Shown here piece by piece: positions 1 through 64,000 of a stretch of DNA of 64,000 nt. The notes below the pieces were generated by a model. The model ran no database searches, had not been told where the DNA came from, and worked only from the letters and a program-made list of their open reading frames with translations. The stretch is from Branchiostoma floridae (Eukaryota > Chordata > Leptocardii > Amphioxiformes > Branchiostomatidae), in NCBI RefSeq assembly GCF_000003815.2, contig NC_049983.1, forward strand, positions 17,266,746 through 17,330,745, written 5' to 3'. Within the stretch, counting starts at the first letter, position 1; each line of letters begins with the position of its first letter. The translations under genes were made by a program, and so were the position numbers.

Positions 1-720
1 GGTGGTATCCAATTTTATCTATTAGACTTTGAACAGTATTAAGAGCAATGTACAGGGCACTGAAGTAAGACAGATTTTGGATGGGTACACTGCAGAAAAG
101 AACAATAGTGTCTCGTTTTAATTTCCGGGTGCGTTTTCGCTAATTTTGATAATTTCTGATGTCACAAACTCACCCTTTGTGCAACACGTTGGTACAACCC
201 ACACACCACTATATGATATATTGCCAATGTATATAGTAAGCAGGGAGGTCACTTGGTGACTATTTCTTGTGTTGTCCGCCCAACAGACGTCACGACAGCC
301 ACCATAAAACCGTCACCATCGTCAGCGAATTTTCTTCAATCAAAGTTTCTGAATGACCAATAAAAAGAAGCGCACCACTTCGTGAATGTTTGTGTCATCG
401 ATTTTGGGGAGGGTATCAACCATGATGGTGGCAAACAGTGACGATATTACACCAATATCTTTAACGTTATATTTAGCAGTGATAGTATCATTCAAATATC
501 TATGCACGAATACTCACCCTTCTCCTGCTATCAGACATCGTTCCTGTTATCATACATAGCGGCCAGTTCCGTAACCTTAAGTAATGAGTTACAGATACCC
601 TCTTTTTGGCTACACCTCACATGAGCACACATTATGACGTCAACTTTGGCGATCAACATCACACGATACAGTTGATATGCCGATTTGGAGCTAACTATCT
701 GATAATGCGTAAAGAGTTTT

Positions 721-3700
721 CTATATCGCAGATGGAACATTTTTGTTTGAACCTTTCTGGAGAGCCTCTTCATTCGTATCAGTGGACAGGCTTTCGTGTT
801 GTCGGCTGGCGCTTTGCTGGAAGGCGTTTGCATGTTTCCTGTAGAATGCAGAAAAAGCACAAAAAAGTAAAACCAGTCAGTCAGTCAGTCATAGTCATAC
901 TGTGTATTACAGCACCGTTGGGGTTATACCGCCCCTTACGGGGTGGCATATCCTTTAGTAAAGGAAGTAAATCTCCGTTTCTATCCAGTTGTAGAGATTG
1001 ACTTGTATTTGAATATTGCTTATCTGGATGTCTAACCTTCATAAACATAGCAATCTGGAAGAATAGACGAAACAACTAACCGTTTCCTTATGGCCTCCGT
1101 AATTTCTTTTTGCCTCTCCTCTGTGATTGGGTATCTCCATAGAAACACCACGCCCATAAAGGTGAAGATTGCGGTATACAGTGCCAGCAGAATCCGCATG
1201 GCGCTTCCTACGTCGTCAGGCTGAATACAGGATCCTAGTTTGTAGCCTCCGATTCTACATGGGAAACAGGCGAGAATGCCACAGAGGATGATGAAACTCT
1301 TAAATCTTTACATAATGCCGGCTAGCCAAATTGACTCACACGAATAAAGGAAGGAAAGGAAAGGAATGAATGAATGAATGAATGAATGAATGAATGAATG
1401 AATGAATAAACTTCATTGCACGACGTTTATCCATGATGCAATCTAAGGCAACAGTAAAAATCAGTTTATACAATATGACACTAGTCTAAGGCCTATAACT
1501 ATATATAGTACAGAAATGTGTAAATGGCGTATCAATATACTGTAATATACAAGTTAAACGCTATAGGCCCTGTTGCTGTGTTGCTGTGCCCGGTTATAAC
1601 CGGGATTGGGTATTCGCGCGGGCAAACGGCATTGTGCGCATGCGGCTCGCGGAACACGGTTTTCGTGTTTCAGTTCAGATATCAACCACTGCCATTGATA
1701 GTATCTTATTGGACTGAAACCTAAATGTGACCAAAACAGCGTGAAGTAAATATCGGTACTCACTCCAGCCCGATGGTGGCCATTATCAGTCCGATGGTGA
1801 TGCCGAGACTGCCTACAGACAGCAAAACGGCCATGAAGGCGGTGTCCAGCCTTTCCTTGGTTTGGAGATAGCAGTCCTCTATAATGTCACTTATTAAGAC
1901 CCTGCGGGAAGATGCGAGAAAAAACGTCACAGGCTCAGTGACCGGTGGAGCATCGCTTTGGAATCATGACTGCATGCAGCACGCCGTGGAACCACGGAAT
2001 TTAGAATTAGAGCCCGGACGGAAAAGTGGCTAAAGCATAAGCCAAAAATACGACCACCTACCATGGCATGAAGTACTGTGCACCCAACGGGATGCCGAGA
2101 GCAATGATGATAGCATAGATAGCTAAACTGCCACTGGGCACAAACTGGAATCCAATGAACATCGGGATCCCGGCCTACAAGTACAGTGAAAACAACCGTC
2201 AATGTAACAGCTGACCCTAGCTACAGTACAGGCATGTTTTGAGTTTTACATTTTGTATCATAGCGTATGCTGTGGAATAGGGCTGGGTACCGGTACAGAA
2301 AATTCAGGTCCAGGTCCGGTTCAGGTCCAAAGGATCAGGTCCAGGTCCGGACCTGAACCTGGACCTAATTCAGTATGACTCATACCAATGGTCCATTTCA
2401 CTACAAATACATCTGTTTGGTGGAGTATTAGACTTAAACTGGCGTTTTAAAATCCTACAACGCTATTTGCACCTGTGCGATTGGCTGTATAACTTGGTAG
2501 AAATTTCTATAAACTCTGCTCTACTTCACTCTTGTTATTTTCTTCCACCTGCAAGCGCCAAAACGTGTGAATGCCTGATGAAATAATATGTTAATTTTCT
2601 TATCGGTCCAACATCCGGTCCACGTAATTTTTTCAGGTCCGGTTTTTCTGGACCGGTCCAATAAGAAAAACCGGTTTTGTACCGGTACGCTGTACCGATA
2701 CCCAGCCCTACTGTGGAACATTCATCCGGCTAAGTAACATGCTTTGGGCTCTGTTAAACACCGTACAGTAAGTGAATCATAGGCTGTCACGTGACTGTGA
2801 CGTAAGAACTGTGTAAACCTGGAAGATGACAGGTATGTTGTAATCTTTATATAAATTTGGTATCACTTGCTTGTGATCATTGACGTCTCGCTGTGAGGGA
2901 ATGATTAGGATTCTAGGCCATCATCAGTAAAAGTGCTGCTGGAAGCTTGATGCTATCCGTACTCAGGGTAGGCTATGTAACCACAGTCACGTAATTAGCA
3001 CATTGGAGACATGCACATTTCAAGGTCTAACTCTTTCATACAGTTCAACCCACCAACATGGCGTCTGTGACGTCACGATCAAACGTACGATACGATAGTG
3101 TTGTGTTCCAGGACCTTACCAGCTGGCAGCATATGTAGGTAGTCTTCTTCCCAAATTTGGACACGATCAAAGCAATCAACGGTATGGTCAACACTGATGA
3201 CGCCTGTAGGAAAGAACGTAGCGTCAGCTTCATGGAAATACATAATTCTCTGTAAACTATAAACACAGGCAACAGGTTTTATTGAAATCGTTGTTACTTT
3301 GGACAATAAACAAATTTAAATTGTGTACTTACATGTAATTCCCTGAAAGAAAATTCTAGAGAATCATACACGTCCATGGGTGTGCATATGATCCGCTGAA
3401 TGAAGGTTTGTTTCTTACCATTAAAGCTAAAATGACGTTCTCGATCTGATCTTCCAAGTCCAGACTGTACTGTAGGTAAAGGGCGAGTGTGCCATGTCCT
3501 ATCTGGGGAAAGAAGGGTAAAGCAGGAGATACGTAATGGCATCTGTCCCTTTATAATATCGAGTCACTAGTACTAACTCATAATGGTCTTATGTAAATGT
3601 CACTGATGAGTTAGCTACTCGAATCACTCGATATATAAGAGCTCATTTCCTTCTCCCAGGCCAGATCCAAATTTGATAAAATTGACAGCATATATAAAGA

Positions 3701-6700
3701 AGATCTCTACTCATGTTATACTCACTGCCATAGTTGTTTGGATACAGAGAAACCCCAGCAGAAAATAGACGTTGGGTCGGAACGTCAGCACAGTCTTCAA
3801 AGTCTTGATCATGAGCAGGGACTGTCCGGCACGTTCTCCACCAGATGACGATGAAATATCTAGCACAAATATTGGAGAAATGGTTTTGGCATATTTTCTC
3901 CTAAAACCATGTTCATTCGTAAACTGTACACAGATGACATCCGAGCGCGCACCAATTTTTCGGCCGTTTCCAAAGGCAAATTTTGCAAAAGTAGCCACAA
4001 AGTGAGCAAATACATGCTGTAACTTGCAACAAAAATATAAAAGGATACTAATGTCATAGAATGCATCAGGCAACGATCTGGCGTACCGGCCTGTGTACTG
4101 AATTCTCGCGGCATTCGTGCTGGTCAGCTGTGGTCAGCAAATTAGATATTTCCCCCTCCACGTTGTTGGAGAGAAAGTTACCGGCCAATCACGTCGCCGC
4201 ATACGATCTTGCCACAACGTGATAGGCTGTTGATTTTCTCTGAGGGAAGTATCTGATTAGCTGATAGCTGGTCAGAGCTTTGATGCTACGAGAAGCACGA
4301 ATCGCAGACCTGTATACGCCATGGTCTCTGTTTGAAACACACGAGCGGTGGCCCTGATGATCTCCAAGCAGACCCTACAGTAGCATAAGATAGTATCAAA
4401 AGCTGGCAGAGGAGAGATGCCGGCCAGGAAGTGTGTATGCTACCGGAGGTGCCCATCTGACTCCCTTAGGCCGGCTATACTCCTTTGCAAGCTTGGCACT
4501 ATCTTATGCCACCGTAGGATCTACTTGGAGATTGTGACAAAGGAAATTAGAGACGTGCTACCTTTTCTCTCGGCTGTTCCAAAGATAATGGCTAACACCC
4601 CGGCCAGGATCATGATGCACACAGTTGCAGAGGAGATCAGGTAGCCGTTTTTCTGAGGAAACGGTCAAGGGATAAAAACATGTCATGGCAAGGAAACTGC
4701 ACCTGAGTTGGTTACTTAAAAGGCTTCTTGTCTGGCAGCTTGATAGAAATTTATCAAGTGAACTTTATGTTTTAAGGCAGCAATATTATGAAAGAACAGC
4801 CATAACTTACATAAAATAGACAACAATCGAAATGCTACACTGCCATCTAGAAAGTAGTTGAACATAACCCACATTGTACACACACATACAGGAAAGGCGA
4901 CAATGAGATCAAAATTCTAGAATCAGTCGCGGGACTGAGAGGTTTAAAACAGCAATCTTGTGCCATCATGCTAACTATGGTTGACTGCAATCAGGAAATG
5001 TTGCATTTGATACAAAGCAGCATGATACCTACATGTAGGGCCAATATAGAGTGTGTGTATACTTGCCATCATCACCATAGATACACTGTCCACAGAACTG
5101 TTGGTGTTGTTGGCACCGTAGGTGGCGTTGCTGTGACAGGCATCGTACCCTGAACGTCTGTATGAGGCCAGGATCTGTCCGTGCATCGCCATTCCCCCAA
5201 CCAACCCTCCGACGGTGAGAACAGACCCTGAGAATAAGGTGGGTGGTTTGATGGTTTGTTATTCTCATTATACCCCTGTCACATTTGGCGAAAATCGATC
5301 GGACGACGATTCTGCGGGAATCGCCCGAGCCTCGCTTATAATAACAACTTTATTGCACAACAACTTACAAAGTACGAAGTATGGCTTAAATGTGACAGGT
5401 ACGATTTTCAAGTGAAAAAAAAACGCGCAATCCTCTGTCGATCTTAAATATGGCCGATCTTCCATCCATACGCCCGAAGATCGTGGATAATGTGACAGTG
5501 GTATTAGGACATTTAAAAAGATGATGCAAATAGACATTACGTTCATGCCACCATGCGAAGAAATAATCGCTTTTAGACAACGACAGTACCCAAAACTGTA
5601 AAAAGTAGACTAAATGTCCTAAGCATGTCAAACGATCATACGAGTGTATCCAAAATTGTCACAACAGTTTGTACTATGATTTGGTATCGGGGTAGCTTTA
5701 ACACAAGGAATGGAAAAATTGATCATATAGACCAGTCCATTTTTCATAGAAAGGGGCGTTCTAGAGGATTCAATTCTTATATGGAGGGGGGGGGGAGGGC
5801 TTTTTTAGAAATACATTTTGGCATGGAGTGATATATTAGGATATTAGGTCGATTTCTGCAAAAGGTTGATATAGAACAGCACATTTTTGCATTGGGATGG
5901 AGATGGATTGAAATACTGTATGCTGTATTTGCTCATAAGCAAATGTCGGCCTTCTAGATCTAGTTCAGACTGCTTCCTGCCATCCCGATCAACATGTGTT
6001 AACTGATACTTACTGTACAAAACGGCCGAGTCTTTGTCTGAGATATCTTCGCTGAGAAACATCACGTACGTACGGCTCGAAATATGAAACCCCTGGAAAA
6101 AATGTCAACGTCGTTTGTAAAAACTTCACCAAGAATGTTAGGCTTTCAATTGTGCAATGGTAACTGTGTCAATCAATGTGAAGGTGAACTTCACTCCGCA
6201 AGAGTTACACACCGTACAGCGTACCGGGCCGAACACCGATATACACCTCAGAGATGACTCTTTGATGTTATTATTATATTTATATGCTTGTCTTTGTAAA
6301 CAATGTCTAAGTCGTGTGTTCTTAAGTACCGTCATGGCGAGCTTCAGCAGAGTGTACAGTAGAATGTACCAGGCCAGCTTTCCGCCCGTTCCAACATCCG
6401 GGACATACCAGATCAAGGCGTTCGTCACAGTGATGATCAGTTGCGTTACCACAATCCTAGAAAATATCAAAGGATTGTTAGTCTGTGACCAGACCCTCTG
6501 GTCGACAGACTTTTAGTTTTGTCACGTTTACGCGCGTTCGCAGCTGTATCTGTATGTTCCCGTTGTCTGAATTCTATGTGGTTTGGCAGGTCCTTTGTAC
6601 TGAGGTTGACGATGATGCACGTGAACTTTTTTTTGCGGCAGGTGGTTTTATTATGGATTTTATAAAAATAACACCCCTACAATTTGTTCGTCTTGCGGTG

Positions 6701-8774
6701 TTTTGGTCCAGATCCTCTGTATGTGGGTCATGGTGTCATTGGAATTTGTCAAGCAGATGCGTGGTGTTACCTGATCGTCAAAGTTATTCGCGTTCGCATC
6801 GGTATCTTCATGTTCCCGTTGTCGCATACGTACGTTGTTTGGCAGGTCATCTGCACTGAGGTTGACGATGATGCACGTTGTTTTTTTTTGTTGTTTTTGC
6901 GGCAGTTGGTTTTATTAGGGACGCAATAAAAATAACACCCCTACAAAATGATCATCTTTCGGTGTATTAGTCCAGATCCCCTGTATATGGGTCATGCTGT
7001 AATTGAGATATTGCAAGCAGATGCGTGATGTTCTCTGGTCGTCAATGTAACGCGCGTTCGCATCTATATCTGCATGTTCCCGTTGTCGCATACGTTTGTG
7101 GTTTGGCAGGTTCTCTACACATAGTTGGACGATGATGCAAGGTGTTTTATTTTTTCGGCAGCTGTTTCTATTATGTATGTAATAATTTCAGAAATCACCC
7201 CTGCAAATTGTACGTTTCACAGTGTATTGGCCCATGTCTGCATATGGTGCCCGTTGAGGTAATTGGGTATAGTTAAGCAGATGCGCGATATGTGCAAGAA
7301 TTTTACGCGCGTTTGCTTTCTACCTCTTATTCAACAAGTTTATCCGTACTACTTTATGTACCAGCATCATGGACCCCGGGATTCACCCATTAACACTGTG
7401 TCATGCTACCTTATGGCTTCACACTAGTTAAAAACTTATCGCACAGTTCATCATCAACAGCTGTGTGTTATCGTATGTGGGACATGGGAACTGACATCTA
7501 ATGTTCCACTAATGACCCTGTCAATCAAATACCTCCTGTCGCCGTTTGCAATGAAGCGTGTAAGAATTCTCGTCCCAAATGAAGTTTAGCCATATTATAT
7601 TCCCGGACTTCGACTAAGAAACATCAAGGTCCTATTCCGTGCTTCATACTTATTACGTCCATAACAGAAACATGTTAATACTTGGTGCGTTTGTCAGTCT
7701 GCCTGTCGGTCTTGTAGGTGTGTCTGTGTGTGAATGTGCCTGTGTATTAGAGTAGACCATCCGGTAACTTATCGTCACCATATCTTTTTGACTTTGGCCA
7801 CATGTTATCTCACAATCCATACCTGTTTAGTAAGATTCACATGACACAGAAATATTAGGCAACTTTAGATACAACGATATATCTAACACCATGAAAAGAA
7901 TCATATAGGATATAAGCACAACGTCACACACCAAAGAAGACAAAACAACCAACATATACCAGACCGACGTCACAGACTATGTTACCTACGGTCACTTGTT
8001 GTACTTTGCTTTGTCATGTAATCTAACGTCGTTATTTTGAAAAAGAGACATCACATTGTATTCAGTTACATACTTTAGGCAAATATGACATTCCTGTCAT
8101 TTCACAGCTCGCGAAATTACAACTGCAGCTGATCTATGTAAAATCTCATCTATACGTTACCATTCATGGTTAGCCCTTGGCAATATCCTATGGCTAGTTG
8201 GGCAACCCTGGCTGTTTGTACAAATAAATAAATAGATACGTTACCATGGTTTCGCTTTTCCCCATCGTGTGTTTGTCCTGTCAATCAACGGGCCCAGGAT
8301 GAAGTTGCAGAAGACGTCTACTGCCCTGCTGCCGAAAATGATGGACGTTGCAAATAAAGGTGGCAGCTAGAATATACACACAATACACGTGTAAGCGTTA
8401 ATAAGCCAGGTCACAGTTCGAAATAGTGGTCGAAAGGTGAAGGCCCCAACCTGTTAACAATTCTTTGTTAACAGGTTGGACAAAGCATTGGGCATTTGCT
8501 TTCTTCTGAGGGCCTTAACCTTTGACCTTTCCCATTATCCTCTACGGTACTGGAACTGCGAGGTAGCTTATGTACGTCTTTGCATAATGGTAAAATCAAT
8601 GGCATCAGTTTATCAGTTCATGGAATCAATTTATACCTCAGCCACCTGCACTAAGAAGCTGCTGGTGTAGGCCCCGAGCACGGTCCACATGATCTCCACA
8701 CCGACTCCTCCTATCCCGTAACACAACTTCGCCACGACAGACAGGGGTTTCCTCGTACTGGTTAGATCGGTCAT
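721..8774 (-). CDS. MFSD2-like: MFSD2-like MFS (GPH family) transporter, copy A, 13 exons
   Basis: Exons (minus strand, coding order): 8774-8637, 8366-8245, 6456-6330, 6092-6014, 5227-5067, 4652-4562, 3859-3726, 3502-3419, 3203-3120, 2174-2062, 1901-1764, 1254-1081, 838-721. They sum to 1563 bp (520 residues plus stop TAG at 721-723) with compatible phases throughout. The protein begins MTDLTSTRKPLSVVAKLCYG and resembles sodium-dependent lysophosphatidylcholine symporters (MFSD2), multi-pass membrane carriers of the glycoside-pentoside-hexuronide:cation family. Visible hallmarks are the KLCYGIGG opening, a conserved Asp in SRAVD on the second segment, and the loop motif DRTNTRWGKAKPW typical of the family. 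A later Asp of human MFSD2 (AWDAxxD) is Asn here, so the cation site and substrate are uncertain. Twelve exons match copy B in length or differ by whole codons; only the cytoplasmic tail is shorter. Exon 5 is followed by a GC donor (GCAAGT). Substrate is inferred, not shown. Confidence 0.9.
1361..1440 (-). repeat. (GAAT)n microsatellite, possible LINE 3' end
   Basis: About eleven GAAT units (1364-1408) followed by AAACTTCATTGCA. The arrangement resembles the 3' end of the LINE fragment at 51.4 kb (GAATGAATGAAGACCTTTATTG), so it may be a short LINE remnant on the minus strand. Confidence 0.5.
2278..2710. mobile_element. hAT-like MITE with 8-bp target duplication
   Basis: The element begins TAGGGCTGGGTACCGGTAC and ends with the near inverse (GTACCGATACCCAGCCCTA). 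It is flanked on both sides by the direct repeat CTGTGGAA (2270-2277 and 2711-2718). The 433-base interior repeats GGTCCAGGTCCGG-type words and holds no transposase. It sits in the intron between exons 9 and 10 of transporter copy A. Confidence 0.88.
4360..4532. mobile_element. CTCCAAGCAGA-type foldback MITE, copy 1
   Basis: Ends ATCTCCAAGCAGA and the inverse (ATCTACTTGGAGAT), with inner GTAGCATAAGATAGTATCAA arms. It abuts exon 6 of transporter A: its right end is 30 bases from the exon's donor side. Confidence 0.8.
5267..5508 (+). mobile_element. ATTATACCCCTGTCAC-type MITE, copy 1
   Basis: Ends ATTATACCCCTGTCACATTT and AATGTGACAGTGGTATTA are inverted. It carries internal GATCGGACGACGATTCT and CGCGCAATCCTCTGTCGATC segments shared with the copy at 44 kb. 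In intron 4 of transporter A. Confidence 0.8.
6523..7310. repeat. About 260-bp tandem repeat, three units
   Basis: The marker GCGCGTTCGCA..TTCCCGTTGTC recurs near 6531, 6787 and 7051, and a weaker GCGCGTTTGC near 7308. Shared inner words are TTTGGCAGGT, GATGATGCA, TTTTATTA and ATAACACCCCTACAA. A satellite-like expansion in intron 2 of transporter A. Confidence 0.85.
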
Positions 8775-8844
8775 GGTGGGACTGTCTTTGTAACTGAGAA
8801 CACGGAAGAATTGTGTATAAAAAGTTCAGTGCCATACGGCAACT

Positions 8845-8975
8845 TAGCCTGGTATACAGCCGTACGCGTATTATAGCCGAGTTTCTTCTGTCCCTCTGCA
8901 AGTACTGTAGCCTGGTATCAGGCCGTATTATAGCTCCCAAGTTCCTTCTGTCCTCTACGGCTGGATACCAGGCTA
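8845..8975. mobile_element. Foldback MITE upstream of transporter A start
   Basis: TAGCCTGGTATACAGCCGTA on the left and GGCTGGATACCAGGCTA on the right are inverted, with a third related copy (TAGCCTGGTATCAGGCCG) inside. It begins 71 bases 5' of the transporter A start codon, so it may lie in its promoter or leader. Confidence 0.65.
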
Positions 8976-9625
8976 ACGTCAACTCGGAGATTTGCAGACT
9001 TGCGTCTGTCTGTGGCATATTATAAAGAGGTCAGACAACGGGAGAGGCTGTCAACCACATTCCTTATATGCTTCGACAAATATTTTAGATAATGATCTTC
9101 TTCTTCTTAAATGTCAGAGAAAGTCACCGTTCCAGTGACCGTTGTCTGGGGGTTGTCTCTATCTGACCAAGGAGGTTATATCTCTATATATAAACCTGCT
9201 TGATCTGACTTACTACATAAATTTATATCTACTTATCTCTCTCTCTATTGGTCATCTCTATACCTCGAGAATGAGAAGGATCTTTACGGAAATAAGAGTC
9301 TTTTACTTTAGCTTGAATGAAAGGTAACAGCTCATGTTACATAACATGGGAAGAAAGACTGCGGGCCCCTTCCATACGTTTTGCAGGTGAGTGTGTCACG
9401 TGCCCAACAGTAAACATGGGGAATTAGGACAGGGTAAGGAATTCCCTAAGGCAGCTCCAATTCACAAAATGACACGGTATTACGGACGAAAACAAAGGGT
9501 GGTTACCTGTTTGGCGTGGTGCGGGTTAAAAGGTCATCAACTCGACTAAAAAGCAGGCGAATCAAGGAGGTTAATCTATTTTTGCCTCATTGGGTGAATG
9601 TACAGGAAAGATAGCGGGATGTCAC

Positions 9626-9817
9626 TAGTCTCTACCAGACTCCGGGTCGCTGGAAAACTGTAGAAATAGAACAAATAGAGGAGTACGCCAGAGGAGTGTC
9701 GCCGGCTAGGGAACCTCCGCAGGTTGCGTACTGTTCCGGCTACACTCCTCTGGCTTACTCCTCTATTTGTTCCATTTCTACGGGATTTCCAGCGACCCGG
9801 AGTCTGGTAGAGATTAG
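9626..9817. mobile_element. Foldback MITE, family with 8-bp target duplication
   Basis: TAGTCTCTACCAGACTCCGG at the left and its near inverse at the right (ending GGTAGAGATTAG) bracket an almost perfect hairpin. GATGTCAC flanks both ends (9618-9625, 9818-9825). No coding capacity. Confidence 0.85.
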
Positions 9818-10468
9818 GATGTCACAGTGTTGGCTCGCGTAGGCGCCAGCTGAAGAGCGGTGAGGAGAGACAGGCAGCTCAACCACAAAGTAGGGCACGA
9901 CTCACGGTACTTGAAGCTCGCTGGGTCAGTGAACCCCTGCTACCGTTTGCAAAGCAACTACATGCAGTATATAAATCCCGGCCAGTGTTATGATGTCAGA
10001 CCTCTGCCAATGAGGTTCTCTCTTCATGGGCTCAATGCAACCTTTCTGCTGATTACCATTGAACGATTCTATTGCTGCTGACCATGTAGCATGAAGGGGT
10101 CAATGAATACTGAGTCAGACATAATGTCGGACGAACATTCATACAACTACTTAAATTTAGGCACACGGAAATTGACGGAATGCTATATGGTACGTAAGGT
10201 ATATTACGACTTAAATCCAGCCATACCTGTTCGAATGAAGAAGTTGACAACAGTAAGGCAAGATTGGTCAGTAGCAGATGTTCTACTCTGGACGTCAGAA
10301 ATCTGACATGGGTAGCTACAACTACCGGGGGCTGTTTGCGCATGCGGATTGTTTGTCATTTTCTTGGGGACAGACCAGAAATATTTTGGGGCGAAATGAA
10401 CGTAGTTAAATGGGCTGACCAAAAAAGGAATGCAGTCTCTCCAGGACATCTTGTCGGACGTAAATAGT

Positions 10469-10540
10469 TAGCCTGAGTCGAGGGCCTTATTAGTTTACCA
10501 GAGCTCCCTTGTAGACTAACCAGGCTGATACTCAGGCTAG
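10469..10540. repeat. Short inverted repeat
   Basis: TTAGCCTGAGT and ACTCAGGCTAG form the ends of a 72-base imperfect hairpin, MITE-like, with no coding content. Confidence 0.5.
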
Positions 10541-10862
10541 TAAATAGTAGGAAAGGAATTGGTCCAAATGTCAAATTCAAACAATCTACTAAAGACATCA
10601 GCCGGTCTTACTTCGAATGCATTATTTTGGTCAATAATTAAAATAGGCTGGCCAAACTGAAAACGACGTCGTCAGAATACCTTTGTTGATAGTAAAAAGC
10701 TTAAGCTATATAATAACTTATGTATATTTAGCTTCATGATAAGGGACCATTTTGTTTACTAGTGTGGTTGTTTGTACATTGTTGTGTAGTTCAATTCATT
10801 TTATGCACTTTCTTCCCGTTCTTTTACTTATTTTTTTCCTGCACCACCACCGTCTGCCACAC

Positions 10863-10986
10863 CTCTACCAGGCTCCCCAGGTCGCAAACTGTACTCCTCG
10901 GCCAACCAACTCCTCTGGTGTGTTTTATGTCTATTTGGCCAATTTCTACTATTTTTCCGGCGACCTGGAGAGCCTGGTAGAGAATA
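10863..10986. mobile_element. Foldback MITE, same family as at 9626
   Basis: Ends CTCTACCAGGCTCC and GAGCCTGGTAGAG are inverted; TGCCACAC is duplicated on both sides (10855-10862, 10987-10994). A lone half end of the family (GGAGTCTGGTAGAGACTAG) lies near 15280. Confidence 0.75.
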
Positions 10987-11950
10987 TGCCACACTAGCTA
11001 CACCTTGTCTCCCAGCACGCGATGTGCCGTGACTCGTGGGGCACTTTGTCCTGTATTATGTAGAAGCAGAAGAAGAACAATATGCCACCTTACCTTGTGC
11101 AAATCAGGCCGACTTCAGTTCCTTGCGCTAATGTGTTAAGCAAAGGGCTGAATCTTTCTTGTTGTTTGGAGTTGAACACAAAAGAATTTGCCGACGCGTC
11201 CGCTCGCCACTGTACGCCTGGCAAATGACGGTTAGTAATGTCTGCTATCGTCACGTCGGATGGGGTCTGATGACCACCTACTGTGGCCAATCAAGGCTCG
11301 CTTTCAGACATTCTCGCAAGTTGTCAGGCCTTGTGTCTGTATTACTCCGAGAGTATACTAAAACAGTCCGACACAAAAAAAGTTGGCCCAAGAAAAAAAC
11401 AAATTCACTTTTTGTGCGTTTCGCCGAAATAGTCCAAAATCTCTCACATCGGCCACGAAGTTCTATTCTGTCATCTAACACAGAAGACATGTTTATAATT
11501 TGCCATAAAAGGAACTAGTGAGGAACTATTGCTTAAGAAATTTAACAATGAATAACAATTAATTAAAGCAATTGTCCGTCAACAAGAGCAAAACATTTAC
11601 ATAAAATCAAGGATCTGAAATATATAAGATACTTTGCTATGACCTTGACTATACATGTAACTAAATGTTCAATAAAGGCACAAACAAAGAAACAAACATG
11701 CGTCAGTATATGTGTTTATTAGTAATACATGTACATCTTATTCACTTCTATGGCCGATCGCTGTTCTTTTGCCGTATTTCCCTGGAAATATCTCGATAAG
11801 CACACAATCAAGGTACTACACCAATTCGGTATTAGTTGCAAAACTGAAAACATAACAAAGTATGGGCTTTGTGGCAGTCATATATGCGGACAATGAAAGC
11901 GAGGCTATGGTTCGACAGTCATTTGGTAGTCCTTCGGTATCGAAGATGAC

Positions 11951-12010
11951 TCGTCACGTGTAATCGTCACGTGTACTCGTCACGTGTACTCGTCACGTGT
12001 ACTCCTCATG
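11951..12010. repeat. 13-bp tandem repeat carrying four CACGTG E-boxes
   Basis: CACGTG occurs at 11955, 11968, 11981 and 11994, exactly 13 bases apart, in the unit TCGTCACGTGTAC, followed by a mutated fifth unit (CTCATGTGG). A second small repeat, (CTAAGTCCAAAGTT)n, follows at about 12016-12064. It could be a cluster of bHLH sites or simply a microsatellite. Confidence 0.7.
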
Positions 12011-12979
12011 TGGCTTCTAAGTCCTTAGTCCAAAGTTCTAAGTCCAAAGTTCTAAGTCCTAAAGTTTCAAAAATTAGCACTGTACAATATGTTGAGCCGA
12101 CTGCAAAGTTACAATCATATACATATTTCTCCCTGTTTAAGACACAAATCTTATCACGATAGAAAATGCTGATACACTAACATCAAAGCCATACACAGGC
12201 TCACTCACTGCTACATGCCCCACTACAAGACAAAGAGTTAGCCACCCATATAGGCTTTGTTTTCATTATTTTCTGGACACGATACATGTCTGTAATACTA
12301 TACTAGTATTTTACACATATATATACAGCGACAATTTAGAATGTCTTGGAAAAGGAGACAGCAAACTAGAAATTCAACATTTTTTAAAAAAACTCAGAAT
12401 GTTTTGAATTCTCTCCCAGTAAGCAAGGAGGTTAATATATTCAAACATCCTTGGTAAAAACTACTCGCATACAATGCAGTATCGTCAGACTCGCCCGTGA
12501 GACGTCGTCAAAAAGGGCATTAACATGATTTATACAACTAGATTCATTCATTGAATTACTGCGATGATAAAACAAAAAGTATGTTATATGAAACTTTTTG
12601 ACAAACAATGAAATATGTGCTATTGTTCTTGACAGAATCAGTTCCTTCAAGTGCATTTTTGTGATATAGATGCAATATAACAGAACCAAATCTAAAACAA
12701 AATATACAAACATAGAGGAACATTGTATAGTTGCCTCCGTTTAACTGTCAAGTCAGAATAACAAAAAGAAAAAAAGAGCACATCAGCAAGACAAATATGT
12801 TTTCCTTTAAAATATCGGGAAACATGAAAAGACACATATGCAGGTACATCCTCATCTAACGTGTTGACTTAGCTCTACTTGTATATTTGAAATATCACAA
12901 AAAAAGCTTGTGTAACTTCGCCCTTAACTGAGACCAGCCAGAGAAATATTCCACAGTGCTTGTGGCGATCATAACCTAC

Positions 12980-13080
12980 ACTCCAAGCAGATGTTGAGTC
13001 GCGTAGATATAATAGTAGTCGGAAAAATTACACCGGCGCTCCTCCTACTATACCTACGCGACTCAACCTCTGCTTGGAGA
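12980..13080. mobile_element. CTCCAAGCAGA-type foldback MITE, copy 3
   Basis: CTCCAAGCAGATGTTGAGTC and the inverse GACTCAACCTCTGCTTGGAG form the ends of a 101-base hairpin. It lies just beyond the 3' end of lectin copy 1. Confidence 0.8.
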
Positions 13081-13107
13081 GTAATCATAACCTGATATGT
13101 ATGTTGT

Positions 13108-14274
13108 TTATGCATGCCCTAGACTGACCTGACACAGGAATGGAATACGAATGTAGCACGACCCGTCGTACCATCTCTCCGACTGCTGTATGATATTTTG
13201 GGGCTTGTGAGTAACGTTCATGCGAGAGGGGCTGAAATTCACGCAATCTTCCCATCCGCGATAGTTGTTGGGCTGCCCGGTGGCCCACAAGCTGTAGTTG
13301 CCGAGAGCGGTGCCGTCCACCCACCTGAACGATCCTTCGTCTTTACCCTGATCGTGCAGGCCAAACCAGAAGTAGGCCCTCTCGTTCACGGACTTGTACA
13401 GGGAGATCAGGAAGGCGTTGGTGTCGGCGTCTCGGGGCATGGCGAGGGTGCCGCCGTCAGCGTGGCATGCCAGGTCCGATTGCCAAAAGTTCTTTTTTGT
13501 GTTGAAGGCCTTGTAGCAGACTCCACGCCACTTGGTGTATCCCCCGGGACAAAGCGCAGACGGCCAGCCTACCTGGTCAAGACGCTTGCCCAAGACGGCC
13601 GTTCGGTTTCGCTCGCTGGCCAGGTTGCGTTTCAAGGCATCGACAGTGGTGGAGAGTTGCGACGTTTTGTTGATGAACACCACCAGGACGACTCCCAGGG
13701 TGACCAGGGCTACCACAACAACAAAGACGGCGGTCATGGTGCGGTAGCTGCAGTTGGCCCTTCCTTTATTTTCTGGACACGCTAACAGCTTGCAGACACT
13801 TCGGCGGTCTCCCGGTTTATCCTCATGTTCGTCCGCAGACGTGTCTACAGGACCCGGTGTGTCGTTTGTGGCATCGACCTCATCCTGGAGTGTATTCGCC
13901 TCCGGTGCAGTTTGCTGCGCCCCGGTCTCCTGTGCAGCTGTAGGGGACGAGAGCTTCGCCATCTGAAGTCGTGGTACCGCCTCGGGTACTTCATATGTGT
14001 TTGAAGACGTTTGCTGCGCCCCGGTCTCCTGTGCAGGCGACGAGAGCTTCGCCATCTGAAGTCGCACCGCCTCGGGTTCTTCATATATGTCTGAAGAAGT
14101 TTCTCGCCATTCTTGCCACCTGTGAGACGAGTTGTTGTCATGTGTACGTGGGGTGAGCCCACTTGCACCGCTCTGACCCACTGGCCATGGGATGCAATGG
14201 GACCGCGGCGCGCTGGCTAGTTCGTTGCTTTGACCAGCGATTCGGGCCCGGACTGGCTGTGCTTGTTCGTACAT
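13108..14274 (-). CDS. Type II membrane C-type lectin, copy 1 (intronless)
   Basis: One 388-residue open frame starting MYEQAQPVRA, the start shared with the paralogue at 26.6 kb. Residues 1-180 are a hydrophilic, presumably cytoplasmic region; 181-201 are a single membrane segment (TAVFVVVVALVTLGVV); a short stalk follows; about 242-381 are a C-type lectin-like domain beginning CPGGYTKWRGVCYKAF and ending FLCQ, with cysteines at the usual places. The carbohydrate-site motif is QPN (334-336) with WED (341-343) and WYD in place of WND (368-370), so calcium-dependent sugar binding is possible but not assured. The cytoplasmic part holds a tandem repeat of about 30 residues, each with a YxxP tyrosine motif (YEEP at Y64, YEVP at Y94), potential SH2 docking sites. 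This suggests a cell-surface recognition receptor, perhaps immune; ligand unknown. Confidence 0.9.
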   Translation of the reverse strand: MYEQAQPVRARIAGQSNELASAPRSHCIPWPVGQSGASGLTPRTHDNNSSHRWQEWRETSSDIYEEPEAVRLQMAKLSSPAQETGAQQTSSNTYEVPEAVPRLQMAKLSSPTAAQETGAQQTAPEANTLQDEVDATNDTPGPVDTSADEHEDKPGDRRSVCKLLACPENKGRANCSYRTMTAVFVVVVALVTLGVVLVVFINKTSQLSTTVDALKRNLASERNRTAVLGKRLDQVGWPSALCPGGYTKWRGVCYKAFNTKKNFWQSDLACHADGGTLAMPRDADTNAFLISLYKSVNERAYFWFGLHDQGKDEGSFRWVDGTALGNYSLWATGQPNNYRGWEDCVNFSPSRMNVTHKPQNIIQQSERWYDGSCYIRIPFLCQVSLGHA

Positions 14275-14386
14275 ATCTGTGTCGTACTATCAGGTAGGGA
14301 CTGAATGTGCAGTCTATAACTGAGGAAAATGTATATTGATGTGGGAACTGAAATGATTATTAGTCTGAGAAAAGGATGACACTTGT

Positions 14387-14460
14387 CCTTATATGGTGTG
14401 GTAGACGCAGCATGACGTATTCCCTTGCCTTTGCACGTGGCAGACTAATTATCTTGAAGA
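14387..14460 (-). promoter_or_regulatory. Putative core promoter of lectin copy 1
   Basis: TATAAGG on the minus strand (14387-14393) lies about 115 bases before the start codon. The surrounding blocks ATTAGTCTGA and GGCAGAC(T/C)AATT recur at the same spacing upstream of lectin copy 2. Confidence 0.5.
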
Positions 14461-15759
14461 AGACAAACGTGAATACAACCTTGGAAACACAGACGTCAGA
14501 GTAAACTTCTCAACTGATTTTTAACAGATTTTTTTGATGAGATGATATCTTTTTTTAAATTCATTTCAATTGTTGTGGACAAACTCTAATTCTAATTCAT
14601 CTGCAATCATAACTCTGCAAAACTTTTGCATTCATTATTTTATATTTATATTACATTTGCATTTATATTACCAGAGACGCACGCGCTCTTTTATCCAACG
14701 TTACACGAACATGTGCCTGATGTTTGCAGACTCATTATTTTCCGTTACTTTTTGTGGTTCACTCTGATCGTTATTCCTCGTTGAAACCGGAACTGAATGT
14801 CGCCATCGGAAAAACAGAACATGTTCGCTCAATTATCCTAGAAGAAATAATGTAAGAGATTGCCTCAATGCATGAATCAAGTGATGTTATTTGATTTAGT
14901 GTGATAATGGGTTTCAAAACGATCTCGCCACAACACAGTAGAAGCCGCTTAATTGCACACCCCATTTACCAGTGCTTTTCGTGCAATCATCTGAATGGTG
15001 CAACAGAGTGAAGTTAGCTGGACCGCACCACCACGGGATTTGGGGATTTCGTGCAATCAACAGAAGTGTGCGATTATCTGTTGTGCAATTAACTGACTTC
15101 TACTGTAGTTTAAAACTCTCAAAACTCTTACGAGACTTTATCAGACTCCCCTTTGTTCCATAGACCACCCAAAGGTACAAGCCTTTGCCATGGCCTTTCC
15201 GGAAACACGCTAATTCAATGTCGGGCGGTTGATAGAAAATCGATGAACGTTTCCTCCGAGTATACACATGAGCTCGGCCGGAGTCTGGTAGAGACTAGGG
15301 CGAGCATGGAACACTAGACACAAGAACACAAGACGGAAACAAGTACACGAAACAAGACGACACCCAGATAAGAACAAGTCCTCAGACCGAGAAGTTTCGG
15401 AGGAAGCCCTTTTCAAACAAAGTTGTCCTAATGGTGTCTGGAATCCTCCTCAATCAGCAAAGGTCTTTTACCCTGGATATCAGAGTACAACTTAGCCGGC
15501 TAAGGGAATTACGCCTTCTACGCGACGGCGTATCTCCCCGGGCCGGCTAATTCCATTTACGGGGGATGTTGCTAGGGGCAGAATCGTAGCCGCGAGCGCT
15601 GTTCTCTGACAACCAGTGTAAGGTCTTTAGTCTTCCTTTTTCAAATGCATGTATTGCTCCCGAAGGCTACCTCAAAACCAATTCCTAGGGAATACATTCC
15701 TGCAACTTAAGAGATACAGTGGGGTTCATGCACCACCAACAACTGACCAGTCGACGGGT

Positions 15760-15832
15760 CCGGGCCTTTTAGCCTAGCGGTTGTGGCGTTGGGTTTCAAC
15801 CCAGACTCAGATTCGAATCCTGTTGGGAGACA
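15760..15832 (+). repeat. tRNA-like (SINE-like) element
   Basis: TAGCCTAGCGG resembles a polymerase III A box, and GATTCGAATCC, about 40 bases later, a B box. The expected cloverleaf is imperfect around GTTGGGTTTCAACCC, so it is more likely a tRNA-derived repeat or pseudogene than a functional tRNA. Confidence 0.4.
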
Positions 15833-16202
15833 GGAGACTTTTTCTACTCGCCCTTTTTGGAACGATTATAATGCTGTTACAGTAGAAAAGTCTCCACCAC
15901 TGAGGCGTCGCCAAAAACTAGATACCTTCACCACGAGAGAGTATTGATGGATCAATGTAATGATAACGTCTGGAGAGGCGCGGCTTTTTCCGGACTTTCG
16001 ATTGGCTAACGAAGTGGTCTTGAACTTGGCATACGGAAATTGTGCCGTGCTACGGGTGCGAGTATGCCATGTATGCTACCGGCCGGGATACCATGCCTGC
16101 CACTATGGTACTGAGAAAATGGAAAGAAAAACGAACAAAAGGAGAAGCTGTACTATAAGTACTACAGGGGCAAGGTATACATCTCAATATCTTTTTACAT
16201 AA

Positions 16203-16362
16203 ATCTCCAAGCAGATCCTATGGTAGCATAAGATAGTAGTATCAAAAGCAGGCAGAGGAGTAAAGCCGGTCTAGTACTGAGTGTGCTTCTCCCGGTAGCC
16301 GGCTTCACTCCTCTGCCTGCTTTTGATACTATCTTATACTACCGTAGGATCTGCTTGGAGAT
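16203..16362. mobile_element. CTCCAAGCAGA-type foldback MITE, copy 2
   Basis: A near-perfect 160-base palindrome with the same ATCTCCAAGCAGAT ends and GCATAAGATAGTA arms as the copy at 4.4 kb. Its arms pair over most of their length. Confidence 0.85.
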
Positions 16363-17629
16363 TACTTTTTATCGTGATTCCCCAAACTCCATGGCCTCCT
16401 ATCCCTGCCGCCTCCACCCGAAAGCATTTCTGGTTCGCCCCCAAGGACATGTCAATAAACAGACAATCCGCATGCGCAAACAAATAGCCGCGGGTTATTA
16501 GTTCCATCGGGATGTACCTGACGCACAGAGAACAACACCTGCTAGTGATCAATATTTACTTCTTGCCAGATTCCCTATTCAGACAGGTATGTACCTTTAG
16601 CCGTTCTCCTCGTATACAGTTCAATGGTCTATGTGGCACTGTGTTGTTTGTAAATTTCTCCGTTTTGGAGAGTATTCACCGTTATAGAACGGTTGCATCA
16701 ACTGCAAATAAGAGCCGTCGCATTCGATTCTTTGGATAAAACCAAGGAAAAATGTCATTTGTGTTGAGGAAATCACGCAGTGGCCTGACATCACAAGCGA
16801 TTGGCTGAATTCTAGATAGTTTCTGAAGCTCAAACGGTAACAAATGATCACATAGTAGCTCACTGAACTGGTGACCTCTGTAATGTCATGACCTACTTTT
16901 TGGTTGAGTTGATGACCTTTGACCCGCACCACACGTAACCGATATCAACCTTTTTATCTTGTCCCCTTTGTTTCCTGAATAGGCACACACCACAGTTTGA
17001 AACTTGGGAAGTCTGAACACGGCTGTAACTGGCCCCTCGCCGGCTGGATCGGCTGTTGGGCGGGTTGCTATTGCTTGAAATACATAAAATACATAGACTG
17101 CAACCTTGAAAGTGTTTACCTTTGATTCAAGCCACAGTGAATTTAAACCAAGAAAACAGACACTTCTTTCGTGATGAGCTTCTGTAGTGCTAGCTAAGCA
17201 AAGAAAACAGGGGTTTGCACTACTCGAGTAACAGAGGCACACGTAATATATAATCTCACAGCAGATATTACGATAGCATAAGATCAACGTTAGTATCATC
17301 AGCTACCAGAGTAGTAAAGCTGACCTGGGAGACTGCGGTTGTCCTGACTCCCGGTACACACCACCGCTGCAACGCACCCCGCCCACAATGATGTTTGCAC
17401 AGGTACACATTTGGGTCAACAGACATTATTGGAAACCTAAAACTTGCTTTTCTGACTGACATTTAATCACGAAAGATATCTGAAACTTTCGTCCAAACGT
17501 GCGCAGGAAGGCAGGCTTCTCTGTGTTACGTTGCAGATGTGTTTATGTGCCAGATGAAAATGTTGCATAGTATATGCAGAGCCTTAATACATTGTTTCCT
17601 TGTTCTCTGCTCCAAGGGAAGCCTGAACC

Positions 17630-20600
17630 ATGACCGATCTGAGCAGTATAAGGAAACCCCTGTCTGTCGTGGCGAAGCTGTGTTACGGGATTGGAGGTGC
17701 CGGTATTGAGATCACGTGGGCCGTACTCGGGGCCTACACTAGTACCTTCCTGGTACAGGTGGCTCAGGTAAACTGTCATACTTCAATATGCCGTTTATAT
17801 TTTTCTTCTTGTCATCTTGAAATGTACACCAAGATAGTTAAAGGTGTCAAAATCCCACCTGAACTATCAAAAATTTACCTTACTCCTAAGGCTTAGTTCA
17901 CATTTCCAAACCGGGGCCCGGCCGGGCAGCTTTCGGGAGCGAAAAGAAGGACATAAAAGACATCAAAATATACAAAATGTCGAAATAAAATTCATGGGCA
18001 TCATATGTATATATTTCTAGCTATACATTTTAATATTTCGTTTCTTGAAACATCCCGGCCGGGCCCCGGTTTGGAAATGTGACCTAAGCCTAACCAGCGT
18101 GTCTGGACAAGACCTGTTAACAAGTTTGGGGCCTTCACCTTTGACCTTCGACCACCATGCATCACGCATGCGCATTCACACTCAGAACTGTGAGCTGGCT
18201 TATTCACACTTACACGTGTGTTGTTTTGTATATTCTTGTAGATGCCCCCTTTGTTTGCAACATCCATCATTTTCGGCAGCAGGGCAGTAGACGTCTTCTG
18301 TAACTTCATCTTGGGCCCGTTGATTGACAGGACAAACACACGATGGGGAAAAGCGAAACCATGGTAACGTATTTATTTGTTCAGCCGTTTACAAACAGCC
18401 AGGGTTGCCCAACTAGCCATAGGCTGTTGCCAAGGGCTAACCATGAATGGTAACGTACAGATGAGATTTTACATAGATCATCTGCAATTGTAATTTCTTG
18501 GTCTGTGAAATGACAGGAATGTCATATTTGCGTATTCTATTTGTAGAGCTGATGAATGCATTGTTTTTCTCAAACAACTCGTTGAAGCAAATTTCTTACT
18601 GCATGTGGACATGCCATAAAAAAAGGTTTCAGTACAACTCTAAAAGTTTCTGATCTCCTTGATCATATCTAGGATCATGGTATCACAACTGATCATCGCT
18701 GTCATGAACGCGTTGATCTGGTATGTCCCGGATGTTGGAACGGACGGAAAGCTGGCCTGGTACATTCTGCTGTACACTGTGATGAAGATCGCCATGTCGG
18801 TAAGTCCCGCGAAATACGAGTAACCACTGGTTAAGAAATCATCATGCAAATCTGAAATGCTCAATGATAGGCTCAATATGATAGGCTCAAAGATGTTAAA
18901 TGTCAATGTAGTTAATTGTATGTCAACATTGCACTTTGGTTATTATATTGCAAATACGTACAAAACATTTTTCAAAACTAAAAGTATTGTAAGCATCGTC
19001 GCCTGTCCCTCAGTTTTGAAAGCTATTCACTTAAAAACTTGCATTTACGGTGATGTCAATCTAACCGATGCTAGATCATGTTGACAAAGATGTTGACTTT
19101 TTTCAGGGTTTTTCAATTTCCCACCGAACATATTTGATGTTTCTGAGCGATGATAACTCCGACAGAGACTCGGCCGTTCTGTACAGTGAGTAGCAACAAA
19201 TGTCTTACGGATCAAGGTTTTCCCTGTTCTGGTTTCTCCCTCTGATAGATCACGGCGGTAAAACGTCATTGATTGCAAAATTGTGGCAGATAGCGCTCAG
19301 AAACGACAGGCAGTCGGTCATCTGAAACTTCTTCCTCTAATGTCACTCATGTACATGTGCAAGTAGGTAGCAATGTAGTTCGGGATCACATGAAGTCAAA
19401 CATTATCTACTATCACAGTTAAGTCATTATATAGGGTCGAGATGTTTGGAGCACAGAATGTTGAAATCACACAGCGAGCGATTCTGATTTGCCGTGTCAA
19501 GTGGCAATAGTCTGTGTATCCGAAGAAATTTACAGAAGAAATTTACAGAAATTTCCTCCTGTCTTTAACTTGTCAGCCTTCAAAACAAATGTCCACCGCT
19601 ATCTCCGTGTACAATTATTTCCAACGTCTTACTTCATCGCCTTGAAGTTGTCTAATGGCCTTGCAGTTTAAAGACTCTCGTTAAAAATATGTGGACTACC
19701 TACTACCATTCGCCGTTCGGCTGCCGCCCGTGATTCAAAGTTTGATAACGTAGGTGTGATCTGGGAGGATGGCATGGGCGTAAGATATTTTCTATCCTAG
19801 TTTGAAATGTTCTAGATATCAAGGTATTAAGAACAACTTTCTCCGTTTCAGGGTCCCTTGTCATGGTTGGGGGCACTGTTGGGGGGATGGCATTGCATGG
19901 GCAGATCTTGGCATCATATAGACGTTCTGACTTTGACGCCTGTGACAACAACGCCACCTACGGCGCCAACAACACCAACAGTTCTATGGACGACGCATCT
20001 TTGGCGATGACGGTGAGTGCATGCACTTACAAAAACATTAACTTATGTCAGCCCTAACTAGCATGGCGTTGCTACCACACGTAAAGGCCGTGTTGATGTG
20101 AGTTTATCGGAATTCCGACCACTTAGATTTCATACGATTCACAGTATGGTCATAAGTTGTTTTTTTTAAACGGATGAAAACTGATGCAAGCGCTGATGCC
20201 AACCATATAATAATGAAATCAACATGGCCTAAGCCCCTGTAAGGCTTAAGTCACATATCCAAACCGGGGCCCGGCCGGGATGTTTAAAGAAACGAAAAAT
20301 TAAAACGTATACCTAGAAATACATACAAATTATGCCTATGAATCTTATGTTGACATTTTGTGTATTTTGGTGTCTTTTATGTCATTCCTTTCCCTCCCGA
20401 AAGCTGCACGGTCGGGCCCCAGTTTGGAAATGTGACCTAAGCCCAAGGCCTACGTCACATTTCCAACCCGGGTCCCGGCCGGTCTGTTTGCGGAAACGAA
20501 ATATTAAAGTTTATGCCAATGAATATGCACAAGGCATGCTGTTGAATTATTTTTTGGTACGTTTTGCATCGTACTTTTCGTTCGCCGAAACTGCCCGGCC

Positions 20601-23600
20601 GGGCCCCTTTGTGGAAATGTGACGTTAGCCTAACCCGGTACAGTTTTCATAACTCCATGTCCCGATTTCTACAGAAAAACGGCTACATGATCTCTGCGGC
20701 AGCTGTGTGCCTTCTAGTACTCATCGGCTTGATAGCGACTGCCTTTGGAACAACCGAGAGAAAAGGTAGCACGTCTCTGCCATCCGTTTACGAGTATTCC
20801 AGACCCATGGGTCTGCTATCCAGCCTTCTCGTCGCGTTAGCGCTGGTCAGCCGTCAGCCAATCAGACACCAATCGCATTGTTCAAGAGAAAGTTAACAGC
20901 CAATCACGTTGTCTCTTGACCGTGGGTGATGGTGTGATTGGCTTCCGGCTAGCCAGCGATAAAGCTAAAGGCACAACCCGTCATACGCGCAATTTGTCCG
21001 TACGATTTTTTGGGAGGCCGCGTCCGCCACGTATTTCTGAAAACGTTCTGGCTGTACAGGGCAGGCGCGAGGCCCGTACTGGCACGTACGCCTACGGGGG
21101 TCGAATCCGCATGCCGGTGGCACACAAAATTTTACCTGCACGTAGCATTGTACGGCACATTGTCTGCGCACTCCAAAATCCGAGTTCGCACGGAGGCGGT
21201 ACTTACCACTAACGGATCCCAAAAGATTGCCGACGATTTGGCACGTAGACAGCATGTATTTGCACGTACAGCGGGTTGTGCCCTTAGCTCTATGCATTCG
21301 AGACGTACACAGATCGCAGGCTAGTACGCCAGATCGCTGCTTGGCTGACACACCCAGCTACTCTGATACACAAAAGCATTGGGTCTGGTCTGAAGTAATC
21401 TCATGCGCTATCGCTGATCAGCCAATCAGATAACCCCCTTCCTGATATTGGAGGTTGCTACTTGTCTATAGGCACCGATATGATTGGCTGGTAGCCTACA
21501 CGTCGCTATTAATGATAGGACGAGCGAGATTCAGTGCGATATTCACTTCTTATAGAACAACTTTCCTTCTATACACCCAAAATATGCCTAAACATTTTTT
21601 TCCCAAATTTTGATCGTTCCAGATATTTCTAGGATATCTGGTGGCGAGCGTGCCGGGCAATTCCAACTGAGGACTTTGAAGACTGTGCTAACGTTCCGCC
21701 CCTACGTGTTTTATCTTGTGACATATTTCTGTGTCCAAACAAGTGCGTCAGTGAGTATGGCATGGAGAAGTCAAATCTACCAATAGTTTATACGTAGTGC
21801 GACAGTGATTCAAAGCTAACTGTTGCAATGGAACATATTTTTATCCATCAATATCCGGCGGAAAAGTCAACTGTTAACATTTAACACAATGAGCAACTCG
21901 ACACTATTTCCGGGCATTGGTCATTTTGCATTTTGCTCTACCTTGTCTTTTTTTACAGATAGGGCATGGCGCAGTGGCCCTGTATGCACAATACAGTCTG
22001 GACTTGGAAGACCAGATAGAGAACGTCATTTTAGCAGTCATGGTAAGAAACAATGCATACTGGTGATTGTGTTGCTTGGCAATGTGACAAGTTTTTTTGT
22101 AGACTCTCTACTGTGCTGATGTACAGCATTACTACGTTTTCACAATCTATCGCATGATAGAAACAACCATTTTCCAATGATTTCATATATTTTCCACGTT
22201 TGAGGAGAATTTTGTTCTCACATGAAACTGATAATACAAATGTACGTTTTTGTCTTACAGACGTCATCAGCGCTAGCCATCCCGTTGATTGCTTTCATCG
22301 TGTCCAAATTTGGGAAGAAGACCACCTACATATGCTGTCAGCTGGTAAGGTCCTGAAACACTATTGTATCGTATGTTTTCTCGTGACGTCACAGACGCCA
22401 TGTTGGTGGGTTGATCATGAAATAGTCAGAGCTGTAAATACGCATGTCTATGACATTACATTACAACATTTGATTAATCTCCTATTCACTGTTTTTCTAT
22501 TTCTACAATTTGCTTGCTTTTTTTAGTTGTTACATTTCTTATGATGTTATATTTCTATTTCTCTATTTTGTTTAGTTATCAATTATTGAAGTATTATAAT
22601 TTCCTTCCATTTTGTTAATTGGTATAATAGTTTGGGTTATATAATTTTACATCTATTCAATCTTTTTTAGCATATGAATTGTTAAATTGTATGATAATTT
22701 GCTACTTTGGGTGCTTTTTTCTCCCCCTGCACGTTCTTTCATCCTTTAAATTGCGTTATGCTATCTTTTTCAAAAATTGTGCAAAATAAATCAAATCAAA
22801 ATGCTACTTATGTGACTGTCAACGTGATTGTTCCTTCTGTTTGTAGGGTTGGAAACCAAGGCAAAACCTATGTCTTAGAACATGCCTAAGGTAAACTGCT
22901 AAGTTACAATTATGGTTGTTTTCACTGTGCTTGTAGGTTGGGATCCCGCTGTACATTGGATTTCAGTTTGTACCCAACGGCAGCTTAGCTGTTTATGCTA
23001 TTGTCATAACCTTCGGCATCTCATTGGGTTCACACTACTTCATACCATGGTAAGTGATCGTATTTTTGTACAACGTCTGATGTTTTTAGTTTAATATTTC
23101 CGTCCTGGCTGTGAAGTCGGCTCTGAACATCGGCTTCCTCGGTAGTTCTACAGTATGGCCCCGCCGGGTTAGCCTACATCGATATATCAGGCCTTTCTAT
23201 GACGGTATGAATCGGAGAATTCGGATTGAAAAGGGGAGCGATTGGCCAGGAGAGTCAGTCCACCGGAAGGCCAATGAAACTCCATTGTGGCCGAACTCCA
23301 CTGGCAGAATTATTTTCCCTGCACCCAAAGTATTAAGTCTGGTAGAAGTTATTTGTATATAAGTTTAAACTCTCCGATAAAAGCCAATCTAATACTACTG
23401 ATAGGGCGACTGGCGCCCCCCTCCCATCAGTGCCTTCGTGAACTAAAGAATCACAATATGCCCACCCACAGGCTAATGCTGACAGACATCATAGAAGGCT
23501 GCTATCTCCAGACCAAGGAAAGACTGGACACCACCTTCGTCGCCCTTACGCTGTCAATAAATAGTCTCGGCATCACCTTGGGACTGATGATGGCTACCAT

Positions 23601-25276
23601 CGGGCTGGAGTGAGTACCGATATCTACATTTATGTCATACCTAGGTTATAACGTTCCATACATTTGTTCCGGACCGTGTGATACAAAGCTTTATGTCATA
23701 CCTGTGACGCGAAAACGTTCGATACGGGTGTTCCGGACCGGATGATAACTTTCCGTACGGCCCGGGCTTATCACACGGGCTCCATTCGAATAAATCGAAC
23801 TGTTTCGAGTGGGCCGAGTACGACGCCATCGAAATATTGAATACTAGTACCTGATTCGGACGTTGGAACATTACTGTTGCAACGTGTTTTTTTTCGAGGG
23901 CAACAAATTTGTTCAACTTCTGGCGCATTTCGCATCAAAACAGCGGTTTTCTCCGGTGGGTATGACATAAATAAAATACAACACGGTGTATTCCGCATCA
24001 CCCTCGGCCTCAGCCCTCCCGCGGGTCGGATCACCCTCCAGCCGTCGGGCGATCCAACCCGCGATCGGGCTGGTACTTCGGGTGATATGGAATACACCTT
24101 GTACACAGTACACAGCTTGGGACATACCAATTCCTCCGCGATAGGGGTAGTACACTGAAAAAAAGTGACGGAAGGGTTTTGAGGGTCCAGGTTTGGGTGT
24201 ACATTTCTCATAAACTGCTGCGAATACTACCGAATTGACTACTGACAAGGCTCATAAGCGTAAAACGTGATTTGGGGCCTTTACCTTTGACATATCACCC
24301 ACAATTCCGGTTACTGCACATGCGCACTCGGAACCGTGAATGTTCTTATTGCATCATAGAGCCGATTGATACCATGACTACATTTCCTCTACATCTTTCG
24401 TCTGCAGAATCGCAGGCTACAAATTAGGATCCTGTGTTCAGCCTGACACCGTAGGAAGCGCCATGCGGATTCTGCTGTCGGCGTTTACGTCAGTCCTGAC
24501 CGTCGTGGGCGTGGTGTTTCTATGGCAATACCCAATCACAGGGGAAAGGCAAAAGGAAATTATGGAGGCCATCAAAAAACGGTTAGTTTTTTTTCAAACT
24601 TCCTTATCAATTTTTCTTATGTTTCTTTCTTATGGTTATTAGCATAGCTTCTATAAGTTTGTGCATCTGTTAATGTAAATTTCTACTCGGTACGAGGGTC
24701 GGTACTGCTTTCGGTCACATGCATACAACAGGCCATCGACTAGTAAATATAAGATATATGTGCCAATGTGTAGCAATGATAGAACGAAATCTATGAAGTG
24801 CGTAACTGGCAACAAGTCTTATGCAGAAATGTTTACGCATTATATAATTAAGGTGCAGTGATTCCCACAACATTACGGCGAAAAATGTTTGTTGTATCAC
24901 GTTTGGGAGACTATAGCAAAATCTACAGTCAACTAGGAAAATCGGAGATATCAAGACTATGCAATAAAAGTTTAATCACGGAATAGCTGAATTTTGCTAT
25001 TTAAAGATCGTAGGGACTTAATGTACGTACTCTATTGAGATGACCATGTACATAAAATTTGTTTGTGGTTCTCCTGCATTCCACAGGAAACTTGCAAACG
25101 CCTTCCAACATGATGCTAGCAAACGAAACGGAAGCCTGTCCGATATGAATGAAAAGGCTCTAATACCAGTGGAGATTTTAAGTTCAACTGCAAAAGGGCT
25201 GGAAGAGGAAGACAACATTTTGTCGTCAAAAACAGATTTGTCTGTACTTTTTGATTGTAGAGAATCGGTGATTTGA
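17630..25276 (+). CDS. MFSD2-like: MFSD2-like MFS (GPH family) transporter, copy B, 13 exons
   Basis: Exons: 17630-17767, 18242-18363, 18673-18799, 19107-19185, 19852-20012, 20675-20765, 21623-21750, 21959-22042, 22261-22344, 22937-23049, 23472-23609, 24408-24581, 25087-25276. They total 1629 bp (542 residues plus stop) with compatible phases and GT-AG borders. Start MTDLSSIRKPLSVVAKLCYG matches copy A. Family signs are the DRTNTRWGKAKPW loop, RDSAVLY after the fourth exon, a glycosylation-rich extracellular stretch (NNATYGANNTNSS, exon 5) and CVQP in exon 12, where MFSD2 proteins carry the same CVQP. The role is probably proton/sodium-coupled uptake of a lysolipid-like or other small amphipathic solute at the plasma membrane; this is inferred from family. 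The copy differs from A by a two-residue deletion in exon 7 and by a longer C-terminal tail. It is divergently oriented to copy A with 8.9 kb between the start codons. Confidence 0.9.
17890..18091. mobile_element. GGGGCCCGGCCGGG-type foldback MITE, copy 1
   Basis: The left arm CACATTTCCAAACCGGGGCC is mirrored by GGCCCCGGTTTGGAAATGTG on the right; about 200 bases, in intron 1 of transporter B. Confidence 0.85.
20242..20443. mobile_element. GGGGCCCGGCCGGG-type foldback MITE, copy 2
   Basis: Same ends as copy 1 (AGGCTTAAGTCACAT, then TTTGGAAATGTGACCTAAGCC), in intron 5 of transporter B. Confidence 0.85.
20446..20632. mobile_element. GGGGCCCGGCCGGG-type foldback MITE, copy 3
   Basis: Immediately next to copy 2 in the same intron: AAGGCCTACGTCACATTTCC at the left, GGAAATGTGACGTTAGCC at the right. 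The internal sequence differs from copy 2, so it is a separate insertion or an old duplicate. Confidence 0.8.
23985..24098. repeat. Foldback element in transporter B intron 11
   Basis: GGTGTATTCCGCATCACCC and GGGTGATATGGAATACACC form the ends of a 114-base imperfect hairpin. Confidence 0.65.
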
Positions 25277-26619
25277 TGTGTGAAGAAAGAGTAATTTCTT
25301 TTGCTATTGACTCAGCCATTCACGGCGATCACATAGTCATGCACGCACACAGACCACACATTTGTTCGGGACACATCATCGTCTACAGTAGAAACTGAAC
25401 GATTTTATTAATTCGGATACAAGATCTAGGTCTCATTAAAATGTTCACGAGTTTCAAATCAGGACCGCAACAGTATACCGTTTTGTTATAAATGGTAAGT
25501 GAGACGTAGGTTCCCTAATCTACAATGTGTCAGAACCACTCCCGTGAGGTAAAGCTAATTACATGCACTTGTGAACGTAAATCAAGGGCGGAATATTTAG
25601 AATATTTTCACACCGAGAATAATCATATAAAGCGGGCTCCACCTCAGAGGACACCTCCGAGAACATAAACAAATACCAATTATGCAAATCCAATTCCTTA
25701 ATTTGCATAATCAATACAAAACTGTCATAATTCTTCCAAGTTGTAAATGATCAACATTGTGATCAGTGTAAGTTATTTAAAGGTGTAAATCTAAAATAGA
25801 TTTTGTAAATGTGGAAGTCATATTACATGAACGGAACTTTTGTTGAGGAATATGTATCATTAAATGCACTTCAACTATAGGGTGCCTTTCCATCCAAAAT
25901 ATTTCCGTACTTTTAACGCAAAAAAGACACTGACAAGTGCAAGCTTAAGATTGGGACTCCAAAAAGCGAGTTAAGCCTAGTACAGAAAATTCTTGGGGGA
26001 TGAAACTCGCCCTTTTAAAAGTCATAGAGAGCAAAATCTAACACCTGTAGAAATGTATGTGTCTAGGTCTATGCGTACAGGTTAGAGTAGTTTTCAAAAT
26101 GGTAAACAACACGTTTTCTAAATTGTGGGTCAGTGCAAAAAATGCTCAACGTATGCAGAATTTAATGTGCGATGAGGAATGAACTGGCAATAGACCCTTG
26201 GTTATTATATTGTGTATTATGATACAACACGTTTAAAGCTTTACATATATTACACATATTTAGTTCTTATTGATTCAATGACGATCCAGTCATACTTTTA
26301 TGCGGATCCATACAAAGTTCAGTATTTGGTAAATATCCACTACAGTGAAGTTCCATTCTCCTACGCAGAGGGACAGACCACAGTCATGTCAAAACTCGAC
26401 ATAGGCTAATGCCGTTTGGGGACCGGGCGTTAGGAGGATGTGAAGTTCATGACAAGAAGAAGAAAACAAAATTGACAATAAAAGGAATAAAGAAGCATAT
26501 TCGAACCTCGAGTATGGCGACTGCAGTACCTCAGTCCGTGTGTCAACTTCGTCGTTAAGATGTTTATTTATAGATGGCAAGATGTTAATGAGGATCGTTA
26601 AAATCATGTTTCTAGTGGC
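25277..26619. other. Spacer between transporter B and lectin 2
   Basis: AT-rich DNA without a recognisable exon; it should hold the 3' ends of the two convergent genes. Confidence 0.55.
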
Positions 26620-27669
26620 CTAGGTTTGTCCTAGTATGACTTGGCAGACAAAGAGCATGCGGCGGTGGCATGGAGCGTCGTACCACATGTTTGGCACATA
26701 CTTGTCGGTGATGGTTGGGCTGACTGCAACACAATCCTCAATGCCAAGATAACTGTTCGGTTGTCCCGGAGCCCACGAATTGTACCGACAAAGAGCAGTG
26801 CCATCCAACCACTCAAACCTCCCTTCTTCGCGCTGATCATGCAGGCCGATCCAGAACGGCGTGTGGATGCCAATAAAGGACTTCAGAGAGATTAGGAAGG
26901 CGTTGGTGTCGGCGTCTCGGGGCATGGCGAGGGTACCGTTAACGTTGTCATGGTGGCAGGCCATGTCTGAGTCCCAAAATGTTTTGAATTTGTTGAACGC
27001 CTTGTAGCAGACCCCGCGCCACTTCGTATATTTTTCGGGACAAGGTAAAGACGTATTAAAACGATTACTGTTTTGTTCGGAACAAGGTGCAAAAGTGTTG
27101 TTACTCATCTGATCAAAAAGACGCTGGCCCAAGACAGCCGTTCGGTTTCGCTCGTGGGCCAGGTTGCGTTTCAAGATATCGACAGTGGTGGAGAGTTGCG
27201 ATGTTTTGTTGACAAACACCATCAGGACGAGTCCCAGGGTAACCAGGGCTATCCCCACAACAAAGGCGGCGGCCATGCTGCGGTAGTGGGCCCGAAGGAA
27301 ACTGCGGAGACTTCGGTGGTCCCTCGGTCCACCCTGATACGTTCTGTTCGCAGACGTGTCTTCAGGATCCGGTGTGTCGTTTGCGGCATCAACCTCCTCA
27401 TGCGGCGTAGTTTGCTGCGCCCCGGTGTCCTGTACAGGCGACAAGAGCTTCGCAATCTGTAGTCGTACCACCTCGGGCTCTTCATATGTGTCTGAAGACG
27501 TTTCTAGCGATTCTAGACAGGTGTCCGTTGCGACGTTGTCGTCGCCGTGGCGGACACGCCCGCTAGCAACACTTTCGCGAACATGGCGATATTGAGACGC
27601 TGGTCCGCTGGTTTGTACGTTGCCGGGACCCACGACCAAGGCCCGGACAGGCTGTGCCTGCTCGTACAT
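26620..27669 (-). CDS. Type II membrane C-type lectin, copy 2 (intronless)
   Basis: 349 residues counted from MYEQAQPVRALVV. The frame also allows an in-frame start 18 codons upstream (27723), but the MYEQ start is the one conserved with copy 1. Order of parts: cytoplasmic region with one YEEP tyrosine motif, membrane segment (AAAFVVGIALVTLGLVLMVF), stalk with several N-glycosylation sequons, then a C-type lectin-like domain starting CPEKYTKWRGVCYKAF. The sugar-site motif is again GQPN, but the following WED is IED, and WYDAPC replaces the WND motif, so canonical sugar binding is doubtful. It lacks the duplicated cytoplasmic tyrosine cassette of copy 1. Located directly downstream of transporter copy B, on the opposite strand; copy 1 lies between the two transporters. 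A surface receptor role is inferred from architecture only. Confidence 0.9.
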   Translation of the reverse strand: MYEQAQPVRALVVGPGNVQTSGPASQYRHVRESVASGRVRHGDDNVATDTCLESLETSSDTYEEPEVVRLQIAKLLSPVQDTGAQQTTPHEEVDAANDTPDPEDTSANRTYQGGPRDHRSLRSFLRAHYRSMAAAFVVGIALVTLGLVLMVFVNKTSQLSTTVDILKRNLAHERNRTAVLGQRLFDQMSNNTFAPCSEQNSNRFNTSLPCPEKYTKWRGVCYKAFNKFKTFWDSDMACHHDNVNGTLAMPRDADTNAFLISLKSFIGIHTPFWIGLHDQREEGRFEWLDGTALCRYNSWAPGQPNSYLGIEDCVAVSPTITDKYVPNMWYDAPCHRRMLFVCQVILGQT

Positions 27670-27788
27670 TTTCACGGCTCTCTCAGACAACAGACCCACT
27701 TTTTCAGTACACAACAGAAGCACGATATGGGATATGAATATGGCAACTGAAAGGGCGATTAGTCTGAAGATGGCACGATTCCTAGTTC

Positions 27789-27865
27789 CCTTATACGGAC
27801 AGCAGTCGTGTAATCTTGCTGCCTGTCAGTTTTCTGTGGCAGACCAATTTTCTTTGAAGGGAAGT
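27789..27865 (-). promoter_or_regulatory. Putative core promoter of lectin copy 2
   Basis: TATAAGG on the minus strand (27789-27795) lies about 120 bases before the chosen start codon, flanked by the same ATTAGTCTGA and GGCAGAC(T/C)AATT blocks as in copy 1. Confidence 0.5.
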
Positions 27866-29911
27866 CAATCTGAGCGGGGGAAGATATGTACAAGTGAACA
27901 TCTCGACTGAAATCTCTTACCTCGGTCTTCGATATGTGTTCCAACCGTTCCTATGCCTAGACTAGGTACTTGTACATGTATCATCTCTTGGTATTTTAAG
28001 TTGTCAAACTCTAAATACAAAATCTATAGCGAAAAGAAAAGTTCTGTGATGTTTGGAGACCGTACTGCTGGAAACTATAAATTCACTTAAACACTTTATT
28101 TTTTCTGATTAATCACGAGATTGAAACATTTACTGTCATAAGACTCATAACTAACTAGTTAAATCTATTTATTTACATCAGGCCCGTGACCCATTAAAGC
28201 AAACACAGTACAAGAATATTATCAAAGATTAAAAACTACATTTAGACTACTGTGTATATTGTTTGCTTTTATGAAGAAGTTAAAGTACATCCCGTCCCTC
28301 ACATCACCTCTTCCTGTAACATAAGGGACGTATGAAACTTTTCCAGAAAATAATCATGCCTTATGATTTGCTTTCAATATCTACAGAAAGGTTGTCTTTG
28401 ATATACGCATCGGTTTGACCTTGTTGCACGGGTGTAAAGAACTGTCTGTTCTGCGACAAAAAGACACATAATGTTTAGACTTTTTAATAGGTTTGGCCAG
28501 TACAACCATGAAGATATTCTGCACATTGTACAATCTGAGTGAACGTTGTGGCTTTCGAAACAATAGCAAATGTCAGTATACCAGTTGTGCTTGTCTTTTT
28601 TCCAGTTCACCTACATCTAACTTGACCTTGCCGCTATAATAATGTACACGTCATGTACAATCATGGACATGTAATTAGAAGATATAGTTCACTAAAATGT
28701 CACGTCACCACAAATGGAGTGTAGGTTAAGAAGAAAAGTAAGAACACACAACAAAAAATAAGCATCTTGTGTCCAGGCCTAATCTCATCTCTTGAGATGA
28801 AAAAAAAAAACATGACGCCTGCCTAATGATTGTGAAAAAACAATCTAACGTAATATTTAGCATGGTTTGATCCAAGTGATTCAAAAGCATGGTACATCTC
28901 TCGTTGTCATAGGGTACAATGTTCCATTCCAGACAGAACAGCACTACGGTTAGGATTGACAGCAAGCACGATATACAAGAGCATCGGTGGTTCAGTGGTA
29001 GAATTCTCGCCTGCCACGCGGGAGGCCCGGGTTCGATTCCCGGCCGATGCAATAATATTTTGTCCCAGTCTATGAAATGTCATTTTTTCCCAACACTGGG
29101 GCGGAGATGTTGGGGAGTATTTATCATCAACAGGAATTACAGGATACCGTGGTGCTTGGTTGCAGTTGTGATACATCGTGATAAATCTTGTTTCTCAGCT
29201 AATGTAAAGGGCTATATACTAGGGCTATAACAAATATTTACTCATTCCGATTGTGCACTCAATGGCACTTGTCAACTTGTTAGAACTATACGTCAACATG
29301 TTATACCTTTCATTGCCTGAATTGACCGATCATTGAAATGGTCTCTTCTGTGCCGTAGCTTGTTTTCGACGTCTTATCTATCCTCCCAACATCTGCTTGT
29401 GTATTGATTTCACAGCTGTCAGTGACCCAGCATAATGAGTGAACTTTGTCCTCTTAATGAGTATGTAAATAGGAATAACGGGAGTACCAGTCCGCATAAT
29501 TGACATATGCATGCATATTGTGTGTTTACTGACAATAATCTATGGACATGTGTTGATTATAGGCACCGTATTTAACGGTCAATCGACGGTCAAAGGCTCA
29601 GCGAAAGCAAGTCCACGTCTGCTGACGATATAGACCCACTACGCTTCACGAAAGCGTCTAGTTTCTGCCAGACTGACTACGCTGGGTGTGATACGGTGGA
29701 TTTTTGCCAAGGAGGTTTTGCTATCAGCAAAGCTGGAGTTGGCCGGCCGCGCAGCCAGAGGGGCAACATTAACCTAATAATGAGCGTCGACTGACTCCCC
29801 TGGCCAATTTCCCTGGCCATTTTTGGCCGAATTCTACGATCGCTGTACCCTTCGGAAAGCCTGGTGCCAGTGGTGGAGGCTAGAAAGCGTCCAGTTCCGA
29901 ACACAAACATC
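27866..29911. other. Spacer before NAALADL1-like gene
   Basis: Holds tRNA-Gly 1 at 28981; otherwise AT-rich with no coding exon recognised. The promoter of the peptidase gene should lie in the last few hundred bases. Confidence 0.55.
28981..29051 (+). tRNA. tRNA-Gly-GCC: tRNA-Gly(GCC) 1, upstream of NAALADL1-like gene
   Basis: A 71-base tRNA that folds fully: acceptor GCATCGG/CCGATGC, anticodon loop CTGCCAC (anticodon GCC), T-loop TTCGATT. A box TGGTTCAGTGG and B box GGTTCGATTCC fit RNA polymerase III promoters; a T-run follows. Confidence 0.97.
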
Positions 29912-32900
29912 ATGGCCATGGGTCCTCGTGTAAAGGTCTTCCTTCTCGCCGTGGTGTGTGCTGCTATCGGACTGGTTGTGGGTGTTCTTATCGGGTTCTT
30001 CTCTCGGAGCGGAGGCCGGGCTGACGTCGAGACACTCCTGTCCGAGGAGGAAAGCTGGGTGTCCGGGGCGCTGATGGCTGAGATCGACCCGGGTCGGATT
30101 GAAGGATACCTGAGGTATGTATGATGTATGAGTATATACTGTGACCAAGGAGGTTGCAAGAGGGGCTTCCGTTTTAGATTTTTTTTAGAATTTCCTTGTG
30201 GATATGTTGGCCCTTGAGACGAGGAATTAAGCTGTATAGGCCATGGAAACGGTCTAGCATCGAGTCGAGGCTATGGTTTATCCTTAGTCATTGTCTGCAT
30301 CTTTAGCAAATTGTGCCAACGCGTGCTCTTTTGTATGTCATGTAAACATGTCGATGGTATTGTTGCTATAGTTATAAGAAAAGCAAACATAAAATCTGAG
30401 GCAGCTTGCCAACAGATGGCTTGTCGCACCTCGCACCTCAGTGAAACTCATGGTCAAAACAATGAGGTTAGAGAGACACCCTTGGTCGGAAGTAACGAAC
30501 TATGTCACGAAAATAAAAGTGTAAAATACCAAATAAACTTCAATTTAATAAAAAGGCGTATCTTCAAACGGGCTAAGTTTTCAGGCATTACCTATTCGCA
30601 TGGGGAGTCTAGCTTTTTATCGTAATCTCCAAGCAGATGTTGGGTTGGAAGAATGTTTCATTTAATACTGCACATCCACCACGACAATGGGCAACTATGA
30701 CAGGGACGCTGGGTAGTCAGATATTGAGAGATCTCTTGTACCCCGACATCTGCCTGGAGATTAGGACTATCGATTGGCGTCATGACAATCATAATTTGAA
30801 TCCATAATTTGGAGACCATGTTGGCGAATTATTAAGCAATGGCATCTTTGTGTGTTTTGCAGACGAACTCTGTAATCCAACATGTGCAGGTGGTGTCACA
30901 TGAAAAGCCTGTATTCATTAACTCAAACAACTGATTTAAGTTCGCGGTAGCGGGAAAAATGACTTCTCGCGGTGGTTTTAAGTTCGCGGTAGCACCATGC
31001 ACTGTAGTCTCTTAAGTTCGCGGTGAATCGGCCACCGCGGAAACATTAAACCACCGCGAAAGTTTCTGCATTTACAGTACTGTATTTTGTCTCCCAGGAA
31101 GCTGACAGAGAAGCCCCACCTAGCGGGTACTGAGGGAAGTTACACGCTTGCGGAGTACGTGAGGCAGACGTGGCTGGAGCAGGGCCTGGACTCCGCACAC
31201 ATTGCGCCGTACCACGTCCTGCTATCGTACCCACACCCGGACAAACCCAGCTACGTCGCTCTACTCGATAGGTGAGTGCTACCCAAATATTTGCTTGTCC
31301 CTTGATCGCATTAGCTCAGTATCATTGAAGCAAATATCCATTTACAAGCCTATTGATGTGATATTCAACACAACTGAATTGCGCAAGTGTCATTAGCAAT
31401 ACAAATCTTTATGACAGATTTCTTCTATTCTTGCTAAAACAATTCCCCCTAATTATAAAAGTTGCAGGTTTGACGTTTGTGATGTTGATATGAGAGTAAA
31501 AAACTGCATTGAATTTAGTATAGTTGACGGTTCTAATGTTTGTTTTCATTGCTATCAAATAACACATTTCTGTTACTAGCAGCTAATGTAGAATGACACC
31601 ATGAAATTGTAGTAACTCTTAATTGCATCTTTAAGGATAGCTACGAGATATTTATGCTTACACCTTTCTTCCTTTACTCCAGCAACGACGATGAGATGTT
31701 CCGATCAGCCCCCCGTGAACCGAACTTAGATCTGGACCCGCCTGCAAACATCTCCAGTGTGGTGCCGCCTTTCGCCGCGTACTCTCCCTCGGGCACAGTC
31801 GAGGTAACGGGGGTGGGGGGTTGGTTTTTGTGGGGGACGGATAACGTTTACACGAAACAAGGAGGTTAAAAAAACAACCTCCTTGCACGAAACTACAATA
31901 GAGTTTTAAACATCCCAACTATTGCTTGGGCGAAAAATTCAAATTGGTTAGGCTACTGATTCTACAAGAATTAGAGCCAAGTTTTCTTTTCTTCAAATCA
32001 GATTCATCACAGAACAAGCCACTCATGATTTGGGTGACTGTACTGTATTATGATGACAGATATCTGCTCACCCTTGACTTGAAAAGTTTAAGGTTGTACC
32101 CATCAGGGAATCAATCACTAGAAAGTTCGTAAGAGGGAACAGTATCAGAGACAATTTTCATGGGAAATTGTTCAAAAAGTAATTTTCGTAACTTAAAGAA
32201 CATCAAAAGATGCGTATTACGTGTCAACTGAACTGTTATAACAAAGAAAATTCAAGTTTACGTCTTATAAAACTTTCGCAAGAGAAATGCTTACTTCCAG
32301 GTTTAATCACTCAACATGGCGGACAATACTTACGCCATAGTCACGTGGGGTGAAACATCCTTTCGAAAATGACCAGGGGCACGATTTGGTGTCTTGACAA
32401 GTATCTGCCTTAGAGTTAGACTTAAGTTTCGTCTTTCCCTTCCAAGGGCGACTTGGTTTGCGTGAACTACGGCAGGACGTCAGACTTCGCCCGGCTGGAG
32501 AGCTTGAACATCAACGTGGCGGGGAAAATCGTGATCGCTCGGTACGGGAAAACCTCAAGAGGCAGAAAGGTACAGAAAAAACGTTAACTGTAAAATGCAT
32601 AATGCTCTTATTGTCCTGGCTTGTTGAATGTTCTAAAATTTAATTGCATCTTATACACGTGCGACATGTTTCTTGTCAAAATTTAGTACAGTACCGGTAT
32701 CAACCGTCAAGCATCGGTGGTTCAGTGGTAGAATTCTCGCCTGCCACGCGGGAGGCCTGGGTTCGATTCCCGGCCGATGCAAGCTTTTTTCCCCTGCACT
32801 TTTTGCATGAAGGGTCACCGTACACACTTCGTTCCATGTAAGGCTAAAGCGTGGGTTCACATCTTTGTATATATTCAAGTCCGTATATAAGTCCTTACCT

Positions 32901-35900
32901 CTACCAGGAAAATACGACCATGGAAATTTGACAAACATACCCAGATAACATACCAGCAGAGTTAACTGAAACGTCTGACTGTTTCCAAATTTAAATGAAA
33001 TTCTTTGAGTAATCTATCATTTGGCATATCTTATTACCTCCATCAATTTGTCCCACGTAGTTGAGACGTTGCCAGGTACGCGGTGCCCTGGGCCTGATCG
33101 TGTACTCAGACCCGGCGGACACGGTCGGGACGGGCCCCGCTGCTGACGACCGGCCGGTGTACCCCGAGGGGTGGTTCGGCCCGGGTACGGCAGTGCAGAG
33201 GGGGCACTACCTCTACACACAGGTGGAGGGAGAACCACTCACGCCAGGCTACCCTGCCAAAGGTACGTGATGTGCGGATCAATGTACAATGTATTTAACA
33301 TAGGAAGACGCCGCGATTATTTTTTCTTTGTGATGATGCATTGTTTGTTTGATGTCAGATTAAATGTATAATATCAATCCCTTCCGAAAATGATTTCATT
33401 TAGTAGGTAGATTATAGGACATAAGAGTTTTCTTTTACACAACCAGTATGGACCGGGGCGAAAAGGGATACAAACTCAGCCACGTTTGGGATAGTGTTCT
33501 CGCCACAAAAGCGCCACCTACATCGGCTACATATAGCGGCCAGAAGCATAACTCCCAGAAAAGAGTTAGAAGAGAGAGTTAGAAGCTCTAAGGAAGATGT
33601 CTGACAGGCATCAAAACGTCAGCAGGTGAGAAAACTGGTTGTATAAAAGAAAACGCTTGTGTCCTATAATATCAATCATTTGAGTGTCATTGACGAAAGG
33701 TAGCACTGAGCTGCTACCTGAAACCACTGGCCGTTTCCAGAATGTCAGAAGGATAAGAATTACCATCCTATACTACACTGCGCCCACAGAATATCATGCG
33801 GCAACATCTTACTTAGTCCAGATTACTTTGATCAATCTTACTTTGTCAAAATTGATATATATATATATTGCGATGGAAAATTGTCTCCCCCTCCGGCCCT
33901 AGATTACATGTTCCGGTTGAACGAGAATGCGAGTGAACCTCTCCCTACCATCCCGGCGTACCCTATAGGTTATAACGACGCCTGGCACCTCCTCAGGTAA
34001 AACTTTATACGTTTGTAGATTAGTCATTGCAATGGGGAATGATTTCTTTTTCCGAAAATAAGTATCAATCGCATCGGTGGTTCAGTGGTAGAATTCTCGT
34101 CTGCCACGCGGGAGGCCCGGGTTCGATTCCCGGCCGATGCAAGTATTTTTGTCTCGTTCAAAACTTTAACTTCTCAAATGAGTGCAATGTATGTGAGATT
34201 CACACCACTCAAAACTCCTTTACCGCAGCATCGGTGGTTCAGTGGTAGAATTCTCGCCTGCCACGCGGGAGGCCCGGGTTCGATTCCCGGCCGATGCAAG
34301 TATTTTAGTCTCGTTCAAAACTTTAACTTCTCAAATGAGTGCAATATATGTGAAATTCACACCACTGAAAATTCCTTACCGTAGCATCGGTGGTTCAGTG
34401 GTAGAATTCTCGCCTGCCACGCGGGAGGCCCGGGTTCGATTCCCGGCCGATGCAGTTTTACTTTTGACCTTAGTAGAGAATTTCCCCTTCTCTCGTCCTT
34501 TCATACCTTCCACTCAGTGCAATGGACGGACCCGAAGCTCCGTCTTCCTGGAGAGGTGGTCTCAACATCACCTACCGACTTGGACCGGGACTGCAGGCAT
34601 CGGGGCGCGCGAGGTGTGCCCGTACTTTACAGAGCTGTTATACAGTACTTGACATGATGAAATATTTATTTATTACATATATTGATGTACAATAGTCGAA
34701 AGTTCTGTACTAACATTTGAATATTGACATTTTTGCTACTCCATTCGGTACATCGATGATGTGTCTCGGTACGTGTCTCAGCCTAGTAATATAATAACCG
34801 CGCCGTTAGAAATACATTTACGAAGCAGTAGCATCAGGTTCTCGATATAATTACATGACCGCCTTTCTTTTAGGAAAGTCCGACTGAACGTGAACGTGAA
34901 CCGCGAGGTGAGGCCCATCCACAACGTCATCGGGGTCATTCGAGGACGCGTGGAGCCAGGTAGGTAGAACGACATGTTACACGTTACATGTATATAAAGG
35001 GAGGGAATAGAGGTGTGTCAAAGACGAGGGTGTTTGAAAGACACTTGATGATCCAGTTCTTTGTATGATGCTAACTTGCAGATCTTTGTGTGTTTTTCGA
35101 TGGAGCTGTGTTTTATCAATGAGGTTTTATCAAGAGGCCTCACATCGCTGAAAAGGATTTTTTAGTTTGACCCTACTTTTCCCTCCGTATTCCAGACCGA
35201 TACGTGTTGCTAGGTAACCACCGTGACGCGTGGAATCTGGGCGGGGTGGACCCCAGCAGCGGTACGAGCTCCCTGATGGAGGTCAGCCATGCGTTTGGAG
35301 CAATGGTGAAAAAGGGTAACGTTAAACGAGCTTGGATTTATTTCTGTTCATACAATACAGCTAGTCAATTTCTAGAGCAGTACCAAATGTTAGTCAAGAT
35401 ATTCAAGTGATGGCTAAGATATCGCCAACTTTGCACTTCGGCACGTAGCATATGTGTCGGCTCCGTACAATGCCTACCTGAGGGGCCGATAACTGGTCTT
35501 ATTACTAGTAGTTTACTTTACTTTATCCTTCCGCTCGGACGGAGAGGGGGGGGGGGGGGCTACGTCATCGCAGAGAGATGCAGACGTCTCTTTGCAGCCA
35601 GGTGAGCAGCCTGCTGAAGAGTCATATGCAATGTTCTCTGCTACTTCCTCTATCCATCTGAGCTGCAGCGTGGTTTCCCTCTAGCCCTGAACTATCAAAG
35701 TATTATCTGGACAAATTAACAATTCTGGTTGATTTTTTTTTGTTCTAAACGGAGATTGAATTCACAGCTAGAGGCAGGGCAATAGTGTCCGGAGAATACC
35801 GGCATCGGTGGTTCAGTGGTAGAATTCTCGCCTGCCACGCGGGAGGCCCGGGTTCGATTCCCGGCCGATGCATGAAACTTTTTGTCTTTAGAGCACATTT

Positions 35901-38900
35901 TATTTAGACAATATTGTGTAGTGGTGTTCAGACTTCCGGGTTCAGTGCTACCGGTAGAATTCTCTCCTGAAGCACAGTTTCATTGTGAAAATTTATTATC
36001 GCTTAACCATAGGATCACTTACTTTTCGAGTACTCAGAGTACTGCTGAACATGTGCTATTGCTATCTATACCACAGGGTGGCGCCCCAGACGATCGCTCG
36101 TATTTTGCAGCTGGGACGCTGAGGAGTATGGGATACACGGATCCTTTGAATGGGTCGAAGTAAGTCACGGCAGAGTTTTCACAACTTGAAGAAAAAAATT
36201 GTAATTCATTTTGCACTTAGAATAGTGATGGTCATGTCATTTTATTTTTCTTATCCAGGACTTCGGTAAGATTCTGACAGAGCGAGCTGTAGCGTACTTG
36301 AACGTGGATATGGCCGTAAGAGGTTAGTAAAACACTACATATACTGATACATAGACGATATCTATTCCATGCACTGGTATTTTATCTAAAACGTTTTGTA
36401 GAATATTCCGAGGACCAATTCATTATATCTGTCTTCAAACTTTGAGGGCTCAAATGTTTACGAATTGTTTTTCGTGAATTGAATATACTAACATTTCAAG
36501 TTAGCATCGGTGGTTCAGTGGTAGAATTCTCGCCTGCCACGCGGGAGGCCCGGGTTCGATTCCCGGCCGATGCAAGCATTTTTTTCTTTCAAAACCTTTG
36601 CGTCAGTAAAATACATGTGCACCTAAACATGCCAAACATGCCAAACCACATGGGTTATTGTAATCCATTTCTATCCGAACAGCCACATACTCTCTCCGTG
36701 GAAGGGCGTCACCCCAACTTGCACCGGCCTTACTCGAAGCCGCGAAGAAGGTGAGTGAAACTATTTGAGGGACTTCTGTAGTGTATATGTGCGTTACGGA
36801 CAGCTATGTTACTCTCCAAGCAGAAACATCAAGAAAACAGTACAAAATGGAAAGCCCGATAAAAACGTCACAAAAACGTAATAAACAACTAGACAGGTAA
36901 CATTTGCAAGCAAATACAGAATGTTACCTTCACATGGTCTAGCCTAGCATTTCTACCAGGAAGGGTAAACTGAAATAGTTGCAGATGTTGACACAGGATA
37001 AGACAAGAAGTTACAAATAAATGTTGATAATTTTTTATCTGTAACGTTATGCATCTTGAATAATGAACACAACGTCTAATATTGTTCCACACAGGGTTTC
37101 TCATCATCATCTCATCTCAGTCCCATAGCTACAAGCCACAGAGCAGTCTGTCTGTCCACAAAGGTTCTCCATTTCTGACGGTCGTCAACAGGGTTTACTC
37201 GACGACATTTAGCGTGGGGAAGACGGCCGTCTGCGGGAGGGTCAGGGCCTAGGAATTTTTTTCAGCCTCACGTGAGACAAGAAGCACACACAGTCACAAT
37301 TTTATTGTCAAAAGGAAGCCAAAATATTATAGAATTGAATTCTCGTTTCTGTCTTCTTGAATTAGACTAACTTTGAAGAGAGCAAAATTAAAACAAGCCT
37401 ACCAAGTTACGGCACACTGTCTAGCGTAGCACAAAAATCGGAAGGTACATTCACAAAAACGTCTCACAGAGTTTGCCGCTTGTACTACGCAGCGCGAAGG
37501 GTTCTCCTCAGCATACTCTGTCACACTTTTACGTTTTCTATAATATACCCAGTGTGAAATCGAAGGCTACACAATCCTATTTATGTCGCAGTAAGAGCGC
37601 GGCGCGATCGCGGTCTAGTGGTTACCAACTACTGTAAATCGCACAAATTCATAGAAACAGCTGGTTAGCGTAATCGCTAAAATTGCCACAAATCTATTAT
37701 ATTCGTTCACGTCACGCAGTTGACGGATACTCTCAGAGCTGAAATTGATATGGCTACCCCTGCACACTCCATGTAATCTTCACAGTACGCAGCTCTTCTC
37801 CGCTATATGCTTCCTCCGCTATATGATTCCTGTCAATCTGTGTAAATTCATTCATATTTGAACGGCTCGATCATTTTTTTCAGAGTCCGCAATTCACATT
37901 TCATAAATTTCTTTTAATTTTTAGCAAACAATTTTGATTTACGTTTGATGTACGTAGTTTGTTTATGCCCTCATTATCAATACGTGCCGCCCGTCAATCA
38001 TGCAAACTTTAAGGGGTTAGGTTTCTGCTACACTAAACTTTCGCGTTGACTTTGTGCCTGGGGTTTTGTGCTGTGCCGGCCACTCCCACCGTGTATAAAG
38101 CTGCACGTAGCTTAATTGTAATGTACCCAGCTGACTTCGTTTCCGTGCTCCACTTGCTTGCTGGGGACCAACGCAGCGCTGTGGTAACTTACATGATGAA
38201 TAACAAGGTGAAAGGAATGACCGTGACCTAAGATGGGGCGGGCGTTCCACGCTGCAGTTAATCATGTTTGTTCAAGGTCAGTTTAATAGCGAAATAAACT
38301 CATCAAGTCCATCGTTTTTGTTTCACATACCTTTATGTCTCAGGCGTAAAACTTTGAGTTTTTTTATGTAACCGCCGGCGACACGCAGTGACCTTGCGTC
38401 TAACGTAGTCATGTGTTTCCTTTTGCTCAAATGTTTTTTTTTTACTCAAAAATCGGTTAACTAGAACCGTGACACCATTCCGTGTTTCATTTGGACGGTC
38501 GACAGCTCTATGCATGAACTTTATTAAACGTTCCTATTCAGTACTGTGGATAAAAACGAACAGGTCTCGCTACATTTTTATGATTATATATCAGTTACTT
38601 ATAATGTCAGGAAACATCCAAAGAAATCCCCACGTTACCACATACACGTAGCGTTACCACAGTTATTGGCCTGTCTGAGAAAATTGCACTAGTGCTAACG
38701 TTAGTAGTTATTCTCTCTGAGTGCGTTTGTTCACCAATATTATCGCGCGGAGCACGCAACTCAACCTCGGCTTTTACAGAATCGTGAAAACACCAGTGGA
38801 ATCAAAAGACGAGTGCTGGCGCACTACACACCGTGTGTGTTCTCGATTCTACGTAACTCAAACACAACATAGAATTCTCGCCAGGCCTTTTCAGCATAGT

Positions 38901-41771
38901 GGGCCGATACGCTGTCGGCTGGAAAAATGACGCTGTAAAAAGCCCGCTACGCTGCTTTTTCATCCAGCGTAGCGGCAAAACATGGGGAAAAAATAACAAA
39001 ATATCGTAGTAAAAACACAAAAGCACGCGCCAAGCACGCGCCTCCGCTGTTTCAAGAAGTTATCAGCTCGAAGGGAGGTGTTTCAGAGCCGTGCCGTTGT
39101 CTCGCAGCCCCTCCCACCCAGGATCGCCCTTGCGTTCGCGCGAAATGATTGTAAACAGAGGACTTGCCGACACGAGTGACCAGCGGGGTGGGATCCCTCC
39201 CCGGAACAGCCAAAATGTATAAGATTTCCCTCGAAAGTCCTTATTTGGGGAGCGGGGTTGATCAACACAAAGGCGCTTACAACTAGTTGCGTCATTTCTT
39301 TTCCACCGCGGAAAATCAATTCTTTCTGACACATTTCTAGAGCAAGAGCGGGTCGCGTCCCCAAATTTCCTGTTCCTAAATTTTGCGTGTGCCGGCCTTG
39401 CGTTCGTGCAAAAATGTAAACAGGGTATACCGGTAGCGAGTAGGCCTTGCCGCATGTGACCAGCGGGGTGGGATCCTTCCCCGGAACAGCCAGATTTCCC
39501 GCGAATGTCCTTATTTGTTGATCAACACAAAGGCTCTTACAACTGATTGCGTCATTTCTTTTTCAGCGCGGAAAACAGAATCAATTCTTTCTGACATATT
39601 TCTAGAGCAAGACCGTCCGCGTTTCCAAATTTCCTGTTGTAAATTTGAAGCTCTTTCAATTGATTCGGCAATGTAAAATTCAAACCATCGTAAGTTTGTA
39701 TGTAAAACCCGGGCATTTCCTTTCGGGGCCGGGGCTATAGGGGGAGAAGCCTCGCCATGTGGCCCCGCCCACACCGTCGGCTTCCTTGTTACCAAGGCAG
39801 TGCACTTTTTCGCCCACTTCATCAAAGGCCGCCGCTGTTGGTTAGAGTTTCAAACAGCCGCGTGCCAGTTGACAGCGAACTTCATATGCTACGTGATTAT
39901 TGCATTCCTTGGACTTCCCCACAGCGGTGCTTCTACAAAATATTTATTAGACTGTAACATTTATTCCCACGTAACGTTACGTGTTTTATAGAATAGAATC
40001 TGACGCGGAACAGCGGTTTCGCCGGATATTTTCCTTGAAACATGTCCGTTGGAATATCGTCTGACAGCGAGGCGGCGACGTAGGGATATAAGACCGTCAA
40101 CAACAATCGCACGTCACGGCAGCGCAGCGAAGGTACTAGCGCTATAAAGAAGCGCTTCAGCTTCGGATGGCAAACCGGACGATAGTTATAAGTACTGTTG
40201 AGCTGAGTAAAGTTTGTTGTTTATGAGTTTTTAGTTGTCTTTGACTCTTTGACCCGAAATACTGCTAAGTTAAACTGCTGAAAAGAATAAGTGACTGCTA
40301 CGATTATCGTAGATATGGCCCTAAAAACTGATAGAATAAGCCTTCTGATTAGCCTAAAATGCAAGAGCTTAAGGGGGGCCCCCTGCCCCGACGCTGTGAC
40401 AAAATCCTGGCGAGAACACCGCGCCGGGCGCCCCGGCCGCCGCCGCCCCGCCGCCACCGCCGCCGCCCCGACTCAATCTGAACAATGTTTGGATGGCTCA
40501 TGGTAAAACTGGCTTGTGCAGGTTGCAAAACCTATAGCTTAAACAAAATCAAGGAAAGTATTGAAACAACTACTTAGAACTGACCTAGACCGAGACACAT
40601 TTTGATACTTTGGGGGCATTAAATTTCATTCTGCCTGCGCTCAATTTCATTCTACCTTCCTTGAATTTGATTGCAAAGGGTGCCGATATTCGGCAAAATA
40701 AAGTCAAAGCTCTGTGAATTTCTTGATCTCTTATTACTTCTTGGCAAAATGAATTCCACAAATCATTCAGAGGACGGCTTCTGGCTCAATTCAGGCCGTC
40801 TAAAGCAAGATGAAGTCATCATTTGACGGGCGGACACTTCCGTGTTGCTTAGCAGCGGTCGTTGACCTCGTTCGAACACCATGTTCCATATCTCCCGGGC
40901 GGGTTCCATAGCTACCGGTCGTTGACCTCGGGTCCTTGGAACGTAGTTCCAAAGTTCTATTGGGGCTCGAAAGTTCGATTTTGTGTTAAAATTAGTTTTT
41001 TCACCCTTTTTTGCCCCATAAAATCATTTTTTGGTATCTTTAGGGGACCAAATGACCAAGGTGCAGTGTCTTATGTGCAGACCTACCAGCTTGCTGAATT
41101 ACGAGGTATTCCAAGGTCTAGTTTTGGAGATATTCATGTTTTTTATTTGTGCGGAAAAGAAGAAGAAACAGAGCAAAAACAGTATGTACCTTCTGTGAAG
41201 GTAACATAACAATAAAAGGAGCCTAACCTTGATGACTCTGTATGCGTACGTAGACTTTCTAGAAGACTGTCCTTGGTGCTGAACGAACCCTCACGCCACT
41301 GCCAATTAATTATACAGGTTCCCTGGCCGGTCAGCGCCCCGGAAGGAAAGACCATGTACGACGTTTGGCGGAAACGCACACCGGAAGTGAACGGTGACCC
41401 GGATACAAAACCCAGGTAAGCTGGATGGGACAAAGTTGATCGAATTGTTGACTAACCCTCTTGGTTCCACACACTTATTCATACGATGCGATCCAAACCA
41501 AAATCGTAAAATTTCCTTACGTCCGCTAATGAACTGGGAGGGTGGGTAATCCTCCCGGGATGTCAGAAATGGTTGGGACAAAGGGACGGCATGGAAAACA
41601 GGCTTGTTGAGAACCGTACCCATGACTTTCACGCATCGAGAAAATTTTTGTATACATTATATACCACAGCATCGGTGGTTCAGTGGTAGAATTCTCGCCT
41701 GCCACGCGGGAGGCCCGGGTTCGATTCCCGGCCGATGCAAGCATCTTTTTTTTTTCTTTCAAGACCTCTCC

Positions 41772-41840
<69 letters not shown>

Positions 41841-44674
41841 CCACAACTTTGTAATCTTGAAATGAATCTTGTATATGTATATGCCGCCTCCAGCCGGTTT
41901 ACTTTTCTCCCCTTTTGCCTGATGTCATATTTGCAGGTTCCGTTTCACGGCCGTCATTTGTTCGTTCTTAGTAATGCACAAAAGTATATAACCGACATTT
42001 GAAGAAAGCTCTTCTTTCTATCTGATCCTTTGATGGTGTCTTAATAAGTCTATCGTTCTACTTTGCAATCAACAGAGTGGACTTACCGAGATCGGGGAGT
42101 GATTTTACACCGTTCGTGCACCGGCTGGGCGTGCCGGCTATCGACCTGGCGTTTTTCCAGGACACGGTCAGCCATTTTTGTGACGTCGCAGTTGAATACG
42201 AGAAGCTATTCACGTATTGATGCGTTGCTACTCATAGTAACAAAACAAAAAACTAAACAATAGATGAAAAGGTCATATAAATAGTCCAAGTACAAACTTC
42301 AACATTTCTGGGTCTGTTTCAACGCCCTATTGCATTGATGAAGACAGGATGTTGGTACATCTATCATAATCTAGAAAGTAGCATCGTATTGCACTTCAAT
42401 GCCTCGTTGCGCCCTTTGATACCTTTCTGTCAAAAGCTGCGTATGCATTGTTATAAACATTAAGGTTGACATAAAAAACGATTGTTATCAATGTATCTAT
42501 AAAGTTAGCTAGATTTGAATGCGAATACCAAAGTTGTCCACTACCATAAGGCAAACAAGCCAATATATATGAATAAATCATTTGACTTAATTCCTCCACA
42601 GTCCATGGGTATTTGGGATTACCCACTGTACCACACGGCGTACGCGACCTTCCACCTCCAGAAGAAGATCATCGACCCGGACTTCCTGTTCCACCGGGCC
42701 ATGTCCCAGCTATGGGCGGAGACAGCGCGCTCCCTGGCCGACTCCCTCATCCTGCCCTTCCGCCTGTCGGAGTACGGCGCGGTTCTCGGCGGGATGATGG
42801 AGGACCTGGAGAGCAGGTACGGGACTCAGCTGGCGGCCAGGGACATCTCTCTCGGTGCACTCGGTGAGGAAAAGACAATGGATGTTGTTTAGGTTACTAG
42901 TACTATAATGTGCTTTCTGTCGTGTATTCTAAATCTGTATATTTTACATTCACACTTGAAGCTTCGTCGCACAAAAGGCTGTTGAAATGACACATGAATT
43001 TGTACCGATATTTATTTCTAGTTGGTCATTATGCCGTTGATCGATGCATTTTTTTAAGATTCTACATCATATTCTTTAAAAATGTACATGCATTGTCATC
43101 CTTCACTGTACCAGACTCTTAATGTACTCATTATAGAAAGGAATTGTGTGACTTTTTTGTAGTGTATACAATATTAAAAACTTTGATTATATGAAAGAGA
43201 GATCATAGACGGATCTTTGATATCTGCTTCAAGGTAGTTTTTTTTTTTTTAATCCGTCGTTCGCTTCCCGACATTCTCTGAAGGAAGCTTGTCCTGTAAT
43301 GCAGGCAACAAAAATTACCTTTTAAAAACGTGAAGGCGGGTGCTGTTTTTGTCTATATTGTATTTATTTTTCTTTTGTCCGATCCACACAGATTCACTAT
43401 CATCTGCGGTAAACAACTTCACAACTGCGGTGGACACATTTGATGCAGAGGTTGCTGGTGCAAAGATAACGGAGTAAGAGGCCACTGACTAGATCATTAT
43501 TTTCGTATGTTATATGTATGGGTGTGGTTGAACAACATAACTCAAGTGGCTACGGATTGATTGTTATGATATTTAGTATGTGGTTAGATATGCGCATATT
43601 GTTTTGGTACTGCAACGGTAATCTCGATTGTGTTCTGGAAATGCTGGTCATTTATTTTGGGCGGCGGACAGTTATTATGCTTGGGAGGAACTGACAATGC
43701 TTTGGCCCTCGAATTTCATTCTTCATTCGGCTAGAATTGCACTTTTACGACTTGACAGTTTAAAAATATGGTGTATTCTTATGAAGTGTACATGAATGTG
43801 ACTTTCATTTCAAGAGAGATGTTTAAGATTGTAGAACAAGTCCCATGATGCTTTTCTCTACCCCAGCCCATTTGTAGCCCGAATGTACAACGACCAGCTG
43901 ATGCAGCTGGAAAGGGCCTTCATCGACCCGCAGGGCCTGCCGGGAAGGAAATTCTACAGGTTTGTTACTGTGGTACTTCCCATAATACCCCTGTCACATT
44001 ATCCACGATCTTCGGGCGATGGAAGATCGGTCATATTTAAGATCGACAGAGGGTTGCGCTTTTTTTCACCTCAAAACCGTCCCTGTCACATATAAGCCAT
44101 AATTTGTACCTTGCACAATTGTTGTGCAATAAAGCTATTATTCATAAGCGAGGCTCGGGCGATTGCCGTAGAATCGTCGTCCGATCAATGTTCGCCAAAT
44201 GTGACAGGGGTATAATGACAACGCTTTGTTCACCCTGTCTTTTTTACATTGTGCCTTAAGACTTTTTAATGACTCAATAACTTCGGCCTCCGGCGGTTGT
44301 CCAGTTTGGTTGGACAATGTGAATAGCCTGTTGTGTAATTCTCAATGTTTTAAATAGCCCAATTCAGGGAGGCACAAGCCATTCCAAGCGCGTGTAAGTT
44401 TGTGGTATGAATACATAAATTTGACAGTGTTTCTATTGGGTTATGACGATGCAACGGCCAAGATTGTCATGTATGTTACAGGCACACAGTAATGGCCAGC
44501 CGTCTGTACTCCTCAGCGACCTTCCCTGCCCTCGGTGACGCCATTTACCTGGCCGTGAACAACAAGGCAGACTCTGAGGGGGCGTGGCGAGACGTTCGGA
44601 AGCAACTGTCAATCATAACGTTCATCATCCAATCAGCAGCCAATACTTTAGTGAAGATAGATTTAACGTCATAA
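29912..44674 (+). CDS. NAALADL1-like: NAALADL1-like M28B zinc peptidase, 18 exons, 750 aa
   Basis: Exons: 29912-30114, 31098-31271, 31683-31803, 32447-32569, 33061-33262, 33903-33996, 34518-34613, 34874-34959, 35196-35315, 36077-36159, 36259-36322, 36683-36750, 41318-41415, 42076-42166, 42602-42863, 43392-43473, 43867-43959, 44482-44674; total 2253 bp, phases compatible. Type II membrane ectopeptidase: signal anchor at about residues 8-30, then protease-associated, M28 peptidase and dimerisation domains. All five zinc ligands are visible: H375 (NHRDAW), D385 (GGVDP), E423 after catalytic E422 (WDAEEYG), D451 (NVDMAV) and H552 (YPLYHTAY). The arginine patch (SGRAR) that gives human PSMA/GCPII its taste for acidic residues is replaced by PAIDLAF, as in NAALADL1, so intestinal-type amino/dipeptidyl peptidase activity is more likely than NAAG hydrolysis. 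Start chosen at the first ATG before the anchor (MAMGPR). Intron 14 has a weak GTCAGC donor. Introns carry seven tRNA-Gly genes. Confidence 0.93.
30623..30763. mobile_element. CTCCAAGCAGA-type MITE, copy 4
   Basis: TAATCTCCAAGCAGATGT at the left and ACATCTGCCTGGAGATTA at the right. The interior is less palindromic than the other copies. Located in intron 1 of the NAALADL1-like gene. Confidence 0.75.
32711..32781 (+). tRNA. tRNA-Gly-GCC: tRNA-Gly(GCC) 2, in intron 4
   Basis: Same as tRNA 1 except for one C to T change in the T stem (GGCCTGGG), giving a tolerated U-G pair. Followed by a run of six T. Lies in intron 4 of the NAALADL1-like gene, sense orientation. Confidence 0.95.
34071..34141 (+). 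tRNA. tRNA-Gly-GCC: tRNA-Gly(GCC) 3, in intron 6
   Basis: Identical to tRNA 1 except that the last base of the 5' anticodon stem is T (CTCGT instead of CTCGC), leaving a U-G pair next to the loop. First unit of a three-fold tandem array. Confidence 0.95.
34228..34298 (+). tRNA. tRNA-Gly-GCC: tRNA-Gly(GCC) 4, in intron 6
   Basis: Full-length, sequence identical to tRNA 1. Second unit of the tandem array; followed by TATTTTAG. Confidence 0.97.
34384..34454 (+). tRNA. tRNA-Gly-GCC: tRNA-Gly(GCC) 5, in intron 6
   Basis: Full-length, sequence identical to tRNA 1. Third unit of the tandem array; followed directly by GTTTTAC, ending only 63 bases before exon 7 of the host gene. Confidence 0.97.
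35802..35872 (+). tRNA. tRNA-Gly-GCC: tRNA-Gly(GCC) 6, in intron 9
   Basis: Full-length, sequence identical to tRNA 1, followed by TGAAACTTTTTG. Sense orientation within intron 9 of the NAALADL1-like gene. Confidence 0.97.
36504..36574 (+). tRNA. tRNA-Gly-GCC: tRNA-Gly(GCC) 7, in intron 11
   Basis: Full-length, sequence identical to tRNA 1; followed by AGCATTTTTTTC, a flank related to those of tRNAs 3-5 and 8. Lies in the 360-base intron 11. Confidence 0.97.
36751..41317. other. Long intron 12 of NAALADL1-like gene
   Basis: The largest intron of the gene at 4.6 kb. It holds the direct repeat at 39.1-39.6 kb, a GC-rich patch of CCG/GCC triplets near 40430-40475, and a TATAAAG at about 40143 after a GC-rich stretch. 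I see no convincing coding exon in it. Confidence 0.6.
39100..39645. repeat. Direct repeat of about 280 bp, two units
   Basis: The units at about 39125-39375 and 39405-39640 share GACCAGCGGGGTGGGATCC, CCCCGGAACAGCCA, GTTGATCAACACAAAGG, GCGTCATTTCTTTT and AATTCTTTCTGACA. They lie in intron 12 of the NAALADL1-like gene; no coding signal. Confidence 0.8.
41669..41739 (+). tRNA. tRNA-Gly-GCC: tRNA-Gly(GCC) 8, in intron 13
   Basis: Full-length, sequence identical to tRNA 1; followed by AGCATC and a long T-run, then an (AC)n microsatellite. In intron 13 of the NAALADL1-like gene. Confidence 0.97.
41773..41839. repeat. (AC)n microsatellite
   Basis: About 33 uninterrupted AC units, 34 bases downstream of tRNA 8 in intron 13. 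Confidence 0.98.
43982..44216 (-). mobile_element. ATTATACCCCTGTCAC-type MITE, copy 2
   Basis: Same ends and internal segments as the 5.3-kb copy but in the opposite orientation; in intron 17 of the NAALADL1-like gene. Confidence 0.8.
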
Positions 44675-44829
44675 GGGAGAACAAGGGTAATGTGTGGGCA
44701 TGGTTTTCTATCACGACGGTACGAGGTCTAGGAAGGGAATATATATAGTTATTTTTGATTTTGTTTCGTCATTTCATGAAGTAGAATATATGAAAGGACA
44801 CACAAACACACAGATTGAAACCATCTTTG

Positions 44830-44978
44830 TTTATTGCATCGCTCCAATGTCACCACAACCACCGACTGAAATCCGAATCATGTTGGCCTCCCGTCACAAA
44901 AGAGATCTTTAGAGTCATACATAATCTTGATTAAAATTCCCATACATTTTTTACCCTTTACACCCTTATTTCAATAAA
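44830..44978. promoter_or_regulatory. Candidate poly(A) signals of the two convergent genes
   Basis: AATAAA on the plus strand at 44973-44978 lies 300 bases past the stop of the NAALADL1-like gene. TTTATT at 44830-44835 is AATAAA on the minus strand, 333 bases past the DyP-GRE stop. If both are used, the 3' untranslated ends overlap in antisense by roughly 150 bases. Confidence 0.4.
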
Positions 44979-45003
44979 ACACAGAATGACTGTCCAATGT
45001 CAC

Positions 45004-45191
45004 GATTTGGGGTGCGCATGTCGTGGTTTGACGTACATGCATCATGGCTTGACGAACATGCGTCACTGTTTGATGTACATGCGTCATGTCTTGACGTACA
45101 TGCGTCATGGTTTGATGTGCATACGTCATGGTTTGAGGTACACACGTCAAGGTTTGACGTACACACGTCATGGCTTGACGTACATGCGGCG
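45004..45191. repeat. 21-bp minisatellite, about 9 units
   Basis: Consecutive variants of GTTTGACGTACATGCGTCATG, 21 bases each, fill this stretch. The left-most unit is degenerate. The right-most unit runs into the final codons of the DyP-GRE gene (MYVKP then stop TGA at 45168-45170 on the minus strand). Because 21 is a multiple of three, both strands give long heptapeptide-repeat frames, which are not considered genes. Confidence 0.9.
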
Positions 45192-48100
45192 TCGCTGTTG
45201 GCCCTGGTGCACCGGGAATAAGGTGATGAAGAACTCGGTCCAACCGCCCTGGCGCACGCGCACTAGCTCGTATGGATCGGTCTGTTTGGATGCCTTCTCC
45301 AGTGTCTCCGGATTAGCACACGTGACTGAGGAGAAAAACAGATGGAGATAAAATTAGGTAATTACAAAATAAAACAGACTAGATGTAGATAGCCTTTTTG
45401 TAGCTATATAGTCACGTGAGATGAAATGGTAATTCTCTCCATTTTCATTAGTTTTGAAAGAAAACGGCACCTTTGAAAAGGGGATCCGCGCACATATGAC
45501 CGAAGCTGAGATGAAGCCAGTGTTCAGAAAAATAGAACCGACTATATGTAGCACTTGTCTTGTGGTTGATAGCCTGGTAAGAGGTTTCTATTGATTGGTA
45601 GTTAATATGTAATTGCCAGGATGCAAGTGCTGTTAAATCTGCAGTACAAAAATCAATAAGAAAAAAAAATCTCACTTGCGATGACGTTGGAGCCAATGGG
45701 GACGTCCAGGTCTGAGTAGTGTCGCAGAAAGTTGACCAGCTCCTCCAGCGGGAAGTCTTCACGTATCATCAGATCCACCTCAGAGCCGCACGACATGCCG
45801 ATGTTGATGACATCAAGGTCCCAACATTTCAGGGCCCTAAACAAACCAGACAATTCGCAGAGAAAATAAGACGTTGAATCAAGAGAGCAAGCCTTTTGTA
45901 TAATCTAAAACTTTGCAAGACAAACATGAAACAAACATAAATAAACATCTTTCTTCAAAATCAAGTACTGTAACCCAAATGCATAAGTGGCTCCATGGGC
46001 CTTGTTTTTAGGGCAGCGTTTTTAGGTGAACTTCAAGTAAATAAAAAAGCCTAAGTGAAAATTGTCTTCGGAAGACGAGGGAGAGAAGATGTGGAAAACT
46101 GTGAAAACAAGAAAGCAAGCATCACGGGAAAATGAATGTTGTTCTCCACTTACTCGTAAATGTTGTAGCTGTCAGGCCTAGCGGGCAGGTCCTGAGGTAC
46201 TGGTGCCGGGCTCAGGTCCGATGCTATCGGCTGGCCGCTCCGCCGCCCGTCCGCCGACGCCCCACTGTTCAGCCCGTACCCGACGTAGGCCTCGAACGTG
46301 CCTATCCCTACAAGCGTCACGAAGCCGAACGGCCTGTCGGGGAGAGAGTACTCCCTCTCCAGGCGCTCAAAGATCTCCTTCACCCCAGTGGGAGCATTCT
46401 CGAAGGTCTCCCTCAGGATCTTGAAGACGTTTTCGAACATCCAGGTGGCCAGCTCCTTCAATTCTGCGTCTTCGCGGTGGCCGAACTTTGGGAGGGACAC
46501 GGCTTCGTCTCGAAGGTGCCTGAAGAAGCTTGCCTGCGCCTCCCCTCTGCCCGTCCCGGCTCGCACGTCGATGAGGTACTCCTTCATGTTGTGGCCCCAG
46601 TCACACTTCAGACAGGTCAGAAGATCCGGGAGGGTCGTCAGCGCGGTGAGGGGGTCGTAGACTAACTTCTTGATCGCGTAGAGTGAGTTGATGGCATTGG
46701 TACCACCCGGAAACATGAAGCCCAGATCATGATACTCCGTACCGCCGCCCGAATGGTCCCGGCCGGCCTCTATGCATCCTCTCATCATAACAGACAGGAG
46801 AGGGCTGGGGCACACCTTCACGATGTTGCCGTAACCACCAGCGAGGAAAGACACGAGCAGGGGGATATGTAGGCGAAGGTGTTGCAAGAAAATCTCCTGG
46901 AATTGCTCGAACGTTTTGATCTCGGCTGCATGTGGCGAGGGAAAGGATTTCTTGGATCCCCGGAGGAAAGTTGGACCTGCCTGGGAGTAGAGCGTTCCCT
47001 CGTTCAGGGCCATTTCAACAGCGTCGAGCATCGGAAAAGTGGCGAAGGCGAACTCGGAGGCACCGACGAACACGGGCTCGAAACAACCATCACAGGCGTA
47101 GTTCCTGGCATCACTCAAGCGGACGGGAATCCCCCTCCTCCCGGAGTCCTGCAGGGCTGGAATCAGCCTGTCGTCATGCAGCAGGACCGGGTGAGCCCCT
47201 CCACTCAGCAGGGTTTTGGCAGCCTCCTTCAACACCTCTTGGGAGATACCTCGGTGTAGTCGTAAGGTCAGGCAAGGAGCGTTCAGAGGAAGACGCCTGG
47301 AAGCCCGGAGACACATTAGGGTGACTTCGTTGCAAGCAGTCGTCGGAACGTCGTCGTCGTTCGACAGGTAACCGCCGATGGTGAGCTGTTGTCCCCACTG
47401 GTTCATGCAGCCGCCCTGGGGGAAGTTTCCACCGCTTCTATAGGGAACGGCACACATACCCGGGTAGATATTATCCTGCGCTGCGTGGCGGTTTAGAAGG
47501 GTTCTCTCGCCGATCTTCATGAAGAAACAGTCGATGATTTCCTGGGCTTCCTCCCTGGTTGCCTGGCCCTTGGCGTAGAACGGTCCTAACAGCACGTCCA
47601 GTCTACCGATAGAGATCAGCTCACCAACGATGTGTAGACAGCAATGCATCGCGAAGAGAAGCTGTATGGCCTCTAGGAACGTCTCCGGCTTCTCCTTTGT
47701 GAGCTTCTTCATGCGGTCACGAGCCTGTCGAAGATTTGCCTTCTGCTCTTCGGTAAACGTTTCCTTGGTGGACAAGTTGTCAGCCAGTACTGCATAGCTT
47801 TCTATATAAGCCTGCACCCCAAGCAACGACTTCGCAGCTGAAATGAAGAACATCTGTTTATCCTTCGTCTGCGCGGACTTTGCGCTGTTCTCCATCTCAT
47901 CAATAAGGACTTGCAGACCCTTGTCGAGAATGACCTGATAATCCGGCACCACGTGTCCAATAGCTGCACCTTCGTTGACGCCCATTTGAAAGGCAGGAAT
48001 CTGCTCCTCAGGTGTCAGGTACGGCATCACCCTCTTCCCCAGACCAAACGCGAAGCTAGGCATCACTCCCACGATCAGCTCATCTGGGTAGATACGGTAC

Positions 48101-49479
48101 AGGTCGAACTTCCGGGAGAAGGGAGGTGTGCTGACGATGTGCTGCAGGGTGTAGAATGTGGCCAGACCTTTCCTGATGGGCACGGCGTTGTCATAGTTGT
48201 CGAGGAGCTTGCGGTCTTCCTTGCTGAGAAAGGTTTGGAGATCAGGGATGAGGGGCTCGTCCATCTTCTCGAACCAGCTGCGCTGCCAGTCGGTCAGGAC
48301 CCGGCCCATGAGTTTCAGGACACGGCTGCTGGGTGTGTGCTGAGTGTCCATGTAACCGCCTGTAGTCATCCGGTACATGTACTCTCGGCTGTTGTAGAAC
48401 ATGTAGCCGTTGTCGCTCTTGACGTCCCACTGTGGCATCAAGGTCAGTTGCTCACGGACTGGGACTGGCGCCAGGCCGAGCTCGTCAGCGCTTGGCACGT
48501 ACCAGAGGCTGCCTTCTTCTGCGTGCACGGTGCTGATCAGCTTGTCTTCTTGAGCAACGAGCTGCTTTAGAATGTCAAGGAAACGCTGACAGGTGTTAGC
48601 GCAGGAGATGTAGAAGGCGCCCTCCTCGCGGCCGATGCCGGTTTTGTTGAGACCGTAGGGCATGGACTGCCGGAAGATCAGGGGATGTTTCCCATTTTCG
48701 TCCAGGAGGTGTGCGCATTTGGTGTGCCTCCGCGGGTCATCGACCACCAGGATGTCGTCCTTCACGGTCCTCCCGATCATGTTCTCCAGCTGGTCCCGCG
48801 TCATGTTGTCCAGAATGGTCCAGTTGAAGACGAACTTCTGCGTCAGCATATACGACCCCCCGGTAGCGCCCTTGTCTACCTCCGTGGTGATGACGAAGTC
48901 GTCGATGTTTTCGACGTCCGTCGGGTTGGCCAGTCCGTCGGCGAAAAGGCCGCCGATGACGCGGTTGTTTCCCGTCTCCGAGTCTTGAATGTCGAAGCTG
49001 ACGTCTTGGAAGGCGTTCAGTTGTTGGCTGACCATGTCCTTCAGGCATCCGATGTGCTCCATGGAGTCGGACTTGAGAAAGAAGAACATGTCCCCGCCGG
49101 TGTTGACAAACTTGGTGGAGTTGGGAATAAGGTATCTCCCCTCCGGACGCTTCTCCAGACTTATTTGACCGTTTTGCCAGTTTTCCCAGAGCTCAGGATT
49201 GAAGGTCACTACGGACCAGGTTCGCTCTCCTGCGGCGCTCCCGTACTCCTGAAGCCTCCTGATCATCGCCATTATCTCTTGTCGGTGAGGTTCGGCTCCT
49301 TCTTGGTACCTGACGGTGACAAAGGCCCCATGTTTGGGCTTAGCGGCCAGCAGGCCAGGCTGCACTCTTCCAATCGGTTTCGAATCGCACTCGTGGACTT
49401 GTTCGGTGCCTCCGTTCTCATATCTCGCCCGTTTTGCTGGCTTCTCCATCACCCCTTGTACTGCCCACTGGCTTGCCAT
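45168..49479 (-). CDS. DyP-type peroxidase fused to glycyl radical enzyme (CxE class), 3 coding exons
   Basis: Coding exons 49479-46154, 45836-45676 and 45325-45168 (minus strand; 3645 bp, 1214 residues plus stop TGA) join with phases 2 and 1. Residues ~40-310 are a DyP-type haem peroxidase: FADGLANP (catalytic Asp D181; the first Gly of the GxxDG motif is Leu), GGSYMLTQKFV, IGRTVKDD, candidate proximal haem His H252, and FRQSMPYG with distal Arg R270. Residues ~385-1214 are a glycyl radical enzyme of the pyruvate formate-lyase fold: NYACDGCFEP supplies thiyl-radical C799 and base E801 (CxE, as in eliminases/dehydratases, not the CC of PFL), and the last exon encodes VRQGGWTEFF with radical-site G1190. 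The substrate is unknown. The first exon is 3.3 kb without an intron, unlike neighbouring genes. GREs are mostly bacterial, oxygen-sensitive and need a radical SAM activase, none of which is visible here. Horizontal origin is inferred; the two introns argue against contamination. Confidence 0.9.
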
Positions 49480-49520
49480 ATTCCTAGTTGTTAGGTGTCA
49501 ATTTTCTCTCTCAAGTCACG

Positions 49521-50822
49521 TCTGAATAACAAAAGAGCAGATGATATTTTTCTCATTTCATATAACATAAGGCTGTATGTTGTTATTGTATATATGTGTG
49601 TGGGGGGGGGGGGGTGTGCACGTGTCTGCGTGTATGAGTGTGCGTGTGAGCTTGTCTATTTGTGTGTTTGTATGCGTGTCTGTTTGTCTTTGTGTGTTTA
49701 ATTTGCTGTATTCGGGTTACTATAATAAAAGATACAGATCACGTACACTATCATATAACGTAGAAAAAAACGACTGTCCCAATTACCTATAGAGCGGAGT
49801 CTTGGGGATGGTGTGGCCAGACAAGACGCTTAAGACCTGAGTCGTCATCCTTACCTGACAACGCCCCTTCCTTAATTATCTCCAAGCATGTTTTGAAATG
49901 TATATATGCACAGAGCTTGTATTTCTTCTTTTCTGAAATGTTACCGAGGCGCCTTTCTTTTGTTGTCAAGGAGCGAAATTAAATTGATTTATACCCCTGA
50001 GTGGAAAAATTTCCAGGTGCAAATTAGGCTTTGTTGGGCCTACAAAAAAACAGAACCGTCGCTAAGGATCTGCGACAACATTTCTGGTAACGACACCACA
50101 GAATTGTGAACGACATAAACACCACGCCTGTGTTAAACATATTTACCATGATATGCTGTTCTTGATCTGTTGTATGTTCAAATGTTATTGAGGTCGCAAT
50201 TCATTTGTTGGGAAATTAAAGTGCGACATCAACTAGATTAATTCGCTTCAGTGCACCGTGCTCAGGCGCAAATTAAGAGTGGATACCTTTGCTTGTTTAA
50301 CCCCATGCACAAACTTTACTCTTGTCGTAAAACTTGACTTGAAGTGGGACTATAAAGGCACCGATCGTTGACAAGCTCGGACCTGCGACAGAATCTATCT
50401 TAACAACATGGAAGAGCTCTTTCGGCACACCTACCACTGTCCTAATACGTTCCCCCAACTTTACTGTCCTTGAGTATGAATCAGGAGTGTGAAGTATGAA
50501 TCTATGGTCAAATGTCAAATATCAAGGACACTGATGAATATAAAGATACTGTCAGTCTCACACAGGACACAACTCAGAGTGGACGTTCTCCCTAGACCTG
50601 ACAGTTCCTTCATAATCCTAACACTTGCCTCGCTGTAAATATGACCTGACCCAGAGCCCCGCACATGTAGGTAACTTGATTTGGAAGCGATTAGACGGGA
50701 TCTACCGCGGGTTTATCCTCGTTGCACCTTTGCCTAACGTTTTTGGGGGGAGGAAACACGCTCTTCCTTACACACATTCTATCAACGGGTTTAAGGGCTG
50801 AAGAAATAGAATTTCACTTACC
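49521..50822 (-). other. Probable 5' noncoding exons of the DyP-GRE gene
   Basis: On the minus strand a good acceptor (polypyrimidine run ending TTATTCAG, at 49522-49524) lies 42 bases before the start codon, so the coding exon probably begins at 49521. Upstream, two related stretches could be alternative leader exons: about 50910-50822, ending CTCTGCAG before the strong donor GTAAGTG, and about 49880-49796, ending CTCTATAG before GTAATT. They share the pieces AGAGCGGAG, ATGGTGT(A/G)(G)CCAGAC and TGACAACGCCCC on the plus strand, so one is a duplicate of the other. Their transcription is inferred only. Confidence 0.4.
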
Positions 50823-50910
50823 TGCAGAGCGGAGACTTGTTGCAAATGGTGTAGCCAGACGGAACGCCAGTCACCTGTGTCGAACCCAACACCTGTTCAA
50901 CGGGTGACAA

Positions 50911-52021
50911 CGCCCCCTTTTTACCTCTGTGTCTTGAATATGTAATAGTGTCCGGGGCTTAACTGAAGGTTTACAGCAGTATGAGCCCAAGTCTTGAGCT
51001 GTTGGATAAGTCCACACCCGAATTGGACGTACATGTCTATGATATTGAAGGAAAAAAAGCTGAAATCTGGAACAGGCACAATCACACGTAGGTTTTGTAG
51101 CCAGATGGTAATCGTACGGTGTCTTGTGTGCCCTGGCATCATTTCTTACATTCCAAGTAGCCCTTATCATCGACCACTTGAAGGAACAAAAGGCCTTTTC
51201 TTCGTCCCTCAGGGCCTTATTATTGTTGCACAGCAGTTCTTCCGCGACAGGGGTCCGAGGTAGTCCGCGGCAAAAATTGACGGAAGGGATTCGAGGGTCC
51301 AGCTTTCAATTGGGACCTGAGCCTGAGGACAAATTCTCCCCTTTGTCTCATTGATTGGTTTCTTTCGTTTAATATGTACTTACCACAACAAGGTAGAAGC
51401 ACAGGGAGAAGGTTTAATGAATGAATGAAGACCTTTATTGTACATACATACCCACTGGCCCGGTTCAGTACAGGTCACAACAAACGATACAACATGATAC
51501 AATGATACAATGAATCTACACTACTCAAGAATCGTATTCTACTGCGTACATTCGGCTTCTTCTCGTCTCTTTGTGATATTGAAAATGTAAGAACAGATAT
51601 GCTTTATAAGTAAAGGTTTGTCTAGATTCATAAGGAATACAAATTTGTCTATATTACTTAGATGTATGAAGTGGGGGAACATGGGTTCTATTAGTCTGTA
51701 GAGTTCAGCTCTCTCTTTCTTGTACAAACTACATTCTACTACAAAATGATGTTCGTCTTCTAACTTATCTAGATTGCAGTATCTACATATTCGTTAATAT
51801 GTAGGTATAGATTTATTTGTTTCCGCTGTCTGGCTAATATTCTATCTTTAAATTACCAGAACAAATTACAGTTGATTTTATCGACAGAGGTACCATTTCT
51901 GATGTAGACTACATTCTGAGTTCCATTACAAGAAAGGAGCTTTATCATAGATAAGTAAGGATTTCTCTCTTAGATGTCATGTTTTTTTTTCTTTCAAGTT
52001 TATGTCAATATACATGTAAAT
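50911..52021. other. Spacer between DyP-GRE leader and SLC35G-like gene
   Basis: Apart from the LINE fragment, the segment near 51235-51305 (TTCCGCGACAGGGGT, then GACGGAAGGGATTCGAGGGT) resembles 24130-24190 in transporter B intron 11, indicating another dispersed repeat. No gene seen. Confidence 0.5.
51417..51795 (-). mobile_element. 5'-truncated non-LTR retrotransposon (LINE) 3' end
   Basis: On the minus strand the frame RICRYCNLDKLEDEHHFVVE followed by CSLYKKERAELYRLIEPMF and ending ITKRREEAECTQ and stop is the typical C-terminus of LINE reverse transcriptases, including the CxxC...HH...C zinc-knuckle-like motif. A 3' untranslated tail follows, ending in (TTCA)n next to 51417. Only the end survives; it is not autonomous. 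Confidence 0.75.
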
Positions 52022-53050
52022 CTATTTAGTTTCACTTCTCGCCGAACAGAAGTCCATTTCTTTTAGAAAATCCTGGCGCTTTTGGTCCTCACGATGCACC
52101 CAATATGTATGAGCGCTAAGCACTATTGTTCCCACTACTACGAAACTTAAACCTGCCCATTTCAGTAGATTTGGTACCTTCGACAAGATGAAGTAGTCGA
52201 GCACGGCGGTGAACGGTATCACGAGTGTGCGAAGTGCAACCGCGATGGCTGCCTTTTCAACTTTAAGTACTGCTATTAAGAACAACTGGGACATAGTTTG
52301 TGACAAGCCCAGCGCAGCTACGTACCCTGCTGTTTCTGCTGACATCACCCACACGGGAGTCTCAAATACAAACGTTAGTATGAGTTGTGCTACGGTTCCC
52401 AGTGACGTTATGTAGAACAACATCGTGATGGCGGACAGTTCCTTCATGATGGCGCGTCGTAAAACCATATCTGGCGCCTTGGTGAAGGCAGCTGCCAGCG
52501 GGAGGAGAATCGAGACGACCATCGCGTACGTGACGTCATCAGCCTGGTTCGCCTTTCCAATGCTGACAAGTACCACCCCTGTGACGCAGATGAGCATTCC
52601 ACAACACGGTATGAAACTGATCCTCTCCTTCAGGAATATAAACCCAATACAGCCCGTAAACAGCGGCATAGATCCTTGGATGATGCCAAAGGCTATGCTG
52701 GGTGCGGCGTAGGTGAAGGACAAATACATCAGGGCGGTAGCGACGTTACCGACGAACGCGTCTAGGAGCAACATACCATTCTGCCGTCTGTTTTCGCCTA
52801 TCAGTTTAGGACGAAATATTACAATTAGGACTAGAACTGTGAGGAATTGGGCCAGTCTGAGAAAAAACAGGATTTGGAAACCAGGGATGCCGCCCTTGCT
52901 ACTGAGAGCCGTGAATTCCGCTGACACCCCGGAGAAAAGCGTTGCTCCCAACGACAGCAAAAAAAATGGGCCTCGTGCCGCCTTCAGAGATGCCATCAGG
53001 TCGTCCCTGGCGTCTTCTTCCAGATCATCCTTCTTCGTAAACAGCTTCAT
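52022..53050 (-). CDS. SLC35G-like: SLC35G-like EamA-domain transporter (intronless)
   Basis: 342-residue frame beginning MKLFTKKDDLEEDARDDLMA. After a charged cytoplasmic N-terminus there are about ten hydrophobic segments arranged as two EamA repeats, the fold of drug/metabolite transporters. Typical landmarks are FFLRLAQF after the second segment, SIAFGIIQGSMPLFTGCIGFIFLKERIS at the end of the first repeat, and VEKAAIAVALRTLVIPFTAV in the second. The length matches SLC35G members. This would be an intracellular or plasma-membrane carrier; substrate not predictable. A single exon in an intron-rich neighbourhood could mean a retroposed copy or a family trait. The C-terminus is hydrophilic (HREDQKRQDFLKEMD). 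It lies upstream of the DyP-GRE gene on the same strand, with 2.5 kb between; no functional link is evident. Confidence 0.85.
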   Translation of the reverse strand: MKLFTKKDDLEEDARDDLMASLKAARGPFFLLSLGATLFSGVSAEFTALSSKGGIPGFQILFFLRLAQFLTVLVLIVIFRPKLIGENRRQNGMLLLDAFVGNVATALMYLSFTYAAPSIAFGIIQGSMPLFTGCIGFIFLKERISFIPCCGMLICVTGVVLVSIGKANQADDVTYAMVVSILLPLAAAFTKAPDMVLRRAIMKELSAITMLFYITSLGTVAQLILTFVFETPVWVMSAETAGYVAALGLSQTMSQLFLIAVLKVEKAAIAVALRTLVIPFTAVLDYFILSKVPNLLKWAGLSFVVVGTIVLSAHTYWVHREDQKRQDFLKEMDFCSARSETK

Positions 53051-54489
53051 TCTGTACTGCTGCGGCTCTTAAAGACAGGAAACCATAGATCATGAACACT
53101 CATGTACCCCAACAGTTTTTGCGACTACAATGTCAATGACCGAACGGGGTACATAAACGGACTCCGCCATGGTGCACTCAATGATATTCTTTACATTCTT
53201 TCGGTGATCATTACTACTTGGTACTTTCTCGTTTTCAGTCCCTCTCCACGGGATTTTGGTTATATGTTGAAAAAGATGTATCTTAAGACATTTAATTTTA
53301 AAAGGTTGATGATCCAAGATGGCGGATTGAAAGTGATAGCTGAAATACATTGACGTCATTTCATGACATTTTCACGTCGTTGGCGTGGTCTTTGACAACA
53401 GTAGTCGTGGATAAGTATTGATAAGAAACCTTTATTGTTAACTTTTGTGTGATACCTTACTGGGATTCCCCGTTTTATCCAACAAAATCAATTAATGGCG
53501 TCATAATCACTTCATATTACGTCATAATTATATCAAAAGTTTAGAACATATAAAACGTGATAAGCACATCACCCCCTGCAAATTTGGTGATCGTACAGTA
53601 AGCCTTTTCAAAATTACGAAGAGGGGCGAATGAGACGTCCTCCCCAGGCGCACCCCACCCCCAACCTAGGGAATGCAAAAAAAAGGCAGTCTGGACAGGC
53701 TTAAGGCAACTACATATCCGGGACAAAATATACGTTCTGCTGCAGCACCAAGAATAGCAAGAGAGAGACAGAACAAATATAGCTTACAGTTGGTGAGACG
53801 TATATCCACGTACATGTAGTTCATATTCTTAAACTTTCGATGATCTGTCCGAAGTTTGGAAGGTTTCACTTGTCACAATCGGTAGAGCTTCTTGATGACA
53901 TGTTCTTTTCAAAATGAAGACATTGTGGGCAATACATCCGGGACCTTAAAGACTTGGACGGTTGAACCGGTTGAGCTACAAACTCTATTACAAAGCCCAG
54001 AACCGACGTCTTACGTCCCACGGCGGTTTGTCGTATTATGAAAATGCTGACTCATGTTCACTGAAGCAAATCCCGTCCGTCCTGTCCAGGTCTACTGCAG
54101 GTGTTAGCCCAAGCAAAAATAAAAGGTTGTGTTTCTATCCGGTTACTGACCTGAAATAAATAAGGTCGGTAGGTAGGACATCTCTCTCACTGTCTCTCTC
54201 TCACACACTTATAACTTTTCCCAGACTGACTTAAGTTTCGATCACGAAAATTCTACATGACTTTCGCAAAACGGAGTGCTACGTCCAGGAGAATAACCCC
54301 TGGGGTACGCGAATCGTATGAATCGTGATGGAATTCTGTATCTTTCTGCAGCTATATAAAACCTAAGCGTTGTAAAAAAACTAATGCCAAAAGCCAAGGG
54401 AAGCATAGTTCTTTGGTTTTAAGGAAAATGTCACTGTTACAGGCAGGTGTCCAGTGTCCACTTTGAGAGATGTTTTAAAAATCTATAGC
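53051..54489. other. Spacer upstream of the SLC35G-like gene
   Basis: No convincing coding exon. Contains small TC-rich simple sequence near 54181-54205. The SLC35G-like promoter and leader are expected in its first part. Confidence 0.5.
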
Positions 54490-55210
54490 TATGTTAGTGA
54501 TAGATGAGACAGTGCAGTGTATACACTTTTACTTCAGAGTTAGTAAATATTTTAAAAAATGGCCCATCGATTGACACTAGACATAGGTCACAGTCATAGT
54601 TGTTATGTTCGTAGAATTCATTGATGAGATTGTAAATCTTTTTTTTTAGTAATGAGGCTGATTTACGTGATGGATGCACCTCCTTGAACACGGGAACTAC
54701 AGCATCCAGTCATCCTTGGGTGGTCTCCTATCCAAGAACTGTCCGGACTGCATGTTGCTTAACCTCGAGATCGAGGGGATCGGGTGTGTCAACGTGCCAC
54801 ACGGCCGTAGCATTATGCCACCTTTAATGTCTAAAGTTTACAAGTTTACAGATGAGATTATGGCACGTTTATTTTTGCAATACTACTCTGAATACCGCTG
54901 GCTACCAGTGACCTATGACATCAAACTAGTCTCTTTCTGTGGGTCTTCAGGCGCAATGTTTTATGTTAGTGATAGATGAGACAATGCTGTGTGTACACTT
55001 TTGCTTCAGAGTTAGTCAATAATAATAAAAATGGCCCATTGTTTGACACTAGATATAGCTGATATAGATATATATGCAGACATAGTTGTTCGGTTCATAA
55101 AAGTTCGTGGATGAGATTATGGCACATTCATGCAATGCTATTATGAATATTGGCTATCAGTGACTTATGACATCAGACTAGTCTCTTCCTGTGGGTCTTC
55201 AGGCGCAGCG
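54490..55210 (-). pseudogene. Degenerate tandem copies of the STEAP-A 3' end
   Basis: The stretch at about 54855-54958 repeats 55109-55212 (GATGAGATTATGGCAC through TGTGGGTCTTCAGGCGCA). In the minus sense it still spells a tail close to the true STEAP-A end (EDP, then ETSLMS and stop). About 54955-55100 is likewise repeated at about 54490-54620 (GTTAGTGATAGATGAGACA, CTTCAGAGTTAGT, ATGGCCCAT). These are fragments of the C-terminal/3' untranslated region duplicated downstream of the gene. Confidence 0.65.
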
Positions 55211-58200
55211 ACACGGCTAGGGGGTTTATTCCTCTCCCAGCCGCGGCGGATCCTGTCCACACGCGAGCCCACACAGGGCAGGGATATCACGACCTTCATC
55301 AGGACCAAGATGGCGGGGAGGACCAGCGTCAGCTGAAACACGGCGATGGTGTAGGACGAGAAGAGGCCCGGGAGGGTGAAGACTTCTGCGCCGTAAACAG
55401 CGTTGTGGACGATGGCGAAGATCAGGACCGCCCACCCGAGCTTGGACTGGACGAGGTTAAACTCGCGCCAGTTCATGGCGTTGGTGACGGAAGGGATGGA
55501 GGAGACGCCGAGGACGGTCATGAGGAAGAGCGAGAGGGCGCCGAACAGGAGGAACGTCTCTCCGCTCCAACGGAGCTTGCCGTACTTCACGTCCCCGCTA
55601 GGGGTCGCCGTTTGCTCAAACAGTCGTGCGTAGTACGAAGGACTCCATATCATAAACGAAAGAAAAGCGTGGACGATGGAGGCCAACAGGGACAACAGTC
55701 CGAGCTGCTTGCGTGCCAGCATCCACTTGTCGAGCCAGTTGGGGAAACGCTTGTACTTGGTGCCGTTGTATAGCTGTGTGAACGCAGCGAAAATGCCGGG
55801 AATGTAGACTAAACACAGCAAGGTGATAGCAGTCCCGGCAAAAGTCATGTTCATGACGCTCACGGGAATGTGAGATGCTTGGTTGGTCCCTGTAATGGCT
55901 CTAAAGATGACTACTCTGTACAGACAGTACAGGAAGAAGATGATGAAGACACCCAAGAACATCTTCAGCGCCAGGTGCCATGATGGCAGGAGCCGGAGAG
56001 GGATAGCCTCGATTTCACGCGCCGCCCGAAGACTCCCATAATCCACCGGGACAAATCCGAGATCCTGTGCCAGTTGCATGACGGTCTTGCGAGCGTTGTT
56101 GTCATCGCTACAAATAAAAACCTGAAACATATGGATGAAAATAAAGTGAATGTAGAGAATCCATGTAGCAAATATTTTTATATTCATTTTTGATAGAATT
56201 TCATCCATGAGTTCAAACATTGTACATATTACACCGTGCACACGTGGCCTGCATCTTCCTAATAACATAACATAGTCAAATCTTTATTGACACGACAAAA
56301 GCACAGCGGCTTTCGTAAGGTCTACATGTATAACAACTACTTACAGTACAACTAAACACACATATATGGATATCTATAGGTATGAACAAATCAACATATA
56401 GGGACTAGCATGTCATGTGTCTCGTATCTAGGAGGTTTAAAAGGGACCTCCTTGCTCGTATGTAAGGGCCACCATCTTGTTTATGTGTGATTCATCGAAA
56501 ACACATTATAATCTAAAATCCTTACCTCTTTCGAGCCTCCAAATAGTCCTGAACTTAGCGACCAGGCGGACAACACGTTGAACCCCTTCACCACGGTCGA
56601 GTCGGGGAACGATCTGGCCAAGTACTCGGCATTAGACTCACCCTCATGGATCTTAGAAAGACAGAAACAAACACAAGTTTGTCGTTGATTGCATCAGGGC
56701 CATGTCCATCCAGACATGCACGAGGAATACTGTAGATTCGATAAGCAACAGCCGTTGTTCCGAATTACGATCATTGTTTGGAGGCAAAAAGTTGGGGGGG
56801 GGGGGTGCGATAAAAGCTGTTTTTGTTGCAAACCGCCTCAAAATACAGGGATGCCATGGTGTGATTTGGTACACATGGAACATACTTCTCCTCTTTACAA
56901 GGTGTCTTTTTATCAACAATATATTGGTACAAATGTACTATGACCTTGAAAGATGAACAAGAGCTGACCTCTGTGTTGTTGCTGACGTCGATGAGAATCT
57001 TGCCGGCCAGAGCGTCCCGGTCGGCCTGCAGGGCGGGGTAGTTCTCCCGGTGGATGGCCACGAACACCAGCCCGGCTCCGGACAGGGCTGCCCGCCGGTT
57101 TGTCACAGCTGCACCCTGCTATGTCAAGTTAAGAGAATACTATAGAAAGGTCACGTTTGCAAACAAATACATAATGCTCACCTTCACAGGGTCAAGCCGA
57201 ACAAGCTAATGCTCTGTTTAGTCTTACCGTATAGGAGGTTCCGCCCCTGAGGCGTCGCCAAGAAGAAACATTATGATATTTCTTGTTTTGATGTTTTCTT
57301 AAGCTACAAAATATAGAATAAATGTAAGCACGAACAAAATATAAAAGAAACGCGGCAAAGCAGCATGTGTGAATGCAGCAGGTTTCAGTCTTAGCGAAAA
57401 TTGCCATAGACTCAGGAAAGGTGTCGAGAATTAATTACAGACAGAATGCACCGAAATGGTTACGGATAGAGGGTTGTTACCTATAAACGGACACGATGAT
57501 CAAATTTGTTTTCTTCTATGAACCCACATTATGGGTTCAAATCCACCATTTCACTATCTCTGGCCTACGAAAACGTCACAAAAATACATTTATGTAGCGA
57601 TACGTTAACGAACCTGTTTTGGCGGCAAGCCAGCCGTTTATCTAGGGCAGCAGGCCGCATCACGCGGAGCGACTGGGGATTGGGTGAAGGCCAAGATTAA
57701 GAGCACGCTACGGATAGGTCGAAGGGGGGGTTCTTTGTTCACTACCTCTTTCCGGGGATGATGGGGCCAGGTTAACATTTCAATTACGATGCGGACAAAT
57801 TCGTCGTATGTTGTCAATTCTCCCACGCAGAGACGAACCCGCGTCTTGGAACTTGGACGAACTAAGCGGAGTTCTATGGTGCAGGTTCGAATCTGCGTAC
57901 TAGGAGAATGCGGCCGTCGTAATTAATTTTCTAGCTGGCTGTAACAGAACCAACCGCCGACAAGGATCCAATACAGCCTTTTCCGTAACTGACAGCTGAA
58001 TTTTATACGATGCATACACGATAATAGCAAGACTACCCCCAGTTTGAGATTGTGCGATATCGATGGCACGACGAATGCGACCCTCAGCACGCGCTATGGT
58101 TTCGGAATTGGGAAGGAATTTCCCCCCAGTTTCGCCGACTGTGCAAAGCAGGATTGCTTGACTTCTAATTCTGAGCTGTAGGTCGAACTTTTGGTTTGGG

Positions 58201-58886
58201 GCATGACTTCTGTAAAAGCTTTAAGATTCACCCTTTGACCAAAGATAGCTTCTGTAAAATAAATATAGCCTTTTTTCATGCAGTTAATCTATTCTTTAAA
58301 CCGTAAATGGGGCACAGTTTTCCTGGAGCATTGGGAAAAATGCCAGAGATACATGTAAATAGATCAGAAACCTAGATAGGGCACTTATTTTGAACGTCTT
58401 CACTGTGTTTTGGCAAAGAGGTTTGATAAACTAGGTTTGATAAAACCTCATTGGTTTCGGTTATAGTTTAAAAGAATTCTACTCACGAAGTCCAAATGCT
58501 GTCAGATGCATACCGTTCAAATCTCAAGACCGTTATTTCAAACAAAATATGAAAGAGATGGTCACTAGAAATAGCACTACAGAAAGCTAATCCGTTTTGA
58601 TCTTATTCCCACTAAAACTATGCAAAGATCAGACGGTATGAAACTTGTAAAGAGATTGTCACCAACCTACCTGTGTGAAAAACCTGGCGTTGCGGTCAGG
58701 GTCACGGCTGCCTACAGCCACAGGGAAGCCCGCCCGCACCAGCCGACCCGCCAGCGACCGGCTGTAGTCTCCGCTCCCGAGAATGGCCACAGTTTGCCTC
58801 CCGGGCTCCCGGCCATCCCTACCCTCTTCAACAGACACTGTAGACATCGGGACACCATTGCTGAAAGTCCTGTAGTTCTCAGTCAT
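55165..58886 (-). CDS. STEAP-like: STEAP-family metalloreductase, copy A, 4 exons
   Basis: Exons 58886-58671, 57115-56969, 56651-56526 and 56121-55165 give 481 residues. The N-terminal part (exons 1-3 and the start of 4) is an F420H2:NADP+ oxidoreductase-like cytosolic domain with the nucleotide-binding turn [13 protein letters not shown], the segment [13 protein letters not shown], and KGFNVLSAW. Exon 4 then encodes six membrane segments with the [17 protein letters not shown] loop and two candidate haem-ligand histidines (ASIVHAFLS and AIVHNAVYG). STEAP2/3/4 proteins pass electrons from NADPH through FAD and haem b to reduce Fe3+ or Cu2+ at membranes, and this copy keeps all parts. Exon 2 ends at a GTCAGC donor. 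Start is the first ATG ([11 protein letters not shown]), an N-terminal extension before the Rossmann fold. The C-terminal end is echoed in degenerate form further downstream (54.9 kb). Confidence 0.9.
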
Positions 58887-60679
58887 GGTTAGAGCAGAAG
58901 TGTTCCACAGAAACTGATGAGGAAGTCTTCAAGCTCAGAAACTCGCTGACGTATCTTAGTTTTGGTTTATCTCATTATCATAAGACTTACTGTAACATTG
59001 CATTCCAGGGGTCATTTACCCCTAAAAGTCGCAGATGTGACCTACTAAGGAAGAACAGAACATACCTCGTCAGAAGTGATGACGATACTTGAGTCTACAA
59101 TGATACCAGACGCTCAAACTGACACAATAAAACCATAGAGGAACGACTATCTTTATCTACGGTTTCGGTAAGCTAGAGGTACGTGAACAGCAAGTAGGTT
59201 ATTCTCCAAGCAGAAACCGTGAGAGGGGCGAGCCGGTAAAAATCCTGACTATTATTATATCTCCGCGACTCAACCTCTGCTTGAAGAATATGTTTTTAAG
59301 TAGGTCACATCCAGGACTTTTGGCTTAGGGGTAAACGTCACCAAGCACTGTTACCGTTACTTCTCACGCCACGAAAGGTTTAGGCATACGCTTTGACGGG
59401 GCTGCTGTTTACTTCCTGGGTTCACGGAAGTTCAAATGGAAAAAATGTCATTGTTGAAAGGGGGCAGCAGTTGGAGCCAATGTCTAGACCTCACGGTCAA
59501 TTATGAGGCTTGATTTAACCCATTGAAAGCATTTTCTTTGTGGGGTTTAATGTTTAATCTGGGCAGTAAGCATATATATGACAGAAAAGCTGAGCTATTT
59601 GTAAAGAATGGCATTTCTCTATCCTGTTCTTTCCGCACCCACATAAAATCTCGGCTGCCGGCTGTTTTGGTGGATTGGTAGAATTTGTTGGAAATGCGTT
59701 TAAGTCAGTCAAATTGAATGACAGTCACACCATTCAAATCGTTACCTTGTTCTGAAGGATTGCTATAGGGTTTTGCCTTTTGTAACTACTGTATGTTATA
59801 GCTTTTGCCTCTACCTAATCTTATCCAATAGATAAGGCACTTTCTGCCCTGGCACAGCTATACAGATGTTTCCTGTTATACCATGATAGACAATGTCAGA
59901 TATGTGTCTGGCAACGATAACAATTTAAGTCACAAGGGTAAAATGTTGCTTTACTGCAGTTCCACGACCCCATACCTCCGCCAAAAGACTTACCCTTGCG
60001 ACTGATGTATTTGTGTGTTTGTCATTACTTATGCAACGAAGTTCCCCATTTGTATGAGAAGTATATCGACTGCATCTTCTCCACCCAAGTAACAGAAGTA
60101 GACAGTTTTTAATATCTGAAGAAAGAAGGCAATACTAGCATTTTCGTGATCATTTGCATGAGGTACTCATTTTCCTGGTCCATATTCAACGGTGTTCACA
60201 TTTACGTAACTTTCAAGTGTCACAAGTATGAAATTCTCAACATTCAGATGAATAAAAAAGGCACGACACGTATGGTAAGAACAGCAACAAAAGACGACAC
60301 GAAGAAGGTGATCGTGATAGACTTCAAGCCGGACTCGATGCTACAGACAATTTTTGTATATATCTTTAGATGCCACAATTCCCATAATGTAACAATATAA
60401 ATTTAACTGTTTTAGACAGAAAATTGATTCATATTTTACCTATACCTCTATTCTATACTTTACGTAGTAATTGCCATACATAAAATGTACCATGTAAAAT
60501 TGTCGCGCAAAAAACTTCTTCTGTATCTAGTTTTCTATATTTGCTAGACTAATTATAGATAACTCAGGTAACAAGGACTAACTGTCTTTGGGCAGCTTTA
60601 GGAACTCTAAAAAGTACATCAAATTTGATAGTGTAAAGTGTCTACATGAAGGAGCCTCGAGCACGCTAGTGAAACTATA
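58887..60679. other. Spacer between STEAP copies
   Basis: Holds the small MITE at 59211; no recognisable STEAP-like exon or other gene. The STEAP-A promoter should lie just 5' of 58886. Confidence 0.55.
59211..59289. mobile_element. CTCCAAGCAGA-type MITE, copy 5
   Basis: ATTCTCCAAGCAGA at the left and CTCTGCTTGAAGAAT at the right, 79 bases, in the spacer between the two STEAP genes. An unpaired left end of the family lies near 36813. Confidence 0.65.
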
Positions 60680-62888
60680 CTACAGGTACGATGTCATCTC
60701 CGGATCCTCGTGGCCGTAGGCAGCGTTGGTCTGAGCGGTTTTGCCCCCGGGTCCGTTCCTCTCCCACCCTCGCCTGATCCTGTCCACACGGGAGCTGACA
60801 CACGGCAGCAGCGTGACGATCTTCATCAGCAGCAGGACCGCGCACAGGGTCAGGTCGATGTAGAAGGCCGGGCAGGTGTAGGACGTGAAGAGGTACGACT
60901 CGATGAAGGCCTCCGCCATGTACACCGCGCAGTGGGTGACGGCGAAGAGGAAGATGACCCAGCCGAGTTTGGACTGCACGAAGTTGAACTCGCGCCAGTT
61001 CATGGTGTTGGTGACGGAGGGGATGGACGTCACGCCCAGGACGGCCATCAGGAAGAGCGCGAGGGTACCGAAGAGGAGGAAGGTCTCCCCGCTCCAGCGC
61101 ATCATCCCCACCACGACGTCTCCGTTGGCGTTGACCACCGTCTTCTCGAAGAGGCGGTCGTAGCCATAGGCGGGGCTCCACTCCAGGACGCTGAGGCAAC
61201 CGTGGATGGACGCGATGAACAGGCACAGGAGCCCGAGCTGCTTGCGCGCCCGCATCCACTTGTCGAGCCAATTGGGGAAGCGCTTGTACTTGGTGCCGTT
61301 GTAGAGCTGGGCGAAGCTGGCCAGGACCCCGGGGGTGTAGACCAGACAGAGGGTGGTGATCGCGGTGTCGCCCAACGCCCTGTTCACCTGGTGTATGGGG
61401 ATGTGTGCGGCGTAGTTGTCACCCGACTTGATGGCGTAGAACACCACCCCGCGGTACACGTTCCACAGGACGTAGAAGACGAGGACGCCGAGGACCATTT
61501 TCAGGGCCAGGTGCCAGGACGGGAGGAGGCGGAGGGGCATAGCCTCGATCTCGCGCGCCGCCCGCAGGTTCCCATAATCCACCGGGACGAACCTCATGTC
61601 CTGCGCGAGTTGCATGACGGTCCTCCTAGCCTCGTCATCATCACTACTGATGAAGACCTGTAAGTCATAGGAGAGGCTTTATAAGCATTAAAATTCATCT
61701 ACGTCGATACATTATATTATGAAAAGTTTGAGCTGTTCTCCAGCCCAAAATAATTAGGACGTGCGGACCTCTCTCAACCGGGACGGGGTCCGATAAATCA
61801 ACTCCCAACAACCTTTGACCCATTGCTGACGTCACACGTTCGATCGAGCGACAAGTCGTGTGTCCAGAGCGATTGGGTCTAAGAACTATAAAGAAGATTG
61901 GGTGATTCAGCAGAAAATTCCTTTGAGTCCAATTATATTGAGTTGGAGAACATTTAAATGGACCATCCCGTCTTTCTAGTTGTTCCGCTTTCTTGACATT
62001 GTATTCTCAAGTTTACTCTACACTTAATTCTTAACACAAAAAACATGGATCTATAAAAACAGCAGGAGACTCTGTTGACCGACGTTCCCTTCATCACAAT
62101 ATATGGCCTCCCAAAATGTTAATGGCTACATACTGATTTCCACAAGTGGTAGTTTTCACATTCAAGTTACTAACAGTTTCCTTACCTCTTTTGAGCCTCC
62201 GAACAAGCCCGAATCCAGCGACCAGGCTGACACGACGTTGAAGCCCTTTACCACGGTGGAAGCCGGCAGGAGCCGAGCGAGATACTCCGCGTTAGACTCT
62301 CCTTCCTTCAGCTGGGTTGGACAAAGTCATTTCTAATGTCTGTTTCTCGGCATATGATTGCAAATTTTCAAAGGTCTGAAACAGGGTATTTACGTTCTAC
62401 AGCGTACGTACGGTCTGTAAGAAGATTGACAAGTACATATATACAGGAAACGTTTTTGATGAACAAACAATTCATCTTAAGTCCTCCTTTCCATACAAAT
62501 CTGTTTGAACATGCACAATTGACAGGCAGAGATGATCGCGTGCAGAACAACAGACAATGTCTGGCGACATTCTTTTTAGTTAACATCTAATCATCACTTA
62601 ATCTCACCATACTACAACTGGATTCAAATAGTATTGCGCTGAATCGATTTTCAAAGTTTACATGAATGGAGGAATAAGGGAAAATGCTATGTTTTCGGAC
62701 ATGTATGGCGTTCCACTGACCTCCTTTGAATAGTGACGTACCTTGGTGTTGTTGCTGACGTCGATGAGAATCTTGCCGGCCAGAGCGTCCCGGTCGGCCT
62801 GCAGGGCGGGGTAGTTCTCCCGGTGGATGGCCACGAACACCAGCCCGGCTCCGGACAGGGCTGCCCGCCGCGTCGTCACAGCTGCAGC
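60680..62888 (-). CDS. STEAP-like: STEAP-family metalloreductase, copy B (exons 2-4; exon 1 not in view)
   Basis: Exons 62888-62742, 62311-62186 and 61657-60680 correspond one to one to exons 2-4 of copy A, with the same phases. Exon 4 encodes [20 protein letters not shown], six membrane segments, the [17 protein letters not shown] loop and candidate haem histidines (ASIHGCLSV, AVTHCAVYM). The tail (GGKTAQTNAAYGHEDPEMTSYL) differs from copy A. An exon with the GSGDYSRSL-type nucleotide-binding turn is not found between 62.9 and 64.0 kb, so the first exon lies beyond the window or is lost. The very GC-rich third codon positions of exon 4 also give a 317-residue antisense frame, regarded as a shadow. 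Function as for copy A: probable transmembrane ferric/cupric reductase. Confidence 0.87.
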
Positions 62889-64000
62889 CTGTCAAGAAAA
62901 TATCACTCCAGATTGTGCGTTAAACTAGATTGGAAGTGAAGGCCAGATATTTGTGAGGAGTAAGAGTCCTTGCAAGTATTGCCCTCAACTCTAGCTCGCT
63001 ATAGAATCCTGATAAGGTTAACGTCACATTTCCAAACTGGGGCCCGGCAGGGCTGTTTGTGGAAACTAAAGAAAGAAATTTGTACGCAAAAATATACACA
63101 AATAATGCCCACGACTATTCTCGTTACGTCTTGTGCAGTTTTGTGTCTTTTATATCATGCTTTTCATACAAGCTGCCCGACCAGGCCCATGTTTGGAAAT
63201 GTGACGTAGGCCTATATCTACGTTACGCCTCTTTCACTCTGAGCTGACTGTGGTTGGAATATTTGAACACGACTTTTCCCCAACCAACCCAATGACATGA
63301 ATGAATTCGCCCATGACCTTCAAGAAGTTCACAACCTAGGCGACTGCTTCCAGAACGTGTGCCAACAGTCTTGATATTCATACCTAACGGACGCAGCGAC
63401 AGACACAGACCACAGAAGCTTACCGTGAAGCTAACCTTGACCCAGATTTTACCACTCGGTTATGTTTACGACTCATTACGACTAAGCACGAAATGGTAGT
63501 CGCTGGTAATGTGAATTTTAGGTCCTCGGGGAGTTGTAAAATGCTTAAGATCGGTCAGGAGGGAAATAGCAGTCTCCGGTCAACGTTCCGACAGATTTGA
63601 TCCAACTTGGGACAATATTTTGGTCAGAATACACAGTAGCCTTCGGGTTGCTGCACTGCCATGTCAACAGGTGATTTGTCATTATGATTGTGCTGAACTC
63701 GACGGACATGTCAATAATGGGAGTGACATGTGTACAATGGGAGTGACCATTCACCAGGACAGAACGACCAAAATATGCAGGTACAAATACATTACATAAT
63801 ATGGCCAATATATTAGTCAAGGAACAAACAAAGCTATCCAGGCCATGGAACTGTGCCCCCACTACGTTTACAACAAACATCAATATTTTGCACAAAAATC
63901 TAAAAATTGATGAAAATGCCATCTGTAATTTGGGTAGCCAATGAACACTCCTAGTCCTAGCCCGACTAGTCTCTTAGAAATACACAAAGCACACAAATCA
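62889..64000. other. Region 5' of STEAP-B exon 2
   Basis: Probably intron 1 of STEAP copy B. Contains the MITE at 63013; no exon with a Rossmann GxGxxS turn is seen to the window edge. Confidence 0.5.
63013..63213. mobile_element. GGGGCCCGGCCGGG-type foldback MITE, copy 4
   Basis: AACGTCACATTTCCAAACTG at the left and TTTGGAAATGTGACGTAGGCC at the right, 5' of STEAP copy B exon 2. Confidence 0.8.

Follow-up and report, generated by a model that had tools for sequence, protein, structure and literature searches.

An animal fusion of a DyP-type heme peroxidase and a glycyl radical enzyme whose radical may be made from peroxide

In the window, the whole 64,000-nucleotide stretch of Branchiostoma floridae DNA analysed here, we found a gene in which an N-terminal DyP-type peroxidase (DyP) is followed by a complete glycyl radical enzyme (GRE). 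To our knowledge, characterised GREs all need a radical-SAM activase and anoxia, and we know of no characterised animal example of this kind of radical enzyme. That the gene encodes a horizontally acquired, DyP-linked GRE whose radical the partner heme peroxidase makes from H2O2 is, in our judgement, an evenly balanced proposition. With the balance tipped slightly toward doubt, we also put forward a wider proposal: a peroxide-driven heme peroxidase would replace the radical-SAM activase in an oxygen-compatible branch of GREs. DyPs of two types would have joined this branch, either fused or as the gene that follows, and an animal lineage would have acquired it and retained three genes.

RESULTS

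Structure of the fusion gene

The gene occupies 49479-45168 on the minus strand, to which all coordinates below refer, and its three exons encode a product of 1214 residues. Residues 1-1108 and part of codon 1109 come from exon 1 (46154..49479), which holds the start Met, the DyP domain, a connector and the greater part of the GRE barrel. Exon 2 (45676..45836) is backed by a tblastn piece from the animal's own genome covering residues 1106-1162, and exon 3 (45168..45325) encodes the glycyl loop VRQGGWTEFF and carries the stop codon. Intron 1 (45837..46153, 37% GC) and intron 2 (45326..45675, 36% GC) both run GT..AG and lie at positions common to both paralogs of the gene. The first-pass annotation had read the fusion, its two domains, its coordinates and its product length correctly, as this three-exon structure and the domain-model matches described below confirm.

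Pairing with DyP in bacterial relatives

The same GRE clade was found at 33 bacterial loci. At 16 of these the DyP is fused in front, giving the two-domain protein that the first-pass annotation had suggested seeking in bacteria, and at 15 a DyP-like gene lies directly downstream. Of the remaining two, L054 stops at a contig end and L051 is a gene fragment with no DyP. Massilia and Janthinobacterium are among the hosts of the fused form, and a Flavobacterium is among those of the two-gene form.

As a source of substrate hints, the neighbours of the fused loci offered few families in common. Near the two-gene form PLD-like genes recur, and some of these loci also have HAD, nuclease, trypsin-like or cytidine deaminase genes. 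Because of the recurring PLD-like genes we considered a defence role for this form, and ten proteins from five loci (L015, L038, L046, L048 and L053) were run through PADLOC. Neither the single GRE nor the single DyP among them gave a match. Weak matches were obtained for PLD and trypsin-PLD proteins near the two-gene form, and a strong Septu-type match in L053 belongs to a separate neighbour gene.

The peroxidase half

The DyP fold of the window protein spans 48469..49383 (residues ~33-337). Dyp_perox_C matches residues 179-332 (66.9 bits, cut-off 20), Dyp_perox_fam matches residues 40-334, and TIGR01413 scores 103.7 bits against a cut-off of 100.5, while for Dyp_perox_N no match to the protein was reported at E<=0.01. 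An alignment of 21 fused rows places the distal Asp of the GxxDG motif, which we take to be the catalytic Asp of DyP, at Asp181 (48937..48939). The first Gly of this motif is absent from the window protein, and the Asp column holds D in 15 rows, E in 5 and H in 1. His252 (48724..48726), presumably the proximal heme ligand, is present in 21/21 fused rows, and Arg270, the distal Arg, in 20/21; the row without it in the alignment (L060) is one in which the Asp is also replaced. In fold and putative heme residues the fused domain resembles class B DyPs (YfeX, DypB and DtpB), from which it differs in being fused to a GRE and in the replacement of Asp in 6/21 rows.

The downstream DyPs of the two-gene form keep Asp, His and Arg in all 14 aligned (of 15; L050 was left out). 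On sequence matches, the DyP partners of the tested loci are of two different types: the fused domain of L023 matches YfeX/DypB/DtpB-type chains and the downstream protein of L046 matches EfeB-type (class A) chains. The downstream DyPs differ from EfeB-type enzymes in being encoded directly after a GRE, and L038, at 158.8 bits, falls below the EfeB equivalog cut-off of 428.

The glycyl radical enzyme half

The GRE barrel runs from residue ~377 on, its exon-1 part covering 46154..48351, and the PFL-like domain (PF02901) matches residues 496-1024. The thiyl/base motif Cys799-Phe-Glu801 lies at 47077..47085. Both the predicted thiyl cysteine and Glu801 are present in 35/35 clade rows that reach the motif, and the cysteine in 7/7 canonical rows. 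Gly1189-Gly1190-Trp1191 is encoded at 45240..45248. Gly1190, the predicted radical residue, is found in 38/38 clade rows and aligns with the G of RVxGY in 7/7 canonical rows. The residue that follows it is Trp in 38/38 clade rows, in contrast to Tyr in 7/7 canonical rows, the loop reading RVRxGGW in the clade and RVxGY in canonical GREs.

The first-pass annotation had proposed profile searches with the families of both halves. The DyP and PFL-like models match, but Gly_radical (PF01228) finds no match in the spliced protein at E<=0.01, where the loop departs from the canonical sequence, and none in the genome, where the target region is split across three exons. TIGR01774, the model of the PFL2/glycerol dehydratase subfamily, gave 198.7 bits, under its curated whole-protein cut-off of 678.2. 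In a column where two canonical rows have an Asp that we take to be Asp447 of the glycerol/1,2-propanediol dehydratase, the clade has Phe in 30 rows and Leu in 5 (n=35). With its barrel and radical glycine kept, along with the thiyl cysteine and the glutamate beside it, the GRE half is probably a radical enzyme that works by eliminase-type chemistry (C-x-E motif). It differs from the GRE eliminases (glycerol and 1,2-propanediol dehydratase, choline TMA-lyase) in having Gly-Trp where they have Gly-Tyr, and in having a DyP partner and no activase partner that we could find.

The unusual loop bears on a reading in which no radical is stored: the DyP would oxidise a substrate or a protein residue, the barrel would use a transient thiyl radical or bind the product, and the glycine would be structural only. 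The departure from RVxGY, the missing PF01228 match and the poor modelling of the loop (residues 1146-1151 of the L023 model, pLDDT <50) are all consistent with such a role. We nevertheless regard it as distinctly improbable, as all 38 rows keep Gly1190 and all 35 that reach the motif keep both Cys799 and Glu801.

Search for a radical-SAM activase

In a set of 32 genomes, TIGR02494 reached 127-182 bits in three (G007, G008 and G013). These are exactly the three that also have a canonical PFL (697-725 bits), close by on the same contig; the best score in each of the other 29 was at most 47.9 bits. Among 399 genomes of one order, 41 contained a GRE at E<=1e-20, and 37 of these had an activase match (at least 122 bits), which was over the curated cut-off in 18/41. 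Genomes in this sample were assigned to the canonical or the DyP-linked group from the pattern of matches and the length of the frames; among the 41, the frames of G237, G177 and G062 were inspected, and G002 and G007 were known from the clade set. The four genomes without an activase match comprise two with DyP-GRE only (G002 and G237) and two whose canonical genes run into contig ends. An activase was recognised in 37/39 genomes with other GREs and in 0/30 with DyP-GRE only (Fisher p 1.6e-17, the genomes being non-independent), where 0/30 denotes no GRE activase above 48 bits among genomes of which many are drafts or MAGs and for which only the best candidates were scored. Because of this result we class the clade as PFL-like in fold but DyP-linked, and not among the canonical activase-dependent GREs. 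At canonical GRE loci, five of which were taken from 50 plasmid records, an annotated activase adjoins in 5/5.

Some radical-SAM match at E<=0.001 was obtained in 24/34 genomes or records. NrdG was over its cut-off in 1/32 genomes, with one more at 80.7 bits, and by motif we take six of the stronger frames (L061-L065 and L075) to be two MoaA-like proteins and four of the AmmeMemoRadiSam kind. In 4/32 genomes (G009, G018, G027 and G031) another radical-SAM protein scored 28-48 bits with TIGR02494; these low-scoring proteins might in principle serve as activase. The animal genome gave 0 matches to TIGR02494, TIGR02493 and PF13353 at E<=10 in a weak search, exon by exon. PF04055 picked up no more than about four radical-SAM genes there, the fragments of which we take to resemble LIAS, a CDK5RAP1-type protein, MOCS1 and ELP3.

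Animal paralogs and origin

Two intact paralogs lie on another large contig of the same genome, with introns as in the window gene. A reading of the animal copies as decayed remnants of the transfer that do nothing today could draw on the exon-by-exon search, which found no activase in the genome. However, all three copies are intact and agree in their introns, the whole-gene dN/dS among them is 0.13-0.33 and GRE catalytic residues are retained in 3/3, which makes this very improbable indeed.

The animal copies nest among the bacterial fusions, and the genes were apparently acquired horizontally from bacteria. Contamination as the source of the window gene is unlikely because of its introns, its animal-type neighbours, the long contigs and the paralogs. 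A first contig scan based on the GRE halves of these three genes returned 0 relatives because the search patterns were derived from the connector.

DISCUSSION

Since bacterial genomes whose only GREs are of this clade carry no recognisable activase and the GRE is nearly always beside a heme peroxidase, our results suggest a second, air-compatible route to the radical. We propose that H2O2 would convert the DyP heme to Compound I, and that the oxidising equivalent would travel via aromatic residues, the invariant Trp1191 adjoining Gly1190, until it comes to rest on the GRE as a glycyl or thiyl radical. We infer the DyP to be the maker of the radical, as we do the transfer path and the reaction class, and give the activation mechanism about an even chance of being right. 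Such a system would relate to PFL-type GREs much as class I ribonucleotide reductase relates to class III, serving as their counterpart in aerobic life. In class I ribonucleotide reductase a metal oxidant derived from oxygen or peroxide produces the thiyl radical of a barrel enzyme, and the anaerobic relative uses a glycyl radical. This likeness is by analogy only, the class I enzyme being unrelated to the DyP part.

The first-pass annotation had suggested instead that the peroxidase protects the radical. A conventional, so far unrecognised activase would then install the radical, and the DyP would remove peroxide and allow the GRE to survive air. The DyP fold and its largely conserved heme residues are consistent with this idea. 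However, peroxidases do not remove O2, the main destroyer of glycyl radicals, and even under such protection the GRE would depend on its activase, which was recognised in 0/30 DyP-GRE-only genomes (none above 48 bits) versus 37/39 with other GREs. A radical-making peroxidase therefore fits better, and we believe that a purely protective role is rather unlikely.

Evidence in favour of protection comes from the fungus Chaetomium cochliodes, for which a DyP-PFL fusion is already in print, its role called elusive (Zamocky et al. 2016, PMC5041501); this corrects the first-pass annotation, which knew of no GRE joined to a DyP. According to the passages of that paper on the fusion, expression of the fused gene rises 3-fold with H2O2 and 18.5-fold with peroxyacetic acid, and the same fungus has a putative PFL activase. 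The induction also counts in favour of a DyP-made radical, and the activase report speaks against it. Compared by description only, the fungal protein and its bacterial relatives share with ours an N-terminal B-type DyP, a C-terminal PFL-like domain and transfer from bacteria, and differ in the fungal host and the reported activase (PMC5041501). The same source cites finds of DyP-PFL in further genomes, both prokaryotic and eukaryotic, and the legend of its DyP tree names Deuterostomia and Mollusca among the taxa, while staying silent on which are fused. Its section on DyP-PFL makes no mention of the two-gene form or of a missing bacterial activase (PMC5041501). The fusion is not mentioned in the available portions of PMC12373286 or PMC4420034, and our literature search found no record of its gene context.

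The animal genome holds intact genes that join a heme peroxidase to a type of enzyme normally limited to oxygen-free life. If the peroxidase does make the radical, GRE chemistry would be opened to aerobic organisms and to biotechnology, and animals would have a radical enzyme of a kind without a known characterised animal example.

The amphioxus DyP-GRE gene

The fusion of a DyP heme peroxidase to a glycyl radical enzyme (GRE) is encoded on the minus strand by three exons (49479-46154, 45836-45676 and 45325-45168); the two GT/AG introns between them, 317 and 350 bases long, have 36-37% GC, compared with 55-58% in the exons. The first-pass annotation had read both enzymes in a single product of 1214 residues, and splicing, Pfam and NCBIfam agree with that reading. 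Pfam detects both families, Dyp_perox_C (E 2.4e-18) and PFL-like (E 4.2e-92). Residues 40-334 score narrowly above the NCBIfam cut-off for the DyP superfamily, and the nearest NCBIfam model to the remainder is the PFL2/glycerol dehydratase subfamily, at 198.7 bits far under its cut-off of 678.2. Its contig measures 29.6 Mb in a genome of 513 Mb, and the frames flanking the gene carry C-type lectin, EamA transporter, ferric-reductase and transferrin-receptor-dimer domains. Upstream are two related, presumably STEAP-like frames that encode ferric-reductase transmembrane domains (55165-56283 and 60680-61678), and downstream is a transferrin-receptor-dimer-like frame (43835-44095). A tandem repeat at 45020-45188 (21-base unit, eight copies, 80% matches) covers the final codons of exon 3 together with the stop codon and makes a minisatellite of the 3′ flank.

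Two more genes, L012 and L013, ∼40 kb apart on one 25.6 Mb contig, came to light when the animal's genome was queried with the protein or with the PFL-like barrel profile PF02901. Both have open frames, the same architecture and both introns at identical places. Pairwise dN/dS of the animal copies over the whole gene was 0.15-0.33 (NG86) or 0.13-0.32 (YN00), and by part 0.14-0.23 for DyP and 0.14-0.40 for GRE (NG86), values that suggest purifying selection on both halves. Between L012 and L013 (contig C8), dS (NG86) is 1.7 for the DyP part and falls to ∼0.2-0.3 for the connector and GRE, which looks as though gene conversion had evened out the 3′ part. All three copies carry a basic N-terminal stretch (PAKRAR, PAKKRR or PAKRMR; 49479-49399 in the window copy), unstructured in the predicted model and not seen among the bacterial starts read. 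We take it to resemble a nuclear localisation signal.

Bacterial relatives and prior reports

A tblastn search of plasmids with the GRE half gave 50 records; among the 40 listed, the best two by far came from Asticcacaulis, with DyP and GRE in a single gene, and Hymenobacter, where a GRE across two frames is followed by a DyP-domain gene. In the latter (L015, 9022-12361) the GRE frame shifts close to a C run and the DyP gene ends short of its His/Arg part, changes that may both reflect sequencing errors. A scan of bacterial and archaeal genome contigs with a C-terminal alignment yielded 34 loci. L056, from an archaeal MAG, was rejected, as it looks like an ordinary GRE with an adjoining radical-SAM frame. 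Among the remaining 33, DyP precedes GRE in one gene at 16 (one, L034, frame-broken) and a DyP-like gene lies directly downstream on the same strand at 15, counts that are not prevalences because the scan motifs were specific to the DyP-linked clade. The two loci with no visible pairing are L054, where the contig ends, and L051 (Acidobacteriota MAG), a C-terminal GRE piece of 366 residues that has no DyP match in its vicinity and may be a product of decay or misassembly. The host genera are mostly known as aerobes. One Acidobacteria MAG carries both a fused and a two-gene member (L060 and L039), and an Archangium genome carries two fusions (L059 and L031). Ten loci have members of one PLD-like family close to the GRE, nine of the two-gene form (L038, 9517-13366; L015, L041, L043, L047, L048, L049, L053 and L055) and one fusion (L037). 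This recurrence, joined at some of the loci by genes of HAD, cytidine deaminase, trypsin-like or nuclease type, suggests a larger module.

The first-pass annotation knew of no GRE joined to a DyP. A DyP-PFL fusion has in fact been published from Chaetomium, in the one paper found to describe such a protein, so the fusion was already known; that paper reports its 3-fold induction by H2O2 and 18.5-fold by peroxyacetic acid, reports transfer between proteobacteria and ascomycetes, names Deuterostomia and Mollusca in the legend of its tree (Fig. 5) and terms the function elusive (PMC5041501). Neither the two-gene form nor the lack of an activase nor activation by DyP turned up in the open-access literature searched.

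Phylogeny and conserved residues

In a tree of 42 GRE rows, the 35 DyP-linked rows form a single group (100/100), and the seven canonical GREs fall outside it. Within this group, the 14 rows that lack an N-terminal DyP cluster together (99/99), including L054, whose downstream gene is unseen; the opposite side (100/98) holds 18 fused rows and the three animal copies. The animal copies form one clade (100/100) among fused bacterial rows, next to 11 of them (100/98). This nesting supports transfer from bacteria to the animal, although the root is unsure, the outgroup branches being long (program warning).

Gly1189, Gly1190 and Trp1191 are invariant in 38/38 rows, and Cys799, Glu801 and His509 in all 35 of these that reach them. 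The residue after the radical glycine is Tyr in all seven canonical rows. The column with Asp in two of the seven, which we take to be Asp447 of the dehydratases, has Phe (30/35) or Leu (5/35) in DyP-linked rows; glycerol or propanediol are therefore unlikely substrates. Over the 21 rows with a fused DyP, His252 is present in 21, Arg270 in 20, and the Asp181 column has Asp in 15, Glu in five and His in one. The fused row L060 lacks both Arg and Asp, and its DyP is perhaps misaligned or degenerate.

Three DyPs were typed. The downstream DyP of L046 matched 37 PDB sequences (E≤1e-5), topped by deferrochelatase/EfeB-type chains, and that of L038 scored 158.8 bits, under cut-off, with the EfeB model. 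The fused domain of L023 matched 36 PDB sequences, topped by class B-type chains (DypB, DtpB, YfeX), and the EfeB model gave no match to this fusion. One GRE clade therefore pairs with at least two DyP subfamilies. For the remaining downstream DyPs, grouping relied on blastp matches to the Hymenobacter DyP. Across the downstream DyPs that were aligned, Asp, His and Arg are retained in 14/14, with L050 and the short Hymenobacter DyP left out.

Activating enzymes

Canonical GREs are activated by a radical-SAM activase, for which we used the profile TIGR02494. The sample comprised the source genomes of the 33 clade loci, 32 in all since L054 and L044 share one, and two plasmid records. Only G013 scored above cut-off (182.5 bits with neighbours); G007 and G008 reached 128 and 127 bits. 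Exactly these three carry a canonical PFL (PF02901, 697-725 bits), ∼2 kb or less from the activase match on the same contig. The best score in the other 29 was 47.9 bits, and their PF02901 matches are clade genes, judged by frame length or, for G032, by reading. NrdG, the other glycyl-radical activase, was above cut-off in 1/32 genomes, with one further at 80.7 bits. At canonical GRE loci fetched from the 50 plasmid records, 5/5 adjoin an annotated activating protein.

A second sample came from the order to which G002 belongs: of 399 genomes searched with PF02901, 41 matched at E≤1e-20. TIGR02494 matched 37 of these at E≤1e-12, every one with at least 122 bits and 18 above the curated cut-off. 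Of the four without a match, G002 and G237 have a DyP-GRE as their only GRE, that of G237 being a fusion with GGWSEFF, out of reach of the motif scan; the canonical GRE of G177 stops within 10 bases of a contig end, and the PFL of G062 runs off one. Altogether, an activase match was found in 37/39 genomes with other GREs (including G007, with both kinds) versus 0/30 with DyP-GRE only (the 29, among them G002, plus G237); the Fisher p of 1.6e-17 overstates the difference because the genomes are related and 29 were motif-selected.

An exon-by-exon search of the animal genome with TIGR02494, TIGR02493 and PF13353 gave no matches at E≤10. The positive control, PF04055, found only seven pieces from about four genes, by motif presumably MOCS1, LIAS, a CDK5RAP1-type protein and ELP3. 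The animal genome likely lacks a GRE activase.

Possible origin of the glycyl radical

A GRE that is nearly always found with a DyP and without the normal activase is the pattern expected if the DyP supplies the radical, a model that we consider evenly poised between right and wrong. We think it rather improbable that the DyP guards the radical by removing peroxide, as had been proposed. Against activation by DyP, a putative PFL activase is also reported from Chaetomium (PMC5041501). An unrelated radical-SAM protein may also serve as activase. DyPs pass oxidising equivalents from the heme to surface Tyr and Trp. If the DyP does activate its partner, an oxidising equivalent from the heme would reach the GRE, and Trp1191 would be a candidate terminal relay, since it adjoins the predicted radical Gly1190 and is fixed in the clade where canonical rows have Tyr.
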